The notes under the pieces are model-generated. The model was given only the letters and a program-made list of their open reading frames with translations. It was not told the DNA's origin and did no database searches. A DNA stretch of 64,000 bases from a bacterium (GTDB taxonomy: Bacteria; Armatimonadota; Fimbriimonadia; Fimbriimonadales; Fimbriimonadaceae): NCBI GenBank assembly GCA_027485645.1, contig JAIXQR010000007.1, forward strand, positions 310,001 to 374,000, written 5' to 3'. Positions within the stretch are counted from its first letter, which is position 1. Each line of letters opens with the position of its first letter. Shown one piece after another: positions 1 to 64,000 of the stretch. The position numbers and the translations under genes were made by a program.

Positions 1-2
1 TT

Positions 3-557
3 GAACGGGAGTACGCGCACCTTGCGGGGCTGGGGTGGTTTGGCAAGAACACATGCCTCATTGACAGCAAACGCGGCAGCTTCTTTTTCATCGCGATCAT
101 TCTCACTTCGCTTCCGATTGAGCGAGATTTGCCTGCAAATGGTGGATGTGGAACTTGCCGGGCTTGCATTGAGGCTTGCCCAACGGGAGCGATCCAGTTC
201 GGGCATGGACGCTGGTTCATCAACTCAGGCCGCTGTGTGAGTTATCTCACGATTGAGCATCGCGGAGAGATCGACCCTGGACTAGAAAGGGGCGTTGGTG
301 ATTGGAGCTTTGGTTGCGACGTTTGTCAGGACATTTGTCCGTTCAATCAGCCCGGGCCGCGGCAGCCAGACAGGGGGCAGGCAACGTCCGAGCCTGATTT
401 CGCCGCGCGAGAGTATCCCGGTTTGCTTGAGCTTGCGAGAATGCAAGAAGCGGAGTGGGATTCCACCTTTGCCGGCTCGGCGATTCGCCGAGCCGGATTT
501 GATGGACTGATGCGAAACGTTGAACTGAACTTGAAAAACCGTTCCGAACTTAGCTGA
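3..557 (+). CDS. queG: Epoxyqueuosine reductase QueG, C-terminal part (5' end outside window)
   Basis: QueG reduces epoxyqueuosine to queuosine in tRNA, using cobalamin and two 4Fe-4S clusters, in the cytoplasm. The reading frame is open from base 3, so the gene starts upstream of the window. The visible part carries both ferredoxin-type cysteine sets: CGTCRACIEACP followed by a later C in the same domain, and CDVCQDICPFN. The C-terminal stretch GSAIRRAGFDGLMRN matches the family's usual GxPIRRxxxxxxxRN ending. The cobalamin-binding N-terminus is not visible. The gene runs convergently into the thiolase gene and overlaps it by 8 bp. Identity is firm from the paired clusters and the tail motif. 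Confidence 0.93.
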   Translation, partial: EREYAHLAGLGWFGKNTCLIDSKRGSFFFIAIILTSLPIERDLPANGGCGTCRACIEACPTGAIQFGHGRWFINSGRCVSYLTIEHRGEIDPGLERGVGDWSFGCDVCQDICPFNQPGPRQPDRGQATSEPDFAAREYPGLLELARMQEAEWDSTFAGSAIRRAGFDGLMRNVELNLKNRSELS

Positions 558-1731
558 CGCGTTCGAGTAGAACGGCCGTCGCTTCTCCGCCACCAATGCA
601 GGGGGAGCAGACCGCGTAGCGAGCTTCGCGGGCTTGGAGTTCGTAGGCTGCGGTGAGAATGAGGCGGGCTCCGGTCATTCCGATCGGGTGGCCCAAGGCG
701 ACCGCGCCACCGTTGACGTTCAGCTTTTCATGCGCGATGCCGGCTTGTTGTGCGACCAGCATTGCGACAACCGCGAACGCTTCGTTGACTTCAAAGAGAT
801 CAACGGCGTCAACCGAAAGCTGGGCCTTGGCCAGAACCGCTTGGATCGCGCCGGTCGGTGCGCTGGTGAATCGCTCTGGCGCGTGGGCGAATTGGGCCTG
901 GGCGACAACCCGGGCGAGGGGCTTGAGGCCGCGCTTATTGGCTTCCGATTCCAGCATCAGGACGAGCGCGCAACCGCCGTCGTTGAGCGAGCTGGCGTTA
1001 CCGGCGGTGGTAACTCCGTCTTTGCTGAAGGCGGCACGCAGGGAAGGCAATTTCGCTGGATCTCCCTTTCCAGGCTCTTCATCTTGGTTGACTTGAACCG
1101 GGTCGCCCTTGCGCTGAGGAATGAGAATGGGGGCAATTTCTCGCTCAAATCGTCCGCTTGACTGAGCGTGAACGGCACGTCGGTAGCTTTCGGCAGAAAA
1201 GGCATCAAGTTCTTCGCGGGAAATGCTGAACTCGGCCGCGGTGGAATCGCCGCAATTGCCCATGTGGCAGTTGTTGTACGGATCCCAAAGGCCATCGTGG
1301 ATCATGAGGTCGAGCAAGGTGCCGTTGCCCATTCGGTAGCCGGTACGGGCTTTCTCGAGGGCGTAAGGGGCGTTGGACATGCTTTCCATTCCGCCTGCTA
1401 CCACGATGGAGGCATCGCCAGATCGAAGCGCTTGCGCGGCCATCATAACGGTCTTCATCCCGGAGCCACAGACTTTGTTAACCGTGGTGCACGGAACGGA
1501 GTTTGGAACTCCTCCGCCGAGGGCAGCTTGTCGTGCGGGCGCTTGTCCTAGGCCACCGCTCAAAACGTTGCCCATCAGGACTTCGCTGACTTCGGACGGA
1601 TCGACACCGGCGCGGGAGATCGCTTCCCGAATGGCGACAGAACCTAGCGACGGAGCCGATTGGGAACTGAGGCTGCCTTGAAATGCGCCGATTGCGGTGC
1701 GGGCGCCAGAAACGATGACCACGTTGTCCAT
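550..1731 (-). CDS. Acetyl-CoA C-acetyltransferase (thiolase)
   Basis: A thiolase of 393 aa, the normal length, which condenses or cleaves acyl-CoA (acetoacetyl-CoA to 2 acetyl-CoA or the reverse). The nucleophilic cysteine is C88 in VCGSGMK. The NEAF motif, the GHPIGMTGAR histidine block and the C-terminal CIGGGEA cysteine are all present, so the active site looks complete. It starts with ATG at 1731 and follows murJ (start at 3350, stop at 1752) with a 20-bp gap, so it may be co-transcribed with it. Whether it serves beta-oxidation or acetoacetyl-CoA synthesis cannot be decided because no partner genes are nearby. Confidence 0.93.
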   Translation of the reverse strand: MDNVVIVSGARTAIGAFQGSLSSQSAPSLGSVAIREAISRAGVDPSEVSEVLMGNVLSGGLGQAPARQAALGGGVPNSVPCTTVNKVCGSGMKTVMMAAQALRSGDASIVVAGGMESMSNAPYALEKARTGYRMGNGTLLDLMIHDGLWDPYNNCHMGNCGDSTAAEFSISREELDAFSAESYRRAVHAQSSGRFEREIAPILIPQRKGDPVQVNQDEEPGKGDPAKLPSLRAAFSKDGVTTAGNASSLNDGGCALVLMLESEANKRGLKPLARVVAQAQFAHAPERFTSAPTGAIQAVLAKAQLSVDAVDLFEVNEAFAVVAMLVAQQAGIAHEKLNVNGGAVALGHPIGMTGARLILTAAYELQAREARYAVCSPCIGGGEATAVLLERVS

Positions 1732-1751
1732 GGCATCAAGATACCAGCCGG

Positions 1752-3350
1752 TCAGCGACCGATCCGGCTACGAATTTTGTCAAAAGTACGATCGAGCGCG
1801 GCGGTTTCGGGCATCTTAAGCGCCCGAGCGATGATCACATAGAGTGAGAAACCAGGCAGGCAGACGAGCAAAAGAATCAGGACGGCACCAAGCTTGTTGG
1901 TCTGAAGCGATTGGAGGAACGGAACCTGAAGCAGGCCATAGGTGACGCCGACAAAGACAACCGAGCCCAACACTGCCTTGCCCATCGTTGCGAGGATGCC
2001 TTGGAAGTCCACTCCGCCCATTCGGCGATGCAGCGCGAACAACAGCGCTCCTACGAGAAAGACCCCGGAGAGAGATGAGGCTAGCGGGATCGCCAGGTAG
2101 GTCAGCGGAGTTTGTCGGCCCAAGTTGATGAGAACAAAGAAGACGCCGGTTGTGACGGTGCCGATGACGATTGGGGTTGTCGAATGTTGCGCGGCAAAGA
2201 ATCCACGCATGAGAACTGGATGCAGGCACCAGGCCCAGATGCCGAGGCTCAGGAGCCGCAAGAGGTCGGAAACGATGCGTGAGTTCTCGACGGTGAAGGC
2301 ACCGTGCTGGAAGATCGCCACAACGATCGGCTCGGGTGCAGCGAACATGAGCGCCGAGATGGGGATCGAGATGAAAAGCACCTGCCGGATCGTGGCGTTC
2401 ATCTGCGACTGGTAAAGACCAGTTTCTCCCCGGGCGAAGTGTTGCGATAGAACCGGGAAGGCCGCGAGAGCCAGCGACTGCCCGAACACTGCGAGCGGCG
2501 CTTGCATGAGGACGTTGCCTAGCTTTAGGTTTGTGACCAACCCGTCGGAATACATTTGTCCGTAGTAGCGGGAGATCAAGTCGTAGACGCCCGGAAGCGA
2601 TAGGCCCAGGACCACCGGCAGCATCAACTTGAACACCTTGACGACTCCGGGATGCCGTACATCGAGCGAGAAGGCAAACTTTGATCCCAGCTTGCGCATG
2701 GTGAGGAACGGAATCACAAGGTTCCCGATCATCGCGCCGCCAAGGGCGCCCCAGGACATTCCGGCGATTGGCGGATTGGTGAAGCTAGAAAGAACAAGGG
2801 CTCCGAACAGGATTCCGATGTTGTAAACGTTCGGTCCCAGGCCCGGGATGGCGAACACTCGCCTTGCATATAGCGTGCCGAACATCAGGCCGCCGATGAA
2901 GAAGGCGTACTGCGTTGGCAGCACGATTCGGCTCATCAGGACGATGTCGTTGAACTTTTGTCCGGTGGCCGACGGCGCGAGTAGGTGAGTTATGGGCTCG
3001 GCAAAAATCCATGCCAGCGTGATGAAGCTCAAAACGACGATCGACATGACCGTTGCGACCACGCTGAAGACGTGCCAAGCCTCATCCTCGCGCTCGGTTT
3101 GGTAGTACTCCGTGAAAACGGGAATAAATGCCGAGCTCAGGGCGCCGCCTGCAATCAGGAAGAACAGAAGGTCAGGCAGGGAAAAGGCGAGGTTGTAGGC
3201 GTCGGTCTGGCTGCCGGATCCGAACTTTCCGGTCATCACCATTTCTCGGACCATGCCAAGAACGCGGCTCAGGAACAGTGAGACGACCATGATTCCGCCG
3301 GCTTTGGCTACGCTGGTGCCAACATCGGCCGGTTTTGGTTCGGAACTCAC
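1752..3350 (-). CDS. murJ: Lipid II flippase MurJ (MviN family)
   Basis: An inner-membrane MOP-superfamily flippase that moves lipid II to the periplasmic face for peptidoglycan synthesis. It has 532 aa, the usual length, with about 14 hydrophobic segments. The N-terminal signature (SLFLSRVLGMVREMVM) and the following FG...DAYNLAFSLPDLLFFLIAGGALSSAF-type block are diagnostic; the latter contains the charged and proline residues typical of MurJ. The start is GTG at 3350. Downstream lies thiolase on the same strand, and upstream lies trxA on the same strand behind a terminator hairpin. Confidence 0.95.
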   Translation of the reverse strand: MSSEPKPADVGTSVAKAGGIMVVSLFLSRVLGMVREMVMTGKFGSGSQTDAYNLAFSLPDLLFFLIAGGALSSAFIPVFTEYYQTEREDEAWHVFSVVATVMSIVVLSFITLAWIFAEPITHLLAPSATGQKFNDIVLMSRIVLPTQYAFFIGGLMFGTLYARRVFAIPGLGPNVYNIGILFGALVLSSFTNPPIAGMSWGALGGAMIGNLVIPFLTMRKLGSKFAFSLDVRHPGVVKVFKLMLPVVLGLSLPGVYDLISRYYGQMYSDGLVTNLKLGNVLMQAPLAVFGQSLALAAFPVLSQHFARGETGLYQSQMNATIRQVLFISIPISALMFAAPEPIVVAIFQHGAFTVENSRIVSDLLRLLSLGIWAWCLHPVLMRGFFAAQHSTTPIVIGTVTTGVFFVLINLGRQTPLTYLAIPLASSLSGVFLVGALLFALHRRMGGVDFQGILATMGKAVLGSVVFVGVTYGLLQVPFLQSLQTNKLGAVLILLLVCLPGFSLYVIIARALKMPETAALDRTFDKIRSRIGR

Positions 3351-3365
3351 AGGTCAATTAAACCG

Positions 3366-3396
3366 AAAAGGGCCCGATCCTTGCGGAATCGGGCCC
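3366..3396 (-). terminator. Rho-independent terminator of trxA
   Basis: Arms 3370-3378 and 3388-3396 form a 9-bp GC-rich stem (GGGCCCGAT/ATCGGGCCC). On the minus strand it is followed by TTTTC. It sits 18 bp past the thioredoxin stop and just upstream of murJ, so it should separate the two minus-strand units. Confidence 0.75.
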
Positions 3397-3414
3397 ATGA
3401 GTTGATGGTTTCGC

Positions 3415-3738
3415 TTAGAGAGCGGATTCGATCAGAGCTTTGATCTGATCCTTTGGCAAGGCACCGACGGCCTTGTTGACTTCTCTTCCACCCTTGAAAA
3501 CGTGGAGAGCAGGGATGCTCATTACGCCGTACTTGGAAGCGAGATCCGGTTCCTTGTCGACGTCGATCTTGAAGACCTTGGCCTTACCAGCGAATTCCTC
3601 GGCGAGCGCTTCGACCGATGGAGCGATGGCTCGGCAAGGGCCGCACCAAGGCGCCCAGAAGTCGATGAGGACGGGGAGTTCCGAGTTGATGACTTCGGCT
3701 TCGAACTGCGAGCTGTTGATTTCTAAATTGGCTGCCAT
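3415..3738 (-). CDS. trxA: Thioredoxin
   Basis: Classical thioredoxin of 107 aa: a cytoplasmic disulfide reductase fed by thioredoxin reductase. The active site is WCGPC with C32 and C35 inside FWAPWCGPC. The cis-proline loop MSIPAL and the C-terminal G-ALPKDQIKALIE helix are present. The ATG at 3738 follows a modest purine stretch (AAGGA) about 15 nt upstream. It is a single-gene unit with its own terminator, and is divergent from the Gly/Pro-rich secreted protein. A candidate promoter and palindrome lie at 3795-3832. Confidence 0.96.
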   Translation of the reverse strand: MAANLEINSSQFEAEVINSELPVLIDFWAPWCGPCRAIAPSVEALAEEFAGKAKVFKIDVDKEPDLASKYGVMSIPALHVFKGGREVNKAVGALPKDQIKALIESAL

Positions 3739-3794
3739 GAGATTGTCAGTTTCCTTAACTGAACTAATACCGGGTGTATACCTGAGGTTCCTTT

Positions 3795-3832
3795 CTAGGA
3801 CCTGTTACGAATCCGGGTCCTAGGTACGTCAA
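3795..3832 (-). promoter_or_regulatory. Candidate trxA promoter overlapping an 8-bp inverted repeat
   Basis: Read on the minus strand, TTGACG (3832-3827) is followed after 17 nt by CGTAAC (3809-3804), a plausible -35/-10 pair. A perfect inverted repeat, CTAGGACC (3795-3802) and GGTCCTAG (3816-3823), has one arm in the spacer and the other just past the -10. That geometry would suit a repressor operator, but no regulator is identified. The -10 matches consensus poorly. Confidence 0.4.
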
Positions 3833-3887
3833 TTACTAGCGTAAGGGCAGGCAGGATGTCTCGCCCACAATGGAGGACGAATTCCCT

Positions 3888-4748
3888 TTGAAGACGAGGA
3901 TTGTTCAAAAAACGCTTACGGTGCTTGCGATGGTTCCGCTTGCTGCGAGTGCACTCGCGCAGCGTGCGGAGACTGGGTTGTTAGGAATCAACCTGTTTGA
4001 CAAAAGCACTCGCGTATTGCAGAAATTTGGTACACCGGACGAAATCCTACCGGTGACCCTTGGTGGCGGCGCACAGTTCGGCGGCGGTCAAGGCGGCGGA
4101 GCTGGTGCTCCAGGAGCACCGGCAGGACGCCCAGGTGCATCCGCTGGTGGCGGCGGACGAGCATCTGGCGGCGGCGGAGCAGCAGGTGGGCAGCTTGCCG
4201 ACTTTATGCCTCCGTTGACCTCTGAAGACGATTTGCGACAGTTCGCCCCAGGCGGACGACAGAGCGGCGGCTCAAGCCCATTTGGCCCTGGCGGACCACC
4301 TCCAGGCGTTCCAAACGGCGGCGGTCCTCCTCCGGGAGTCGGTGGCCCAGGCGGTGGACGACCTGGTGCAGGCGCTCCTCCGGCTGGTGGCGGCGCAGGC
4401 GCTCCCCCAGTCGCTGGTGCAGGCACCCGAGTGACCTTCACTCGATGGGTCTACAACAAGAAGTCATCCAAGTACGCATTCATCATCGACCGACTCGGTC
4501 GAGTGGTGCAGATCGAAGCCATCGGATTGCGAGATCCAATGGTCAAGACCAAGGCTGGCGTCAGCTTCGGTGCAAACTTCAAGTCGGTTGTCTCGAAGTA
4601 CGCGAATCCAGACGGATACGAAATCGCTGGTGACAACATGTTCGTGAAGTACCTCACCCGAGGCAAGGTTGCATTCCGGTTCGCCCGGCTTGCACCAAAG
4701 AAACCACAGGTCGTTGTTGGCGTTGTGGTTGCCGCTGGAAAGTCGTAA
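3888..4748 (+). CDS. Secreted Gly/Pro-rich protein of unknown function
   Basis: I do not recognise a family. The start is taken as TTG at 3888 because GGAGGA (3872-3877) lies 10 nt before it and the protein then opens with a clean signal peptide (basic MKTR, hydrophobic core, cleavage after ALAQ). An ATG at 3870 overlaps that Shine-Dalgarno. The mature protein has a short ordered N-terminus (about residues 25-60), a Gly/Ala/Pro-rich low-complexity stretch at about 62-181, and an ordered C-terminal domain (182-286) beginning with FTRWVYN and rich in beta-type residues, ending in VVVGVVVAAGKS. It is followed 42 bp later by dnaG, but a functional link is not evident. A low-complexity tether joining two beta domains is my inference. 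Confidence 0.75.
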   Translation: MKTRIVQKTLTVLAMVPLAASALAQRAETGLLGINLFDKSTRVLQKFGTPDEILPVTLGGGAQFGGGQGGGAGAPGAPAGRPGASAGGGGRASGGGGAAGGQLADFMPPLTSEDDLRQFAPGGRQSGGSSPFGPGGPPPGVPNGGGPPPGVGGPGGGRPGAGAPPAGGGAGAPPVAGAGTRVTFTRWVYNKKSSKYAFIIDRLGRVVQIEAIGLRDPMVKTKAGVSFGANFKSVVSKYANPDGYEIAGDNMFVKYLTRGKVAFRFARLAPKKPQVVVGVVVAAGKS

Positions 4749-4790
4749 GTCAACCTGCGCAGGGTACTGACCCTGAAGTAGGCTGATAGC

Positions 4791-6554
4791 ATGGATGAGC
4801 GAGACGAGATTCGACAAAGAGTCGACATCGTCTCGCTTATTTCATCTGAGATGCCCCTCAAGAAGGTCGGCAAGAATTTTCAAGGGCTTTGCCCTTTCCA
4901 TCCGGACAAGAATCCGTCGATGACGGTCTCTCCTTCGACCGGCCGCTACAAGTGTTGGTCCTGCGGCGCGACGGGAGACATTTTCAACTGGGTCATGAAT
5001 CGACAAAACGTCGATTTCGTTGAAGCGCTGCGCATCCTAGCGAAAGAGGCCGGAGTCACCCTAAAGAGCCGCGAAGGCGGTGAGAAGTCGAAATCGTATG
5101 CCGAGCCCATGGCGGCGGCGCTTGCATTCTTTCAGGAACAGCTTTCAAAGAGCGCGACGGCACGGGAGTACTGCGAGCGAAGAGGTCTCGATTCCGAGAC
5201 GCTCACCAAATGGGGGATCGGTTATGCCCCAGAAATGGGAGAAGCGCTGGCAAACCATCTGAAGAAGCTCGGGTTCTCCCTGCAGGACTGCAAGGACCTG
5301 TTTCTCGTCGACACCGATCCGTCCGGCGGGTTCTTTGACAAGTTTCGTGGTCGGCTCATGTTTCCGATCAAGGATGAGCGGGGAGCCACGGTTGGCTTTG
5401 GTGGCCGTGTGCTCGGCACCGGCATGCCGAAGTACATCAACAGCGGCGATACCCCTCTCTACCGAAAGAGCCGCGTCCTGTACGGGTTCAGCGAAGCTCG
5501 AGATTCAATTGGGAAACTGAAGCGCGCGGTGCTTGTGGAGGGCTACTTGGACGTCATTGCCTGCCACGCGGCGGGAGTGACTCAAGCAGTGGCGTCTCTT
5601 GGTACTTCTGCGACGGAAGAGCAAGCAAAGCTACTCAAGCGGTGGGCAGAGGAAGTCACGATCCTGTATGACAGCGACGAAGCCGGCCAGAAGGCAGCAG
5701 ACCGTGCGATTGCGGTGATGCAGGCCGAGGGGTTGCGCGTTCGGGTCTCGCTGCTCCCGAAAGGAGATGACCCAGATTCCTTGCTCCGTCAGAAAGGACC
5801 AGCGGCGGTATCAGATGCGGTTGCGAAAGGACTGCCGCCGATTGACTTCAAGATTCGGCGCCTGGAAGAGAAACTGGACCCGGCGGATGAGAGCTTTTGG
5901 CAGGAAGCGCTGGAGATTCTCGCGGATGCTCCCAACGAGTTAGAACTTGATCGTCAGTTGGTTCGGCTGGCTCCGAAGTATCCGAACCTAACCGACGCCA
6001 TTCAAGCGCAAAAGGCCCTTAAACGAACGGTTGGAAATATTCGCCGTGCACGGGCGTTTGATCCGGAAGCGTCTCGACAGGCAGCACGATCGATAACCCG
6101 GGCCAGGACTACCGTGAAGGACCTGGAATCGGCCGAAGTCGTCGTGTTTCGGGCATTTCTCAGCAGTAAGTTTCGGAAAGAGGGCTGGATGTTCTCGCGG
6201 CATGGCGAGCTATTCGTGACCGTGCTGGGGAAGGAACTATCGACGGCGATTGCGCTCACGTTTCCGACGGCCGCTCCGAGCGGCGAGGTGAGTCAGTGGC
6301 TCAGCAACATCGAGCCAGAGCGGTTGCGCTCGATTCTCGCGGACATCGAGGAAGATCTCCGGGGCGACATGCTGAAAGAGGACTACATCACGGAGTCGAT
6401 CGTGAAACTTCGAGAAAAGGCGACGCTCCAGAAAACCACCGCCACCCGTCCTCTCCTTGATAGCGATGAAGAACGGCAAAAGTATCTTGAGCAACTCAAG
6501 AAACTCAAGCCAATTCCGCCTCAGGAAGCTGAATCGACGCATGAAGACTGGTAA
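4791..6554 (+). CDS. dnaG: DNA primase DnaG
   Basis: Replication primase of 587 aa, which makes RNA primers at the fork. The N-terminal CHC2 zinc-binding domain shows C34, H37, C55 and C58 (CPFH and CWSC). The central TOPRIM domain has the EGYLD motif and the DSDEAG metal-binding motif. The C-terminal third, which binds DnaB helicase in the family, is divergent. The gene is followed by a primary-type sigma factor, the conserved macromolecular-synthesis arrangement (dnaG-rpoD); rpsU is not present upstream. Confidence 0.96.
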   Translation: MDERDEIRQRVDIVSLISSEMPLKKVGKNFQGLCPFHPDKNPSMTVSPSTGRYKCWSCGATGDIFNWVMNRQNVDFVEALRILAKEAGVTLKSREGGEKSKSYAEPMAAALAFFQEQLSKSATAREYCERRGLDSETLTKWGIGYAPEMGEALANHLKKLGFSLQDCKDLFLVDTDPSGGFFDKFRGRLMFPIKDERGATVGFGGRVLGTGMPKYINSGDTPLYRKSRVLYGFSEARDSIGKLKRAVLVEGYLDVIACHAAGVTQAVASLGTSATEEQAKLLKRWAEEVTILYDSDEAGQKAADRAIAVMQAEGLRVRVSLLPKGDDPDSLLRQKGPAAVSDAVAKGLPPIDFKIRRLEEKLDPADESFWQEALEILADAPNELELDRQLVRLAPKYPNLTDAIQAQKALKRTVGNIRRARAFDPEASRQAARSITRARTTVKDLESAEVVVFRAFLSSKFRKEGWMFSRHGELFVTVLGKELSTAIALTFPTAAPSGEVSQWLSNIEPERLRSILADIEEDLRGDMLKEDYITESIVKLREKATLQKTTATRPLLDSDEERQKYLEQLKKLKPIPPQEAESTHEDW

Positions 6555-6650
6555 TTCACGCGGTTCGGAAGAATTCTGAAGGAGACTCGGAAAACCTTTG
6601 CTATAGTGTATTGCGTTCGCGCTCACCAACGGAGGTCGCGTGATCTACTA

Positions 6651-7685
6651 ATGCTTTCAGGGAAAGAATTAACGGAGGGCACTACGGAGTGCGGAGGGGG
6701 AACCGCGCTCATATTCCATCGGACGCCACGATGTCCGGCTCGCATGCTTGCGGCGAATCAAAACGCCCGAGGTCGCGCGGTTTCGGAAGAGACGTTCGAA
6801 GCAGAAGGCGACGTTGAGGCAGGGACCTCGGAGGTTGAACACCACTTCGAAGACTCGGTCCGCATGTGGCTACAAAAAATCGGCCGCATCCCGCTTCTGA
6901 ATGCCGAGGACGAAGTTAATCTCGCTCGTTGCGCACGCACCGGCTGCGATCGATGCAAGCAGATGCTCATTGAGGCAAACCTGCGCCTAGTGGTCTCTAT
7001 CGCCAAGCGATTCATCAGTCGCGGCTTGTCCATGCAGGACCTTATCCAAGAAGGAAACATGGGCCTCATTCGGGCGGTTGAGAAATTTGACCCCGAGCGC
7101 GGATTCCGATTCAGCACCTACGCCACCTGGTGGGTTCGACAGGCAATTTCACGTGCACTCTCCGATCACGGTCGGACGATCAGAATCCCCGTCCACACGC
7201 TCGAAGCCGTCAATCGAATGATGCGATCGACGGGCCAGCTTCAGCAGACCCTCGGACGCGAGGCGACCTCCCAAGAAATCGGAGAGTGTCTCAACATCTC
7301 CGTCGAGCGTGTGGAAGAGTTCCAGCGCGCTATCGCCGAGCCCTTGTCGCTTGATTCACCAATTGGAGACAGCGAAGATACGTCGCTCGTTGAGTTCCTC
7401 GTGGATCGTTCGGGCGAGAACCCGGCGGATGCGGCGCTCCGATCGATTTTGCGCGGTCAGATCGACGATCTGCTCTCAACGTTGGCAGAACGAGAGAGGG
7501 AAGTGATCATGATGCGGTACGGCTTGCTGGACGGGCAACCACACACGCTGGAAGAAGTGGCGCGGTGTTTCCAGGTGACGCGAGAGCGAATTCGACAGAT
7601 CGAGCAGAAGTCGCTGAAGAAACTCAAGCACCCGTCGAAAATGAAACCGTTCCAAGAGTTGATAGATGTCGTGGTCGATGCGTAG
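6651..7685 (+). CDS. RNA polymerase sigma factor, primary (RpoD/SigA) type
   Basis: A sigma-70 family protein of about 344 aa. Region 1.2 begins near [13 protein letters not shown]. Regions 2.1-2.4 contain [21 protein letters not shown] and [13 protein letters not shown]. Regions 3 and 4 follow, ending with the helix-turn-helix [20 protein letters not shown]. Region 1.1 is very short, so it is either a compact housekeeping sigma or a group 2 factor. Its position directly after dnaG favours the housekeeping role. ATG 6651 is chosen with GGAGG at 6631-6635, a long spacing; ATG 6744 is an alternative. Just before region 2.1 it has three closely spaced cysteines (C94, C99, C102), unusual for this linker. 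Confidence 0.9.
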
Positions 7686-7696
7686 TACGCATTACC

Positions 7697-8209
7697 ATGA
7701 ATTTGCCAGATCGAACGGTTCTGCTTTCGACCGGGCAAGAGGTCGCCTTAGCGAAGCTATTCCCCCAACTTCCATTTGCGCTCATCTTCTTGCGGCACTC
7801 GGGTTGCATCTTTTGTCGCGAGCAGATTCAGCTGCTTAACGAAGCGCTAGACCTGCCCATCGCTTTCGTCACTCTGAGTTCAGCAGATGAAGCTCAGCGG
7901 CTGAAGGATGCCACCCGTTCGCCGCACACCTTCATTTCCGATGCGCAGCATCACTTGTATCTGCATTTCGGGTTACAGCGCGCTTCCATCGGCCAGCTCT
8001 TTGGTCCGAGTGTCGTGAAGCGTGGCTTTGCGGTGATCAAGTCCGGCACGAAGGGCGGTTTTCTTCCGACCACCGACCCAATTCAGCTTGGCGGAGCGTT
8101 TGTAGTTGACGCGGAAGGAACCGTGGTTTGGTCTCGTAAGGCGAAAGACGCCTCGGACAACGTCACGCCTGAAGAGCTGAGGAAGCTGCTTTGTCTACCG
8201 GTGGCATGA
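7697..8209 (+). CDS. Peroxiredoxin-like (AhpC/TSA family) protein
   Basis: A thioredoxin-fold protein of 170 aa. The segment LIFLRHSGCIFCREQI carries a CxxC pair at the position of the thioredoxin active site, as in the AhpC/TSA_2 or PRXL2-like group, which is thought to reduce peroxides or disulfides. ATG 7697 starts the recognisable domain; the frame is open further upstream but overlaps the sigma gene. It follows the sigma gene by 11 bp. Its 3' end overlaps the IMPase-family gene by 47 bp on the opposite strand. The substrate is unknown. Confidence 0.78.
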   Translation: MNLPDRTVLLSTGQEVALAKLFPQLPFALIFLRHSGCIFCREQIQLLNEALDLPIAFVTLSSADEAQRLKDATRSPHTFISDAQHHLYLHFGLQRASIGQLFGPSVVKRGFAVIKSGTKGGFLPTTDPIQLGGAFVVDAEGTVVWSRKAKDASDNVTPEELRKLLCLPVA

Positions 8210-8924
8210 TTTGCCACGGGCGATGAATCGGCGTTCCCGCCACAAGCGACGGCAAGTTGAGCGGCGTTCCATCGGTGTAGCTCGCGACAAGTCCGACTTC
8301 GGTGGCTAGGACGAGCGTGGCGGCTACGTCATACAATCGCTCTCCCATGCCGTACAAGCCCCGTAGACGCTGGGTAACCGTCCAGCTGCCATCAACGACG
8401 GAAGCGCCAAAACAGCGGAGTCTGCCGGGCACCTTTTCGCTTCCGATCAGCGGCGCGATGTGCGGACAGCAGGAAATCAGTTCAAACGCCTTCGGCCGAC
8501 CAGAAACGACGGCAGGAATGGGCTCACCGTTTAGCGTTGCTCCCGCTCCCTTTGCGGCAACGTAGAGTTCCTCAAGATCGGGCAAGAAAATACAGCCTTC
8601 CCGGAGCTGGCCATCCTGCCATCGAGCAATGCTAACGCCCCAAGTTGGGAGGCCCATGGCGAAGTTCGAGGTTCCGTCGATGGGATCGAGCAACCAAATG
8701 CCGTTTGAGCCTTCGTCGTCTCGTCCAAACTCTTCGCCCCAAACCGAGGTCTCAGAAGCCAACGGGGCAAGCTCGGTTCGCAAGAACTCTTCGACTTTTC
8801 GATCGGCATTGGTGACCAAGCTGCCATCCGACTTGAGTTCAGTGGCCAGACGCTTCCGCTCCTCTTGCGCGAGGCGACCGGCTCGCGTGCCTATTTCGGC
8901 AAGAACATTGAGATCAATAGGCAT
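8163..8924 (-). CDS. Inositol monophosphatase family protein
   Basis: A Mg2+-dependent sugar/inositol phosphatase-fold enzyme of 253 aa. Metal ligands are visible: GEE at residues 63-65 and DPIDGT with D80 and D83, plus the downstream YDVAA segment in place of the usual WDxAAG. Candidate substrates include inositol phosphate, histidinol phosphate and similar phosphomonoesters; the sequence alone does not discriminate. It is convergent with, and overlaps, the peroxiredoxin-like gene, and stands alone on its strand. Confidence 0.88.
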   Translation of the reverse strand: MPIDLNVLAEIGTRAGRLAQEERKRLATELKSDGSLVTNADRKVEEFLRTELAPLASETSVWGEEFGRDDEGSNGIWLLDPIDGTSNFAMGLPTWGVSIARWQDGQLREGCIFLPDLEELYVAAKGAGATLNGEPIPAVVSGRPKAFELISCCPHIAPLIGSEKVPGRLRCFGASVVDGSWTVTQRLRGLYGMGERLYDVAATLVLATEVGLVASYTDGTPLNLPSLVAGTPIHRPWQIMPPVDKAASSALQA

Positions 8925-8970
8925 ATGGGCATTATGATGTCAATCGAGGCCGTAAGCACCGCGGTTGGGG

Positions 8971-8999
8971 TTGACATTGGATGGTGGTTCGGGTAACTT
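8971..8999 (+). promoter_or_regulatory. Promoter of tRNA-Gly
   Basis: A perfect TTGACA (8971-8976), a 17-nt spacer and TAACTT (8994-8999) lie 12 nt before the first base of the mature tRNA, the expected place for a stable-RNA promoter. Confidence 0.65.
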
Positions 9000-9011
9000 A
9001 CTAATCCGCGA

Positions 9012-9086
9012 GCGGGCGTGGCTCAGTGGTAGAGCGATTCCTTGCCAAGGAATAGGTCGCGGGTTCGAATCTCGTCGCCCGCTCCA
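9012..9086 (+). tRNA. tRNA-Gly (GCC anticodon), CCA encoded
   Basis: A cloverleaf can be drawn by eye: acceptor GCGGGCG (9012-9018) pairs with CGCCCGC (9076-9082), the discriminator is T and CCA is encoded at 9084-9086. The anticodon arm is ATTCC-TTGCCAA-GGAAT with anticodon GCC. The T arm is GCGGG-TTCGAAT-CTCGT with two G-T wobbles. It is a single tRNA with its own promoter. A small hairpin (9086-9102) follows. Confidence 0.96.
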
Positions 9087-9102
9087 ACTTCTTATTGAAG
9101 TT

Positions 9103-9810
9103 CTAGCCGAATAAGGCTTCTCCCACGCTTACCACGCGTGTCTGCTGATCCACCGTGCACTCCAAGCATGCGGTCTCGTTGACCCGGACTCCAAGGGCCA
9201 TATCGCCTCCTGGCAGCAGGAAAATCTTTCCTTGTGTTGCGCATCGCTGGCTCCACTCATCTCGAAGCGACAACCATGACGTGGGTTCCGGAACGCGTTG
9301 AATGCTAGAAATAACTTTCTGGAGCGCCTCGTCAATCGTCGGGACCTCTCTCGACTCGATGGCAAGGCTCGTTGCCCGAAAAGCGATCTCGGTTGGAAAC
9401 CGTGTTTGTCCGAGATTGAGACCAATTCCGACAATTGTTAGTCGGTCGCCATCTGGACCAACAATCACTTCGGTAAGAACGCCGGCAAGTTTCTTCCCAC
9501 CGATCACGATATCGTTCGGCCACTGCAGTTTGGCATCGAACGCGTTGGCGACGGCGATCGCGGTGGCCATGCCGATCAGATGCGGCTCTGGATGATTTCG
9601 GTAAGCGTTGAAGACCAGGGTAGTGGTCAGACTCGAGTTGGGGCCAGCGATCCATTCGCGTTGAAACCGTCCACGACCTTTCGTTTGGCTCTCGGTCAAA
9701 CAGCCTGAAATCGGTTGGCCATCACGAATCGCGGCAGAGACATAGGTCTGCGTTGAATCGAGCTCAGCGAACCTGAAAAATGGTTGTTGGGCAGAAATTT
9801 CAAACTTCAC
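9103..9810 (-). CDS. birA: Biotin--[acetyl-CoA-carboxylase] ligase
   Basis: A biotin protein ligase of 235 aa that activates biotin to biotinyl-AMP and attaches it to the carboxylase carrier protein. The GRGR...REW loop (KGRGRFQREW) and the WPNDI...KLAGVLTE block are diagnostic. It lacks the N-terminal helix-turn-helix of E. coli BirA, so it is a class I ligase without DNA binding. The start is GTG at 9810, overlapping the nadC stop by 4 nt (GTGA), so translation is probably coupled. Its clients (accA/accD partners) fit the acc genes at 16.3-18.1 kb. Confidence 0.93.
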   Translation of the reverse strand: MKFEISAQQPFFRFAELDSTQTYVSAAIRDGQPISGCLTESQTKGRGRFQREWIAGPNSSLTTTLVFNAYRNHPEPHLIGMATAIAVANAFDAKLQWPNDIVIGGKKLAGVLTEVIVGPDGDRLTIVGIGLNLGQTRFPTEIAFRATSLAIESREVPTIDEALQKVISSIQRVPEPTSWLSLRDEWSQRCATQGKIFLLPGGDMALGVRVNETACLECTVDQQTRVVSVGEALFG

Positions 9811-10661
9811 AGCAATTCCAAATGCATCGGTAACGCCACCGCGGAGTGGGTCAGCGCGCCAACTGATATGAGATGTACGCCAGTTTGCGCGACTCCGCGA
9901 ACGGTTTCAAGCGAAACGCCACCGCTAGCTTCTAGAAGCACCTGGTTCTTGTATTGCTTGACGGCCTCTCGCATCATGAACGGATCCATATTGTCTAGCA
10001 TCACGATGTCCGCTCCTGCTTCCACCGCTTCGGCCACCTGCTCTAATGTTTCGCACTCCACTTCAATCTTCAGCATGTGCGAAGCGTAGGCACGAACGGC
10101 TTTCACGGCCGGCTTGATGCCTCCAAGAGCGGCGATGTGATTGTCTTTCAGCATCACGCCGTCATAGAGTCCCATTCGGTGGTTGTGCCCCCCGCCACAG
10201 CGGACGGCGTACTTTTGGAGAGACCGCAGCATGGGGATGGTCTTGCGGGTGTCGACGATTCGGGCGTCCGTTCCTTTCACCCTTTCAACAAATTCGTGAG
10301 TGAGGGTGGCCACCCCGCTGAGGTGCATGAGAAAGTTCAGCGCCGTGCGCTCCGCCATCATGACCTGGCGCGCGCTGAGGTAGCCGCGGATCATGATGGT
10401 TCCGCGCGAAACGGGATCGCCATCGTTCTTAAGAACCTCGATGTTCGCCCGACCAGAATCGTCCGGAGAGGGGGCAAGAAGGAATTCCGCAATTCCTAGG
10501 CCACAAACGATCCCTTCAGCCTGCGCTTCGATATGCCAGCGGACCATGTCGTTGGCGGAAAGGGCAGCGCCCGTTATGTCGCCGCTACCAACATCCTCGC
10601 TGAGGGCGTCTTCTACGATGTGCCACCACTGTTGTGGTTCTGGCTGATGCCATGCGCTCAC
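9807..10661 (-). CDS. nadC: Nicotinate-nucleotide pyrophosphorylase (carboxylating)
   Basis: Quinolinate phosphoribosyltransferase of 284 aa, converting quinolinate and PRPP to nicotinate mononucleotide in de novo NAD synthesis. Signature segments are DTRKTIPMLRSLQKYAV, GGHNHRMGLYDGVMLKDNH and the C-terminal EASGGV phosphate loop. The start is GTG at 10661. It forms a two-gene unit with birA through a 4-nt overlap. nadA and nadB are not in the window. Confidence 0.95.
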   Translation of the reverse strand: MSAWHQPEPQQWWHIVEDALSEDVGSGDITGAALSANDMVRWHIEAQAEGIVCGLGIAEFLLAPSPDDSGRANIEVLKNDGDPVSRGTIMIRGYLSARQVMMAERTALNFLMHLSGVATLTHEFVERVKGTDARIVDTRKTIPMLRSLQKYAVRCGGGHNHRMGLYDGVMLKDNHIAALGGIKPAVKAVRAYASHMLKIEVECETLEQVAEAVEAGADIVMLDNMDPFMMREAVKQYKNQVLLEASGGVSLETVRGVAQTGVHLISVGALTHSAVALPMHLELL

Positions 10662-10691
10662 CCGTCCTATGTACCTTTTCTCAGGACAAGG

Positions 10692-11177
10692 TTATTCTGT
10701 TTCAGTTAAAGGAATTCCGCTTCGGGCGCTGATTTCTTCGAAGAGAAGCTCGAACGGCACGTCGAGGCCGTTTCGCTGCCAACCAACGGGAACCTTTGCC
10801 CGGCCTGCACTCAGGTACGCAAACGGTTTGATAATGACCGTGCCCTTATCCAGAACGAGGGTTGCCCGATCGGTTTGCAGTTGAATCGCCTTGATGCGAT
10901 CGTAAGGGACGGTTTTGATCGTGCCATTTCGCACGATGTCGAGCTGCGTTTCTTGAATGACAAACTCGTTCGCCTCGGCCACGCTGTGCATAGCTTCGGT
11001 GTAAGCCCCTTTGCCGTAGTCCATGATGGCTCCGGCGGCGTTCTTGAGATGATCGGCGAACCGCTGGCGAGGATCGGTGACCTTCTTGGTCTTTTCCTTC
11101 GCGGTTTGCTTTTGGGTCTCGGCTCCCATGCGTAGCCAACGGATGGCTTGGTCAGGTCGATAGCGCACGAGTTCCAT
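10692..11177 (-). CDS. Conserved hypothetical protein
   Basis: I do not recognise the family. The protein is 161 aa, soluble, and opens with a Lys/Gln/Thr-rich helix (residues 17-35). A predicted helical stretch follows, then a beta-rich C-terminal half with alternating hydrophobic residues (about 78-140) that could fold like a small PH-type barrel; this is a guess from the pattern. ATG 11177 is used; ATG at 11129 would give a shorter form. It lies 30 bp upstream of nadC on the same strand and may be co-transcribed with nadC-birA. Confidence 0.65.
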   Translation of the reverse strand: MELVRYRPDQAIRWLRMGAETQKQTAKEKTKKVTDPRQRFADHLKNAAGAIMDYGKGAYTEAMHSVAEANEFVIQETQLDIVRNGTIKTVPYDRIKAIQLQTDRATLVLDKGTVIIKPFAYLSAGRAKVPVGWQRNGLDVPFELLFEEISARSGIPLTETE

Positions 11178-11199
11178 TCAGCCAATTGTGCGTGAAAAT

Positions 11200-11224
11200 G
11201 TCCCGCTTGGAACGCGTTCGGGAC
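11200..11224. promoter_or_regulatory. Inverted repeat between divergent genes
   Basis: GTCCCG (11200-11205) and CGGGAC (11219-11224) are inverted around a centre containing the palindrome AACGCGTT (11211-11218). It lies in the 72-bp gap between divergent starts at 11177 and 11250, where an operator could act. No regulator is identified. Confidence 0.3.
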
Positions 11225-11249
11225 CTTTGCACGGTAGAACGACGATGTT

Positions 11250-12212
11250 ATGAAATTCACTCAACTTGGCCGTAGCGGCTTAAAGGTAAGTCGGCTTTGC
11301 CTCGGCACGATGAACTTTGGACCGAAGACGACCGAAGCCGATAGCTTTGAGATCATGGATCAGGCCCACGATCTTGGTATCAACTTCTTTGATACGGCCG
11401 ACGTTTATGGCTGGAAGAAGGACGGCTGGACGGAGAGCATCATCGGTCGTTGGTTCGCCCAAGGTGGCGAACGACGAGATAAGACGGTGATTGCAACCAA
11501 GGCCTACGGTGAGATGGGTGACTGGCCAAACTCGGGCCGATGCAGCGCACTGCACATTCGAAAGGCCTGCGATGCGTCCCTTTCGCGCTTGCAGACCGAC
11601 TTTATCGATCTTTACCAAATGCACCACATCGATCGACTCACGCCAACGGAGGAGATTCTCGAAGCGTTCTCGGTGCTGCGACAGCAAGGCAAAGTGCTCT
11701 ACTTCGGATCGTCTAACTTCGGGGCCTGGCACATCGCCCGATTCAACGAGCGCGCATCGGCCCAGAACATGCTAGGCTTGGTGAGTGAGCAGTCGATCTA
11801 CCACTTGCTCAACCGAAACATCGAGCTCGAAGTGCTCCCGGCTTGCCGAGAGTACGGCCTAGGTGTCATCCCGTGGAGCCCCTTGGCAAGTGGCTTGCTC
11901 GGGGGAAAGACGGAAGATCAAGGCGCACGCCGAAACGAGGGCGGAACCGCCGAAGCTCGAATCAAGCACGCAGATCAGCTCGGGAAGTGGGAAGCGCTTT
12001 GTGGCGAGTTGGGCGAGAATCCAGCCGACGTCGCTCTGGCTTGGACCCTTCACCAGCCTGGCGTGACCGGTCCCATCATCGGACCACGAACCCTCGCCCA
12101 GCTGCACGGCAACGCCAAGTCGGTTGATATCGTGCTCGATGCCGAGGTTCTGGCAAAGATCGACGCAATCTTCCCGGGAAAGAAAACTTCCCCAGAAGAT
12201 TACGCCTGGTAA
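11250..12212 (+). CDS. Aldo/keto reductase
   Basis: An NADPH-dependent oxidoreductase of 320 aa with a TIM barrel. The catalytic tetrad is readable: D48 and Y53 in FFDTADVYG, K84 in VIATKAYG and H125 in YQMHHID. The segment SSNFGAWHIA and the GPRTLAQL cofactor motif near the C-terminus fit the AKR family (YghZ/Tas-like or AKR13 type). The substrate is unknown. It stands between divergent and convergent neighbours as a single gene. Confidence 0.92.
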   Translation: MKFTQLGRSGLKVSRLCLGTMNFGPKTTEADSFEIMDQAHDLGINFFDTADVYGWKKDGWTESIIGRWFAQGGERRDKTVIATKAYGEMGDWPNSGRCSALHIRKACDASLSRLQTDFIDLYQMHHIDRLTPTEEILEAFSVLRQQGKVLYFGSSNFGAWHIARFNERASAQNMLGLVSEQSIYHLLNRNIELEVLPACREYGLGVIPWSPLASGLLGGKTEDQGARRNEGGTAEARIKHADQLGKWEALCGELGENPADVALAWTLHQPGVTGPIIGPRTLAQLHGNAKSVDIVLDAEVLAKIDAIFPGKKTSPEDYAW

Positions 12213-12216
12213 GGAC

Positions 12217-14064
12217 TCAGGAGCGGCGGAGGCCAAGTTCGGCCCACTGCTGCGAGTCGATTGTGCTGGGGGCCCCCATCATTGGGTCTTGGCCTCCAGC
12301 AACTTTCGGGAAGGCAATGACTTCTCGAATGTTCTCGGTGTCGGTGAGGAGCATGATGAGACGGTCAATGCCGGGAGCAATTCCGCCATGAGGAGGCGCT
12401 CCGTAGCTGAACGCTTCTAGCAGGTGACCAAATCGATCCTGCTGAGTTGCCTCATCGATGCCGAGAAGGCCAAAAATCTGGGCCTGGATGTCGGGGCGAT
12501 TGATTCGGATCGAACCTCCCGCGACTTCCATTCCGTTGCACACCAGGTCGTAGGCCTGCGCGCGGATGCTTCCCGGATCGGTTTCGATCTTCGGCAAGTC
12601 TTCCCATTTCGGCATCGTGAACGGGTGGTGCATCGAGCTCCAGCGTCCGTCGGTATCGCTCCACTCAACGAGCGGGAAGTCGATCACCCACAGGTACTTC
12701 AGGATGCGCGGATCTCGAAGCTTCAGGCGGTCGCCGATTTCGAGTCGGAGTCGGTAGAGAACGTCGTTGGTCGTTTGCCAAGCGTCGGCCACGATGCAGA
12801 TCAGGTCGCCGGCTTCCGCATTTGATGTCTGCAGAACGGCTTCAAGTTCCGACTCGGCCAAGAACTTGACGATCGAGCTCTTGATCGCAAGTCCACCCGG
12901 ACTAATGTAAGCACCCTCGCCCGCATCGGCTGCCGGCAGAACGGCAAGATGGGCCATGCCTTTAGCGCCCAGCTCTTTGCAGAACTCTTCCAGTCCACTG
13001 ACTTCTTTTCGCGAGTAGGTCGCCGCGCCAGGGAAGCGGACCGCGCGCAATACGCCGCCGGTCTCGATGGTGTTTTTGAACACGGCAAACTGCGTGTCTG
13101 GGAAACACTCGGTGAGATCGATCAGCTTCAGGTCGAATCGAGTGTCTGGCTTATCACAGCCGTAATCTCGCATTGCGGCGTCGTAGGTGATCCGTTCCAT
13201 CGGTCCGACGGGCTCCTTATCGAGGCCGAACTCTTCAATCGTGCCGTTTACGACTTCTTGAGTCATCGCTTCGATCAGCGTCAGGATGTCTTCCTGATCG
13301 ATGAACGACATTTCAATATCGAGCTGCGTGAATTCTGGTTGCCGGTCGGCGCGGCTGCTTTCGTCACGGAAGCACTTGGCGATTTGGTAGTACCGCTCCA
13401 TGCCCGCGACCATCAAGAGCTGCTTGTACTGCTGAGGGCTTTGCGGCAGTGCATACCAGAGTCCGGACTCGTTTCGGTAAGGAACCAGATAGTCTCTCGC
13501 ACCTTCGGGGGTGGACTTCGTGATGATCGGCGTCTCGATTTCGAGGAAGCCTCGAGCATCGAGATAGCTTCGGTACCGTCGAATGACCGAGCTGCGAACC
13601 GCAAAGCGGCGATGCATCGATGGGCGTCGAAGGTCGAGGTACCGGTGCTTGACGCGTAGCTCTTCGTTCACCGACTGCATTTGCTCTTCGTCGCTGAGTT
13701 GGAAGGGCAAAGGCTTCGTGGGGCCGAGGACTTCGAAGTTCTGGACTTCGATTTCGATGTCACCGGTCGGCATTTTGGGGTTCTTTGCCTCGTCGGCTCG
13801 CTCAAGAACCTTGCCGGTAAAGCTGACGCATGCCTCCGCACGGAGCGAGGAGGAATCGGGGAAGGTCTCAGGCGCGAGAACGAGCTGAACCAACCCGGTG
13901 CGATCTCGGAGATCAACGAACTTTACGCCGCCAAGATCTCGAACGCGGTGGATCCAGCCGTTCAATGACACCGTTTCGCCGACGTGCTCGGCGCGAATTT
14001 CGCCGCATGTATGCGTGCGTTTTACAAACCCCATGGGACCGGAAGGATACCGGTTCGGTCTCAT
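12217..14064 (-). CDS. aspS: Aspartyl-tRNA synthetase
   Basis: A bacterial-type class II AspRS of 615 aa that charges tRNA-Asp. The N-terminal OB anticodon-binding fold (VSLNGWIHRVRDLGG) is followed by motif 2 (FRDESSRADRQPEFTQLD), a bacterial GAD insertion and motif 3 (GIAPGIDRLIMLL). QSPQQYKQLLM, a typical segment near the aspartate site, is present. The first ATG is at 14064; ATG at 14034 (MGFVKRTHTCGEI) fits the family N-terminus better, and neither has a clear Shine-Dalgarno. Whether it also makes Asp-tRNA-Asn cannot be judged here. Confidence 0.96.
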   Translation of the reverse strand: MRPNRYPSGPMGFVKRTHTCGEIRAEHVGETVSLNGWIHRVRDLGGVKFVDLRDRTGLVQLVLAPETFPDSSSLRAEACVSFTGKVLERADEAKNPKMPTGDIEIEVQNFEVLGPTKPLPFQLSDEEQMQSVNEELRVKHRYLDLRRPSMHRRFAVRSSVIRRYRSYLDARGFLEIETPIITKSTPEGARDYLVPYRNESGLWYALPQSPQQYKQLLMVAGMERYYQIAKCFRDESSRADRQPEFTQLDIEMSFIDQEDILTLIEAMTQEVVNGTIEEFGLDKEPVGPMERITYDAAMRDYGCDKPDTRFDLKLIDLTECFPDTQFAVFKNTIETGGVLRAVRFPGAATYSRKEVSGLEEFCKELGAKGMAHLAVLPAADAGEGAYISPGGLAIKSSIVKFLAESELEAVLQTSNAEAGDLICIVADAWQTTNDVLYRLRLEIGDRLKLRDPRILKYLWVIDFPLVEWSDTDGRWSSMHHPFTMPKWEDLPKIETDPGSIRAQAYDLVCNGMEVAGGSIRINRPDIQAQIFGLLGIDEATQQDRFGHLLEAFSYGAPPHGGIAPGIDRLIMLLTDTENIREVIAFPKVAGGQDPMMGAPSTIDSQQWAELGLRRS

Positions 14065-14117
14065 TGTCTGTTCATGACAGCTATTCGGTTTTGGGCGGTT
14101 CGCAGTAAAGTGGAGCT

Positions 14118-16277
14118 ATGTTGTCCGTGCTGCTTGCATCGGTCGCCCTCGCGGGAAATCTCATCTCGAATCCAGACTTTAGCGCTGGTACGGAGGGTTG
14201 GCAAATCACCGCTTCCGAGTTTTGTCAGCGAGAGATTGTAAGTTCGGACCGCGGCGGAAAAGCGGTCAAGTTAGACCTCAAGCAGATTCCCGGGGCTCCA
14301 GGCTGGGAAGTCCAGTGTCAGCAGCAAATCAATAGTCCCTTGAAACAGGGCCAGGTTCTTGAGTTCAGCTTTTGGGCCCGGAGTATCACGCGCAACAAAA
14401 TCAACGCGTTCGTCCAGGCAGCTTCGGCACCGTACAGCGATGTGATGAGCCGAGAGTTAGTTCTGACCCCCGAGTGGCGATCCTACAAAGTCTCGGGAAT
14501 CGCGAACGCTTCCTTCGCGGCTAAGCAGGCCCAAGCAGGATTTCACTTAAACTTCGGCACCGGAACGGTTGAGCTTGCTTCGGTGAGCTTGGAAGCCATC
14601 GAACCGGTTCCGCTCGCTAAGCCGGAGAGGTTGCTGAACGGGCCGAAGCTATCGGATTGGCGGACTCCCGGGGTGACGCTCTCCAACCCAGCCGGGCCAC
14701 TGCTCTCGAAATTTGTCGTCAAGCGGGGAGCTTCGCCCTGGGACAACCTGATTGGCGTTCCTCTCGACAAAGGAATCGTTGCCGGCCAAACCGTTTCGGT
14801 GTCTTTGCAGATGCGGAGCCGAACCAAGTCACGCGCGACGGTGCACATTGAAGAGAGCAATCCGCCAAACGCGAAGTACGTGTCTGGCCCGGTGACGCTA
14901 ACGCCAACCTGGCAAGCGTTTCGGTTCGCCGGGATCGTTCCGAAGAGCTTGGCCCCGAAGGAGGGGCAGCTGACCATTTTCCTAGGGTACGAGACCGGCG
15001 AGGTCGAGCTGAAGGATGTAGTGGTCGAGAACCTCGGCTTTAAGCCGCTGAGCGAAGTGAAGCAGACCATTCAGTACTACGCTTCCGGAAAGCGTGATTT
15101 AGCCTGGAAGGCGGCAGCGGAAGCACGGATCGAGAAACAGCGACGGGGGCCGTTGGTGGTGAACGTGGTTCGTAATGGTAAGCCGCTTCCCGGCGCAAAA
15201 ATCCAGGTTGAGATGTTGCGTCACGCCTTCCGATTTGGCACGGCGGCTCCGGCTGAGCTCATCAATGGGAACAACGCCACGAGCAATCGATTCCGGGCGG
15301 AATTGAAGAGTCTCTTCAACACGGTGACGCTGGAGAACGATTTGAAGTGGCCCAATACGGATGCCGACGGGTACGACGCACCGGATAAGGCTATTGCTTG
15401 GCTCAAGCAGAACGGCTTCCGCGTTCGCGGCCACAACGGAGTGTGGGGTTCTGAGCGGAATGTTCCGGCGGGAGCATGGGCGATGAAGGACAGTGTTCTG
15501 AAGGATCGCGTCTCGGACCGCGTGGAAGAGGTCGTGACTCGCTACAAGGGCCAGCTGTACCTCTGGGACGTGGTTAACGAGGCGGTGACCGAAACGTCGC
15601 TCTGGGACCGCATTGGCTGGGAAACGTTTGGCCAGGTTTTCCGGATTGCGAAAGTCGCAGATCCAAGTGCGCTCACGGCGTACAACGATTACAACATCAC
15701 CGAAGAATCGCAGGTGGGCACCGGGCACAAAGAAAAGGCTAAGGAGCGCGTTCAACAGCTTTTGAACCAAGGCGCGCCGGTTGACATCATCGGCATCCAG
15801 GCACACGTCGGAACGCCACTGACCCCGATGCCGACGGTTTTCAAAGCGCTTGACGAAATGGCGGCGCTGGGGCCCCGGCTGGAGATTACGGAATATGATC
15901 TCGGGGTCCACGACGACAAGGTGCATGCCGAGCACATGGAAGATTTCCTGACGACTTGCTTCAGTCACCCGCAGGTCGATGGCTTCATCATGTGGGGCTT
16001 CTGGGAAGGGGCGCATTGGCGCGCAAACGAGGGCGGCGCGATGTACCGCCGGGATTGGACCGCACGACCGACCGTGAAGGCGTATCGAGATTTGGTCTTC
16101 AAGAAGTGGTGGACCAACGAAACGGCGAACAGTGATTCAAACGGAATGGCTAAGTTCCGGCCGTTCTATGGCACCCACAAGATCAAGGTGACCGTTGGAA
16201 AGGTCACCCGGGAATTCATTGGGGAGATCCTTCCCGGTGACGCGGCAACCTTCCGCGTCAACTGGGAAGGGAACTAG
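14118..16277 (+). CDS. Secreted endo-1,4-beta-xylanase (GH10) with N-terminal carbohydrate-binding modules
   Basis: A secreted glycoside hydrolase of 719 aa. After a short signal peptide come two tandem CBM4/9-like jelly-roll modules (about 14-160 and 170-320; the first starts NLISNPDFSAGTEGW). A linker and a short beta domain (about 345-380) follow. The GH10 TIM barrel spans about 385-680. The acid/base is E488 in WDVVNEA and the nucleophile is E592 in EITEYD; HNGVWG and HVGTPL blocks fit GH10. A short beta tail closes the protein. It should cleave xylan outside the cell. Its 3' end overlaps accA by 4 bp, convergently. Confidence 0.93.
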   Translation: MLSVLLASVALAGNLISNPDFSAGTEGWQITASEFCQREIVSSDRGGKAVKLDLKQIPGAPGWEVQCQQQINSPLKQGQVLEFSFWARSITRNKINAFVQAASAPYSDVMSRELVLTPEWRSYKVSGIANASFAAKQAQAGFHLNFGTGTVELASVSLEAIEPVPLAKPERLLNGPKLSDWRTPGVTLSNPAGPLLSKFVVKRGASPWDNLIGVPLDKGIVAGQTVSVSLQMRSRTKSRATVHIEESNPPNAKYVSGPVTLTPTWQAFRFAGIVPKSLAPKEGQLTIFLGYETGEVELKDVVVENLGFKPLSEVKQTIQYYASGKRDLAWKAAAEARIEKQRRGPLVVNVVRNGKPLPGAKIQVEMLRHAFRFGTAAPAELINGNNATSNRFRAELKSLFNTVTLENDLKWPNTDADGYDAPDKAIAWLKQNGFRVRGHNGVWGSERNVPAGAWAMKDSVLKDRVSDRVEEVVTRYKGQLYLWDVVNEAVTETSLWDRIGWETFGQVFRIAKVADPSALTAYNDYNITEESQVGTGHKEKAKERVQQLLNQGAPVDIIGIQAHVGTPLTPMPTVFKALDEMAALGPRLEITEYDLGVHDDKVHAEHMEDFLTTCFSHPQVDGFIMWGFWEGAHWRANEGGAMYRRDWTARPTVKAYRDLVFKKWWTNETANSDSNGMAKFRPFYGTHKIKVTVGKVTREFIGEILPGDAATFRVNWEGN

Positions 16278-17263
16278 AGCAATTCGGCGAACTTGCCGAG
16301 TTTTCGGAACTTCGCGTGTCGATCGGCGTGGAGTTCCGCGGGCGATAGCTTCAGAAGCTCGTTGAGATGGCGGACAACCGCTTCCTTGATGAGGTCCGAA
16401 GCTCCAGCTGGGTCGCGGTGCGCCGCGCCTTCGGGTTCAGAAACGATCTCATCGATGATGCCAAGCGAGAGGGCAGATTTCGCGGTGATCTGGAGAGCCT
16501 CCGCCGCCTCTGGCGCTCGTTCTGGCGCGCGCCAGAGAATAGCGGCGCAGCCTTCGGGCGGAATGACCGAGTAAACGGCATGTTCGAGCATTAGCACGCG
16601 GTTGGAAACGGCGATGCCGATTGCGCCGCCGCTGCCACCTTCGCCGATGATGACGGAGACGGTGGGGACAGTGAGCTGGAACATCTTAAGCATCGCGGCC
16701 GCGATGGCTTCGCTGATTCCTCGGGATTCACTCTCAACGCCGGGGTCGGCGGCGGGGGTGTCCACAAAGGAGATCACCGGCATTCGGAAGCGCTCCGCCA
16801 TTTCGAACAAGCGGATCGCCTTTCGGTAGCCTTCGGGCTTCGCCATGCCGAAGTTCCGCATCTGGCGGTCTTGAATGTTTCGGCCTTTTTGGTGTCCTAG
16901 AACGATGACGGGGCGACCGTTGAACTCGGCTGGGCCACCGACAATGGCGTTGTCGTTAAAGCCGTTGCGGTCTCCCTGGAGCTCGATAAAGCCATTAAAG
17001 ATGCTTTGGATGTAGTCGAGGGTGTACGGTCTCTTTTCGGCTCGGGCAACGAGAACCTTTTCCCAATCTCCAAGGTTTGAGTACATCAGCTTGACGTACC
17101 GGTTGCACTGCTCTTGGTAGGTTTCGGCTTTTTCGATGTAGTTCGCCTGCTTGACCGGATCGGCTTCTCGTCGGGCGGCCTCTCGAAGTTTCGCGATCGT
17201 GTCCTCTAGTTCAAGGAGAGGCTTCTCCCACTCCTTGTGGGTCTTGGCGATGTCCTTTGCCAT
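16274..17263 (-). CDS. accA: Acetyl-CoA carboxylase carboxyltransferase subunit alpha
   Basis: The alpha carboxyltransferase subunit, 329 aa, which transfers CO2 from carboxybiotin to acetyl-CoA for fatty acid synthesis. The N-terminal helical part (LELEDTIAKLREAA) is followed by the crotonase-like core with GHQKGR, the GGSGGAIG oxyanion loop and PPEGCAAILWR. It overlaps accD by one base (TAATG), so the two subunits are likely translated in coupled fashion, which suits a hetero-tetramer. accB and accC are not in the window. Confidence 0.96.
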   Translation of the reverse strand: MAKDIAKTHKEWEKPLLELEDTIAKLREAARREADPVKQANYIEKAETYQEQCNRYVKLMYSNLGDWEKVLVARAEKRPYTLDYIQSIFNGFIELQGDRNGFNDNAIVGGPAEFNGRPVIVLGHQKGRNIQDRQMRNFGMAKPEGYRKAIRLFEMAERFRMPVISFVDTPAADPGVESESRGISEAIAAAMLKMFQLTVPTVSVIIGEGGSGGAIGIAVSNRVLMLEHAVYSVIPPEGCAAILWRAPERAPEAAEALQITAKSALSLGIIDEIVSEPEGAAHRDPAGASDLIKEAVVRHLNELLKLSPAELHADRHAKFRKLGKFAELL

Positions 17264-18084
17264 TAGGCTCCGGCCTCCGAATGAAGCAGGTGTCCGCCGA
17301 GGGTTCGGACAAGACCCGCGAGGGTTGCTCGCAGCTCTTTACGAGAAACAATTCGGTCGATCATGCCGTGTTTGAGAACGTACTCTGCGGTTTGGAAGTC
17401 GTCGGGCACTTTGCCTACTCCGGCTTGCTTGCTGACGCGGAGACCGGCGAAGCCTACGAGGGCTTTCGGTTCGGCGATGATGACGTCGGCAACGCTGGCA
17501 TAGCTCGCAAGAACTCCGGCCATCGTTGGGTCGGTGAAGACGGCGATGTAGGGAATTCCTTCGGCTCGGCACCGCTCAACGGCGCCGGTGGTCTTGGCCA
17601 TCTGCATGAGGCTGAGGAGTCCCTCTTGCATTCTTGCTCCGCCGGATGCGCAGAAGATCACCACTGGGCAACGAAGGTCGATGCCTCGTTCAAGGGCACG
17701 CGTGATCTTTTCTCCGGCAACGCTCCCCATCGAACCGCCGATGAAGGCGAAGTCGCAAACGGCGGTGCTCACTCGGAGCCCTTCAATCGTGGCCGTGCCA
17801 GAAAGCACGGAGTCGTGCGTTTCTCCTTTCGCCTGCATCTGCTCAAGCTTCTTGCCGTAATCGGGGAAGGAGAGGGGATCTACTGAACTCAGACCGGTGT
17901 CGTGCTCGACGAATGAGTTCTCGTCAAAGGTCCAATCAATACGAATTTGTGCAGTCAACCGATGGTGGTGTTGACAGTGCTGACACACCCGTAAATTCTG
18001 TTCGAACTCCACGGAGAAGATAATTTTCTTGCAGTTCTGACACTGAAGGAATGCTCCATCGGGACCGCTAGCCGGACTTCTCAA
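17263..18084 (-). CDS. accD: Acetyl-CoA carboxylase carboxyltransferase subunit beta
   Basis: The beta carboxyltransferase subunit, 273 aa. The N-terminal zinc ribbon has C15, C18, C34 and C37 (CQNC and CQHC). The core carries FAFIGGSMGSVAGEK, SGGARMQEG and GFAGLRV-type motifs. The frame opens with TTG at 18084, used as start because the zinc ribbon follows directly; no ATG is available upstream of the ribbon. First gene of an accD-accA unit. Confidence 0.95.
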   Translation of the reverse strand: MRSPASGPDGAFLQCQNCKKIIFSVEFEQNLRVCQHCQHHHRLTAQIRIDWTFDENSFVEHDTGLSSVDPLSFPDYGKKLEQMQAKGETHDSVLSGTATIEGLRVSTAVCDFAFIGGSMGSVAGEKITRALERGIDLRCPVVIFCASGGARMQEGLLSLMQMAKTTGAVERCRAEGIPYIAVFTDPTMAGVLASYASVADVIIAEPKALVGFAGLRVSKQAGVGKVPDDFQTAEYVLKHGMIDRIVSRKELRATLAGLVRTLGGHLLHSEAGA

Positions 18085-18177
18085 GGCTATCCAAGATACC
18101 AGACCAAGTACTTCCAGCGACGGTTTGCCGGTGTTGCGTAGGGCTGGTGGGCAAAGTGGGCTTTGCCTACGTAGACT

Positions 18178-19659
18178 ATGACCATGAGCCGACGTCCGGG
18201 AGATCGCATTTTTGGAGTGGAGACCGAGTTCGGGTGCCTTGTTGCCGATGAGAACCTAGGGACCCCGGAAGGTGTGGTCGAGGCGATCAAGGACACGTTG
18301 TTTTATGAGATGAAGCTCGGGGCGATTGACATTCACGCCCGGGACGACGTCTTTGAGCCGGCACAATCCGGCGGCTTCCTGATGAACGGGGCCCGGATGT
18401 ACATTGACGCGGTTGGCAGCCACCTGGAATACGCGACGGCCGAGTGCTTGGATCTGAAGGACCTGATTGCAAACGACCGAGCCGGTCAGCGACAGATTGT
18501 CCGGGCGATTCATGACTTGGGTGTTGCCGATGTGGTGAGCGTTTACAACAACAGCGTCGACCACTTTGGTGGGCACACTTTTGGTTGCCACGAAAACTAC
18601 ATGGTCCGGGCGGATGATTCGTTGCTCGAATCTGGGATCGTGCTTCTGTATCCGTTCTTAGTCACGCGGCAGATTTTTGCTGGAGTTGGGCGAGTCGGTG
18701 GCCACGTTCTCACGGCGGGTGGATACCGACCGAGCTATCAGGAAATGGCGAACAACCCGGTGGATTACATTTGGGTTTCGAACGTGTACGGCGTGATTCC
18801 AGACGATGGCGTTGATTTCCAGCTCAGTCAGCGTGCCGATCACATCATCAAAACGCTCGCTTCACGGGTCCGGTTCAACCGAGCATTGATCAACCCGAAG
18901 TGGGAGCATTTCTACTCGCACAACGGCTTCACCCGGCTGCACATGCTCTTTGGCGAGAGCAACCAAAACGAGTTTGCTTACGCCCTAAAGGTCGGGACGA
19001 CGCTGATTGCTCTAAGACTGGCCGAAGAAGGGCGAATTCCGGAGACGATGATCGTGGCGCAGCCGCTGATTGCGCTGAGACAGGTCTCTCGCGACCCGAG
19101 TTACAAGTGGAAAGTCGAAATGCTGGACGGTTCGACTTCGAACGCGATCGACATCCAGCGTCAGTACTTGGAGCTGGCTCAGGCGTACCGAGACGAGAGC
19201 GAGCAGATCAATTGGACCCTGGACAACTGGGCGGCGATTTTGGACGGCTTGGAGAAGGACCCGATGCAGCTCGGGGACCGGATTGATTGGGTCGCAAAGC
19301 GGCAGATTGTTGATCAGTACCGAACTGAGGAAGGTCTTGAATGGAGTGACGACGCCCTCCACTCGGTCGATCTGGAGTACCACAACATCGATCCAAGCGC
19401 TTCACTGTTCCATGCCTATCAAGAAATGGGCAAGACCAAGCGCATCGTCGACGACCTCGATATTGTTACCGCCATGACGGACCCGCCCCAGAACACGCGG
19501 GCCAAGGGGCGTGCACGCCTAGTGGAACAGGTCCTACAGAACAAGTCGCGGTACTACGCGTTCGACTGGAACGGAGTCCAAACGGCGCGAGACCGACATA
19601 TCGATCTCAGCGACCCGTTTGACACTTACGACGGTGTAAACGCGAACGGCAAGGTCTGA
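18178..19659 (+). CDS. PafA/Dop family protein (Pup ligase or Pup deamidase/depupylase homologue)
   Basis: A carboxylate-amine-ligase fold protein of 493 aa from the PafA/Dop family, which links or removes the ubiquitin-like Pup protein in bacteria with a proteasome. Visible family features are the N-terminal ATP/Mg segment IFGVETEFGC, the substrate-site segment FLMNGARMYIDAVGSHLEYAT and the GCHENYMV motif. A Glu/Arg-rich C-terminal domain ends in the RARLVEQVL region. The family is best known from Actinobacteria; homologues occur in a few other phyla. No Pup, proteasome subunit or Mpa/ARC ATPase is in the window, so ligase versus deamidase is undecided. ATG 18178 or 18184 could be the start. 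Confidence 0.85.
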   Translation: MTMSRRPGDRIFGVETEFGCLVADENLGTPEGVVEAIKDTLFYEMKLGAIDIHARDDVFEPAQSGGFLMNGARMYIDAVGSHLEYATAECLDLKDLIANDRAGQRQIVRAIHDLGVADVVSVYNNSVDHFGGHTFGCHENYMVRADDSLLESGIVLLYPFLVTRQIFAGVGRVGGHVLTAGGYRPSYQEMANNPVDYIWVSNVYGVIPDDGVDFQLSQRADHIIKTLASRVRFNRALINPKWEHFYSHNGFTRLHMLFGESNQNEFAYALKVGTTLIALRLAEEGRIPETMIVAQPLIALRQVSRDPSYKWKVEMLDGSTSNAIDIQRQYLELAQAYRDESEQINWTLDNWAAILDGLEKDPMQLGDRIDWVAKRQIVDQYRTEEGLEWSDDALHSVDLEYHNIDPSASLFHAYQEMGKTKRIVDDLDIVTAMTDPPQNTRAKGRARLVEQVLQNKSRYYAFDWNGVQTARDRHIDLSDPFDTYDGVNANGKV

Positions 19660-20985
19660 TTACCGGAACTCGAGCATCTGGCCGGCCGGTTGGCTGGTCC
19701 GTTCTCCGGATCGGACCGCGACGGCGCCGCCGAGGATGACGTGTTCCACAGCGCCGGTGAACGTTTCGCCTTCGTACGGCGACCATCCGCATTTGCTCTC
19801 AACGTGAGATCGTTCGAAAACCCACTTTCGGTTCAAGTCAACGATGGTGAGATCCGCGTCCATTCCGACGGCAATGGAGCCTTTGCCTTGGATGTTGTAC
19901 AGCGCGGCTGGGCGAGTGGATGACATCTCGACGAGGCGTTCGAGCTTGATACGGCCTTGGGCACAGAATGTGAGGAGCACTGGCATCAGGGTTTGGACGC
20001 CGGGCATTCCGCTTGGGGAGGCCGGGTAGGGCTTCGATTTTTCCTCTAGCGTGTGCGGGGCGTGGTCGCTTCCGAAGACGTCGAACAGGTTTTCGTCGAG
20101 AGCTTTCCAGAGTCCTGCGCGATCAGCTTCGCTGCGGATCGGTGGATTCATCTGCGCCAACGCTCCGAGGCGTTCGTACGCCTCCGGGCCGGCGAAGTAG
20201 AGATGTTGCGGAGTGGCTTCGCAGGTGACTCGGACTCCTTCTTTGCGCGCGTCTTCGATGATCCAGGGCTCTTCCTTCGTGCTGATGTGCAACACGTGCA
20301 CAGGACGACCCGTCTCCTTGCTTAGCCGGAGAATCTGTCGGGTGGCAAGGATGGCGCTCTCGCTGTCTCGCAAGTAGGGATGCTCGGTGGCCGAAGGTTC
20401 TTCCGAGATCAGCGACTTTCGGGAGCGATTTCGAGCTTCGTCTTCCGCATGGATCGGGCATGGTCGAGTGCCGTGCTGCAGGACTTTTCGAAGGTCGTCT
20501 TCTTCCGAAACCAGCAGGCTGCCGGTTGAACTGCCCATGAAAATCTTGATTCCGGGGCAGCCAGGGAGCAGCTCGAGTTCACCGAGTTGGCCGGCATTCT
20601 CGGTGGAAGCACCGATGAAGAAGCCATAGTTGGCCCAGGCTCGCCCTGCGGCCCGGTTCAGTTTGTCTTGCAGCGTGATCGCGTCGGTGGTGTTCGGCAC
20701 GGTATTCGGCATTTCGAGAATGCTCGTAACCCCACCCATGAGGGCGGCGCGGGTGCCGGACTCCAGGTCTTCTTTGTGTTCCAATCCGGGCTCACGAAAA
20801 TGGACCTGGGTGTCGATGACACCAGGGATGATGGTGAGGTTCGTGCAGTCCAGGGTTTGGGCGGCGCTTTCGTTGCTCAACAATCCAATCGCGGCAATTT
20901 TGCCGCCGGTGATGCCGATGTCTCCGATAGCCGTGCCGGCGGGAGTGACTACTTGAGCATTCGTGAGGAGGAGATCAAACGGCAT
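19660..20985 (-). CDS. pyrC: Dihydroorotase
   Basis: Amidohydrolase of 441 aa, type I dihydroorotase of pyrimidine synthesis, interconverting carbamoyl-aspartate and dihydroorotate. Zinc ligands sit in DTQVHFREPG, a carbamylated lysine in KIFMGSSTG, histidines in HAEDEA and HVLHIST, and the catalytic aspartate in GSDHAPHT. The late AVGMDADLTIVDL strand is typical. An allantoinase is a possible alternative, but the motif set favours dihydroorotase. It abuts the PafA/Dop homologue without overlap and starts only 27 bp from xthA on the other strand. Confidence 0.9.
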   Translation of the reverse strand: MPFDLLLTNAQVVTPAGTAIGDIGITGGKIAAIGLLSNESAAQTLDCTNLTIIPGVIDTQVHFREPGLEHKEDLESGTRAALMGGVTSILEMPNTVPNTTDAITLQDKLNRAAGRAWANYGFFIGASTENAGQLGELELLPGCPGIKIFMGSSTGSLLVSEEDDLRKVLQHGTRPCPIHAEDEARNRSRKSLISEEPSATEHPYLRDSESAILATRQILRLSKETGRPVHVLHISTKEEPWIIEDARKEGVRVTCEATPQHLYFAGPEAYERLGALAQMNPPIRSEADRAGLWKALDENLFDVFGSDHAPHTLEEKSKPYPASPSGMPGVQTLMPVLLTFCAQGRIKLERLVEMSSTRPAALYNIQGKGSIAVGMDADLTIVDLNRKWVFERSHVESKCGWSPYEGETFTGAVEHVILGGAVAVRSGERTSQPAGQMLEFR

Positions 20986-21012
20986 GTTTCATTCTGGATT
21001 AGAATCACGCCA

Positions 21013-21786
21013 GTGAAGATTTGCACCTACAATGCGGCCTCCGTCCGGGCTCGGCTGCCACGGCTCGTGGAGTGGCTCGATGCGAACGAACCGGACGTGG
21101 TGGCGATTCAGGAAACGAAGGTTGAGAACGACAAGTTTCCGGTTGAAGAGTTCGAAGCCCGTGGCTACGAACTCGCATTGAACGGGCAAAAGAGCTGGAA
21201 CGGGGTTTGCCTTCTCTCGCGACTTCCGATCGAGAATGTGCAGATTGGCTTTGGGGATGAGCTCATGCCGCAAGACGCCCGCATCATCTCCGCGACAATT
21301 TCGGGCATTGAGATCATCAACGCCTACGTTCCCAACGGCAACACGGTGGGAAGTGAAAAGTGGGAGTACAAGATGGCGTGGCTCGAGCGGTTTGCCCGCC
21401 TCTTGCGGGAACGGTACACGCCGCAGGCTCCGGTGATCTGGCTCGGCGACATCAATATCGCCCCGACCGGTATCGATGTGTACGAAAGCGAGCGGAAGCT
21501 CGGAATGGTCGGCCACCATCCTGATGAGTTCTCTCGGCTAGATCGAATCGTCGACTTCGGCCTCACGGACACTTACCGGCACTTGTATCCAACCGAGGTC
21601 GAGTACACGTTCTGGGACTTCACGGTGCCTCGCGCCGTTGACCGAAAGCTTGGCTGGCGAATTGATCACATCTATGTGACCGAGCCGCTGGTGGATCTTG
21701 TGCAAGATGTTGAGATTGACCTGGCCGCGAGGAAGCTCGAGAAGCCCAGCGACCACACGTTCGTTACTGCACGCCTCGACCTTTGA
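21013..21786 (+). CDS. xthA: Exodeoxyribonuclease III (AP endonuclease)
   Basis: A 257-aa exonuclease III family enzyme that cuts at abasic sites and trims 3' ends in base excision repair. Seen are KICTYNAASVRARL, the metal-binding E in IQETKV, the WLGDINIAP catalytic aspartate block, RLDRIVDFGLTD and the C-terminal DHxxV histidine (SDHTFV). GTG 21013 is chosen since homology begins exactly there; the frame is open upstream but would run through pyrC. The mRNA leader must be very short given the 27-bp divergent gap with pyrC. Confidence 0.93.
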   Translation: MKICTYNAASVRARLPRLVEWLDANEPDVVAIQETKVENDKFPVEEFEARGYELALNGQKSWNGVCLLSRLPIENVQIGFGDELMPQDARIISATISGIEIINAYVPNGNTVGSEKWEYKMAWLERFARLLRERYTPQAPVIWLGDINIAPTGIDVYESERKLGMVGHHPDEFSRLDRIVDFGLTDTYRHLYPTEVEYTFWDFTVPRAVDRKLGWRIDHIYVTEPLVDLVQDVEIDLAARKLEKPSDHTFVTARLDL

Positions 21787-22354
21787 GGAACTCGGGTGGA
21801 ATGATGCAGCCGATCGCTTTGGTTTCCTGAACGGTCACGGGCTTGCCCGCCAAGAACTGATCCAGCGCGATTCGCAGGTCTCGTCGCTGGGGCTTTCGCT
21901 GAACGCCGAGTTTCGGGAAGCGATCGTCGATCCGACCTTTGTAGATGATGACGCTATCGTTCCGGATGAGGATCGCCATCGGGCTGATCGGATTTCCGCT
22001 ATCGAAGATGATCGGGTTTTGGCTTGTGAGAATGATCGTGGACCCGATGTTGTAATCCTTGGCATACACTTTTGCCTTTGCGGGCGTGTAGTCCGGGTCC
22101 GCGATCACAGTGTAAGTTCGGATCTTTTTCTTGGCGTAGTCTTTTCGAATCCGCTCCATTTCTGAGGCGTATTGCCGTGCAATCGGGCAGTCTGGAAGAA
22201 CCAGAAACAGCACCGCCGCCCGTGATGTGGATGACCCCGTGATTGCTTGCACCTTTCCCGTTGAGTCCTTCAAGGTGAACTGCATCACGGGCGGGGCCGG
22301 GGTTTGGGCGGCTTGAGCTATGGAGATGACAAGAAGACCGAGCATGACTTTCAA
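21764..22354 (-). CDS. Secreted redoxin (thioredoxin-like) protein
   Basis: A 196-aa exported protein with a signal peptide (MKVMLGLLVISIAQA) and a thioredoxin-like AhpC/TSA fold. The active-site region reads PDCPIARQY, a single-cysteine version common in redoxins that accompany secreted heme or copper proteins. The C-terminal signature TKAIGCI supplies a second cysteine. It probably acts in the periplasm as a thiol reductase or metal chaperone; the target is not known. The 3' end overlaps xthA by 23 bp. It could serve the cytochrome/copper protein at 52.9-54.3 kb, but that is only inference. Confidence 0.8.
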   Translation of the reverse strand: MKVMLGLLVISIAQAAQTPAPPVMQFTLKDSTGKVQAITGSSTSRAAVLFLVLPDCPIARQYASEMERIRKDYAKKKIRTYTVIADPDYTPAKAKVYAKDYNIGSTIILTSQNPIIFDSGNPISPMAILIRNDSVIIYKGRIDDRFPKLGVQRKPQRRDLRIALDQFLAGKPVTVQETKAIGCIIPPEFLKGRGVQ

Positions 22355-22463
22355 CCGAAACCGTTTGTGGTTCAGACGTTTTCCAATAGGTTAGTCGATA
22401 GTCGTGGCCGAGAAATTCACTCGCATGGGTCGATAGGCTGAAAATCCTGATACGATAGCGCGG

Positions 22464-23813
22464 ATGATGTCGCGCCTGAAGCAGATTCCGCTCCACACGA
22501 AAATTCTGATTGGACTCGTTTTGGGTGCCATCACGGGCGGAATTGTCCAAGCCTTGTTCGGTGCGACCAACGAGAACCTGAAGTGGTTTGTCGACGTCAT
22601 CGCCACACCCGCCGGAAACATCTTCCTTTACATGCTGTTCATGGTCGTCGTGCCCCTGCTGTTTTCGGCATTGTTGCTAGGCGTCGGCGAGCTTGGAGAC
22701 GCAGCAAGAGTAGGGAAGGTCGGGATCTATTCGCTCATCATGACCGTCGTCCTCAGTGGAACGGCGGTGGGCCTCGGCGTTGCGGCAGTGAACCTGGTTC
22801 AGCCCGGAAAGGTGATCTCACTCGAACAGCGTGGCGCACTTGAAAAGCAGTACGGAAACACCGAACAGGCGGCGAAATTCTTGGAATCCGCCAAGAAAGG
22901 CCCCGATGATCCTCCGCTGCTTGGCGTGATTCCCAAGAACCCGTTCAAGGAGATCAACCGCGCACTTGAAGGCGGCTTGCTGCCGTTCATGTTCTTTGCC
23001 ATCGTGTTTGGCATTGCGCTTTCGGCGATCGAGAAAGAAAAGTCAGAGCCGGTCAAGGTGTTCTTCGAAGGCATTTTTGCTGCAAGCCAGAAGGTGATTG
23101 ACTACGCGATGAGTTACGGCCCGATCGCAGTGTTCTTCCTCGTGTTCCGGGCGACCTCGACTTTGGGCTTGGAGGTGTTTGCGGCGGTCGGGGCTTACGT
23201 GCTGGTGGTGTTAGTGTGCCTGCTTATACACCAGTACGTGACCTATAGCATCGTGCTGAAGCTGATCGCCAAGCGGAATCCGGTTGAGTTCTTCCGGCAG
23301 ATGCGCACAACGATGATCACGGCGTTTGCGACCAGCTCTAGCAATGCGACCTTGCCAACGGCCCTCAAAGCCGCGACGGATGAAGTTCATTTGCCGAAGG
23401 ATGTCTCTTCGTTCGTTCTCACCGTCGGTGCCACGGCAAATCAGAACGGGACGGCGCTCTTCGAAGGCATCACGATCTTGTTCTTTGCCCAGATGTTCGG
23501 GCTTGACCTAACGATCACCCAGCAGCTCATGGTGATGGGACTATCCATTGTCGGAGGAATCGGCACTGCCGGAATCCCAGGCGGAGCGTGGCCGATGATC
23601 ACCACGATCATGGCAGGGCTAACTTCGGCCAACGGTCAGGTCATCCCGGTCGCCGCGGTCGGAATTGTGCTTGGAGTTGACCGAATTTTGGATATGTCCC
23701 GAACCGTACTGAACGTGACTGGTGACATGACAATTGCGGCTTGCGTTGCGCGGATGGTCAATCCCACAGGGAAAGCAGCAAAGGATGGGCCTGGAGAGTC
23801 CGTTGTCAAGTAG
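22464..23813 (+). CDS. Dicarboxylate/amino acid:cation symporter (DAACS family)
   Basis: An inner-membrane Na+ or H+ symporter of 449 aa, GltP/DctA/GltT fold. Eight long hydrophobic segments and the hairpins are visible. Diagnostic stretches are ATSSSNATLPTALKA (HP1 serine motif), GATANQNGTALFEG in place of the usual NMDGT motif, GIGTAGIPGG (HP2) and DRILDMSRTVLNVTGD. The residues D and N in the last motif bind the carboxylate substrate in this family. Substrate (glutamate, aspartate or C4-dicarboxylate) cannot be assigned safely. A short insertion (residues about 110-150) follows TM3. Confidence 0.93.
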   Translation: MMSRLKQIPLHTKILIGLVLGAITGGIVQALFGATNENLKWFVDVIATPAGNIFLYMLFMVVVPLLFSALLLGVGELGDAARVGKVGIYSLIMTVVLSGTAVGLGVAAVNLVQPGKVISLEQRGALEKQYGNTEQAAKFLESAKKGPDDPPLLGVIPKNPFKEINRALEGGLLPFMFFAIVFGIALSAIEKEKSEPVKVFFEGIFAASQKVIDYAMSYGPIAVFFLVFRATSTLGLEVFAAVGAYVLVVLVCLLIHQYVTYSIVLKLIAKRNPVEFFRQMRTTMITAFATSSSNATLPTALKAATDEVHLPKDVSSFVLTVGATANQNGTALFEGITILFFAQMFGLDLTITQQLMVMGLSIVGGIGTAGIPGGAWPMITTIMAGLTSANGQVIPVAAVGIVLGVDRILDMSRTVLNVTGDMTIAACVARMVNPTGKAAKDGPGESVVK

Positions 23814-23829
23814 GGCTCGTAACGAAGGA

Positions 23830-24666
23830 ATGTCAGCGAGTTCCATCGGCACGGCAGTAGAACCTTCTCGCTGCGGCCAATCAGATCTGATCGCATGGTC
23901 ACGAACTCTCGTTCGATCCATGCAAGATTGTGCGGATCCGGTTGGCCAGATTAAGCTCATCTTTGATTCGGCAACCGCTCAGATCGATGCCTTGGCTGGC
24001 TTTCTCTCAAAGTCGTCGATCTCAAATATGGGTCAATTGAACATCGAACGAATCATTGATGTCGGCGACTGGAGTACGGCTGCGCGGAGCCAGCGTGACC
24101 GCTATGCAAAGGACTGTGATGCCTTTCCGGACCCGTTCGTTGAGGCCTTCATGAAGGATCCAAAGTTTGGTGGTCCTTTCGCGGCGCGTCGAGAAGACCT
24201 CATTTCAGATGAGGCATGGTACGAGTCACCGCACTATAAGGAGTTTCGTATTCCGGCCGGGCAGGACGCCTGCATGTACATTTCGACATCATTCCGGGAT
24301 TTGGCTAGCGGAACAAAGGTGATTTGGACGGTTTGCTTCGTGCGCGCCATCGGTAAGCCGCAATTCACAGAAGAGGAACGGGATCTTGCCTTTTCTTTCC
24401 TACATTCGGTTGAGCCTATTCTCGCGGACATTTGGAGAGAGGCATCAACCGAAACTGAAAGTCAGATTCAGGCGCTTCCACATCGATTGCGCCGAGTTTT
24501 GGGAGGGATCCAGGCCGGTTTGTCGGAGAAGGAAATTGCAAAACAGCTGTCACTGAGTCCGCACACCGTTCACGGTTATGTAAAAGATCTGTACGGAAAA
24601 TTCGGCGTGCGTTCCCGTGCCGAACTTCTCATCGCCACCCTTTCGCAGCGCAATGCGATGACATAG
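23830..24666 (+). CDS. LuxR-type transcriptional regulator
   Basis: A regulator of about 278 aa with a C-terminal LuxR/NarL helix-turn-helix (LSEKEIAKQLSLSPHTVHGYVKDLY). The N-terminal 200 residues have a GAF/PAS-like alternation but no clear phosphoacceptor aspartate, so it is not an obvious two-component receiver. The start is uncertain: ATG 23830 is directly preceded by GAAGGA; TTG 23803 has GGAGAG at a better distance and would overlap the transporter gene. It sits directly behind the symporter gene and may regulate it. Ligand unknown. Confidence 0.82.
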   Translation: MSASSIGTAVEPSRCGQSDLIAWSRTLVRSMQDCADPVGQIKLIFDSATAQIDALAGFLSKSSISNMGQLNIERIIDVGDWSTAARSQRDRYAKDCDAFPDPFVEAFMKDPKFGGPFAARREDLISDEAWYESPHYKEFRIPAGQDACMYISTSFRDLASGTKVIWTVCFVRAIGKPQFTEEERDLAFSFLHSVEPILADIWREASTETESQIQALPHRLRRVLGGIQAGLSEKEIAKQLSLSPHTVHGYVKDLYGKFGVRSRAELLIATLSQRNAMT

Positions 24667-24737
24667 ATCCCAAGGAACCCCCTGATAAGGGGAATTAGCG
24701 TTCGGCTTGCATATCAGACAATCTTGCTCTGATCGAA

Positions 24738-27596
24738 ATGCCTAAGAAAAGTATTGCGCGTTTGGTTTCTCGTACTTGTTGTTATGGCCTCCTATTAACC
24801 CTCGCCGGTTGCGGCGGAGACGGCTGCGGTAGCTCTTCCTCTAGCTCAGGCGGCGGCGGACCGATCGGGAGCATCAGCAATTTCACCTTCAAGGATTCGT
24901 CTGGCGGTCCCCTGACTGGTTCAATCGAGGCTGGGAAGGGCTTAATCGCCGAGGCAACTGGCTTAGCCGAGAAGGCATATTACGAGGTCGTCGTAACCGG
25001 TTCAAAGAATACGATTACCGCTCCGAACGGGGAGAAAGTAGTGTCCTACAACACTGTCATCACGGATAAAATCGGGTCGCTGAGATCAACGCTTGTCACT
25101 CCACTTTTGGAGACAGGTACATATACGATGCGAGTGTCTCGGCTGACAGAAACGGGAACGACGCCCGTAGGCACACAGTCCTTTACGGTCGCGGAACAAG
25201 TCGGCAAGGGATTCCGAGTCGGTAAGAAAGGCACCGCTTTTGAGCCAAGCCGATTGTTTGCCGCGACCGAATCGGTTTCAGCGAAATTCTACGGATTCGC
25301 CCCAGGCGAGACCTTTGACGCCTTTGTCGTGCGAACAATTCCGAGCGTCAGAGCAGGTGAGAAGCTGAAGGATGTTTCCGGATTTCGTGAGAACCCTGGT
25401 GTTCCACCGGGCAGACAGCGGCTCGTCGGAAATGCAGATCGGGTGACCATTGGCGCAGACGGGAGTGCGGTCGTTGAACTCTGGCCCACGATCAATGCGG
25501 AGGCAAATTCTTACCGCTTCGAAGTTATTCTTGACTTGAACAAAAACGGCACTTACGAGGAAGGTGTCGACCTGCGACAAGACGAACTTCTTGGATCTTT
25601 CGGCGTGAGCGGTGCGCGACGTTCTGCCGCTGGAGGCGAAATCGATGTCGCGGGCAACACAGATTTGGAAGCCCAGACCCAGTTTTTGGTGAATGACACA
25701 CCGATGGCAGTTGCGCCCTCAACCCTGTCCGGTAGCCCAACCGTCGGAAGCATCCTTGTTTATCGCGATCGGACTTTTGCGGCAGGAGACCCAATTAGCT
25801 TTTTCACAGCGAGTAGCGCACATTCCTTTACTTCTCCAAGTGCTGACGTGCTTTTTGATCCGAAAATTCTGCTCACCCCGGACCTCAGCCCTGGCAAGTA
25901 TGACGTTGTAATCGATGTGGACCGAAATGGAGTTTTTGACCCAGCAGTTGACTACACGGATGGTCAGGATGGCGTCTCCTTTGAAGTCATCGGTACTCCG
26001 CCAGCAAACCAAAAGTGGACGGTCATGATCTTCATGAACGGGGACAACAACTTAGATCCGTACGTGGATCCGGATTTGAAGGAAATGGAAAAGGTTCAGT
26101 ACGTTAAGGGACTGAACTCAGACGTTTCGGTCCTCACCCAGATTGACCGGTCGCTTAAGAATGATACGGCGCGCTACCTGATGGCGTACGACTCTCAAAA
26201 CAAGACTCAGGTCGCAACCCAGCCCGTCCAGCGGCTCGGTGAGCGCGATATGGGCCAGGTAAGTGAACTGGAAGAATTCATTCGCTGGGCGAAGGCCTAT
26301 CGCCCAGCCGAGAAATACGCTCTCATTCTCTGGGATCACGGAAACGGTTTCCGTGCAACGCCCGCATTACGTCGAAACGCGAACCATGCACGCGCTGTGG
26401 CACGCCCTAAGCGAGCTGGGTTCTCTTACGATGACTCATCCGGCAATTTCATGACGGTCGATGACTTGCATGACGTGATCAAGCGCACGGGCCCAGTTGA
26501 CGTCATCGTCAATGATGCTTGCTTGATGGGATCGTGGGAAGTTGTGAGCGAGTTCCAGGACGTTACTCAGGCCTATGTAGGCTCACAGGTATTGATGCCC
26601 GGACGCGGACTCCGCTACGACTTGACGATGCAGGCGCTGGTTGATAATCCGGCGATGACGGCCCAACAACTCGCGGTAAGGGTAGTAGACGACTTTGCTG
26701 CTGACAGCGCAGCACTTGGAATCAAAGATGAGCATATTGCCGCTTACGACTTGACAAAGATGCCCGCCCTGGACACGGCCATCGACGGATGGTCAAACCG
26801 CATCGTTTCTGACCCAGATGGGAACGGTCTGAATGGGCTTTACGATACTCACGTTTGGCGGAGCATGCTGGATATCAAGGCGTTTTGTCCCTCCGTGCTA
26901 CGGCACGAGGCAAGTTCTGGAGGCAATAGCTGGCCCGACAGCCGTGATCTGAAACAGGTAGCAGACTTCCTTGTCTCTAGCATCAACATCCCTTACCGCA
27001 ACACAGGTGTTGCCATAAGAGACGCCCTAAAGGCCGTGGTGCTCAAGAACTACGCAGGCAGCGCGATTCCGGGTCGGAACGGGATGTCGCTTTGGTATCC
27101 GGACCGAGCGGAGTTTGACCACTTCATCTATGACTTCGAAGGCTTGGAAGTCTCTCGTCGTACGAAATACGGGGAGATGTTGGTGGAAATTTATCGGCAC
27201 TTGTATGCAGTCAAAGTTACTAGCCAGGCTGACTTCTGCATGTTCGACTCGGATAATTTTCCAGGAAATTCCGAACCGCGTTGGTCATTTGATCGTGGCT
27301 ATCATGTGATCGAGGATATTGACTCGTTATCGGGGCAACGCTTCTATTTGATCACTGAAAAGGCGGTCGATACCAAGCATTACCTAACCGTCTTCAGTCA
27401 AATCGCTAGTGAACCTGGATCGGTGGGATCGTCTGAAATCGAGATCTTTGACTACGCGGGAACCTCGGTCAAGAAGGTAACGGTGCCTGGGTGGACTTAT
27501 CCGGACAATGCTGGTGCGGGACGTTGCAGGGTGAGCATTAATCCGATCAAGGAAATTATCTCCAACGAGAACCTAGACTTCGGATACGGCTTGTAA
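24738..27596 (+). CDS. Lipoprotein with clostripain-like (C11) peptidase domain
   Basis: A 952-aa exported lipoprotein. The lipobox LTLAGC places the lipidated cysteine in the first 30 residues, followed by a Ser/Gly-rich tether. Residues about 45-420 form several beta-rich Ig-like segments. A C11 (clostripain/gingipain-like) domain starts at KWTVMIFMNGDNNLD, with catalytic H534 in LILWDHGNG and C595 in NDACLMGSWEV. A beta domain follows at the C-terminus. C11 enzymes cleave after basic residues, often after self-processing. It likely degrades protein at the cell surface. It ends at a strong hairpin shared with the fasciclin gene. Confidence 0.88.
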   Translation: MPKKSIARLVSRTCCYGLLLTLAGCGGDGCGSSSSSSGGGGPIGSISNFTFKDSSGGPLTGSIEAGKGLIAEATGLAEKAYYEVVVTGSKNTITAPNGEKVVSYNTVITDKIGSLRSTLVTPLLETGTYTMRVSRLTETGTTPVGTQSFTVAEQVGKGFRVGKKGTAFEPSRLFAATESVSAKFYGFAPGETFDAFVVRTIPSVRAGEKLKDVSGFRENPGVPPGRQRLVGNADRVTIGADGSAVVELWPTINAEANSYRFEVILDLNKNGTYEEGVDLRQDELLGSFGVSGARRSAAGGEIDVAGNTDLEAQTQFLVNDTPMAVAPSTLSGSPTVGSILVYRDRTFAAGDPISFFTASSAHSFTSPSADVLFDPKILLTPDLSPGKYDVVIDVDRNGVFDPAVDYTDGQDGVSFEVIGTPPANQKWTVMIFMNGDNNLDPYVDPDLKEMEKVQYVKGLNSDVSVLTQIDRSLKNDTARYLMAYDSQNKTQVATQPVQRLGERDMGQVSELEEFIRWAKAYRPAEKYALILWDHGNGFRATPALRRNANHARAVARPKRAGFSYDDSSGNFMTVDDLHDVIKRTGPVDVIVNDACLMGSWEVVSEFQDVTQAYVGSQVLMPGRGLRYDLTMQALVDNPAMTAQQLAVRVVDDFAADSAALGIKDEHIAAYDLTKMPALDTAIDGWSNRIVSDPDGNGLNGLYDTHVWRSMLDIKAFCPSVLRHEASSGGNSWPDSRDLKQVADFLVSSINIPYRNTGVAIRDALKAVVLKNYAGSAIPGRNGMSLWYPDRAEFDHFIYDFEGLEVSRRTKYGEMLVEIYRHLYAVKVTSQADFCMFDSDNFPGNSEPRWSFDRGYHVIEDIDSLSGQRFYLITEKAVDTKHYLTVFSQIASEPGSVGSSEIEIFDYAGTSVKKVTVPGWTYPDNAGAGRCRVSINPIKEIISNENLDFGYGL

Positions 27597-27635
27597 AAAA
27601 GAAGCCCCGGCCTGCTAGGAGCAGACCGGGGCTTC
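27595..27635. terminator. Bidirectional terminator between the C11 lipoprotein and fasciclin genes
   Basis: A 10-bp perfect stem, GAAGCCCCGG (27601-27610) and CCGGGGCTTC (27626-27635), lies in the 52-bp gap between two convergent genes. On the minus strand it is followed by six T residues (27600-27595); on the plus strand the tail is only TATG, so it should work best for the fasciclin gene. Confidence 0.8.
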
Positions 27636-27648
27636 TATGCGTCAATCC

Positions 27649-28161
27649 TTACTTCTTGGCCGAGAGAGCCTTGAGGATCGTTGGTGGGACTAGGACGGTG
27701 TCGATGACGTGGATGACGCCGTTGCTAGCCATGATGTCGGCAGCGCTGACCTTCGACTTGTTGAAGGTGACGGTCTTGCCCTTGATCATAACGGTGACTT
27801 CTTCGCCCTGGACGGTCTTCGCCTTGAGGCCGTTCTTGAGGTCGGTCGAGAGGACCTTGCCAGCAATAACGTGATAAGTGAGAATGCTGGTCAGGAGTTT
27901 CTTGTCGCCGACGATCTTCGCGACGAGAGCCTTTGGCAGCTTAGCGAAAGCAGCGTCGGATGGAGCGAGAACGGTGAATGGGCCCGATCCCTTGAGGGTG
28001 TCGACCAATCCAGCCTTCTGAACGAGGCTAACGAGAGTTTTGAAACTACCTGCGGCAACGGCGGTGTCGACGATATCTTTCTCGGCCTTTGCAAAGGCGA
28101 AGGACCCAAGGGCGAGAGGAGCGACGAGGGTCAGAGCGATCTTGTTGAGTTTCATTTTCAT
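27649..28161 (-). CDS. Secreted fasciclin (FAS1) domain protein
   Basis: A 170-aa exported protein: a signal peptide (MKMKLNKIALTLVAPLALG, cleavage after SFAFA) and one FAS1 adhesion domain. The H1 motif is GPFTVLAPSDAAFAKLP; the middle YHVIAGKV and H2-type GVIHVIDTVLVPP segments complete it. FAS1 domains bind matrix or cell surfaces. A single-gene unit ending at the bidirectional terminator. Its start faces the rpsL leader region. Confidence 0.93.
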   Translation of the reverse strand: MKMKLNKIALTLVAPLALGSFAFAKAEKDIVDTAVAAGSFKTLVSLVQKAGLVDTLKGSGPFTVLAPSDAAFAKLPKALVAKIVGDKKLLTSILTYHVIAGKVLSTDLKNGLKAKTVQGEEVTVMIKGKTVTFNKSKVSAADIMASNGVIHVIDTVLVPPTILKALSAKK

Positions 28162-28293
28162 TCAGGAGTCAGCGACTCCACCAAACCTTACGCAGCCCGT
28201 GATGGAAATTGCGTCAATTCATCATAAATCAGTGATGGAATGTTTGATTTTGGATGGTCAAGCGCCTTGGATAGCCAAAAATTGAACGTGGAG

Positions 28294-28324
28294 TTGAAAT
28301 TCGGACGAATGATGAAGGTAATAT
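28294..28324 (+). promoter_or_regulatory. Candidate promoter of the rpsL leader
   Basis: TTGAAA (28294-28299) and TAATAT (28319-28324) are both near consensus but 19 nt apart, slightly long. They lie upstream of the leader hairpins and the terminator-like stem before rpsL. Confidence 0.35.
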
Positions 28325-28339
28325 CCGACGGTCTGGACT

Positions 28340-28456
28340 CCTGCCTGATTTGGCAGGGGCTGGATCGTTTGCCCGGAGGGAACTAGCGATAGGTCTTGGA
28401 AGTGAATTGCCACCGACCCCCTGAACCCCGCCGTGCATTCGCGCGACGGGGTTTTT
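28340..28456 (+). promoter_or_regulatory. rpsL leader with a hairpin and a terminator-like stem (possible attenuator)
   Basis: In the 355-bp gene-free stretch between the fasciclin gene and rpsL, a hairpin CCTGCC/GGCAGG (28340-28345, 28352-28357) precedes a terminator-like stem, AACCCCGCCG (28424-28433) with CGACGGGGTT (28444-28453), followed by TTTTT at 28452-28456. It lies 60 bp before the rpsL start. No plus-strand gene ends close upstream, so it probably acts in the rpsL leader rather than ending another transcript. The rest of the gap shows no gene. Confidence 0.55.
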
Positions 28457-28516
28457 GGTTGCCCGCTTGGCCGCCCGCCCGTCTCGAACAGCGAGAAAAA
28501 TAAAGCAGAGAAAAGT

Positions 28517-28921
28517 ATGCCAACCGTTAATCAACTGGTTCGAAAGGGACGTTCGGTCCCGAAAGTGAAGTCAAAGTCACCGGCTTTGAAGAGTAACCCC
28601 TTCAAGCGCGGTGTTTGCACCGTCGTGCGAACGATGACCCCGAAGAAGCCAAACTCGGCTCTTCGAAAGACCGCACGTGTGCGATTGACGAATGGCATCG
28701 AAGTAACTGCCTACATTCCGGGCGAAGGCCACAACCTTCAGGAGCACTCGGTTGTGCTCGTTCGCGGAGGCCGAGTTAAGGACCTTCCGGGCGTGCGCTA
28801 TCACATCGTTCGAGGAACCCAGCAGACCGCCGGTACCTCCAAGCGAATGCAGGGCCGAAGTAAGTACGGCACCAAGCGACCGAAGGCTGGCGCTCCGGCA
28901 GCAGCAGGGAAGAAGAAGTAA
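28517..28921 (+). CDS. rpsL: 30S ribosomal protein S12
   Basis: The decoding-centre protein of the small subunit, 134 aa. It starts at ATG 28517 with [12 protein letters not shown]. The streptomycin-site loops KKPNSALRK and the [13 protein letters not shown] stretch with the modified aspartate site are intact. A short Ala/Lys tail is added after KYGTKRPK. The stop overlaps the rpsG start by one base (TAATG). Arginine is mostly CGA. Confidence 0.98.
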
Positions 28922-29391
28922 TGCCACGTAAAGGACCAGCAACAAAGCGACCAGCGATTCCAGATCCTATCTACGGATCGGAAATGGTAACGCGATTCAT
29001 CAACCGAATGATGATGGACGGCAAGAAGACCGTCGCCGAGAAGATTTTCTACGCCGCCATGGCGAACTGCGAAGCAAAGGCCGGCGTGCCTGCGCTCGAA
29101 GTCTTCGACAAGGCTATCCACAACTCCATGCCGACGGTTGAAGTTCGACCACGACGAGTTGGTGGACAGACCTACCAGGTTCCAATGGAAGTCCGACCAG
29201 ACCGACGCCGAACCTTGGCCCTCCGCTGGATGGTTGCCGCAGCCCGAAAGCGATCTGGCAAGACCATGGTTGAGAAGCTCTCTTCCGAGTTCCTCGATGC
29301 CTACAACGGCACGGGCAGCACGATCAAGAAGCGAGAAGACACCCACCGAATGGCCGACGCTAACAAGGCGTTCGCTCACTACCGGTTCTAA
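28921..29391 (+). CDS. rpsG: 30S ribosomal protein S7
   Basis: S7 of 156 aa organises the head of the 30S subunit. It has [33 protein letters not shown] and the C-terminal [10 protein letters not shown]-type helix ([21 protein letters not shown], of usual length). Thirteen of its 17 arginines are CGA codons by my count. It is followed 19 bp later by a strong terminator, unlike the usual str operon where fusA continues directly. Confidence 0.98.
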
Positions 29392-29410
29392 GCTCATCTG
29401 ACCGAAGACG

Positions 29411-29446
29411 AACAGCCCAGAACGGATATCGTTCTGGGCTGTTTTG
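29411..29446 (+). terminator. Rho-independent terminator after rpsG
   Basis: A 14-bp perfect stem, AACAGCCCAGAACG (29411-29424) and CGTTCTGGGCTGTT (29430-29443), with a 5-nt loop and a following TTTTG. It separates rpsL-rpsG from fusA. Confidence 0.88.
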
Positions 29447-29548
29447 TGCCTGCCTCTATTCCAAACCAGCCGGACCCAGTGGGCGGCTTCGGTGCACAGA
29501 AAAAGTGCCCCGAACGAAAACGTTCGAGGCACTTGGGCTACCAGTGAA

Positions 29549-29875
29549 TTACGGGTTGACCGTAATCACGACACTTCGCGAGTTGCCACCATTCGACAGC
29601 GTTACCGTCACGTTTGTTGGAACGAGAACGGAGCCGGGGAAGGCCTTAACGCTCTTGCGGTCCGAGGTGGACGGTACGAGGAACGTGCTGCTAGCGAACG
29701 AGATTGCGTTTGGATTGTCCGAGGTCACGGTGATCGTTTTGCCAACTCCGCCAACGACTGCGTTCATGAGCGCCTCGATAAAGATGCTCGAACCCTGGTT
29801 GACCACGGTGCTGCTCGGGACGTTTGAGAATGCTGTCGCTCTACGGCTTTTCAGCTTGGGAGAATCCGAACGCAC
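29549..29875 (-). pseudogene. Fragment of a secreted Ig-like repeat protein (probable remnant)
   Basis: A 108-residue frame beginning with GTG at 29875; an in-frame stop lies 10 codons upstream (29906-29908). It has no signal peptide. It holds one Ig-like beta module with repeated S/T/V strands and ends SVVITVNP, the way large secreted proteins of this organism's type end (compare the C-terminus of the protein at 40028). It reads like the C-terminal end of a larger gene whose front is lost. It lies antisense in the rpsG-fusA gap. Whether it is expressed cannot be told. Confidence 0.4.
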
Positions 29876-30077
29876 GTCAATGTTCAGCTGAATGGGTGGC
29901 CGCGGTCAGCGAGTCTCGCTCGAAATCTTTGAACCTGTCCCGTAGATGGTCCCACCGCGCGAACTTGAATTCTTGCGTTTCTCCCCTCCTAACGTTCATA
30001 CTCCTAGGTTGGACCCGATTGCAATGCCTCTCGGCAAAGCGGGCTGGTGTCCAAAAAATCAACGAGAAGATATTCCC

Positions 30078-32231
30078 ATGCCCCGTAGTCACGCTCTAAA
30101 CTTCGTTCGGAACATCGGTATTGCTGCGCACATTGACGCCGGCAAGACAACCACCACCGAGCGCATCCTCTATTACACCGGTAAGAGTCACAAGATCGGA
30201 GAGGTTCACGACGGAGCAGCGACGATGGACTGGATGGAACAGGAGCAGGAGCGAGGCATCACGATCACCTCGGCTGCTACCTCGTGCTTCTGGCGCGTTA
30301 GCCGATTTGACGATGCAGACGGAAAGAACACGTCTGACCAGTACAAGATCAACATCATCGACACCCCAGGCCACGTTGACTTCACGGTTGAAGTTGAGCG
30401 TTCGCTTCGAGTGCTCGACGGTGCAGTCTGCGTTCTCTGTGCGGTAGGTGGCGTTCAGCCCCAGACCGAAACGGTTTGGCGCCAGATGAACAAGTACATG
30501 GTTCCTCGAATCATTTACGTCAACAAGATGGACCGAATCGGAGCCGACTTCTACTCGGTTCTGGAGCGTGCTAAGGATCGACTCGGCGCCAACGCGGCAC
30601 CGATCCAGATTCCTATCGGTCAGGAAAGCGAGTACCTCGGATACGTTGACCTCATCACAATGACCGCCGCCGTGTACGACACGGACGACGACAAGGGCAA
30701 GAGCTTCCGCCGAGCCGATATTCCGGAGAACATGCGAGAAATCGCCGCTTCTTACCGAGAAAAGATGCTCGAAGCGATTGCGGACTATGACGAAGAAATC
30801 ATGGTTCGATTCCTTGACGGCGAAGAGATCAGCGAGCAGGACATCCGCGTTGCGCTCCGAAAGGGCTGCCTCGCCAACAAGATCGTTCCGATGATCAGCG
30901 GCTCTTCGTTTAAGAACAAGGGCGTCCAAGCCATGATCGACTCGGTCATCGACTACCTGCCATCGCCGCTCGACGTCGGTGCAGTTAAGGGCGTTGACCC
31001 AGACACCGAAGAAGAACTGATGCGAGAGCCAGACGACAAGGCTCCGTTCAGCGCGCTTGCGTTCAAGATCCAGAGCGACAAGTTCGTCGGTCGATTGACC
31101 TACCTTCGCGTTTACAGCGGAACCCTGAAGAAGGGCTCTTCAGTTACGGTGACCTTCCGAGACCCCGTTTCGAACGACTTCCGAACTCGAACCGAGCGAA
31201 TCGGCCGAATTCTGGAAATGCACTCAAATCAGCGACAGGACATCGACGAAGTATTCGCCGGTGACATCGTGGGCGTCATCGGTCTTGCCGACGTTAACAC
31301 CGGTCACACGGTTTGCGACGAAGATCACCAGATCGCGCTTGAAAGCATCAAGTTCCCAGAGCCAGTTATCCAGATCGCGATCGAGCCGAAGTCTCGATCC
31401 GACCAGGAAAAGCTTGGTACGGCGCTTGTTCGACTTGCGCAGGAAGACCCAACCTTCCGAGTGTTCACTGACCCTGAAAGCGGCCAGACGATCATCTCCG
31501 GAATGGGTGAGCTTCACCTTGAAATCATCGTTGACCGACTGAACCGAGAGTTCGGCGTTCAGGCGAACCAAGGAAAGCCACAGGTTGCTTACCGAGAAAC
31601 GGTCCGCGGCAAGGCGAAGGCAGAAGGCCGATTCGTTCGACAGACGGGTGGTTCCGGTCAGTACGGTGTGTGTACGATCGAAATGGAACCATTGGAAGTC
31701 GGACAGGGCTTCGTCTTCGAGAACAAGGTTGTTGGTGGTGCGATTCCGAAGGAATACATCCCGGCTTGCGAAAAGGGAATCCGCGAAGGTCTGATCTCGG
31801 GCGTTCTCGCCGGTTACCCGGTTGTAGACGTTAAGGTCTCGCTGACCGACGGTTCGTACCACGACGTTGACTCGAACGAAAACGCCTTTAAGCAGGCAGG
31901 TCTCTTGGCTTTCAAGGAAGCCATGAAGAAGGCAAACCCGGTTCTAAAGGAGCCGATCATGCACGTCGAAGTCACGACGCCAAACGACTACGTTGGAGAC
32001 GTTGTTGGAGACATCAGCAGCCGACGCGGTCAGTTGCAGGGTCAGGATTCGGCTCCGGGCGGAGTTGTGGTCATCAACGCCCACGTTCCACTTTCGGAAA
32101 TGTTCGGCTACGTTACAACGCTTCGATCGCTCACCCAGGGTCGAGCGGCTCCAAACGTGACGCCAAGCCACTACGAAGAAGTTCCGAACAACATCGCAGC
32201 GGAAATCACGGCGAAGGCCGGCTCTCGCTAA
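30078..32231 (+). CDS. fusA: Elongation factor G
   Basis: Translocase GTPase of 717 aa. G1 is [13 protein letters not shown]2 around RGITIT, G3 DTPGHVD and G4 NKMD. Domains II-V follow, including [14 protein letters not shown] and the domain IV stretch [12 protein letters not shown] 30078 matches the family start ([20 protein letters not shown]); the frame is open further upstream. Arginine is almost always CGA. It is flanked by terminators on both sides and is thus its own transcription unit, with a gene-free leader from about 29876. Confidence 0.98.
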
Positions 32232-32242
32232 GATAGGCCCTA

Positions 32243-32274
32243 GCGGCCCTGCCATTTGGCAGGGCCGCTTTTTT
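32243..32274 (+). terminator. Rho-independent terminator after fusA
   Basis: An 11-bp perfect stem, GCGGCCCTGCC (32243-32253) and GGCAGGGCCGC (32258-32268), loop ATTT, then six T residues (32269-32274). Confidence 0.92.
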
Positions 32275-32342
32275 GTGCCTGTACTGTTACGACTTTGTGC
32301 CCATCGGGCTTAACCAAGACGGTAGCTTCCATATCGTAAGCA

Positions 32343-32771
32343 ATGATTGTTCAGAGACAGGCCCCTCGGGTCCCGCCAAATGCGCCGAGTTCAACCCCGC
32401 CCCCGCCGAGCCCAGCGCCAACCTTAGGTGATCGACTGTTTGGTGTCGCCTATGGAATATTCACGATCGGCCATGCTTCGGCGTGGCTTTTACTGTTCTG
32501 GAATTCGCCGGGTGGTATCAAAGTGTTGCAGCAGTTCGTTGCAGTATTGGTGATCGTTCTCTGCACGGCTGATCTTTGGTGGGTGGCTGTTGCAGCGTAT
32601 AGAGGAAAGCAACGTGCCTACGAACGTGCAGAACTCTTTTCATATCTTCATGCTTTTTCCCCGTTCATCGTCTTGCTGATTGTGAACTTACGTACTTTCC
32701 CGCTATTCCTAGGGGTTGTATTGCTGATGTTCGCGGCCGGTTACCGGCGAAGGCGCGGATCTTGGACGTGA
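32343..32771 (+). CDS. Small membrane protein, divergent member of family A
   Basis: Unrecognised family. A protein of 142 aa with a Pro-rich N-terminal tail (to about residue 27) and about four hydrophobic helices, ending in an Arg-rich RRRRGSW tail. The opening IVQRQ and the ending GSW resemble the two family A proteins at 32868 and 33917 (IVQRQQ...GRW), so I treat it as a divergent paralogue. The upstream sequence shares GGTAGCTTC with the later copies but not the full promoter module. It is the first gene of the membrane-protein island between fusA and tuf. Confidence 0.7.
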   Translation: MIVQRQAPRVPPNAPSSTPPPPSPAPTLGDRLFGVAYGIFTIGHASAWLLLFWNSPGGIKVLQQFVAVLVIVLCTADLWWVAVAAYRGKQRAYERAELFSYLHAFSPFIVLLIVNLRTFPLFLGVVLLMFAAGYRRRRGSWT

Positions 32772-32831
32772 CTTCGCTTAGCTTGTGAACTCAAGCAGCC
32801 TCTAGGGTCTGAGGTTTTTAGGACCTTAAGT

Positions 32832-32863
32832 GGGAAACTTGCTCTTGCTCGGTAGCTTCTAAC
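32832..32863 (+). promoter_or_regulatory. Repeated promoter module, copy 1
   Basis: GGGAAAC (32832-32838), 19 nt, TCTAAC (32858-32863), then 4 nt to the ATG at 32868. Two further copies share the identical heptamer, hexamer and spacing. The layout resembles an ECF-type promoter giving a leaderless or nearly leaderless mRNA; there is no Shine-Dalgarno. Confidence 0.6.
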
Positions 32864-32867
32864 CTGC

Positions 32868-33323
32868 ATGCCGATCATTGTTCAGCGTCAGCAAAGTGGC
32901 CCGACACCGCCACCAATCCAGGTGCCCGGTCAGCCATCTGTTCCGGTAGGGGACACGGTCTATGCGGTCGTTTTCGGGATCTTTGCCGGGGCTTTAGCGT
33001 TGGGTTCGCTTGGTGTCTCAGTTTGGCTTTGGAGCCCAAGCGTGATGAAAGATGCTGGGATGGGAGCCATTGGAATTCCGATCGTGTCTGGCATTTTGAT
33101 GGCCGTTTTTGTTGCTGCCTCTTTTGCTGCGATAAAACTCGTGCCGATGATGCTGAAAAGCGACTCTCACGGTTTCAGTGGCGCCGGGGTTTCGTGCTTA
33201 ATCCTTGTGGGATCGCCGATTGGTAGCTATGCTTTTTTGAGCTATGTTGCGATTGCGCTCGCGGTGCTTATCATCGTCCTAGGATTCGTGGGACTTTACC
33301 GCGGGATAAGAGGAAGATGGTGA
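32868..33323 (+). CDS. Small four-helix membrane protein, family A
   Basis: Unrecognised family. The protein has 151 aa: a Pro-rich N-terminal tail (MPIIVQRQQ... to about 28), about four hydrophobic segments (roughly 33-55, 65-90, 100-120 and 122-143) and a basic end RGIRGRW. It is about as long as, and alignable throughout with, the protein at 33917 (same VGDT-Y opening of TM1, FAGALA-GSLG, GRW end). It lies directly behind promoter copy 1 and is followed 41 bp later by a family B gene. Function unknown. Confidence 0.72.
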   Translation: MPIIVQRQQSGPTPPPIQVPGQPSVPVGDTVYAVVFGIFAGALALGSLGVSVWLWSPSVMKDAGMGAIGIPIVSGILMAVFVAASFAAIKLVPMMLKSDSHGFSGAGVSCLILVGSPIGSYAFLSYVAIALAVLIIVLGFVGLYRGIRGRW

Positions 33324-33364
33324 TTGCAGCGATGCCCGACGAAACTCAAGGAGACCAAGACTAA

Positions 33365-33799
33365 ATGGGACTTAAGATTTCAAAACACGACCCGTCGCAA
33401 CCGCCGCCGGTCATTGGTCCGAAGTCGTCCAACGTGGTTTTCGCGATCCTTTATGGGGTGATGTGCTTGGTAACGGCCGTTGCAGTTCTTGCGACTTTGT
33501 TCAACCAGACTCGAGAGGTGCAGACGGGAGGGCTCGGATCGGTCTTCAGGATGGCATTGATTCTGTTCGGCGTACCTATCACAAAGTTGTTGATCGCAGT
33601 GTTGTCGCTCCCGCTTTACCAGGGCAAACGATGGGCATACGAATGGGCATTCCTGACCCTCCTTGCCTCGCCGCTCTTTTTATTCCTCGGCGGCGCAGCC
33701 ACAACGCTCCCAGCGGCGCTTTTCTACTTTGTTGGCACGCTGAACCTTGCATTGGCATCCGCTTCGCTTGTTGTAAGTCCGCCGAAGCTGCGCCCTTAG
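33365..33799 (+). CDS. Small four-helix membrane protein, family B
   Basis: Unrecognised family. 144 aa: a hydrophilic N-terminus with the family signature KISKHDPSQPPPVIGPKSS, four hydrophobic helices and a short end VVSPPKL. The helix 1 signature is VMCLVT, with KRWAYEWAF between helices 2 and 3. Three paralogues follow at 34414, 34872 and 35457. The upstream stretch CAAGGAGACC supplies a Shine-Dalgarno (spacing about 8). It is paired with the family A gene at 32868. Confidence 0.72.
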   Translation: MGLKISKHDPSQPPPVIGPKSSNVVFAILYGVMCLVTAVAVLATLFNQTREVQTGGLGSVFRMALILFGVPITKLLIAVLSLPLYQGKRWAYEWAFLTLLASPLFLFLGGAATTLPAALFYFVGTLNLALASASLVVSPPKLRP

Positions 33800-33880
33800 G
33801 TATGGGCCGTTTCTGGTGCACGTAATAAAAGCAGCGACGGGTTTACAAAAAGGTGGTCCGAAGTTTTTGGGACTTTGACC

Positions 33881-33912
33881 GGGAAACTTGCTCTGGATCG
33901 GTAGCTTCTAAC
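33881..33912 (+). promoter_or_regulatory. Repeated promoter module, copy 2
   Basis: GGGAAAC (33881-33887), 19 nt, TCTAAC (33907-33912), then 4 nt to ATG 33917. The flanks are also alike (TTTTTGGGAC upstream, GGTAGCT before the hexamer), showing that this block was duplicated together with the family A gene. Confidence 0.6.
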
Positions 33913-33916
33913 CAGT

Positions 33917-34372
33917 ATGCCGATCATCGTTCACTGTCAGCAAACTGGACCGACTCCAGGGCCAGCAAAGACCCAGGCGCAACCTGCGGTCTGGGTCGGT
34001 GACACGATTTACGCACTTGTTTACACGGCTTTTGCCGGGGCACTAGCCGCCGGCTCGTTGGGTTGGCCGTTTTGGGTCCGAGACCACTCGCTTTTGAACG
34101 TCGCACAGAATGGAACGCTCGACGTGCCGTTTGCTTTTGGGCACTCGATCTTGCTTACCCTCGGCGCCACGATTGCGGTCGTGATGTTCGTGCCGAAAAT
34201 GCTAAGGGGTGACTCAAGCGCATTTAGCGAAGCAGGGGCATGGTGCTGGGTACCTCTTGTTTTGCCGTTGGAAATCTACATGCTCTTCGGCTACGAGGGC
34301 GTCGTTGTCTCGTGCATCGCACTGGTCCTTGGCATTCCAGCTCTACATCGCGGTGCAAAGGGAAGATGGTGA
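33917..34372 (+). CDS. Small four-helix membrane protein, family A (paralogue)
   Basis: A 151-aa paralogue of the protein at 32868: MPIIV-QQTGPTP opening, Pro-rich tail, VGDTIYALVYTAFAGALA in helix 1, four hydrophobic segments and HRGAKGRW at the end. It is preceded by promoter copy 2 and followed 41 bp later by a family B gene, the same spacing as the first A-B pair. This supports a tandem duplication of an A-B unit. Function unknown. Confidence 0.72.
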   Translation: MPIIVHCQQTGPTPGPAKTQAQPAVWVGDTIYALVYTAFAGALAAGSLGWPFWVRDHSLLNVAQNGTLDVPFAFGHSILLTLGATIAVVMFVPKMLRGDSSAFSEAGAWCWVPLVLPLEIYMLFGYEGVVVSCIALVLGIPALHRGAKGRW

Positions 34373-34413
34373 TTTCGATGACGAATACGCAATGCTTGGG
34401 CAGGTCAAGGTAA

Positions 34414-34845
34414 ATGGCACATCAGATTTCCAAGCACGATCCTTCCCAACCGCCTCCGGTTATCGGCCCGAAGTCGTCCAATGTGGTTTTCGCGGTCCTT
34501 TACGTGCTGATGTGCCTAGTGACAGACATCGCGGTTCTTTCGACGATATTTTTCCAAACGGCAGAAATGAAGTCGGGTGGCCTCGGAGTTGTAGGTTGGC
34601 TATTCTTTGTCACTCTTGGTGCCCTGGTGATCAAAGTGCTCATTGGCGTGTTGTCGGTTCCGCTGTACTACGGCAGACGCTGGGCTTATGACCTTGCATT
34701 TCTAACGCTGCTAGGCTCGCCGCTGTTTCTCCTTCTGGGTGGGCTGGCCACGACGCTACCGGCGGGAATTTTCTACTTTATCGCCACTCTGAACCTGGCT
34801 CTTGCGGTCACTTCGTTGGTGATCAGTCCGCCAAAACTCTCCTAG
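34414..34845 (+). CDS. Small four-helix membrane protein, family B (paralogue)
   Basis: A 143-aa paralogue of the protein at 33365, nearly identical in the first 25 residues (ISKHDPSQPPPVIGPKSSN) and in the helix 1 signature LMCLVT. It has four hydrophobic helices and ends VISPPKLS. It is the second member of the second A-B unit and is followed 26 bp later by another family B gene. Function unknown. Confidence 0.72.
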   Translation: MAHQISKHDPSQPPPVIGPKSSNVVFAVLYVLMCLVTDIAVLSTIFFQTAEMKSGGLGVVGWLFFVTLGALVIKVLIGVLSVPLYYGRRWAYDLAFLTLLGSPLFLLLGGLATTLPAGIFYFIATLNLALAVTSLVISPPKLS

Positions 34846-34871
34846 TCGAACTGGAATCCTTAGTACCGGAC

Positions 34872-35306
34872 ATGGCACATACAATCAAAAAACACGATCC
34901 TTCTCAACCTCCGCCGGTCGTCGCGCCGAGGTCGTCTTATTTGGCTTTTGCAATCATGTACGGAGTGATGTGCCTCGTGACGGGCGTTGCAAGTGCGGCG
35001 ACTTTGAGTAACCAGACGGAACAGACGAAGTCGGCAGGGCTCGGCGTGGTCTTCTGGATGGCAATTATTGTCTTCGGTTTGCACATTATCATGGTGTTGA
35101 TCGCCGCACTGTCGTTTCCACTTTACAAGGGAGAACGTTGGGCCTTCGAGTTTGCGTTTTTCACCCTCCTCGTTTCGCCGGTCTATCTCTTTTTGGGTGG
35201 CGCTGCTTCAACCCTCCCACCGAGCATTTTCTACGTGATCGGCACGCTCAACTTGGCGATGGCAGGTATCGCATTCATTATCAAGCCACCTGTCCTCAAA
35301 ATTTGA
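34872..35306 (+). CDS. Small four-helix membrane protein, family B (paralogue)
   Basis: A 144-aa paralogue with IKKHDPSQPPPVVAPRSS at the N-terminus, VMCLVT in helix 1, ERWAFEFAFF between helices 2 and 3, and PSIFYVIGTLNLA in the last helix. It has no family A partner directly upstream. It starts 26 bp after the previous stop, so it can share its transcript. Function unknown. Confidence 0.72.
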   Translation: MAHTIKKHDPSQPPPVVAPRSSYLAFAIMYGVMCLVTGVASAATLSNQTEQTKSAGLGVVFWMAIIVFGLHIIMVLIAALSFPLYKGERWAFEFAFFTLLVSPVYLFLGGAASTLPPSIFYVIGTLNLAMAGIAFIIKPPVLKI

Positions 35307-35383
35307 AGACAGGTCGGGGTTCAGCACTTTCTCGCGGCGAAATGATTTCGAACGGTTGGTCGCAGGTTTTTGGGACCGTATGC

Positions 35384-35415
35384 GGGAAACATGAAAAGAT
35401 CCCCTTTCCTCTAAC
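35384..35415 (+). promoter_or_regulatory. Repeated promoter module, copy 3
   Basis: GGGAAAC (35384-35390), 19 nt, TCTAAC (35410-35415), then 4 nt to the ATG at 35420. Unlike copies 1 and 2, the 19-nt spacer has diverged, while heptamer, hexamer and distances are unchanged. That pattern points to selection on the two boxes. Confidence 0.6.
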
Positions 35416-35419
35416 GAAC

Positions 35420-35452
35420 ATGCCGATCACAGATTTGGCAAGGACAAGTTAA
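35420..35452 (+). pseudogene. Relic start of a family A gene, or a 10-codon leader peptide
   Basis: ATG CCG ATC at 35420 repeats the family A opening (MPI) at the same distance from the promoter module, but after 10 codons (MPITDLARTS) the frame ends at TAA (35450-35452), 4 bp before the next family B gene. Most simply, an A gene was deleted here leaving its promoter and first codons; it could also act as a translated leader. Confidence 0.5.
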
Positions 35453-35456
35453 TCCG

Positions 35457-35903
35457 ATGGCGCAGAAAATTTCTAAGCACGATCCTTCCCAACCTCCACC
35501 GGTCATCGCGCGAAGGGGATCGGGTCGATCGTACGCCGTACTCTATGTCCTGGCTTGCCTTCTTAGCGCGGCTATGGGAGTGGCTGCCATCAGCAACATT
35601 AGACCGGACCATCGATATGTTAGCTATCTCGGCGGCGATAACGACTGGAGACCAATTCAGCAGTTGACAACATCGTTCAGAGTTTTGAGCGCGATAGCTT
35701 TAGCTTTCGCATTTGCGGTTCCGCTTTGGAAGGGACAGCGGTGGGCGTGGCAGCTCGCGAGTGGGAGCTTGATTTTCTCCTTCGTTTATCTGGGCTGTTC
35801 AGCGGGGATGACAACGATTTCGATCGGATTCTATGTCCTGGTAGGTTCGCTCAATCTTGTTCTTGCGGCAGTCGGATTGGTTCTGACCCCTCCGAAATCC
35901 TGA
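35457..35903 (+). CDS. Small four-helix membrane protein, family B (divergent paralogue)
   Basis: A 148-aa family B paralogue with the ISKHDPSQPPPVIARRGS opening. It has a longer loop after helix 1 (around residues 50-65, with HRYVSYLGGDND) and ends LVLTPPKS. It stands directly behind promoter copy 3 and the family A relic. It is the last gene of the island before tuf. Function unknown. Confidence 0.72.
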   Translation: MAQKISKHDPSQPPPVIARRGSGRSYAVLYVLACLLSAAMGVAAISNIRPDHRYVSYLGGDNDWRPIQQLTTSFRVLSAIALAFAFAVPLWKGQRWAWQLASGSLIFSFVYLGCSAGMTTISIGFYVLVGSLNLVLAAVGLVLTPPKS

Positions 35904-36010
35904 TTAATGAGCGCGGTTCTTCGGTGCGGTGGAAATCGAGAGAATCGTAGCAGGACAAAACAATCAACCTTCGGAAGATGAGAAAAGATTCGGTTGCGCT
36001 GAAAGAATAT

Positions 36011-36098
36011 GAGGGGTAAACTGCACGATTGTCTAGACCCCTCCTGTGGGAAGGTTGAGACCGAAGTTGGGCGACGGGTCGCCCCCCTCCATCCCACA
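36011..36098 (+). promoter_or_regulatory. Structured tuf leader (three nested or adjacent hairpins)
   Basis: GAGGGGT (36011-36017) pairs with ACCCCTC (36037-36043). TGTGGG (36045-36050) can pair with CCCACA (36093-36098), and inside that arm GGGCGA (36069-36074) pairs with TCGCCC (36079-36084) around a CGGG loop. The structure ends 23 bp before the tuf start, so it would sit in the 5' untranslated region. A regulatory role is an inference. Confidence 0.45.
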
Positions 36099-36121
36099 TT
36101 GGGACAACAAAGAATTAAGAC

Positions 36122-37354
36122 ATGGCACGAGCAAAATTCGAAAGAACAAAACCTCACGTCAACATTGGCACCATTGGCCACGTTGACCACGGTAAGACGA
36201 CCCTAACCGCAGCGATCACGGGAGTCCTTCAAACGAAGGGACTCGCAATGGCCCGAAAGTACGATGAAATCGACTCGGCCCCTGAAGAAAAGGCCCGTGG
36301 AATCACGATCAACATTTCGCACCAGGAATACGAGACGGATACGCGACACTACGCGCACGTCGACTGTCCTGGACACGCTGACTTTATCAAGAACATGATC
36401 ACCGGTGCCGCTCAGATGGACGGCGCTATCTTGGTCGTGGCTGGTACGGACGGCCCAATGCAGCAGACCCGAGAGCACATCCTTTTGGCTCGACAGGTCG
36501 GTGTTCCTCACATCGTTGTCTTCATCAACAAGATTGATGCGGTCGACGACGACGAACTGCTGGATCTCGTCGAAATGGAAGTTCGAGAACTCTTGAGCAA
36601 GTACGGCTTTGACGGCGACAACACGCCAGTCATCCGCGGTTCGGCTCGAAAGGCCCTCGACCAGGTTGAAGCCGGCACGGTTGCTTACGACGACAAGTAC
36701 GTCAAGGCGATCACCGACCTCATGGATGCAGTCGATGCCTACATCCCAACCCCAGAGCGAGACAAGGACAAGCCATTCTTGATGGCCGTCGAAGACGTCT
36801 TCACGATCACCGGACGAGGCACCGTTGCTACGGGCCGAGTTGAGCGCGGTCAGCTGAAGTCGATGGAAGAAGTTGAGATCGTTGGTCTCTCCGAAGCTCC
36901 TCGAAAGACGATCTGCACCGGCGTTGAAATGTTCCGAAAGACCCTCGACTACTGCGAAGCTGGCGACAACGTCGGCTTGCTTCTTCGAGGCGTTGACCGA
37001 ACGATGATCGAGCGCGGCATGGTTATCGCCAAGGTCGGCACGATCAAGCCTCACCGAAAGTTCAAGGCAGAGGTTTACGTTCTGTCGAAGGAAGAAGGCG
37101 GCCGACACACCCCGTTCGTTAAGGGTTACCGACCACAGTTCTTCTTCCGAACCACGGACGTTACCGGAACCATCGAAGAAATTCAGGGTCAGGGCGGCGC
37201 GGTTGCAGAAATGTGCATGCCTGGTGACAACGTCACCATGAGCATCGAACTGATCGAAGGCAAGCCAGTTGCTGTCGAACAGGGTTCGAAGTTCTCGATC
37301 CGAGAAGGTGGCCGAACCGTCGGCGCCGGCGCGATCACCGAGATCCTCGAATAA
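36122..37354 (+). CDS. tuf: Elongation factor Tu
   Basis: GTPase of 410 aa that brings aminoacyl-tRNA to the ribosome. G1 is [10 protein letters not shown]2 RGITIN, G3 DCPGHAD and G4 NKID. The domain 3 stretch [16 protein letters not shown] is present. It is slightly longer than the 394-aa E. coli protein owing to insertions around residues 185-215. By my count, 20 of its 25 arginines are CGA. It follows the membrane-protein island instead of fusA and ends at a strong terminator. Confidence 0.98.
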
Positions 37355-37380
37355 GAAAACGGCTCCTGCCGTGATCTGAA

Positions 37381-37420
37381 GAGCGGGGCTCCCAATTTGG
37401 GAGCCCCGCTCTTTCTTTAT
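37381..37420 (+). terminator. Rho-independent terminator after tuf
   Basis: A 13-bp perfect stem, GAGCGGGGCTCCC (37381-37393) and GGGAGCCCCGCTC (37399-37411), followed by TTTCTTTATT. The 37417 minus-strand gene ends inside the T-tract region. Confidence 0.9.
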
Positions 37421-39315
37421 TCACCCTTCTTGAGCAGGACCAACTTGTAGCTGTTCGTTGTGCCAAGAACGGTCTGCTCTGATGTTGCCACCTCTGAGCG
37501 TCCGCCCATCGGGCCGCCACCACCCATCGGACCGCCAAAGCCACCGGTTTCTTGGAGTCGGACGACGTTGGTGAAGGTTTCAAACGCGTCGGCAGGAAGA
37601 GACTTCGCACTCTTCACATCCAAGAAGTACGTGCCCCAGTACTCGAGCCCATGTCGCGCGACCAGTAAAGTCTTGCCCTCTTTCGGCAATTTAGTCTTCA
37701 AGCTGGCCAGCTCATTGGCCTTTTGCCGGTTCATTTGCGGTGGCATCGGGTTCTTGTTCCACTCCCCAAAGAGCGGAACAAGAGTAGCGATCAGCGGCAC
37801 GGCGGAGAGGTATCCCCAGTTGGAACTTCGCGCTAGCAGTCCAAACGACGCCACCAAGGCAATCGCGGCGGGAAGGCTGGCGAGCAGGATCAACCGAGTG
37901 AAGTATTCGCTTCCGATCAGCGGACAGGCCAGAGCCAAGGCACCGAGAGCGGCACCAACGATCACGGTTCGCTCGGCTCCGTTTGAATCTTTCCAGCGGA
38001 TGGCAAGAATGATCAGGGCGGCGAAGGCCATGCTGTAGGCCATTCCGAACAACAGCGAGGCGTTGTCGTTTGGACCTCCACCAGGTCCTCCTCCACCAGG
38101 TCCGCCTCCAGGACCGCCACCGTTGGGTCCCCCTCCAGGACCACCAAAACTAGGACCACCGTTGCCTTGTCCGCCAAAGCCGGGACCACCTGCGCCAGGA
38201 CCTCCGCCGTTGGGTCCCCCTCCGGGACCGCCAAAGCCGCCAGGACCACCCTGCCCGCCGAAGTTTGGCGGGGGACTGCCCATTCCTTCGCCGAAACCTG
38301 GCGGTGGGCCACCGGGTCCAGATTGTCCTGGCTGGCCGGTCTGGCCGACCAGCATAGCTCCCTGTTCAGCGTTTCCATCCCAGCTCATGGGTTGGAAGCC
38401 ACCACCTTGTGGTCCGCCGGGTTCGCCATTTGGACCAGATGGGTTAAAACCTTGACCGCCGCCAGGAGCACCACCCATGCCAGGACCTCCTGGGCCGCGC
38501 CGATCATTGCCACCAAAGATCATCGCCGTCGCTGGGCGATCGAATAGGCGCGACAGTCCAGACTTCACAAACTGCACTTTCTGGGGCGCAACCAGGTTCA
38601 TGGCGGAGACGCTAAGCACTGCAATCGTGGCGACGGCCGCAATCGACAACGACTTCGAATTCTTGGGCACCTCTGAGAAGATCAGGGAAGCCAGCCATAC
38701 AAAACTAAGGATCAGAACGGTCGCTGCTCCGGTGCCAATATGGGTCAGGCAGCTTGCCGCGATGCTAAATGCCACCGCGAGGCCAGAGGACCACGACGGG
38801 CGGTCAAAGAACCGAAATGCCAGGTACAGCGCCATCGCGAGCCACAAGATGGCGACGCTTTGTTTCTCGAAGTCGCTGATCATCCGCAAAAGCCCGACCG
38901 TCATCAGACCAGCAAGCGCGCTTGCAACCGAAGGGAAGAGACCGGAAGTGCTGCCGCGCGAGATTTGGCGACCCAGCAAAACGATCGGGATTGCCGCCAA
39001 TGCCGGGATGACGGAATCGCCAATCCGAGAGGCCAGTAGCGCCGCGGTGCTCGTATCCATTCCGAACCCTCTCAGAACAAGGCCAATGAGGGCAAAGAGG
39101 TAGTAGGCAACGGGCAGGTCAGACTTCAGCAGGCTGCCCGTCTCGAGAATGGACCGAACCTGGTTTGCGTAATGCGCCGCGTCCATCCCGTTCGGAAACT
39201 CGGAGGAGAAGCTCACAGAGGCGCGAAGTCCGATCACGACCACCGTTGCGGCGAACGCGGAGGCGTACCAGATGCCCTTTGTGCTCTCATCAATCGTTGA
39301 CTCGTTCCGTTGCAT
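37417..39315 (-). CDS. Polytopic membrane protein, GT-C glycosyltransferase-like, with a Gly/Pro-rich insert
   Basis: A 632-aa membrane protein. The first 260 residues have about six or seven hydrophobic helices. An early extracytoplasmic loop reads FPNGMDAAHYANQVRSIL, where the D and Y/H residues recall the acidic loop of GT-C lipid-sugar transferases (PMT/ArnT-like). A repetitive Gly/Pro/Asn-rich insert spans about residues 270-420, followed by further helices and a soluble C-terminal domain of about 100 residues. A role in lipid-linked sugar transfer is a tentative inference. It is divergent from the carbonic anhydrase gene. Confidence 0.65.
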   Translation of the reverse strand: MQRNESTIDESTKGIWYASAFAATVVVIGLRASVSFSSEFPNGMDAAHYANQVRSILETGSLLKSDLPVAYYLFALIGLVLRGFGMDTSTAALLASRIGDSVIPALAAIPIVLLGRQISRGSTSGLFPSVASALAGLMTVGLLRMISDFEKQSVAILWLAMALYLAFRFFDRPSWSSGLAVAFSIAASCLTHIGTGAATVLILSFVWLASLIFSEVPKNSKSLSIAAVATIAVLSVSAMNLVAPQKVQFVKSGLSRLFDRPATAMIFGGNDRRGPGGPGMGGAPGGGQGFNPSGPNGEPGGPQGGGFQPMSWDGNAEQGAMLVGQTGQPGQSGPGGPPPGFGEGMGSPPPNFGGQGGPGGFGGPGGGPNGGGPGAGGPGFGGQGNGGPSFGGPGGGPNGGGPGGGPGGGGPGGGPNDNASLLFGMAYSMAFAALIILAIRWKDSNGAERTVIVGAALGALALACPLIGSEYFTRLILLASLPAAIALVASFGLLARSSNWGYLSAVPLIATLVPLFGEWNKNPMPPQMNRQKANELASLKTKLPKEGKTLLVARHGLEYWGTYFLDVKSAKSLPADAFETFTNVVRLQETGGFGGPMGGGGPMGGRSEVATSEQTVLGTTNSYKLVLLKKGE

Positions 39316-39462
39316 GCGAACAAGATGGCAACGAGTTATGAGTTTTTCCTCGGAAAAACCTGGAAAGGCGACGTACCTTCGATTGAACGGTTCTGGCCCA
39401 ATTTTGATTAAGAATCGTACGCATGCTCACGCGGGAGAATGACCCCGGCGTATATCCCGTGT

Positions 39463-40038
39463 ATGAGTAACCCATCGGTGCTTCCAGAGATTCTTGAAGC
39501 GAATGCGCAGTACGTCGAAAACTTTGGCGACAAAGGATCCCTTGCCCTACCTCCGGCCCGAGGCTTTGCGATTCTGACCTGCATGGATGCAAGGCTAGAC
39601 CCCGCCAAGTACGCCGGCCTGGCCGAAGGAGACGCCCACGTCATCCGAAATGCCGGTGGCCGGGCGAGCGACGACGCCATCCGCTCGCTCGTGATCTCGT
39701 ACAAGCTCCTTGGCACAAAGGAGTTCTTTGTGATTCATCACACCAACTGCGGCATGGAGTTCTTCACCAGCGAGCTGATGGCCGACTTGTTGCACAGCAG
39801 CTTGGAGACGGCAGCACTCACAGACGAGGGGTTCAAGGACGTCGGAACCGGACCCGGATCGGGCGAAGGCGCGTACATCAACTTCCTGACGATCAAGAAT
39901 CAGGAGGACAGCGTTCGAGAAGATGTGGCCCGGATTGCGAACCATCCCCTCGTGCCGGAGACCATCCCGATTCGCGGCTTCATCTACGATGTGCGAACCG
40001 GGAAGTTGAACGCCGTTGACGGCGCTGTCAGGGAGTAA
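39463..40038 (+). CDS. Beta-class carbonic anhydrase
   Basis: A zinc enzyme of 191 aa converting CO2 and bicarbonate. Ligands are readable: C40, D42 and R44 in TCMDAR, H93 and C96 in HHTNCGM. ATG 39463 is used; it has no Shine-Dalgarno but TATATC lies 6 nt before it, which could be a -10 for a leaderless mRNA. ATG 39439 with GGGAGA is the alternative. The lengths and motifs fit the small clade D (Rv1284-like) enzymes. Its 3' end overlaps the next gene by 11 bp. Confidence 0.9.
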
Positions 40039-41536
40039 CGGTAACCCGAAGTTTCAGGCTCCGGCCCGTATAAGAAATATAGACCCAGCCGGAGCCGGTC
40101 GTTCCTGACGCAGGAGCGGTGACGCGGAAGTACGTTTCGGTTCCGCCAGGGTTGAACTCGGCAACGGCCGGTGTGGTGAACATCGTGCCGCCGGTATTCG
40201 CAATCGTTGCTTGCCGTTCCTGTCTCGGTGCGCCGGTTCGAAGGTCCAAATACACCTTGACGTTGGTTCCGCGCTTCATCGTGATGGACGAATTGCGAAG
40301 ATGCTGGAGGTTGTAGCTCACGTTCAGCCGCGTTTCATCGCCCGTCTTTGACAGGAAGAATGCGTTGTTCCATTGGTCCAGATAGCCGAGAGACGTTCCA
40401 GGAACTTGGTGTTCATTGAAAGCACCCGACGCGCTCAAAACGAACAACTTGCTCGGATAGTCATCTGGGGCGTACAACGATATCTGGCCGGCACTGTCGA
40501 CTTTGTGCTTGAACGTGCCGCTCATGAAAATTGGCACGTGAGCGATTCTTGTGATGACGCCAGTCGGAGAAATAAACAAGAATTGGTACCTGGTGCCCAA
40601 AAATTTTCGGACAACAAGGCCAACCGCGTCCACATGATCGAGTTCGGTGATGATGCCAGTTTGGTCCACAATCTTCCATTGAAGCGTGCCGTCCGGCGAG
40701 AATTTTGAGATGCCGTCAGATCCAGCGACATAGATATCATGCGGCTGAGACTTAGCGGACGAAGACTTTGGGACGATGCAGACATCAATCGGAATCCTCA
40801 TTGGGACTGCGACATTCGAAATCTCGCTCATTCCGTAGCTGTACTGTCGAACGTAGACCAGGCCAGGAGAAAGTTGTCCTGAGACCGCGGTCACTCCAGT
40901 GGCAGCCGCATCCGAAGCGCTAGCGGTTAGCAAGTGCTCCTGCCCTTGATACAGAAAACGGTCGTCGTTGAAGAGGGGGCGCGTGGGAAAGTTGTTGGAG
41001 GCATCGGTCACCGCAACAAATGTATTCGGTGAACGGTCAGCCGGGATACTGGTTGACCCGCGAGTTGTGACTCGGACTTGGCTGCTCACGGCCGTTGCCT
41101 CAATCCGACTAAAGAGGTCTAGTTCCCCAACTCCGTCAAGAAACTTCGCCGGCCCGCTTTGCGGCACGTGCGCCAATACGGAATATTGCCTCTGGTAACT
41201 CGAAACCGTTTTGACACGCGGAAACACCAACGTGGCACCGCCGGTAGAGTCAAGCGCACCAAACCTTGCAGATGTACCGACCACGCCTAGTTCCTCGAAA
41301 GTGTCGTCCCGGTAGTTGGTGAGGGAATAGGAATAGCGTTGATAGAGGGTTCGCGGAGTCCCGGATCGGGTGTAGCGTAACACGTGAGCGTAACGTCCTC
41401 CCGCATCGAGTTGGACGACGTCATTCGGATTGGAGGTCAGGACGATCGATTTGTCGCTCACAAGGAACTGGGCGTGAGCGCTGGCGCAGAGTGCCAAGCC
41501 CAAAACTGCAATCGACTGACACCTGATATTTTTCAT
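40028..41536 (-). CDS. Secreted beta-rich protein of unknown function
   Basis: I do not recognise the fold. It is a 502-aa exported protein: a signal peptide (cleavage after ASAHAQ), then about 400 residues with short repeating beta stretches including [16 protein letters not shown] and [10 protein letters not shown], which look like weak propeller blades, and an Ig-like C-terminal end of about 90 residues finishing RVTVTP. The end resembles the fragment at 29549. It may be a cell-surface or outer-layer protein. It is convergent with the carbonic anhydrase gene. Confidence 0.7.
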
Positions 41537-41731
41537 CTCGCTAGAGTCACCCTACTACGCTTGGACGGTCTGTGACAAGCTTATGGTCAGTAAAGCCGTC
41601 CAGTTATTGGGTTCGAAGACGGAAAATTTCGGAACCGATCCGGGAAATCTGGTTTAATAGACGGGCTGAGAGGTTGGGTGGCGCGTGCCGTGCTACCGTT
41701 ATTCGCAGCAAAACTGATACATCAAGGCACT

Positions 41732-42034
41732 ATGAAAGTACGAATTCGACTTCGAGCATTTGACCACCGCGTCATCGAGCAATCCGCAGAAAAGATCGTT
41801 GACACCGCCAAGCGCACCGGCGCCGGCGTGAAGGGACCGGTTCCACTTCCAACCCACATCCGACGCTTCTGCGTTATCCGAGGACCGCACATCGACAAGG
41901 AGTCGATGGAGCACTTCGAACTGCGAACCCACAACCGACTGATCGACATCATCGAGCCGACCAACAAGACGATTGACGCCTTGATGCGACTCGACTTGCC
42001 AAGCGGCGTCGACATCGAAATCAAGAGCGCCTAA
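41732..42034 (+). CDS. rpsJ: 30S ribosomal protein S10
   Basis: S10 of 100 aa ([19 protein letters not shown]...), the usual length, which is also the NusE partner of NusB in antitermination. ATG 41732 has AAGG at 7 nt; the frame is open upstream but homology begins here. The HTRRFCV-type motif appears as [10 protein letters not shown]. It normally leads the S10 operon, but here a terminator follows and rplC begins 255 bp later with its own leader. Confidence 0.97.
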
Positions 42035-42045
42035 ACAAGAATTTG

Positions 42046-42083
42046 AAAGCGGCTCCGGGCAGGTTGCTCGGGGCCGCTTTTTT
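42046..42083 (+). terminator. Rho-independent terminator after rpsJ
   Basis: A 12-bp stem with one G-T wobble, AAAGCGGCTCCG (42046-42057) and CGGGGCCGCTTT (42069-42080), then six T residues (42078-42083). It sits inside what is normally one S10 operon. Confidence 0.88.
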
Positions 42084-42289
42084 GTTTGTGAGTCCTAGCT
42101 GGAACGCATCTGAGCAAAACCAAGCATTTGCGTTCAAGGGAAAGGTATAACCTTTTGTTGCGCCTCACCGAGAGGTTTGGTTGCGCATGCTTCAGAGCGA
42201 CGATTGTCGGGCGCCCCGTTTAATGGGCAACGCCACTATTCCTGACGGAACAAAGCGGCTGATCGTTGCGGCGAAGCGAAGGAGATTCG

Positions 42290-42916
42290 ATGCTACCAGG
42301 CATTTTAGGGCGAAAAGTGGGCATGACTCACCTCTTCTCCGAGGACGGAAAAATGATTCCGGTCACGGTTTTAGAGGCTGGTCCTGTCTTCGTTACCCAA
42401 ATTAAAACGGAAGAAAAAGACGGATATTCGGCAGTTCAAGTTGGCTATGAAGAGATGAGCGATAAAAACCTCACCTTCCCAAAGCACGGTCACTTGAAGA
42501 AAGCCGGTTTGACAAAGAACCTTCGAACCCTGCGCGAGTTTCGACTTAGCGGCAAATCGCCGTTCGAACTCGGACAGGAGATCAAGGCAGACATTTTCGC
42601 CGACGGCGAAGTGATTACGGTTACCTCCACCAGCAAAGGTAAAGGTTTCCAGGGTGGCGTCAAGCGCTATCACTTCAAAGGTCAGCACATGACCCACGGT
42701 TACATGACTCACCGACGACCGCTCTCGAGCGGTGCAACTGGTCCTCAGCGCGTCTTCAAGGGCGTTCGAAAGCCAGGTCGAATGGGTACCGACACCGTTA
42801 CCCAGAAGGGACTCAAGGTCGTTAAGGTCGATGCAGAGCGAAACCTGATCATGGTTAGCGGAAGCGTCGCCGGACCAAACGGTGCCCTCGTGACCATCAA
42901 CAAGGTGGGCAACTAA
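42290..42916 (+). CDS. rplC: 50S ribosomal protein L3
   Basis: L3 of 208 aa, an early-assembling 50S protein near the peptidyl-transferase centre. MLPGILGRKVGMTHLF, TSKGKGFQGGVKRYHF and PGRMGTDTVT are diagnostic. ATG 42290 follows AAGGAGA at a good spacing, within a long leader (from about 42084). It overlaps rplD by one base (TAATG). First gene of rplC-D-W-B. Confidence 0.98.
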   Translation: MLPGILGRKVGMTHLFSEDGKMIPVTVLEAGPVFVTQIKTEEKDGYSAVQVGYEEMSDKNLTFPKHGHLKKAGLTKNLRTLREFRLSGKSPFELGQEIKADIFADGEVITVTSTSKGKGFQGGVKRYHFKGQHMTHGYMTHRRPLSSGATGPQRVFKGVRKPGRMGTDTVTQKGLKVVKVDAERNLIMVSGSVAGPNGALVTINKVGN

Positions 42917-43575
42917 TGGCAGAACTGATTGTTAAAAGCCGCGATGGCAAAGAAGTAGGCAAGCGAACTCTCTCGCCAAACTTCGGAACCGTCCGCATCA
43001 GCATGACCTCGCTCCACCGAGTCGTGGTCGCCGAAGAAGCCAACAAGCGACAAGGCACCCAGAAGACCAAGACCCGAAGTGAAGTTCGCGGTGGTGGTCG
43101 AAAGCCGTACAAGCAGAAGAAGACCGGTAACGCCCGACAGGGAACCATCCGAGCTCCGCACTATGCCCACGGTGGTATGGCCCTCGCTCTTACGCCTCGC
43201 GACTACGAAAAGAAGGTCAACAAGAAGGAGCGACGAGCTTCGATCCTTGGCGTTCTTGGCGCACAGGCAGAAGTTGGAAACGTCACGATCATCGATTCGT
43301 TGGTCTTTGATGCTCCGCGAACCAAGGATGCAACGGCATTCCTGAAGAACCTTGGTCTCGAAGGCGCACGACGAATCCTCATCATTCTTCCGCAGTACGA
43401 CGAAGCCACCTACAAGAGCTTCCGAAACCTGCAGAACGTTGAAGTTCGAACGGCACCAACCGTCGATCAGAGCGAAAAGAGCCAAGCGTTCTCCGCCCGA
43501 GATCTGATGGTCGCAAAGAACATCATCATCGTACAGGCAGCTCTCGATCGAATCGAGGAGGTTTGGGCTAAGTGA
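42916..43575 (+). CDS. rplD: 50S ribosomal protein L4
   Basis: L4 of 219 aa. The loop that lines the exit tunnel is visible as TRSEVRGGGRKPYKQKKTGNAR, with the conserved basic residues. The C-terminal globular part has LVFDAPRTKDATAFLKNLG. In E. coli L4 represses its own operon; here its operon lacks rpsJ, so that control would differ. It overlaps rplW by 4 nt (GTGA). Confidence 0.97.
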   Translation: MAELIVKSRDGKEVGKRTLSPNFGTVRISMTSLHRVVVAEEANKRQGTQKTKTRSEVRGGGRKPYKQKKTGNARQGTIRAPHYAHGGMALALTPRDYEKKVNKKERRASILGVLGAQAEVGNVTIIDSLVFDAPRTKDATAFLKNLGLEGARRILIILPQYDEATYKSFRNLQNVEVRTAPTVDQSEKSQAFSARDLMVAKNIIIVQAALDRIEEVWAK

Positions 43576-43916
43576 AAAATCCTTACGAAATCATCGTTCA
43601 GCCTCACATCACCGAGAAGTCGGTTGAGTTGAGCTACGGCGACCCTAAGATCCGAGACGAAGCGGAACTGGTTCGCAAATACACCTTCATTGTTCAGCAC
43701 ACCGCGAACAAGATTGAGATCAAGAAAGCGATTGAAGCCATCTACAACGATGGTCGCCAGAAGGACAACTCGATCGAAGTGACGAGCGTACGAACCATGA
43801 CCGTTCTCGGCAAAAAGCGACGCCGCTCCCAAAAGAGTGCCGGCTACGAGCCAGACCGAAAGAAGGCAATCGTTACTTTGAAGAAGGGGCAGTTGCTGGA
43901 GGACTACGGAGTCTAA
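43572..43916 (+). CDS. rplW: 50S ribosomal protein L23
   Basis: L23 of 114 aa, at the exit tunnel where trigger factor and SRP dock. [17 protein letters not shown] and the [23 protein letters not shown] core are typical; the N-terminal part has an extra [10 protein letters not shown] stretch relative to the common form. GTG start at 43572, coupled to rplD by a 4-nt overlap. One base separates it from rplB. Confidence 0.96.
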
Positions 43917-43917
43917 G

Positions 43918-44751
43918 ATGCCGACCAAACAGTACAAACCAACATCGCCTGGCCGACGCCATATGATCGGCGCGGATTACTCCGAAGTCACAAAGTCGAA
44001 GCCAGAGAAAAGCTTAACGAAAGCTAAGCCTAAATCTGGTGGTCGAAACCACTTCGGACGAATCACGTCGTTCAACCGTGGCGGCGGTAACAAGCAGCGA
44101 TACCGAATCATCGACTTCAAGCGAACGAAGGATGAAGTGAAGGCGAAGGTCGCCGCGATCGAATACGATCCAAACCGAACCTGCCGAATTGCTCTTCTTC
44201 ACTATCTTGATGGAGAAAAGCGATACATCCTCGCCCCTAAGGGCTTGGAAGTTGGCACCTTGGTTGAGAGCGGCCCACAGGCAGACATTCTGCCGGGCAA
44301 TGCACTGCCGTTGAAGAACATTCCGTTGGGAACGCTGGTTCACAACGTTGAGCTTCAGCCAAACAAGGGGGGCCAAATGGTTCGATCCGCCGGCGCATCT
44401 GCTCAGGTTATGGCGAAGGAAGGCATGTACGTCACTCTTCGACTTCCTAGCGGAGAAATGCGAATGGTCCACAACACTTGCCGAGCAACGGTGGGTGAAG
44501 TAGGTAACGCAGAGCACGAGAACGAAGCGCTGGGTAAAGCCGGTAAAGCTCGAGGCCTCGGCCGAAAGCCACACGTTCGTGGTGTTGTAAAGAGCCCACG
44601 AGACCACCCACACGGTGGTGGTGAAGCCAAGTCGCCAGTTGGACGTAAGAAAGGTCCAGTTGACCGATGGGGCAACAAGTCTTTGGGTGAAAAGACCCGA
44701 AGCAACAAGCGAACGGACAAGTTCATTGTTCGACGCCGCGACAAGAAGTAA
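43918..44751 (+). CDS. rplB: 50S ribosomal protein L2
   Basis: L2 of 277 aa, essential for subunit association. Seen are [36 protein letters not shown], the [14 protein letters not shown] zinc-free core and the conserved C-terminal DHPHGGGE histidine loop with the catalytically discussed His. ATG 43918. The usual continuation into rpsS is interrupted by a terminator just after the stop. Confidence 0.98.
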
Positions 44752-44763
44752 CGTCGCAAAAAC

Positions 44764-44811
44764 TAAGGTGGAGGCTGCGAGTAATCGTAGCCCCCACCTT
44801 TCATTTATTCA
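44764..44811 (+). terminator. Terminator after rplB
   Basis: A 16-bp stem with one A/C mismatch and one G-T wobble: AAGGTGGAGGCTGCGA (44764-44779) and TCGTAGCCCCCACCTT (44784-44799), followed by TTCATTTATT. It lies between rplB and rpsS, which are normally contiguous. Confidence 0.8.
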
Positions 44812-44893
44812 GGTCCGTTTTCTGATATTTCCGGATTAGGCTAAGCGGATGAAGCAACCGTAAACCGCGCCAAGAGCCGTTCGAAATTGAACC

Positions 44894-44923
44894 TTGCAAT
44901 AGTCCCACAAGGTTGGGTACCAT
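44894..44923 (+). promoter_or_regulatory. Candidate promoter of the rpsS-rplE operon
   Basis: TTGCAA (44894-44899), 18 nt, TACCAT (44918-44923), about 90 bp upstream of rpsS, in the 262-bp gap behind the rplB terminator. Both boxes match 4 of 6 consensus bases. The rest of this gap holds no gene. Confidence 0.42.
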
Positions 44924-45013
44924 TCCTGTTTGTGCCCGACCGAGTTTCGGGATTTGGCACCGATTAACTTGTCTCAGCAGTAAATTCGCCGCTGAGATTA
45001 ATAACGGAGGAAT

Positions 45014-45301
45014 ATGGCAAGAAGTTTAAAGAAAGGTTACTTCGTTGATGATCACCTGCTAAACAAGGTGATCGTGCTCAACGAAAAGGACGAAAAGCGA
45101 CTCATCAAGACATGGAGTCGACGATCGACAATCATCCCCGATTTCATTGGGCACACATTCGCGGTGCATGATGGACGGAAGCACGTGCCCGTGTTTGTTA
45201 CCGAAAATATGATCGGCCACAAGCTCGGTGAATTTGCGCCAACGCGAACCTATAAGGGTCACGCAGGCGGCCTCCCAGAGCGAGGAGTGAAACTCCGCTA
45301 A
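45014..45301 (+). CDS. rpsS: 30S ribosomal protein S19
   Basis: S19 of 95 aa in the head of the 30S subunit. [37 protein letters not shown] and [14 protein letters not shown] are diagnostic. GGAGGA lies just upstream of ATG 45014, one of the clearest Shine-Dalgarno sequences here. It is first in the rpsS-rplV-rpsC-rplP-rpmC-rpsQ-rplN-rplX-rplE block. Confidence 0.98.
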
Positions 45302-45315
45302 GGGGAGGGTAAATC

Positions 45316-45900
45316 ATGGAAGTTCGAGCAGTTGCAAAATTTGTCCGGGTACAGCCACGAAAAGTCCGGCTCGTCGCCCGAGAAGTCCGAGGAGCGCCCG
45401 CAGCGCTTGCGGCAAACAAGCTTCGTTTCCACCCAAGCAAGGGTGCGAAAGCTCTTCACAAGGTCCTGGTTTCGGCTATGGCCAATGCCCAGGAAAACCA
45501 CGGCGTTAGCCCCGACATGCTCCGCATTTCGAACATTGCCGTAGACGAAGGTCCGCACATGAAGCGAATGCAGGCCCGCGCAATGGGTCGAGGCAATCGA
45601 ATCCTTAAGAAGACCAGCCACATCACGGTTACGGTTGAGGATTACGAAGGCGAGCAGAGCGTGAAACCGCACGGTACCAAGGCGAAACCACGACCAACTC
45701 TGGCCGGCAAGCGTGGCAAGAAGGGATCTGCACCAGCAGCCCCAGAAGCTGTCGCAGCACCAGTCGTCGAAGAAGTCACCACGCCAGAAGTCACTAGCGA
45801 AGAAGTTTCGGATGCAGTGGAATCCATCGAAGTGACGCAAGCCGCCGCTGAAACCACCGAAGCCGCATCCGCGCCGACCGAAGAAGGAGAGAACAAGTAA
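45316..45900 (+). CDS. rplV: 50S ribosomal protein L22 with an acidic C-terminal extension
   Basis: L22 of 194 aa, far above the usual 110. Residues 1-110 are normal: VRVQPRKVRLVAREVRG, LVSAMANAQENHG and the beta-hairpin that reaches into the exit tunnel (ending MQARAMGRGNRILKKTSHITV). Residues 111-194 form an extension: first basic (KPRPTLAGKRGKKG), then a low-complexity tail rich in Glu, Ala, Val, Thr and Ser (VVEEVTTPEVTSEEVSD...). The tail is of unknown function and resembles those on L16 and S17. Overlaps rpsC by one base. Confidence 0.96.
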   Translation: MEVRAVAKFVRVQPRKVRLVAREVRGAPAALAANKLRFHPSKGAKALHKVLVSAMANAQENHGVSPDMLRISNIAVDEGPHMKRMQARAMGRGNRILKKTSHITVTVEDYEGEQSVKPHGTKAKPRPTLAGKRGKKGSAPAAPEAVAAPVVEEVTTPEVTSEEVSDAVESIEVTQAAAETTEAASAPTEEGENK

Positions 45901-46715
45901 TGGGTCAGAAAATCCATCCAGTCGGCCTTCGCGTCGGCGTAATTCGAGGTTTCGATTCGAACTGGTACTACGGAAAGAAAGGCTATGCCGCCGCTCTTCT
46001 GCAGGATCACCGAATCCGTGAATTCATCAAGATGCGAACCGGTCTTGGCATCGTTAGCCGAGTCGAGATTGAGCGAGCAGCTAACCGAGTTAAGGTGAAC
46101 GTATTCACTTCTCGACCTGGCGCCATCATCGGCCGAGGCGGAAAGGGAATTGACGAACTGTCCTTCATCCTGAACAAGCTGGTTCGCCAAGGCGACCCAA
46201 CGAGCATGGTTCAGGTGAACGTCACCGAAGTTCGACAGCCTGAACTCGACGCTCAGCTGGTTGCGGAGAACATCGCCGCTCAGCTCGAAAAGCGAGTTAG
46301 CCACCGACGAGCCATGCGACAGGCAATGACCCGAGTCACCCGAATGAACGGAAGAGGAATCAAGGTTCTCATCTCCGGTCGATTGAACGGTTCGGAAATT
46401 GCCCGATCGGAAGGCGACAAGCTCGGAAAGATTCCACTTCACACGATTCGAGCCGATATTGATTACGGCCTTGCCGTCGCGAAGACCATCTACGGAACGG
46501 TCGGCGTTAAGGTTTGGATATACAAGGGTGAAGTTCTTCCTGAGCGACGCATGCGAGAAATCGCAGAAGGTCCACGCGAAGAGCGACGCGAGCGACGACC
46601 TCGACGAGAAGACGGCGACCGAGAGCGACGTCCGTTCTCGCGAACTCGAGACGAGAACGCGCCAGCCCAAGACCAAGGTGCAGCACCTGCTGCAAATCCT
46701 GGAGGTGAAGCTTAA
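45900..46715 (+). CDS. rpsC: 30S ribosomal protein S3
   Basis: S3 of 271 aa, longer than the usual 220-240. [22 protein letters not shown], the KH motif [11 protein letters not shown] and the mRNA-entry helicase-type basic residues ([12 protein letters not shown]) are intact. After about residue 215 comes an Arg/Glu/Asp-rich tail ([20 protein letters not shown]...) ending in an Ala/Gly/Pro stretch. S3 tails of this kind occur in other bacteria. It overlaps rplP by one base (TAATG). Confidence 0.97.
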
Positions 46716-47344
46716 TGTTAATGCCAAAGCGAGTTAAAGGTAACCGACGAAAGATGCACCGAGGACGCATGTGCGGCCGGGCAAATCGCGGTAACACCAT
46801 CGCCTTCGGCGAGTACGCGATCGTGTCGCAGGATCCGCAGTGGGTCACTAGCCGACAGATCGAAGCCGCTCGAATTGCCATGACCCGCCACATCAAGCGA
46901 GGCGGAAAAGTCTGGATTCGAATCTTCCCAGATAAGTCCTACACCAAGAAGCCACTCGAAACCCGAATGGGTAAGGGTAAGGCGCCGATCGAAGGCTGGG
47001 TAGCCGTCGTGAAGCCAGGCCGAGTCCTGTTCGAAATGTCCGGACCTCCGGTTGAAGTTGCCAAGGAAGCTATGCGACTTGCGATCTTCAAGCTGCCAAT
47101 GCGCTGTAAGTTCATGACCAAGGCCGATATGGCCAAGGATCTGGCAATGCGCGGCGGACAGCGAACCTTGAAGGCAGTCAAGACGGCAGAAGTCGTTGAA
47201 GCTGAACCGCTTGGACTCGAAGTGACCGACGTCAACGTAACCGAAGCCACCGCGTTCCCGACCGAAATCTTGGAAGCCGTAGAAGCTACGGAAATCAACG
47301 AGTCGGTTGAATCGACGGAAACCACGGAGAACACCGAAGAATGA
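46715..47344 (+). CDS. rplP: 50S ribosomal protein L16 with an acidic C-terminal extension
   Basis: L16 of 209 aa against the usual 137-140. Residues 1-150 are normal: [17 protein letters not shown], the tRNA-contact loop [13 protein letters not shown]-like segment ([21 protein letters not shown]) and [23 protein letters not shown]. From about 158 a Glu/Thr/Val-rich acidic tail follows ([19 protein letters not shown]...[11 protein letters not shown]). It shares composition with the L22 tail. The stop overlaps rpmC by 4 nt (ATGA). Confidence 0.96.
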
Positions 47345-47553
47345 AAGAAACGAAAGCACTTGATCTCCGAGAGAAGTCGGTTCCAGAGCTTGAAGAGTTG
47401 ATTCGCCAAGAGCGAATCAACCTGTACAACGCTCGCCGCGACCTGGTTTTCCGGCGCGTCACCGATACGACCAGTTTGAAGGCCCGACGACACAACATCG
47501 CTCGGATGCTGACGATCATCACCGAGAAGAAGCGAGGAAATGCGAATGGCTGA
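47341..47553 (+). CDS. rpmC: 50S ribosomal protein L29
   Basis: L29 of 70 aa, a two-helix protein beside the exit tunnel. [33 protein letters not shown] is typical, with the usual length. It overlaps rplP by 4 nt and rpsQ by 8 or 14 nt, depending on the rpsQ start. Confidence 0.96.
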
Positions 47554-47848
47554 AGAAACCCCAAAGGTAGAAACCACTGAGGTTGCGGAAGTTACGGAAG
47601 AGCGAGGCCGACGTAAAGTCCGCCGAGGCATCGTAACCTCTAGCAAGATGGAGAAGACGGCCGTAGTCCGTGTCACCCGACGTGTGCAGCACCCGCTGTA
47701 CGGCAAGGTCGTTATCCGATCCGAGAAATTTAAGGCTCACGACTTGCTGGGCTGCGACGAAGGAGACACTGTCGAGATTATGGAAACTCGTCCGCTTTCG
47801 AAAGAAAAGCGATGGCGCGTTACCCGAATCCTCGAGAAGGTCAAGTAA
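47540..47848 (+). CDS. rpsQ: 30S ribosomal protein S17 with an acidic N-terminal extension
   Basis: S17 of 102 aa (100 if ATG 47546 is used), longer than the usual 80-85. The core is normal: [39 protein letters not shown] and the [23 protein letters not shown] block. The first 25 residues add [21 protein letters not shown], with the same Glu/Thr/Val composition as the L22 and L16 tails. Translation is probably coupled to rpmC by the overlap. Confidence 0.95.
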
Positions 47849-47929
47849 CCCAACGGGGCCAACTTTGGCCCCAAACCAACCACGCCCACCTCGATTGCTC
47901 GAGACGGCCTCTGGAATTGGAGCAAACCG

Positions 47930-48301
47930 ATGATTCAGCAATTTACAAGATTAAAAGTCGCCGACAACAGTGGCGCACGCGATGTCATGTGCATCCGCGT
48001 CCTTAAGGGCTCCCAGCCACGATATGGCCGAATCGGCGATGTAATCGTTGCTTCCGTTAAGGTCGCAACGCCAAACATGCCGGTTAAGAAGGGAGAAGTC
48101 ATCAAGGCCGTAATCGTTCGCACCAAGCGACCGGTTCGACGACGAGATGGCAGCACCCTCCGATTCGATGAGAACGCCTGCGTTGTCATCAACCCCGCAA
48201 ACCTGGAACCACGAGGTACCCGAATCTTCGGACCAGTGGCCCGAGAACTTCGCGATAAGAACTTCATGAAGATCGTATCGCTGGCACCGGAGGTGCTGTA
48301 A
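47930..48301 (+). CDS. rplN: 50S ribosomal protein L14
   Basis: L14 of 123 aa, the usual length, on the subunit interface. [47 protein letters not shown] and [13 protein letters not shown] are diagnostic. It begins 81 bp after rpsQ; the gap holds no gene. It is followed 2 bp later by rplX. Confidence 0.98.
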
Positions 48302-48303
48302 AC

Positions 48304-48717
48304 ATGCCAACCAAAGCAGAATTTAAGGCAATGAAGAAGAAGCCGATCAAGCTTAAACTTCGACGCGGAGACAAGGTAGTTGTCATCGCCGGGAAGGATA
48401 AGGGAGAAACCGGTTTCATCGCGGCGATCTCGCCACGAGAACAGAAGGCTATCATCCTCAAGGAGAACGCCGAGAACCCAGAGCAGCCGCTGCCGCTTAA
48501 CGTTGCCATCAAGCACCGAAAGGCGAAGACTCAGCAAGAGCGATCGGCTCGAGTCAAGATTCCAATGCCAATCCACGTGAGCAACCTCATGCTCCTGGAC
48601 CCTAAGACGAACGAACCAACTCGAGTTGGCCGACGCGTCGAAGATGGCAAGATCCTTCGTTACGGCAAGAAGTCGGGCGAACTGATCCCCGACCAAAAGC
48701 TTCCTGGCGAAGCCTGA
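48304..48717 (+). CDS. rplX: 50S ribosomal protein L24
   Basis: L24 of 137 aa, somewhat longer than the usual 100-105. The KOW motif ([21 protein letters not shown]) and the [19 protein letters not shown] block are intact. The extra length comes from an N-terminal Lys-rich segment, a middle Gln/Arg-rich insert (after [14 protein letters not shown]) and a short tail. L24 starts 50S assembly. It lies between rplN and rplE. Confidence 0.95.
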
Positions 48718-48756
48718 TAACAAAGTAGGGCCTGGTCAGCAATCAGGCAAAGAACA

Positions 48757-49353
48757 ATGGCAAGAAAAGCAAAAGAAGATACGTCAACTTTGGTTGCGGG
48801 ATCCCTCCCGAAGCCACGAATCCGAGCTAAGTACAAGGACGAAGTCGTGCCTAAGATGCGCGAGCAGTTCAAGTACAAGTCGGTGATGCAGGTTCCACGA
48901 CTCGAAAAGATCGTGATCAACATGGGCACCGGCGCATCGGATAAGGATCCGAAGCACCTCGAGAACTCCATGCGAGACATGGCCCTGATCGCAGGTCAGA
49001 AGCCCGTTTCGACCGTGGCCAAGAAAGCTGTTTCGAACTTTAAGATCCGAGAGGGCCTGAAGGTTGGATGCAAAGTCACCCTTCGCGGCGACAACATGTA
49101 CCACTTCTTCGACCGACTGGTCACCGTGGTTCTCCCGCGAATTCGAGACTTCCAGGGCGTCTCGCCCAAGTCGTTTGACGGCCGCGGCAACTACGCCATG
49201 GGTCTGAAAGAGCAGCTGGTCTTCCCAGAAATCTCCTACGACACCTTCGACCGAATCCGCGGTATGGATATCATCATCTGCACCAGCGCCGCAACGGACG
49301 AAGAAGCCCGAGCCTTCCTGAAGGCCATGGGCCTCCCACTTCGCGAGAAGTGA
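48757..49353 (+). CDS. rplE: 50S ribosomal protein L5
   Basis: L5 of 198 aa, the central protuberance protein that binds 5S r[57 protein letters not shown] and [17 protein letters not shown] are typical. There is a short basic N-terminal extension. The spc operon normally continues with rpsN, rpsH and rplF; here it stops, as a terminator follows. Confidence 0.98.
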
Positions 49354-49368
49354 GACGCTAAAACTCTG

Positions 49369-49402
49369 AAGGCGAGCCCCAAAAATGGGGCTCGCCTTTT
49401 TT
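49369..49402 (+). terminator. Rho-independent terminator after rplE
   Basis: A 12-bp perfect stem, AAGGCGAGCCCC (49369-49380) and GGGGCTCGCCTT (49387-49398), followed by six T residues (49397-49402). It closes the ribosomal block. Confidence 0.93.
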
Positions 49403-49452
49403 GTTGAAGAAATTTGCCGGTTCTCGGGTCTAGAGTACGTGGAGCAGTTCTT

Positions 49453-49965
49453 ATGTCGGTAGTTACCCAGGCAGTGCATGCCGTATCCGGACTCTTTGCG
49501 AGGGCTAAGCGGTCTGAGGAGGTCGTCAGTGCGTTCTTGCAGAACGAGCGGCCGTGTATGTATCGGTTAGCCCTCAGCATTACCCAGCGGTCTGATCTGG
49601 CAGAGGACGCCGTTCAAGAAACTTTGATTCGATGTTGGCGATCAACCAAGAAGCTGACCCAGGTTAGCGATCTCAAGGCGTTCTGCCGGCAGGTGCTAGT
49701 GCGACGTGCGATCACGGTGCTTAAAGCTCACAGCTCAGCTGAGCTGCCGGAAGTTGAGGACGCAAAAGTGTTTGGTGAGCAGGTCGATGTTCGTCTGGTT
49801 TTGCAATCGCTTCCGGCCGATTCCCGCGCGATCCTCTCGCTTTCCTACTTTGAAGGGCTGTCCTACCAAGAGATTTCCGACACCCTGGGAATTCCTGCCG
49901 GAACCGTAGCCTCGCGGCTGAGTACCGCACGTGAACGATTTCGCGATGCTTGGGAGGCGAAATGA
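49453..49965 (+). CDS. ECF-type RNA polymerase sigma factor
   Basis: A small sigma-70 family factor of about 170 aa with only regions 2 and 4. Region 2 is in LALSITQRSDLAEDAVQETLIRCWRS; region 4 is LPADSRAILSLSYFEGLSYQEISDTLGIPAGTVASRL, ending ARERFR. ATG 49453 is preceded by GGAG at a good distance. It overlaps the next gene by 4 nt (ATGA), which in turn overlaps a third, so the three form one operon. Such factors usually answer envelope signals through a membrane anti-sigma factor. Confidence 0.9.
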   Translation: MSVVTQAVHAVSGLFARAKRSEEVVSAFLQNERPCMYRLALSITQRSDLAEDAVQETLIRCWRSTKKLTQVSDLKAFCRQVLVRRAITVLKAHSSAELPEVEDAKVFGEQVDVRLVLQSLPADSRAILSLSYFEGLSYQEISDTLGIPAGTVASRLSTARERFRDAWEAK

Positions 49966-50228
49966 GCGATCCGCTGAAGGGGTTCTACGAGCAGTTTCAT
50001 GAGGCCGAAGTGCCGGCACGGTTGGCGCATCTTGATGTTCCGTCGCTCGAAAAGCGCCGAACCGTGCGAGAAATTTCAGTTTGGATGACAGCCTTTGTTC
50101 TAGCGTGGGTGTGTACGAGCGCACCAACCTGGACCGCTGTTGCCGTTCAACCCAGCTTCGCTTGGACGTCTGTTCTGAGTCGACAACTCGAACCGCTGGC
50201 ATCACTTGAGTCGGAGGTACGGGAGTGA
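49962..50228 (+). CDS. Small single-span membrane protein, possible anti-sigma factor
   Basis: An unrecognised 88-aa protein: an N-terminal cytoplasmic part of about 42 residues, one hydrophobic segment (about 42-64) and a short outer end. It lies exactly where an anti-sigma factor is expected, coupled by a 4-nt overlap to the ECF sigma gene. It lacks the HxxxCxxC zinc motif of common anti-sigma factors, so the role is inferred from position alone. ATG 49962 is used; it overlaps the next gene by 4 nt. Confidence 0.6.
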   Translation: MSDPLKGFYEQFHEAEVPARLAHLDVPSLEKRRTVREISVWMTAFVLAWVCTSAPTWTAVAVQPSFAWTSVLSRQLEPLASLESEVRE

Positions 50229-51871
50229 AGCTGTCCGAAAGAGACTGGTTGCGGTATTCGCTTATTGCCGCTTTTGCCGTGTTTCTTGCTGTGTGCCTGA
50301 ATCCGAGTTCGGCTTGGATCATGCGTCGGACAAGTGCGGTTCTACGAGGTGAGTTTTCAGCGTTAGAGGAGACCTTTGCGTCGAGCCAACTCTTAATCCG
50401 GCGAGAGCTATCAGCGAAGTTTGCAAATTTCACCCGTCGAGAAAGCGGTGGATTTGAATCGCTAGAGCGCACGGCAAACTTGATGAGCAAGTCCGATGAT
50501 CCCGTGTCTGATGGCATTTTCTCCCGGAACGGGGCGGGTGACTTGGCCGCGATGTTCGGGAAAGGAAACCGTCAGATTCCCGGCCAGTTACGTGAGCGAT
50601 TGGTTAAGGAATTAGATTCAGCAGCCGAGAAGGCCCCCGACAACATGCTGTTTCCATTACTCGCAATGTTCGCGTTGGAGGGGGCATCCGACACCAAACG
50701 AGTGAATCAGTATCGAAAGCTAGCCGCCAACCGTACCAGCTACACAAGCTACGTTCAAGCCGAAGCCGAGCGAAACTGGCAGACCTACTTAGAAAGGCAT
50801 TCATATGACGGGGAAGCCGCGAGGATATTTGCCTATTACGGAATCGCTTTGCCGCATCTTTCCCTATTGCGCCAAGTCGAACAACCCCAATTGAAAGGAG
50901 CCCCACGAAGCGATCCACGCCGGGTCGAGTGGTTAGGTATTGCGCATCGTATGTACTCCGACGCCGACACGGCAATTGAGATCCTCGTTGCCGTCACCGC
51001 GATGGACATTGCAATTGCGGTAGATCCTTCAACGTCCAATCCGATCGGTCCGCTGGACAAGCGGCTTCCATATCTTCGCGAGCAAGCAGCCAAATTCAAA
51101 GATGCTCATCCCGTGGCCGTGTCGATGGTTGACGATCTGATGAAGGCTAAGAAAGGACTCAATAGCGGTCGAGTCAACCCGTTCGAAACAAATCCACTTG
51201 GACTCCCCTTGACACCAGCAGGAATTGCGGCGGCAGTGCTCCTCGTTGTTGTAGCCGTCGCAGGGTTGATTCGAACCTTCGTCGAACGCCCGAAGGCACT
51301 AGAACCAACGCTCACCCTTGCCCCTTATGGGATCATCGCAGGGTTTCTGCTGATCCGTTCCGGAATGCAGAGTTTCACCGAGGCGCTACTTTGGACTAGC
51401 GTGGTTCTTGTCGCCCCGGCAGTCTTAGCTGTGACGATTCCGCACCCGAGAGCAAGCGTCTACGTCGCACTCGGAACATGTGTGCTCTTTCTACTCGGCG
51501 GTCCGGCGCTTGGGCAAATTGGTGACGTGTGGATCATCTCGGGACTATTGCTGGCGATGTCATTTGTTCCGTTCCTCAAGCACCTGATCCTTCCCGGCGC
51601 GGTGGCCGCGTTATCTTTTGGGCTTGTTGTGACGTCCCTTGCGATCCAGCCGAACTTCGGACCACTCGTTGCGGTTGGCTGGCTCATCGTGGTCTCCTTG
51701 CCGATGCAGCATCTGAAAACGCGACCCCTTGCCGCGCTTATCGCTGGGGCTTCGATTCTCTTTATCGCCGGGGTTGCGGTGCAGGTTTCAGAAAACGAGA
51801 CCCTTCGGGCAAACACCGACTTGTTCGCCGAGGAAGTGAAAGAGATGCGCCGGGCGATCAATGATTCCTAG
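50225..51871 (+). CDS. Polytopic membrane protein in an ECF sigma operon
   Basis: Unrecognised. 548 aa, with a GTG start coupled to the previous stop. One N-terminal hydrophobic segment (residues 13-28), then an about 300-residue soluble, helix-rich domain likely facing the outside, then about seven or eight hydrophobic helices (roughly 320-525) and a short acidic end. Helical repeats in the soluble part suggest TPR-like packing, but I cannot confirm this. By position it may sense or export the signal handled by the sigma/anti-sigma pair. Confidence 0.7.
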   Translation: MKLSERDWLRYSLIAAFAVFLAVCLNPSSAWIMRRTSAVLRGEFSALEETFASSQLLIRRELSAKFANFTRRESGGFESLERTANLMSKSDDPVSDGIFSRNGAGDLAAMFGKGNRQIPGQLRERLVKELDSAAEKAPDNMLFPLLAMFALEGASDTKRVNQYRKLAANRTSYTSYVQAEAERNWQTYLERHSYDGEAARIFAYYGIALPHLSLLRQVEQPQLKGAPRSDPRRVEWLGIAHRMYSDADTAIEILVAVTAMDIAIAVDPSTSNPIGPLDKRLPYLREQAAKFKDAHPVAVSMVDDLMKAKKGLNSGRVNPFETNPLGLPLTPAGIAAAVLLVVVAVAGLIRTFVERPKALEPTLTLAPYGIIAGFLLIRSGMQSFTEALLWTSVVLVAPAVLAVTIPHPRASVYVALGTCVLFLLGGPALGQIGDVWIISGLLLAMSFVPFLKHLILPGAVAALSFGLVVTSLAIQPNFGPLVAVGWLIVVSLPMQHLKTRPLAALIAGASILFIAGVAVQVSENETLRANTDLFAEEVKEMRRAINDS

Positions 51872-52053
51872 CCCGCGCGTCGCGGGGAAATCAACAGATT
51901 GATCAAACCGCCGTCACCTAGCAAAAAATCGTGCTTTCGCAAAATTGACGATTCTTCTACCATCATATTTGGCAAGCGCAGAATCAACGGATCGCCAGGC
52001 TCATCATCAAATTTGGCAAAGATGACTTTGGGTCAGACCTCATAGTTCTACCC

Positions 52054-52899
52054 ATGGGTCGCAGAACCGGCTTTACCCTCATCGAACTCCTCGTCGTTAT
52101 CGCAATCATCGCCATCTTGGCGGCGATCCTTTTCCCCGTATTTGCTCAAGCTAAGAACGCCGCAAAGAAGACGGCAAGCTTGTCGAACATGAAGCAGATC
52201 GGGACTGCGACCGTCCTTTACATTGGAGATTACGATGACGTGATCGTGCCGCTTCGCTGGCTCACCTTTAACCCTGCCGAGCCGCTCGCGGCCCAGTATC
52301 CGACCGCATGCCAGAGCGGCGCTTGCTTCTTCTTCTATCCCGTGCTCTTCCAGCCCTACACGAAGAACACCGACTTGTTCCTTTGTCCCGCCGACAAGAA
52401 TGAGGACGCGACTCAAGCCGACGCTCAGGGGCGCGGCCGATTGAACAAGCAGTCGTCGTTGTATTGGTACAACATGGGCTTCTCGCCGAGCTACGGCCTG
52501 AACGCCGAGTACTTGAACACGGTTACCGTCTCCGCCTTCGGCACGAAATCGTACGCCGGGAAGTCGGCCACGAGCTTCGAGTCACCCGCACAGACGGTGA
52601 CCTTCGCGGAAGCCACGGCCAAAGATACAGGATCCCCGGGACGGCCTGGTCCAACGGTTGACGTCGGGTTCCATCGCATCGTTCCGCCGAGCGGTGCGTC
52701 GTCACCTTCCGCGGCTTGGGCAAACTTTGTGGCTCCACACGCCGGAAGTCAGGGTCAACTCGTTGGTCGGTTCCAAAAGGACAAAGTCCTTATCAGCTGG
52801 CTAGATGGGCACGTTTCGTACCCCGCCATCCGAAGCTTGATCGGAACCAACGAGAGCACGGAATCCCTCGACCGCGCATTCAACGGTCGAGGGTTCTAA
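52054..52899 (+). CDS. Type II secretion/type IV pilin-like pseudopilin (H-X9-DG type)
   Basis: A 281-aa prepilin. The class III leader is [28 protein letters not shown]-like (cleavage after G6; E11 is the conserved Glu5 of the mature protein). The segment following the helix, [19 protein letters not shown], and the C-terminal LDGHVSYP (DG of the H-X9-DG motif) are typical of large pseudopilin families in Planctomycetes and Armatimonadota. It would be processed by PilD and join a pseudopilus. It stands alone, with no secretion genes near. Confidence 0.9.
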
Positions 52900-52901
52900 C
52901 C

Positions 52902-54257
52902 TCAGCGACGCGGACGCTGCAGCAGACTTTGAAGCCGGGTTCGGCGGGTGTTTGCTGTGGCGTCTGGGTTGTCGAAGGTGTAAGCCGTGACCATCAAGAA
53001 CATCTCGTCGGTCGATTCCTCACCCCAAGTCACTCGCTTTGGCGGATTGTTGGGATTGTGCGGATTGTCCGACGAGTTATCGTAGATCGCTTCAACAATC
53101 TGCTTCGTGCCTTTCGGCAGCTTGAGCGGTTCTTTCAGGGCATAGTTCAACTGCCAGTTGAAGTCCCAGTCGTCCACGTGAACGAGCGGCTTGATCGTGC
53201 CGTCGGGCAATTCAAACCACGACTTCATATCCCTCCCCAGTAGGTGCATGTGCGGCATGGTCTGATGGATTGTGACGTCCTCTCGATAAACGTACTCCTT
53301 CCGCATCTTGTAAGCTTTCTCACCAGCCGGAATGTTAACTCCAAAGTTGAAAATCCAATTTAACTTCATCTCGCGCTTGGGTGCTTCTTTCGCGAAGTAC
53401 ATCGCCACTCGGGTTTTGTCTGTCTCAGGTTTGCCAGACTTGTGATAGTGGACCTGCATGACGAGGCGAGTTCCGGGGTTAATGCGGTAGGCCGTACCTG
53501 GGCTGAGATGGCCAGCTCGAATCCCTGGTGCCCATCCGCCGAGAGATCCACTTGGAGCGAATCCGACGCCGCCACCTTGACCAAGGTAGCCCGGCTGGCC
53601 GTCTTTGCTTGCCGCCGCCAACTTATCTGAAGCGCCACGCTGGTCTAGGAACATGATCACGTGGTGAACCACTTTGCTGTTGCCTGGCTTCACGTCAATG
53701 GCGGTGACGAAACGTGGCTCGGTAAAGTTGGTAGGAATCACGAAGTTTCGGTAAACATCTTCACCTTCTGGCGCGAGGTTATAGGCGCGGTCTGGCTCAA
53801 TGATCACATCAGGCTTGCCAAGCGTCCACTCTCCGCCACTGAAAGTAGGAGGCTTTGGTTCCTTGGACCTTTCGCCTCGCGGCGCACCTTGATCGGCCCA
53901 AACTTTGAGGGTTGCGATTTCCGTTTCTGAGAGTCGATTTTCGTGCTTGAAAGAGCCATAGCCTTCCTTTGCCTTCCAAGGTGGCATTCGTCGCGATGAG
54001 GTCGTTGCCGCAATCATTTTCGACCACTTCTTCGCGTCCTCAAAGTTGACAAGCGAGAACGGTCCAACTTCTCCCGGGCGGTGGCACTGTACGCACCGAT
54101 CGTTAATGATCTTCGCAACATTAGTCGCGTAGGTGGGCTTGAGCGGAACTGAGTTGGCTTGCTTGGCTGGAGCAGGCGCCTCGAGACTCGCGCCAGTGGT
54201 AACAAATCCGGCGGACATAACAGTGGTGACAGCAAGAATCGCGAGAGTCCATTTCAT
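52902..54257 (-). CDS. Secreted cytochrome c / copper monooxygenase-like protein
   Basis: A 451-aa exported protein. ATG 54257 gives a clean signal peptide (MKWTLAILAVTTVMSAG); the frame is open further upstream without one. A planctomycete-type cytochrome c domain shows the heme site CVQCH with the RRMPPW segment about 45 residues later. The C-terminal half resembles the PHM-like ascorbate-dependent copper monooxygenase fold, with VVHHVIMF, the QTMPHMHLLGRDM histidines and VMQVHYH. Such fused proteins are oxidoreductases of unknown substrate. It could be served by the redoxin at 21.8-22.4 kb. Confidence 0.8.
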   Translation of the reverse strand: MKWTLAILAVTTVMSAGFVTTGASLEAPAPAKQANSVPLKPTYATNVAKIINDRCVQCHRPGEVGPFSLVNFEDAKKWSKMIAATTSSRRMPPWKAKEGYGSFKHENRLSETEIATLKVWADQGAPRGERSKEPKPPTFSGGEWTLGKPDVIIEPDRAYNLAPEGEDVYRNFVIPTNFTEPRFVTAIDVKPGNSKVVHHVIMFLDQRGASDKLAAASKDGQPGYLGQGGGVGFAPSGSLGGWAPGIRAGHLSPGTAYRINPGTRLVMQVHYHKSGKPETDKTRVAMYFAKEAPKREMKLNWIFNFGVNIPAGEKAYKMRKEYVYREDVTIHQTMPHMHLLGRDMKSWFELPDGTIKPLVHVDDWDFNWQLNYALKEPLKLPKGTKQIVEAIYDNSSDNPHNPNNPPKRVTWGEESTDEMFLMVTAYTFDNPDATANTRRTRLQSLLQRPRR

Positions 54258-54358
54258 AGGCGATAAAATATTACGATATTGCGCGTGGACGGTAAAGAGA
54301 ATTCGGACACAATCTGGGCACTTTCTAGGCAAAGTTCTTTGCCAAGTACAATGTTCGG

Positions 54359-55099
54359 GTGGCGATTAAGCGTGTTTTGGTCACCGGAGCATCGCGGGGG
54401 ATCGGCCGAGCGATTGCCCTGAAGTTGGCAGCCGATGGCTGGCAGGTTGCAGTTCACTTTAACTCTGCGAAGGCCGAGGCAGAATCGCTCGCCGTAGAGT
54501 TAGGAGATCAGGCTTCCGGAATCTACTCCGCGAACTTAGCCGACCCCGCGCAGGCGACGCAGCTCTGGAAAACCGTAACGCAGGACGGGGAAGTGCACGC
54601 GCTCGTTAACAACGCTGGCATCTACATTCCGGTCGCTTTTACCGCCGCAGAACAAGAGTTCGAATCCGCCCGCAAGGCGATGTTTGCCGTCAACTTTGAA
54701 TCGCCGCTTGCGCTCATTCGAGCGGCCGTCGCAGATTTTCAGCACCTTGGCGCCGGGAACATTGTCAATGTTGCAAGCCGAGTCGGATTTCGCGGCGAAG
54801 CCAACGCCTCGATGTACGCCGCCAGCAAAGCCGCCCTCATCAATCTCACGCGTAGCCTTGCCGTAGAGCTTGCATCGAAGGGCATTACAATCAGCGGAAT
54901 CGCTCCGGGTTGGGTGGCCACCTCAATGGCGCGGGACGGAATGCAGGATCGATTGCCGAGCATCCTCGAAACGATTCCCCTCGGCCGCATGGCTAGCCCC
55001 GAGGACTGCGCAGAAGTTACGGCGTTCCTGCTGAAGCCCGAAGCGAAATACCTGAGCGGCGTGGTCGTCGATATCAACGGAGCGAGCTACTTCCATTGA
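54359..55099 (+). CDS. SDR family oxidoreductase (FabG-like)
   Basis: A 246-aa short-chain dehydrogenase. The N-terminal NAD(P) motif is TGASRGIGRAIA, NNAG is present (LVNNAGIY), the catalytic serine lies in VASRVGF, and YxxxK is YAASK. The C-terminal segment SGIAPGWVATSMARDG is like 3-oxoacyl-ACP reductases. The start is GTG at 54359. It is coupled to the M16 peptidase gene by a TTGA overlap. The substrate is not certain. Confidence 0.9.
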   Translation: MAIKRVLVTGASRGIGRAIALKLAADGWQVAVHFNSAKAEAESLAVELGDQASGIYSANLADPAQATQLWKTVTQDGEVHALVNNAGIYIPVAFTAAEQEFESARKAMFAVNFESPLALIRAAVADFQHLGAGNIVNVASRVGFRGEANASMYAASKAALINLTRSLAVELASKGITISGIAPGWVATSMARDGMQDRLPSILETIPLGRMASPEDCAEVTAFLLKPEAKYLSGVVVDINGASYFH

Positions 55100-56214
55100 T
55101 TCTTGCCGCCACCTTTCTTTTGGCCCTGCAGGCCGAGCCGCCACGACTGCGGACGCAGCTACCGAACCGGGCTACGATCCTCGTTGAGCGGCTGCCCGCA
55201 GCAGACTACGTCTCGGTTCAGCTTTGGGTCAATTCCGCCTCGTTCTCCGATCGGTTCTCAACTCACGGCTACCGGCATTTGCTTGAACATTTTCAAGCAA
55301 AGGGATTCGACAATCGGCTGGACTACCGGTTGGAATCGAAGGGGATGTTGCTGGATGCAGAGACCACCCGAGACGCGATCAAGTTTGGTATCCGGTGTCA
55401 GCCCTCGCAGGTGCGTTTAGCCATTCAGGCTATCGGAGATGTTCTGCGTCCACGGTTGGTGAGCAAGACCGACATTGAGATCGAATCGGACATTATTCGA
55501 GAAGAGCTCGCCCTTCGCGCTGCATCTAGCCAGCTCTCTGCCGATGCCTGGCTCAAAGCCTTCGGCGAAAGCGGTCTAGATCCGTACGGCAACCCGGATG
55601 TCCTTAGCAAGGCCGATCCGACCGACCTGCAAAACACCTGGGTCGAGATGACATCTCCAGAGAACCTGGCCCTCGTAGTTGCCGGAAACGTCGAAATCGA
55701 CCCCACAACTGAGTTGGTGAAGAACTTGCTTGGCGCCAGAAAGGCAGTCAGCTCCGTGACGGTTAAGGCAGACCGGCGGGGGCTGAACGACACGATGGCC
55801 AAGCGGGGAAGCGTGATCGCGTCGAAAGTCGGTTCCTTCCGCGAACCAGGAACGGCGGCACGTATTGCGGCCGGACTTGCGATTGCGAACCTTGTTCCGG
55901 GGACCTACTTCCAATACGGCCCTTCAAACGTGCCCGGACTCGTGTTGGTGGGTTCCGACGAAAAGTCGATCAACTGGGTCGATATCGTTGTCCGAGAAAA
56001 TCCAGACAACCACTTTTCGGTTGCGAAGAAGCTAGTGGATCGCTGGGTGGAGATTCAAACTACCGATCCGGCAAAGGTCGCCGCACTTCGGGGTCGACTG
56101 CTCGCTCAATCCCCGTCACTTCGGCCGGAAACGTTGCTAGAGAACCTTCGGACGCTCACGGTTGAACAGTTCCGCGATGCCTGGAAGTCGTTCAACGTCG
56201 AGGTGCGGTCTTGA
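55096..56214 (+). CDS. M16 family zinc metallopeptidase, exported, active-type subunit
   Basis: A 372-aa pitrilysin/MPP-like protease subunit. The inverted zinc motif HxxEH is HLLEH with H61, E64 and H65, and the third ligand is E137 in IIREEL. A short hydrophobic N-terminus suggests export. It starts with TTG inside the SDR stop (TTGA). It ends in the same way with the next gene, which encodes a second M16-like chain lacking the motif. The pair probably forms one active/inactive dimer. Substrate unknown. Confidence 0.85.
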   Translation: MILAATFLLALQAEPPRLRTQLPNRATILVERLPAADYVSVQLWVNSASFSDRFSTHGYRHLLEHFQAKGFDNRLDYRLESKGMLLDAETTRDAIKFGIRCQPSQVRLAIQAIGDVLRPRLVSKTDIEIESDIIREELALRAASSQLSADAWLKAFGESGLDPYGNPDVLSKADPTDLQNTWVEMTSPENLALVVAGNVEIDPTTELVKNLLGARKAVSSVTVKADRRGLNDTMAKRGSVIASKVGSFREPGTAARIAAGLAIANLVPGTYFQYGPSNVPGLVLVGSDEKSINWVDIVVRENPDNHFSVAKKLVDRWVEIQTTDPAKVAALRGRLLAQSPSLRPETLLENLRTLTVEQFRDAWKSFNVEVRS

Positions 56215-57383
56215 TCCTTTCGCTCGCCTTTGTGCTTGCCGCACAAGCCGACCAAGCGACCGTGATCGAAGTGCGGTCGATGACGCCGAGAAGGGTGGCG
56301 GTAGAGTGCGTGGTCAAGCTCCCGGAACTGAATCTGAGAGAAGAGAAAGCCCTGGCCGCTGCCATAGCCGCCATGGATATGGGCACCCGACGGCATTCCG
56401 CCGACACCATGCAGGACCTGCTCGATGGGCAACGGCCTGAAATCACGCAGTTCTCCGATCACGTCCGCATCAGCTTGCTCGGGCCGCGAGATGGCACTTC
56501 CTCCGCACTCTCCATTCTGTTCGGGCTTACCAACCAAACTGGATTTGAACTGAAATCCATCGCCGCGCTGGAAGCCACGGCAAAGGAAAAAATTGGCCAG
56601 GGCTACTGGTCCCGGTTCTACCAAGCCAAAATTGACGGGCGCGCCCTGACGATCGGGGAGATCGAAGCCACCTACAACAAGGTTTTCCGCCGAAGCCAGA
56701 TGGTGATCACCGTGTCCGGCGCACCATCCACCGTCGAACCGACTCAAATGTGGCAATCCCTCGAGCGGAATTGGCAAAAGCGCAACGTTCTGTTTCGAGA
56801 GGCGCCCTCTGTACCAGCCGATGTGGATACTTACGGCCCAACAACCGTTGGCTTGAAGGCACCGGAATTCGCCTGGGGCGGTCAAGGCCCCGCACGATTG
56901 CTCGCGACAATCGCCCTCGGATCAGGCAAAGGATCTGCGCTGTTCCACTCGTGGCGCCAGCGAAAAGGTTGGACTTACGTTCAAGAATGTGCCTGGCTCC
57001 CTACGACATCAGGTTTCCAACCGGTCTTCGCGGGCATCACGGCCGATCCGGCAAACGTGGCCGAACTCGAACCGTGGCGGGCCGCGCTGCTAGAAGAAAT
57101 CGACCGCTGGACGGAAGAGGATCGAACGCGAGCCCTCGGCTTTGCCAACGGCATCTGGAAGAACGGCATCGGCTTTAGCCCGTTTTTGGGTTCGGCAGAT
57201 CGAACCCTGACGACCTCTCCCAGCGATCAGGCCTACCTGCTGGCCTACTGGTTTGCAAAAACGGGAGCGGTGTTTGAAACCGATCGGTTCTTGAGCCTGT
57301 TGGAAAGCACCGATTTGGAAGCACTCAAAGCGACGGCCAAGGAGCTAGTCTCCGGTGCCGAGATTGTTCGAATCGGAAGCTGA
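56211..57383 (+). CDS. M16 family peptidase-like protein, catalytically silent subunit
   Basis: A 390-aa protein with a signal peptide (MILSLAFVLAAQA) and an M16-like two-domain layout. There is no HxxEH. A middle RALTIGEIEATYNKVFR and a late GKGSALFHSWRQRKGWTY, the usual R/Y substrate motif region of the silent half, are present. TTG start within the TTGA overlap. It completes the M16 pair. Its 3' end overlaps the minus-strand nuclease gene by 39 bp. Confidence 0.8.
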   Translation: MILSLAFVLAAQADQATVIEVRSMTPRRVAVECVVKLPELNLREEKALAAAIAAMDMGTRRHSADTMQDLLDGQRPEITQFSDHVRISLLGPRDGTSSALSILFGLTNQTGFELKSIAALEATAKEKIGQGYWSRFYQAKIDGRALTIGEIEATYNKVFRRSQMVITVSGAPSTVEPTQMWQSLERNWQKRNVLFREAPSVPADVDTYGPTTVGLKAPEFAWGGQGPARLLATIALGSGKGSALFHSWRQRKGWTYVQECAWLPTTSGFQPVFAGITADPANVAELEPWRAALLEEIDRWTEEDRTRALGFANGIWKNGIGFSPFLGSADRTLTTSPSDQAYLLAYWFAKTGAVFETDRFLSLLESTDLEALKATAKELVSGAEIVRIGS

Positions 57384-58154
57384 AGTCGGGATCGAGTCCA
57401 CGTAATCCGGATTGTGGGAGCAAAGCGGTCGGAAGTCGCACCCTTCGCATAGCGGCTTCCACTTCGGAATCACGTCATCCCAGTCGGAAGCAAGGATCTG
57501 CGCGCCGATGCTCAAAATGTCGCTCTCCATTTGCGCCAACTCTTCATCTGATAGCGAAACCTCCGCCCGGTCGTTGGACTTCAGCGCCACGATTTGAGCA
57601 GAGATCTGATTCTCAGGGAATTTTCGCTTGAGGATGAGCTGATAAATGCCCATCGCCGGATCGTTGCGAATCTCCTCCTCGGTAACCGTCTCCCGCCCCG
57701 ATTTGTAGTCGACAATCCGCCACTTGCCGGGTTCAATTTCGTCAATTCGGTCGATCCGGCCAAGAAGAACGAAAGGTCCCAGATCAAATTGGTAAGTCTT
57801 TTCGACAAAGAGCGTTTTGCCCTCCTTCGGCCGAGCTTGTTCGGCGGCAATATGCCGGACGAGAATCTCTTTCCCTTCGCCGAAGGCGTCCATCATGTCC
57901 TCCGCGCTCTCGTAGCCGGCATCAATCCAGCTCTCTTCCAGGGCCGCCACCGCTTCTTCTGTGGTCGCGACGCCGGTGTCAGCGGAATCATGGAATCGCT
58001 CTAGAACACGGTGCAGGGAAGTTCCAAAACTGAAGTAGCTTTTCGCGCGGAGATACAGCTTGCCGCGAGGGTCCACGTAGGTGTACCGATACTTCACCGG
58101 ACACGCCAAGTAAGTGGTGATCTTTGTGGGACTGAGACTCTTCTTCCTCGGCAT
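57345..58154 (-). CDS. PD-(D/E)XK nuclease, RecB/AddB type with an Fe-S cysteine set
   Basis: A 269-aa nuclease of the PDDEXK_1 (RecB-like) group. The N-terminal SLSPTKITTYLACP with C18, the GTSLHRVLERFH histidine, the LLGRIDRID aspartate and VDYKSG carry the active site. The C-terminal CEGCDFRPLC (C236, C239, C245) plus C18 would hold a 4Fe-4S cluster, as in AddB and Cas4. It cuts DNA ends, likely in repair; there is no helicase or CRISPR gene nearby. Confidence 0.88.
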   Translation of the reverse strand: MPRKKSLSPTKITTYLACPVKYRYTYVDPRGKLYLRAKSYFSFGTSLHRVLERFHDSADTGVATTEEAVAALEESWIDAGYESAEDMMDAFGEGKEILVRHIAAEQARPKEGKTLFVEKTYQFDLGPFVLLGRIDRIDEIEPGKWRIVDYKSGRETVTEEEIRNDPAMGIYQLILKRKFPENQISAQIVALKSNDRAEVSLSDEELAQMESDILSIGAQILASDWDDVIPKWKPLCEGCDFRPLCSHNPDYVDSIPTSASDSNNLGTGD

Positions 58155-58223
58155 CGCTCTGTTTTACTCGGTAAAGGTTCGAAGTGCCTTCCATGAGTTT
58201 TATTGTCTCGGTAAACTCTGGTT

Positions 58224-59489
58224 ATGTCCGTTGAGATCCTGATGCCCGAATTGGGCGAGTCCGTTCACGAAGGCACCGTCAGCCGCTGGCTGAAAAAAGT
58301 GGGCGATACCGTGAAAGAAGACGAGCCGATCGTGGAGATCATGACGGACAAGGTGAACACCGAACTCCCGTCGCCCGCATCCGGTGTTCTCACGCAGATT
58401 CTTATTCCTGAAGGCGAACTGGTTCAAGTCTTCGCCGCCATGGGTGTGATCGAGCCCGCCGGCACCGCCGTACCAGCCGCAAGTACTCCAAAGCCTGCCG
58501 ACGCACCAGCTGCCGTCGAAAAGCCAGTCGAAGCCCCAGCCCCGGTTGCTGCTCCAGAAGTCAGCTCCGACGAGCGACGATTCTTTACTCCGGTCGTTAA
58601 GTCGATGGCGAAAGAAAGCGGCGTCTCGGATGCCGAACTCGCCAGCATCGCCGGAACCGGCGAAGGCGGACGCGTTACCAAGGCCGACCTTGAGAAGTAC
58701 CTAGCCGAAGGTCGAAAGCCGGTGGCCAGCAAGCCGGCCGCTAAGGCTCCAGAGCCGAAGGCGGTAGTCGCTCCAACCGTCGCAGGACCAGAGCAAGAGC
58801 TCGTGCCGCTTGCCGGAATGCGAAAGATGATCGCCGAGGCAATGGTCCGATCGTCACAGGTTCCAACGGTTTCCACCGTCACGGCCTGCGACGTGACGAA
58901 CATGGTCAAGTTCCGAGACATCAACAAGGAGTCGTTCCTCGAGACCTATGGCGTCAAGCTCACCTACACGCCGTTCTTCATCAAGGCACTCGCCGAGGCG
59001 CTCATGGAGTTCCCTTTGGCGAACGCGCAGCTCACTCCAGACAACCAGATTCTGAAGACCAACGGCGTCCACATCGGAATCGCCGTTGCCCTCGGCAAGA
59101 ACGGAGACGAAGGACTGATCGTTCCGGTCATTCGAGACTGCCACAAGAAGAACCTGATTGAGATCGCGAAGGACCTCGACGGCATCGCAAAGAAGGCCCG
59201 TGCAAACAAACTCGGACTTGCGGACGTTCAGGGCGGAACCTTCACCCTGACGAACCCTGGAACCTACGGCGCGATGTTTGGCACGCCGATGATCAACGCT
59301 CCACAGGCTGGCATTCTTGGCACCTATTCGATCGCGAAGCAGCCGGTGATCGTCGACGACATGATCGCGATTCGATCGATCATGCACTTGGTGCTCACGT
59401 ACGATCACCGATTGATCGACGGCATGCTTGCAGGCAAGTTCTTGGCCGGAGTTCGAGATCGGCTTCAGAACTTTGACTTCTTCAAGTAA
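58224..59489 (+). CDS. 2-oxo acid dehydrogenase complex E2 (dihydrolipoamide acyltransferase)
   Basis: A 421-aa acyltransferase. The lipoyl domain (1-80) has the attached lysine K43 in EIMTDKVNTE. A Pro/Ala linker follows, then an E1/E3-binding domain (about 119-160, RFFTPVVKSMAKESGV...GGRVTKADLE) and the catalytic domain with H395 in DHRLIDG. The EIMTDKV form is commoner in branched-chain and 2-oxoglutarate-type enzymes. E1 and E3 genes are not adjacent. It overlaps mutM by one base. Confidence 0.93.
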   Translation: MSVEILMPELGESVHEGTVSRWLKKVGDTVKEDEPIVEIMTDKVNTELPSPASGVLTQILIPEGELVQVFAAMGVIEPAGTAVPAASTPKPADAPAAVEKPVEAPAPVAAPEVSSDERRFFTPVVKSMAKESGVSDAELASIAGTGEGGRVTKADLEKYLAEGRKPVASKPAAKAPEPKAVVAPTVAGPEQELVPLAGMRKMIAEAMVRSSQVPTVSTVTACDVTNMVKFRDINKESFLETYGVKLTYTPFFIKALAEALMEFPLANAQLTPDNQILKTNGVHIGIAVALGKNGDEGLIVPVIRDCHKKNLIEIAKDLDGIAKKARANKLGLADVQGGTFTLTNPGTYGAMFGTPMINAPQAGILGTYSIAKQPVIVDDMIAIRSIMHLVLTYDHRLIDGMLAGKFLAGVRDRLQNFDFFK

Positions 59490-60331
59490 TGCCAGAACTG
59501 CCAGAGGTTGAATCGGTCCGACGCCTGATGGCGTCGGCACTGGTCGGGCAGCGGTTGATCGATGTCGAAGTCGTTCCGGACGAGATCGTCTGCTCGGGAC
59601 ACTCAACCGAAGAGGTCGATGCGGCCCTGCGAAACCGGGTCGTTTCCGGAGTCCATCGCCGCGGCAAGTTCTTCTGGCTAACGTTTGACTCGGCGCCCGT
59701 CGTCTTCGGGCACCTTGGGATGGCTGGCTGGATTCGAGAAGTCGGCGCAGATTCGCTCCGACTCCATTCTCACGGCGAGGCTCCTCTAGATGAAGAGAGC
59801 GGGCGTCCTCGGTTCCTAAAGTTGTTGATGAAAGCCGAGAACGGACGCCAGATTGCCTTCACCGACTCCCGCCGCTTTGCCCGAATCTGGCTGGGCGAAT
59901 CTGCCGAAACCAACGATCGTGTGAAGAAGCTTGGCCCAGACGCCTTCAACGAACCGTTGCCGGTTGAGATCCTTACCCGCGCGATTCAGAAGCGAAAAGC
60001 CCCGCTTAAGGCCATCCTGCTTGACCAAGGGCTGGTGAGCGGGATCGGAAACTGGATCGCCGACGAGGTTTTGTATCACGCTCGCATCAATCCAGCTCGC
60101 CTCGGCACTAGCATTTCGGACGACGAGGCAAAGCGCCTCTATGACGCCATTGCCTACGTCCTCGATCTCGCCGTGAACGTTGAGGCCGACTATACGCGAT
60201 TCCCGGAAAACTGGCTGTTCCACCACCGTTGGGGCGGCGCAAAGGGAGCCGACATCATCGACGGACGCGAGATCCAACGTGATACCGTTGGAGGGAGAAC
60301 TACCGCATGGGTGCCCGCGATTCAACTTTGA
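59489..60331 (+). CDS. mutM: Formamidopyrimidine-DNA glycosylase family, without zinc-finger cysteines
   Basis: A 280-aa Fpg/Nei enzyme that removes oxidised purines and nicks the strand. The catalytic N-terminal PELPEVE (P1, E2), the middle GHLGMAGW and the helix-two-turn-helix (VSGIGNWIADEVLYHARINP) are intact. The C-terminal zinc finger of the family (four Cys) is absent; the matching stretch is DIIDGREIQRDTVGGRTTAWVP, keeping the VGGRTT loop and its arginine, so it resembles the zincless-finger group. It overlaps the following GNAT gene by 25 nt. Confidence 0.9.
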   Translation: MPELPEVESVRRLMASALVGQRLIDVEVVPDEIVCSGHSTEEVDAALRNRVVSGVHRRGKFFWLTFDSAPVVFGHLGMAGWIREVGADSLRLHSHGEAPLDEESGRPRFLKLLMKAENGRQIAFTDSRRFARIWLGESAETNDRVKKLGPDAFNEPLPVEILTRAIQKRKAPLKAILLDQGLVSGIGNWIADEVLYHARINPARLGTSISDDEAKRLYDAIAYVLDLAVNVEADYTRFPENWLFHHRWGGAKGADIIDGREIQRDTVGGRTTAWVPAIQL

Positions 60332-60786
60332 TTGTCCGACCTGCGGAATTTTGCGAGTTGGAGGAAGTTCGTAACCTCTTTCGGGAATACCAAACCGAGC
60401 TAGACGTCGATCTCTACTTTCAATCCTTCGAAGAAGAGCTCGCGACCTTGCCAGGGAAGTACGCCCCACCAAAAGGCGAACTGCTATTGGGTTTGGTTAA
60501 CGACGAAATCGAAGGTTGCGTCGCATTTCGATTTTTAGAAGCAGGCGTTTGCGAGATGAAGCGACTTTTCGTCCGACCGGAAGCGAGGTCATCGGGCCTT
60601 GGTGGACTGCTCGTCGAGGAAATCCTCAAGCGAGCAAGCGCCACTGGGTACGAGAAGATGGTTCTTGACACGCTGGACCGACTCCAAAACGCTCGAAACC
60701 TTTACGAAAGAAACGGGTTCACAACGGTTCCAGCGTATTACGACAACCCGTTAGAAGGCGTAATTTTCATGGAACGCAAACTGTAA
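60307..60786 (+). CDS. GNAT family acetyltransferase
   Basis: A 159-aa acetyltransferase. The acetyl-CoA motif A is CEMKRLFVRPEARSSGLGGLLVEEIL (R/Q-x-x-G-x-G/A as RSSGLG) and the closing NARNLYERNGF is typical. The substrate is not known. It starts within mutM (25-nt overlap), so the two are likely co-translated. Confidence 0.88.
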   Translation: MGARDSTLIVRPAEFCELEEVRNLFREYQTELDVDLYFQSFEEELATLPGKYAPPKGELLLGLVNDEIEGCVAFRFLEAGVCEMKRLFVRPEARSSGLGGLLVEEILKRASATGYEKMVLDTLDRLQNARNLYERNGFTTVPAYYDNPLEGVIFMERKL

Positions 60787-60835
60787 GGTTCATCGAATAC
60801 GTCCTTGTCGTGTTATCCTAGCGAGGAGCGAGATC

Positions 60836-62173
60836 ATGAGAACCGCCTTTTGCCGACCATTCGTTTTGCTAACCCTTTTCGCCGCAGCGGGCTCGGCATC
60901 CGCTGGGCAACAAGGAGGACCTACCGCAATTGCCGGCAAAGAAAAGGCTTGGATGCTCCTGAGCCCCAAGTTTGTTGCCGAAGGTGAATGTGCCGACATG
61001 GCTTGGTCGCAGGACGGACGGTTTCTTTTGGTGAATCGCACCTACATGGCCGTGACGCCGAAGTTCATTCAGCAGAGCCTTTCAAACCCCACAACCGTAA
61101 CTCCACCCGCTCACCTTGGCGAAGTGATCATCTTCTCGCTCGAAACCGGAAAGTCGCGGGTGATCCAAAAGTACGACGCCGAAGAGTTGAATTACACCGG
61201 GCGCTGGCTCGGCACCGGCAGTTCGATCTTCTTCGTGCTCCAATCTCGAAAGGAAGCTATTGCCAAGAGTTTCATCAGCACAGCCGATGGAGACATTAAG
61301 AAGATTCAATTGGACGAGAAAGTCAACTATATGGATTTCATGCCGTGTCCAACAAGGGCAGAAATTGCCGTCAGCATTAACACGCCGACGGAAGGCAAGA
61401 TGCTGATGCGATTCGCCTCTTCAGGACAAATTGGCGGACCGATTACGACGAGCAGCGGAAGCGAACCAGTCGGCTATCTGAAGAATGGAACCGAGATTCT
61501 GTTTAGTGGATACAGAAAGATCGCACTCGCCGCTCCGAGCGACGCGAGAGTAAAACGCCAAGAAGTCTATTACGAGGCCGTTAATGTCCTCACTGGTGCC
61601 ACTCGAATCAGTTCGAAAGTTGAATACCAGACGCTGTTTGACTCGGACGAAACTGAACTGTCCGTAGACTCGAAAGCCATTCCGGTTGATGCAAAATTGA
61701 GGCCGCTCACTCCTGCACTATTTCGGTCCGGTGATGAAATCGCCCTGATTGCAGGTGATGTCACCCGAGCGGAGCCGAATCGCCAAATGACCGGAGTCGC
61801 CTACTGCTCCCAAGGCATGGTGTTTGTTCGACCAATGGCCGAAATGCCGCTGGCCGCTTTCCTTGCGGCAAAGGAAGCCGCGGAACGAACGGCGATGATC
61901 AGTAATGCAAAGCAAATAGCCACGGCTTGCATGATCTATGCCGCAGACAATGATGACCAATTGCCGAGCAATGCCGGAAAATGGCAAGACAATCTGCTCC
62001 CATATCTTAAGAACTCGAAAATGATGGAGGGTTTCGTGCTGTCGTTCAAGGGCGGGAACCTGCTTAAGGTTGAAGACCCCGCAAACACCATTCTGGGCTA
62101 CATTCCCGGCAAAGGTGGTCGAGCCGTGGCATATGTAGATGGTCATGTGAAGTGGATTAAGAATGGTCCGTAG
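60836..62173 (+). CDS. Secreted propeller-like protein with a pseudopilin-type C-terminal region
   Basis: A 445-aa exported protein (signal peptide, cleavage after SASA). Residues about 45-330 have WD-like stretches (MAWSQDGRFLLVNRT, VIIFSLETGKSRVIQKYDA), suggesting a beta-propeller. The last 95 residues (from AAKEAAERTAMISNAKQIATACMIY) match the globular half of H-X9-DG pseudopilins, including VAYVDGHVKW, but without the FTLIELL membrane helix. A paralogue follows at 62163 with an 11-nt overlap. Function unknown. Confidence 0.7.
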   Translation: MRTAFCRPFVLLTLFAAAGSASAGQQGGPTAIAGKEKAWMLLSPKFVAEGECADMAWSQDGRFLLVNRTYMAVTPKFIQQSLSNPTTVTPPAHLGEVIIFSLETGKSRVIQKYDAEELNYTGRWLGTGSSIFFVLQSRKEAIAKSFISTADGDIKKIQLDEKVNYMDFMPCPTRAEIAVSINTPTEGKMLMRFASSGQIGGPITTSSGSEPVGYLKNGTEILFSGYRKIALAAPSDARVKRQEVYYEAVNVLTGATRISSKVEYQTLFDSDETELSVDSKAIPVDAKLRPLTPALFRSGDEIALIAGDVTRAEPNRQMTGVAYCSQGMVFVRPMAEMPLAAFLAAKEAAERTAMISNAKQIATACMIYAADNDDQLPSNAGKWQDNLLPYLKNSKMMEGFVLSFKGGNLLKVEDPANTILGYIPGKGGRAVAYVDGHVKWIKNGP

Positions 62174-63491
62174 GATTCTTGTCCTCGGAGCGCTGCTCCT
62201 TGCTCCCTTGGCGACAGCGCAACAACGCTCACAAAGTTCCACCAACTGGATTCTTCCGTTCAAAGAGACCGCGCTATTCTTCCTTCCGGCCAAGTATGTG
62301 TCGGAAGGGGATATCAAAGAGATGCTCTGGTCGCAGGACGGCAAGTTTCTGTTGGTGAACCGGACATCAAGACCGATTACGCGCGAAGTTCTAGAGGCTC
62401 AGTTCAATCCAAGTCCGCAACCCACGGGGATTCCGAAGCTCGAAGGAGAAATCCTGGTTTGGAACCTCGCGAGTTCCAAAACGTGGAGCATCAAGAAGTA
62501 CGATGCGACCACGACCCAGGCAACCGCACAGTGGTTGGGAAACAGCAACACGCTTACGTTTTGCCTTTCCCGGCAAAAGGAAGCCGTATCGCAACTATTC
62601 ACGAGCACGGCCGATGGCTCCGTTCGTGAGTTACCGCCCTTCACGCAGTGTGCCGAAACTTCGATTCACCCTTTGAAGAACTCCGCTGACGCGGTGCTCG
62701 CAATGAAAAGTATTGAAGGGACCTACTCCGTCCGCCGCTTCAACGCGTCGCTACAGTTCGGTCCGGAATTGAGTCAGCCGCGAGAAGCGTTTGTGCGATT
62801 CATTCATGACCGTGACGAAGCGGTTCTTTCCCCGCTCGTACCCATGGACGAGCAAGGCAAGCCCCAAACGGAAGTCGCGAGTTATAGAGGAGTCAACGTT
62901 CTAACCGGCAAAAGTCGCGCGCTCACGATCGATCAGACTGAACCGCCGATCGCTCCACCAGACGCTGATCCAGCCCCGAAAATCATCAGCCGAGAGATGT
63001 CCGTCAACATGACCGGCGGCGCCACGCGCATTGTGATGATGCAGTCTGAGAAGGAGTCGGTACTCATTAGCGGCGATGCCACCCTCGCCCTGGCGAACGA
63101 CCAACTGACGGCCGTCGCTTTCCAGACCCAAGGCGTTATTCTCGTTCGCCCGATCGCCCGCGTGCCGCTGATTCTATTCGAGCGCGCAAAAGAAGAGGCC
63201 GAGAAGACGCTTCTCATGGAACGTGCAAAGGAAGTGGCGAAGGGCTTTGCGATCTACGCACAAGACCACCACGACACGATGCTTGGGGCGGGCAGCAACT
63301 GGAAAGCAGAAATGCAGCCGTACATGAGGACGGCATCGTTGCTGGATGATTTCGTTCTGGCCTTTCCGGGTGGGGTCGTCAGTTCGCTCGAGAAGCCATC
63401 CGAAACTGTGCTGGGCTATTTCTATGGAAAGTCGGGCCGAGTCGCCGCGTACGTGGACGGCACCGTGCGCTGGATTCCGAACGGCAAGTAA
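62163..63491 (+). CDS. Paralogue of the propeller/pseudopilin-like protein
   Basis: A 442-aa protein, alignable over its whole length with the protein at 60836: a signal peptide, the propeller-like MLWSQDGKFLLVNRT start, VWNLASSKTWSIKKYDAT, and the C-terminal block beginning AKEEAEKTLLMERAKEVAKGFAIYAQDHHD and ending VAAYVDGTVRW. The DG is kept but a histidine differs (DGT rather than DGH). A tandem duplication, overlapping its partner by 11 nt. Function unknown. Confidence 0.7.
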   Translation: MVRRILVLGALLLAPLATAQQRSQSSTNWILPFKETALFFLPAKYVSEGDIKEMLWSQDGKFLLVNRTSRPITREVLEAQFNPSPQPTGIPKLEGEILVWNLASSKTWSIKKYDATTTQATAQWLGNSNTLTFCLSRQKEAVSQLFTSTADGSVRELPPFTQCAETSIHPLKNSADAVLAMKSIEGTYSVRRFNASLQFGPELSQPREAFVRFIHDRDEAVLSPLVPMDEQGKPQTEVASYRGVNVLTGKSRALTIDQTEPPIAPPDADPAPKIISREMSVNMTGGATRIVMMQSEKESVLISGDATLALANDQLTAVAFQTQGVILVRPIARVPLILFERAKEEAEKTLLMERAKEVAKGFAIYAQDHHDTMLGAGSNWKAEMQPYMRTASLLDDFVLAFPGGVVSSLEKPSETVLGYFYGKSGRVAAYVDGTVRWIPNGK

Positions 63492-63500
63492 CCTAACAAC

Positions 63501-64000
63501 ATGGTTGAAGGCCGCTGGGACTTAACGATTCATGATGTCAATGGGGACTATCCGAGTTGGGTAGAACTCTCCGCCCAAGAGGGCTGGTTTGTCGGCCGGT
63601 TTGGAAGCGCAAGACCCATTCCGACGATCTCACTCACCGAAAGCACGGTTGAATGGGCACTGCCAAAGCAGTACGAAGGTCGCGAAACTGACTTGCAGTT
63701 CACTGGAGAACTCACGGAAGACGGCATCGCCGGGACAACGACCAACGACAGCGGCGAGATCGTAAAGTGGTCCGGTCGAAAAGCTCCGGCACTAGAATCG
63801 ACCGAGAACCCGGTCTGGGGTGAAGTAATCTCCCTGGTTCAAACGGACCTGAGCAACTGGCACCCACGAAGTCCAGAATGGGCCAATCAGTGGAGCATCA
63901 CGGAGAACGGCCTCGAGAATGCCGGCGTTGGAACCGACCTCATCACCCGTGATCTGTTTAGCGATTTCCGGCTCGTTGCCGAGTACCGCTATCCGAAAGG
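63501..64000 (+). CDS. DUF1080-like (3-keto-disaccharide hydrolase fold) protein, 3' end outside window
   Basis: An open frame from ATG 63501 to the window edge (166 codons seen). The N-terminal 95 residues form a small beta domain. From about residue 112, LVQTDLSNWHPRSPEWANQW, NGLEN-GVGTDLITRDLFSDFRLVAEYRYPK follow the usual DUF1080 opening (W...NG.L......L.T...F.DF.L..E.R.P). These jelly-roll domains bind or cleave sugars; a fused beta part in front is unusual. There is no signal peptide and no clear Shine-Dalgarno, so the start is uncertain. Confidence 0.72.
   Translation, partial: MVEGRWDLTIHDVNGDYPSWVELSAQEGWFVGRFGSARPIPTISLTESTVEWALPKQYEGRETDLQFTGELTEDGIAGTTTNDSGEIVKWSGRKAPALESTENPVWGEVISLVQTDLSNWHPRSPEWANQWSITENGLENAGVGTDLITRDLFSDFRLVAEYRYPK

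Follow-up and report, generated by a model that had tools for sequence, protein, structure and literature searches.

A tandem array of small, undescribed predicted membrane proteins between fusA and tuf in a bacterium and its sister species

Gene content and layout of the array

The window analyzed is a 64,000-nucleotide stretch of a bacterial genome (GCA_027485645.1, JAIXQR010000007.1:310001-374000). Between fusA and tuf it harbors seven open reading frames that encode proteins of 142–151 aa and follow the order A, A, B, A, B, B, B. None of the seven frames is interrupted, and their coordinates, lengths, A/B order, and placing between the two flanking genes agree with an earlier interpretation made from the DNA alone (hereafter, the sequence-only reading). 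The features of the locus, in window positions, are:

fusA, left flank of the island, ends at 32231
32242–32275, + strand, intrinsic terminator after fusA (12-bp stem and T run), which parts fusA from the island
32343–32771, + strand, A1, divergent A-like membrane protein, 142 aa
32832–32863, + strand, promoter-like block of unit 1, GGGAAAC-N19-TCTAAC, with the A2 ATG 4 nt after it
32868–33323, + strand, A2, 151 aa, unit 1
33365–33799, + strand, B1, 144 aa, unit 1, with an AAGGAG Shine-Dalgarno sequence and a KHDPSQPPPV tail
33881–33912, + strand, promoter-like block of unit 2
33917–34372, + strand, A3, 151 aa, unit 2
34414–34845, + strand, B2, 143 aa, unit 2, 87% identical to the B gene of the sister species (G014)
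34872–35306, + strand, B3, 144 aa
35357–35452, + strand, remnant of a further unit (promoter block and A-type start)
35457–35903, + strand, B4, 148 aa, divergent B
36016–36121, + strand, tuf promoter and 5′ leader with the conserved GACCGAAGT and a GGGCGA-CGGG-TCGCCC hairpin, forming the right-hand border of the island
tuf, right flank of the island, starts at 36122

At the protein level, B1, B2, and B3 share 56–68% identity, while B4 is 35–43% identical to these three. A2 and A3 are 42% identical. The assignment of A1 to family A holds only in part: it has the IVQRQ start and the Pro-rich tail, but these are the main features it has in common with A2, A3, and the A protein of the sister species, to which it is only 22–30% identical.

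The A2–B1 and A3–B2 pairs form in-register direct repeats whose period is exactly 1049 bp, far beyond chance, and a 103-bp repeat covers each A start together with the promoter block. Thus, the two-gene A–B unit was duplicated as one piece. The distance between A and B is 41 bp in both complete pairs, as had been noticed in the sequence-only reading; the repeated duplication of an A–B unit proposed there is borne out by the 1049-bp repeat and by a mosaic pair in the sister species (see below). B4 is preceded by another copy, the third, of the upstream block and A start, with its promoter block at 35384–35415, truncated to an ORF of 10 codons (MPITDLARTS and a stop codon, 35420–35452). An eighth gene, of A type, has been lost before B4, and its remnant was absent from the earlier description.

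The succession GGGAAAC, 19 nt, TCTAAC, 4 nt, ATG is found before A2, A3, the remnant, and the A gene of the sister species, with the boxes kept and the spacer diverged. Three such blocks occur in the window versus 0.02 expected by chance, but these are duplicates of one another, and the evidence lies in their conservation across diverged copies. No Shine-Dalgarno sequence precedes A2 or A3, while AAGGAG precedes B1 and AAGG precedes B2. This arrangement suggests that A has a leaderless start and that each A–B unit yields one transcript. The idea that the block marks an ECF regulon was dropped, as the block is not enriched genome-wide (41 sites versus 70 for the control, two mismatches allowed), and it is retained only as a local promoter candidate.

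Distribution and genomic setting

Searches of the island proteins against Pfam, NCBIfam, PHROGs, PADLOC, and the PDB yielded no usable sequence match, in line with the earlier statement that no known family could be recognized. An hmmscan of the seven proteins against Pfam with E values up to 1 returned no DUF443, none of the PADLOC defense profiles matched at that same limit, and Rfam returned nothing usable over the region. Only B3, one of six B members, gave sub-threshold matches to DUF308 (PF03729, E 0.0022) and DUF805 (PF05656, E 0.053), two families that resemble the island proteins in being small helical membrane proteins. Membership in either was rejected on the basis of the bit scores (18.7 against a Pfam gathering cut-off of 25 for DUF308, seen in a single member, and 14.4 against 25.7 for DUF805).

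In profile searches of 291 genomes of the phylum, B was found in two (this genome and the sister species) and A in three (these two and G011), as expected for the undescribed, lineage-restricted families that the sequence-only reading had proposed. In a scan of 84,980 species for B, which required an I[SK]KHDPSQ-like stretch such that tail-less relatives could be missed, the only genome found was the sister MAG, labelled Chthonomonas calidirosea isolate ME-09jul19-71. Viral collections contained no match to A or B, and a plasmid collection contained none to B2, the only query used there. Marginal profile matches in G004, G010, G037, G047, G051, G097, G121, and G161 were not confirmed as relatives; the candidates examined proved to be other proteins or to lie in antisense frames (type-II-pilin-like, PstC-like permease, and HD-domain protein), and three had no suitable ORF.

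A fusA tree groups this genome with the sister species (support 100/99) and places G011 on the next branch (99/97). The order in the sister species is fusA, A, B, a second B whose fourth codon is a nonsense codon, and tuf. The absence from all close relatives, with random decay, that would have spoken against the sequence-only reading is not observed, since a near relative carries the cluster at the same place, albeit with one nonsense copy. This copy reflects either the dispensability of at least one member or an assembly error. G011 has a single A gene located elsewhere, where it adjoins a tRNA-like sequence and what reads as an lhgO-type gene. As G011 has A only, A is the older gene, with B having arisen later or having been lost in G011; the fusA–tuf placing is common to this genome and the sister species only.

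The A–B pair of the sister species is a mosaic: its A portion resembles unit 1 more, its B portion resembles unit 2 more, and the change falls at the A–B junction. It follows that the two species diverged after the unit had been duplicated and that the array turns over by recombination; most simply, the sister lineage would have lost the B1–A3 segment through recombination between units. Between the two species, fusA (98.9%) and tuf (~99%) are nearly identical, with dS values of 0.10–0.31, whereas A2 is 58% identical and B 87% identical to its counterpart. The neighboring glycosyltransferase-like and carbonic-anhydrase-like genes have high to saturated dS in the same comparison. Therefore, the low dS of fusA and tuf reflects codon constraint, and the silent divergence of the island is unexceptional.

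Although the fusA–tuf junction is commonly regarded as invariable, it admits genes in this genus. The expectation that no gene normally lies there is wrong for this group, in which the gap often holds unrelated genes. Among the genomes read in which fusA and tuf are split (G008, G015, G001, G018, and G011), the gap generally holds unrelated ORFs, and its content ranges from one small ORF (G011) to about nine kilobases (G018). G012 and G007, in which fusA and tuf are on different contigs, likewise have unrelated ORFs next to the tuf leader. G016 has other ORFs after fusA and no match to the tuf leader, while the gap in G002, G003, and G010 measures 0.3–0.5 kb and contains no clear gene. Of 20 members of the genus, 13 carry a single copy of the 106-bp tuf promoter-leader, which has no match in the genus genomes in which fusA and tuf are 20–55 bp apart. 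A hairpin and T run similar to the fusA terminator was seen by eye after fusA in the sister species and in G011. Membership in the str operon, or a special site within it, is not upheld, given the strong terminator of fusA, the separate promoter and leader of tuf, and the unrelated gap genes of relatives.

Predicted structure and selection on the B tail

Hydropathy profiles place four membrane segments in every B copy, in A2, and in the A proteins of the sister species and G011, but three strong segments in A1 and A3. The description of a tail followed by about four hydrophobic helices therefore needs adjusting to a tail followed by three to four strongly hydrophobic segments. Lysine and arginine residues cluster in the N-terminal tail, the helix 2–helix 3 loop, and the C-terminal tail, and on the basis of this placing both termini are predicted to face the cytosol. 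For B, AlphaFold2 predicts a helical bundle with fair confidence (pLDDT 78, pTM 0.71), whereas the model of A is unreliable (pLDDT 55). When the B model was compared with the PDB by Foldseek, nothing matched (best E 0.41). VIA-align Z scores of up to 10.6 were obtained with assorted soluble and membrane four-helix bundles, a range expected for helical bundles, and no function was read from them.

The division into two families is itself probably too sharp. When A and B were compared by hhalign, a P value of 9e-5 and a probability of 59% were obtained, and several members, though not others, were more similar across families than nearly all of 1000 windowed shuffles. This moderate evidence suggests that A and B likely descend from one ancestor and form one superfamily.

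Most comparisons give dN/dS values well below 1, and no pair exceeds 1. For B2 and its counterpart in the sister species, dN is 0.07–0.08 and dS 0.57–0.76, with dN/dS of 0.09–0.14. As judged from these substitution patterns, the island genes are real, with a coding function under purifying selection. The strongest constraint is seen in the B tail, since the KHDPSQPPPV sequence shows zero replacements in five intact B copies (pN 0.00, pS 0.59), while the rest of B has a pN of 0.32 and a pS of 0.67; the pairs behind these values are non-independent, which does not explain the zero replacements. With silent sites as diverged in the tail as in the body, selection acts on the peptide rather than on the DNA or RNA. 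Gene conversion alone was rejected as the cause of tail constancy in the window copies, which have silent differences at up to 6 of 10 tail codons. In contrast, the two B tails of the sister species have one codon difference only, and the 5′ end was likely converted recently between these copies.

The sequence-only reading had described a Pro-rich or HDPSQPPP tail in all seven proteins; B alone has an invariant one. In A, the Pro-rich stretch changes (pN 0.42 at residues 11–20), and the ends, MPIIV and VGDT, have a pN of about 0.2, such that composition and ends are kept but the sequence is not. The earlier suggestion that HDPSQPPPV may be a docking motif fares better, as purifying selection on the B tail is consistent with such a role. 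Elsewhere in this genome, the motif is found only at the C-terminus of IF-3, where it is present in the sister species as well, and in one accidental-looking ORF; a regulon of proteins sharing the tail was therefore rejected. The single replacement-free stretch of 10 residues, together with a paired A–B unit that has a constant promoter block, is unusual among orphan families.

Possible roles of the array

The preferred explanation, held tentatively and at somewhat less than even weight, is that the array comprises tetraspan membrane proteins restricted to one lineage, with A and B as partners, the B tail as a constant docking element, and a variable body that diversifies by recombination. The island would consist of tandemly duplicated small inner-membrane proteins with four predicted transmembrane helices and both termini inside. 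A promoter before each A would drive the unit, with A translated from a leaderless start and B via its Shine-Dalgarno sequence, so that A and B may be made together and may act together in the membrane as partners. The invariant cytosolic tail of B would bind one constant cytosolic partner, still putative, while the variable helices and outside loops would diversify through duplication and recombination among units. A more ambitious version, in which modular A–B units connect a shared cytosolic effector, via the B tail, to recombining bodies that form an adaptive recognition or immunity repertoire belonging to no known family, is distinctly improbable. The array is nonetheless real and undescribed, a narrow orphan group whose remaining interest lies in its docking-like tail, a concrete candidate motif open to test, and in its readable turnover. 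A comparison of three related species reveals every stage, from the first A gene through the arrival of B and the duplication to mosaic recombination and decay, which makes the locus a small and clear example of how orphan membrane-protein arrays originate and change. Like other bacterial orphan families, the island is confined to few species, evolves fast under purifying selection, and has undergone tandem duplication.

The closest working analogy, with no membership claimed, is to the TsaI membrane immunity arrays. TsaI proteins have five predicted transmembrane helices and one 5′ homology block, and they form tandem T7SS immunity arrays in Firmicutes; recombination between tandem paralogues is described for EsaG and TipC, with little in tsaI itself (PMC9484751). 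The island is likewise a tandem string of non-identical small proteins with recombining paralogues, as in EsaG and TipC, and like TsaI its members are (by prediction) polytopic, with a conserved N-terminal block and a variable remainder. By this analogy, the array could confer immunity against membrane-acting toxins of competitors, with the constant N-terminal end binding a common host component and the variable body recognizing different toxins, as has been proposed for TsaI, a possible but unlikely role. The mosaic recombination between paralogues and the constant N-terminal block match features described for T7SS immunity arrays (PMC9484751), whereas the island comes from a phylum other than Firmicutes, has four predicted helices rather than five, and matches neither DUF443 nor any other immunity-family profile. 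Moreover, the invariant B tail of 10 residues is far shorter than the TsaI block of about 75, little recombination occurs in tsaI itself, no pair has dN/dS above 1, and no toxin gene, T7SS, or other secretion module stands out among the ORFs of the 64-kb window, as judged by reading, although a cognate toxin could be encoded elsewhere.

It is also unlikely that the genes encode general envelope or stress proteins that stabilize the membrane or modulate a transporter or enzyme under an ECF-sigma-type promoter (sigma-E-like GGGAAACTT / TCTAAC). The conserved promoter elements and spacing amid a diverged spacer, as well as an ECF-sigma-like ORF in the window (49453–49965, recognized by reading only), would fit such a role, but the motif is private to the island, while an ECF regulon should have more sites, including one at its own sigma gene. 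Mostly neutral tandem expansion in a permissive gap, now eroding and with at most one functional pair, is rather improbable. It would account for the remnant A start at 35357–35452, the nonsense codon in one copy of the sister species, the very few genomes that carry the genes, and the fast divergence of A2 from its counterpart at 58% identity while fusA retains 98.9%; it is at odds with seven open frames, dN/dS well below 1 in most comparisons, and a B tail free of replacements in five intact copies whose silent sites are strongly diverged. Finally, a translation-linked function as part of the str operon is highly improbable and was already disfavored. The fusA–tuf position in two species speaks for it, but a gap often filled by unrelated genes makes position no argument for such a link, and fusA has its own terminator and tuf a separate promoter-leader. 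The A gene of G011 lies elsewhere, and rpsG and fusA are likewise separated by about 690 bp in this genome.

The tuf promoter and leader

36016-36121, conserved promoter and 5′ leader of tuf

Downstream of a TA(A/T/C)ACT box, this region harbors GACCGAAGT together with a 6-bp hairpin, GGGCGA-CGGG-TCGCCC, that does not vary. This promoter-leader occurs as a single copy per genome in 13 of the 20 genus members, and no match is found in members with fusA-tuf gaps of 20-55 bp. Covariation is little (z-score -0.31), and Rfam provides no match for the leader. The leader may have a regulatory role for EF-Tu.

Dyads of the island and a B copy of the sister species

32806-32830, short dyad AGGT-N7-ACCT upstream of the promoter block of A2, the A-type gene opening unit 1
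33855-33879, short dyad AAGT-N7-ACTT upstream of the promoter block of A3, which opens unit 2

The sister species G014 carries the AGGT-N7-ACCT form, as does A2. The symmetry is kept between the two forms through changes in both arms, and the dyad is a possible operator.

L007:1959-1970 (fusA-tuf locus of G014), nonsense codon TAA at codon 4 of the second B copy

The tail-coding DNA 3′ of this TAA is nearly identical to that of the first copy, which suggests that either conversion took place recently or the nonsense change is new; an assembly error may also account for the codon.

Other junctions and reading frames

29549-29875, reverse strand, possible ORF in the rpsG-fusA gap
29503-29534, reverse strand, terminator-like hairpin in the same gap
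49453-49965, ECF-sigma-like ORF of 170 aa, assigned by reading the sequence alone

The rpsG-fusA gap spans 29392-30077 (about 690 bp). Here rpsG and fusA are apart as well as fusA and tuf, and the str operon has two split junctions.

In G011, the next branch, the fusA-tuf gap (L054) contains one small ORF with a GTG start, beginning KTTIDLSPEAYLVAKSFASESKISLSSAVSQLILG. Judged from its sequence only, the product looks like a ribbon-helix-helix antitoxin-type protein; no partner gene lies beside it in the gap. In the window, the ECF-sigma-like ORF is followed by an ORF of 548 aa.

Follow-up and report, generated by a model that had tools for sequence, protein, structure and literature searches.

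ECF sigma factors of group 4, such as SigH of M. tuberculosis, recognize the promoters that come closest to the module described here. SigH reads GGAACA-N17-GTT with an optimal spacer of 17 bp, and ECF factors are described as requiring near-consensus boxes and a rigid spacer, changes in either being poorly tolerated (PMC6411747). The second point of comparison is provided by leaderless genes. Those of Deinococcus and Actinobacteria carry a -10 element a few nucleotides ahead of the ATG and no Shine-Dalgarno (SD) sequence (PMC3160421, PMC12340547), with TANNNT about 12 bp ahead of the start (PMC3160421). A search combining the phylum name Armatimonadetes with 'leaderless' found nothing related in the literature text it reached.

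The module occurs in a 64,000-nt stretch of DNA (the window; JAIXQR010000007.1, 310,001 to 374,000, forward strand), and all coordinates below are positions in it unless a genome is named. The module resembles SigH and other group 4 promoters in its G/A-rich, GGAA-type -35, short -10, rigid spacing, free spacer sequence and low tolerance of box changes, but differs in having GGGAAAC rather than GGAAC as -35, TCTAAC rather than GTT as -10, an extra invariant upstream box, and neither a cognate sigma gene nor an autoregulated copy that could be found. With the leaderless genes of Deinococcus and Actinobacteria it shares the short distance from -10 to ATG and the missing SD, whereas its -10, TCTAAC, lies 2-3 nt nearer the ATG and goes with a highly conserved -35 and one more box upstream; the TANNNT type portrayed there seems to be frequent in the module's own genome too. 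The locus may give a tidy system in which to test a leaderless start under a promoter of non-housekeeping type, in a lineage where the literature reached had nothing related on leaderless genes. Its study also brought out the indication that leaderless-type starts look common in this lineage. Beyond that, the module is a peculiarity of a single duplicated gene block, and its reach is modest.

Anatomy and conservation of the module

The initial annotation had reported GGGAAAC and TCTAAC, separated by exactly 19 nt, at three places, each followed by 4 nt and ATG CCG ATC. A pattern scan of the window confirmed this: GGGAAAC-N19-TCTAAC is exact at 32832-32863, 33881-33912 and 35384-35415, in each case as part of an exact GGGAAAC-N19-TCTAAC-N4-ATGCCGATCA and with ATGCCGATC after the 4 nt, and no further match with 0-2 mismatches exists in the window. 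The observation is real and larger than reported, since there are a third box and a fourth copy. The third box, GTTTTTNGGAC, which the annotation lacked, stands exactly 7 nt 5' of GGGAAAC in all three window copies (Table 1). Counted from the A of the ATG, the register is GTTTTTNGGAC at -54..-44, 7 nt, GGGAAAC at -36..-30, 19 nt, TCTAAC at -10..-5, 4 nt, and ATGCCGATCA, and the proposed -35/-10 layout stands. With all three boxes required, the window has three matches, and 100 shuffles have none even when 3 mismatches are allowed; for the two boxes alone with up to 3 mismatches, the window shows no enrichment (8 found vs 14.7 expected).

The fourth module was found, among 20 genus genomes searched, in a metagenome-assembled genome (MAG) of a sister species (G014; contig CAMCWC010000023.1, isolate ME-09jul19-71, labelled Chthonomonas calidirosea by its own record). 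It lies between fusA and tuf, as in the window, and its three boxes, their spacings and the 4-nt distance to the ATG are identical. The four copies come from a single locus in two genomes that are close relatives. All 23 box positions are the same in every copy, vs 7 of the 37 other positions in -60..-1 (p 9e-11), or 12 of 37 if the near-duplicate copy 2 is dropped, and this bears out the claim of selection on boxes and spacing. In the flanks, 3/40 positions are invariant in -100..-61, 4/50 in +11..+60 and 9/10 in +1..+10; a C at -12, 5' of TCTAAC, is also invariant. The spacer of copy 3 is, as had been noted, almost wholly changed, keeping 5/19 bases relative to copy 1 and 6/19 relative to copy 2, which is chance level. 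Copies 1 and 2 are not independent, because 17 of their 19 spacer bases are common. Coding conservation across the module was rejected because the 19-nt spacer is free.

Table 1. Module boxes and neighbouring features (window positions)
Feature	Position	Strand	Basis
Upstream box GTTTTTNGGAC, copy 1 (-54..-44 from ATG)	32814..32824	+	pattern scan, conservation count
-35-like box GGGAAAC, copy 1	32832..32838	+	pattern scan
-10-like box TCTAAC, copy 1	32858..32863	+	pattern scan
Upstream box, copy 2	33863..33873	+	pattern scan
-35-like box GGGAAAC, copy 2	33881..33887	+	pattern scan
-10-like box TCTAAC, copy 2	33907..33912	+	pattern scan
Upstream box, copy 3	35366..35376	+	pattern scan
-35-like box GGGAAAC, copy 3	35384..35390	+	pattern scan
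-10-like box TCTAAC, copy 3	35410..35415	+	pattern scan
Strong fusA terminator-like hairpin, splits block from fusA operon	32242..32269	+	
Gene A0, divergent A-like protein without a module; TATCGT at -11 relative to ATG	32343..32771	+	
Gene A1, 151 aa small membrane protein, predicted leaderless start	32868..33323	+	
Gene B1, 144 aa small membrane protein, AAGGAG before ATG	33365..33799	+	
Gene A2, 151 aa	33917..34372	+	
Gene B2, 143 aa, 87% identical to G014 B	34414..34845	+	
Gene B3, 144 aa, 26 nt past B2, no module of its own	34872..35306	+	
10-codon ORF (MPITDLARTS), remnant or leader, ends 4 nt before B4 ATG	35420..35452	+	sequence
Gene B4, 148 aa	35457..35903	+	

A duplicated block of small membrane-protein genes

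Each module heads one transcription unit of lineage-specific small membrane proteins. The block begins with the diverged A0, which lacks a module, and continues as module-A1-B1, module-A2-B2-B3 and module-mini-ORF-B4; in copy 3, ATGCCGATC opens merely a 10-codon ORF, which the initial annotation had missed. A1 is 58% and A2 34% identical to the A protein of G014, and because A1 is nearest to G014 A but B2 is nearest to G014 B, the comparison suggests that the duplications are older than the species split and that G014 lost the stretch between. Fourfold sites differ by 41-71% in the compared A and B pairs if a truncated second B of G014 (58 and 76%) is not counted, and the codons are constrained, third positions being more different than positions 1+2. 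That second B-like frame (L101 6459 onward) has one in-frame TAA near its start, and an ATG further on could begin an ORF of 124 aa.

Relatives of A are found in 3 of 41 genomes (its own, G014 and, weakly, G011) and relatives of B in 2 of 61. Moreover, of 18 other genus genomes, 10 have the end of fusA less than 1.5 kb (about 40-500 nt) from tuf and neither an A nor a B gene in the gap; in the remaining 8, the end of fusA did not show in the 1.5-kb stretch inspected. Given so few relatives and the gap lacking A and B in those 10 genomes, the block looks like a lineage-specific insertion. Pfam gave nothing above cut-offs for seven proteins, and no match at E<=1 for A1. The predicted fold of B has four long helices (mean pLDDT 81.4); that of A is too low in confidence for use (mean pLDDT 49.7).

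Promoter class, candidate sigma factors and further targets

ECF promoters are characterized by a GGAA-type -35, a short -10 and rigid spacing, all of which the module has, with boxes and spacing invariant in 4/4 copies; the spacer from GGAAAC to CNTCTAAC, read from the sequences, is 17 bp. The ECF likeness proposed in the initial annotation holds in these features and remains a resemblance, and invariant boxes with a free spacer match ECF behaviour by analogy, short of proof of an ECF factor. A sigma-70-type -10, TANNNT, is absent from the corresponding -12/-13 position of all four modules, and sigma-70-type promoter prediction returned none directly 5' of A1, A2 or copy 3. Because the module -10 differs from TANNNT and sits 2-3 nt nearer the ATG, the comparison suggests that an alternative, ECF-like sigma factor reads it. 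The promoter type is not a common one in this genome, since its fragments TCTAA, CTAAC, GGAAA/C and GGGAA have no position-specific excess before first ATGs in a 298-kb sample.

It is common, though not obligatory, for an ECF promoter motif to occur also before the cognate sigma gene or other members of the regulon. No such site was found by the genome scans or at the sigma loci: sigma-70 region 2 has 47 matches in the own genome (G000) and G014 (23 and 24), and the module layout lies upstream at 0 of the 46 loci examined (G014:C4:69363 left out), two loose regular-expression matches having other spacings. An ECF-like sigma gene of 183 aa at 49414-49965, directly 3' of a run of ribosomal-protein genes, is no obvious partner, because 19 of 20 genus genomes, module-free ones included, have a relative of it (E 1e-8 or better), and because the match in G014 extends over no more than residues 1-84 of 170. 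The G014 counterpart of this gene may be broken.

Of the earlier interpretation, box selection and the -35/-10 layout were upheld, and the idea of a genome-wide promoter set was not. In its own genome, GGGAAAC-N19-TCTAAC has no exact match outside the block, and the result named beforehand as refuting, a pattern no commoner than chance outside the block, is what was obtained, with 38 near-matches (1-2 mismatches) vs 70 for a control. This control, the pattern read backwards, keeps base composition and not dinucleotides. With up to 2 mismatches the own genome yields 41 matches, 3 of them the modules, vs 70 in the control; with the ATG included, 20 genus genomes yield 22 (4 exact modules and 18 others) vs 31; spacers of 15-20 nt give 22 (4 modules) vs 107, and the upstream box combined with the -35 gives 11 (4 modules) vs 18. 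The three-box pattern found nothing beyond the four modules in 20 genus and 85 family genomes. Individual candidates were also set aside: a 2-mismatch pair (G000 C1:547104 and G014 C22:34126) lies, by eye, on the antisense strand of a conserved ORF, a G000 match followed by ATG (C1:272642) is inside a 445-aa ORF, and none of the other matches with spacers of 15-20 nt, read with their surroundings, has the upstream box. The regulon idea fails, and the module is seen at one locus only.

Leaderless-type starts and competing explanations

Leaderless genes are recognized by a -10 element about 5-13 nt before the ATG together with a missing SD, and the module-linked ATGs have both, no SD being present ahead of them; the internal gene B1 does have one (Table 1). 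Because the module heads each unit without an SD, the best reading of the sequence is a promoter starting at or adjoining the A of the ATG. In 298 kb sampled from the own genome, window included, 24 of 234 first ATGs are preceded by TANNNT, 14 of them with the motif at -12 and 10 at -13, where 0.8 and 0.9 (about 1.7 together) would be expected from 1234 internal ATGs; gene starts were set mechanically as the first ATG of long ORFs. A smaller sample, the window plus two neighbouring stretches, has TANNNT at -12 in 6 of 79. From this excess, leaderless-type starts look ordinary in this genome and lineage, at about one in ten first ATGs.

As to promoter activity, start site, sigma class and the role of the upstream box, we infer the following. 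The module is probably an ECF-like promoter particular to this locus, which tandem duplication has multiplied and whose start coincides with or adjoins the ATG. An alternative, ECF-like sigma factor would recognize a promoter made of three boxes, with GGGAAAC as its -35, C-N-TCTAAC as its -10 and GTTTTTNGGAC as an upstream site at constant distance, contacted by an activator or by alpha-CTD. Transcription would begin at the A of the ATG or no more than one or two nucleotides from it, and the first gene of each unit would be translated from a leaderless or nearly leaderless mRNA. Carried along in tandem duplications, the module would drive three adjacent operons (A1-B1, A2-B2-B3 and mini-ORF-B4), with one copy kept in the sister species. 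A bolder version, which is conceivable yet doubtful, has one alternative sigma factor, or a sigma factor with an activator, whose only target is essentially this locus and its three-box leaderless promoter; the 10-codon mini-ORF of copy 3, itself leaderless, would have lost its own gene by deletion and been retained to load ribosomes onto the gene that follows.

The main rival dispenses with an alternative sigma factor and supposes a leaderless promoter of the housekeeping sigma factor, aided by a locus-specific activator bound to GTTTTTNGGAC/GGGAAAC. Leaderless-type starts with a poor -35 are common in the genome and the upstream box shows no more variation than the two others, both as this explanation would have it; however, TANNNT is missing at -12/-13 in 4/4 copies and TCTAAC is displaced toward the ATG, and we regard it as unlikely. 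The boxes could, in another account, be an RNA element (attenuator or translational control) in a 5' leader transcribed from further upstream, as the sequence at the upstream box can be folded into a weak hairpin. Its covariation term is 0, though, and changes on both sides affect 2 of 15 pairs, in one sequence each and both in that hairpin; Rfam has no match in the modules, with BSnc120 at E 0.42 alone and outside them. Moreover, fixed spacing around a free 19-nt spacer fits DNA contacts, and no SD precedes the ATG. With the fold, covariation and Rfam results the RNA element was rejected as quite improbable. Least credible of all is that the boxes have no function and are leftover similarity from recent duplications or gene conversion. 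The near-identical spacers of copies 1 and 2 would agree with this, but copy 3 and the G014 copy have 5/19 spacer bases in common and 24/24 box bases (6+7+11), and the fourfold-site differences between gene copies are large, so that this explanation is highly improbable.

Beside the block, at 36031-36084, a leader that contains a strong hairpin, GTC...GACCGAAGT.GGGCGACGGGTCGCCC, is conserved just 5' of tuf (36122) in 13 of 20 genus genomes. No Rfam match was obtained there at E<=1, and of the 15 pairs found on folding the 13 copies, a single one has changed on both sides. It is possibly an undescribed tuf leader RNA.
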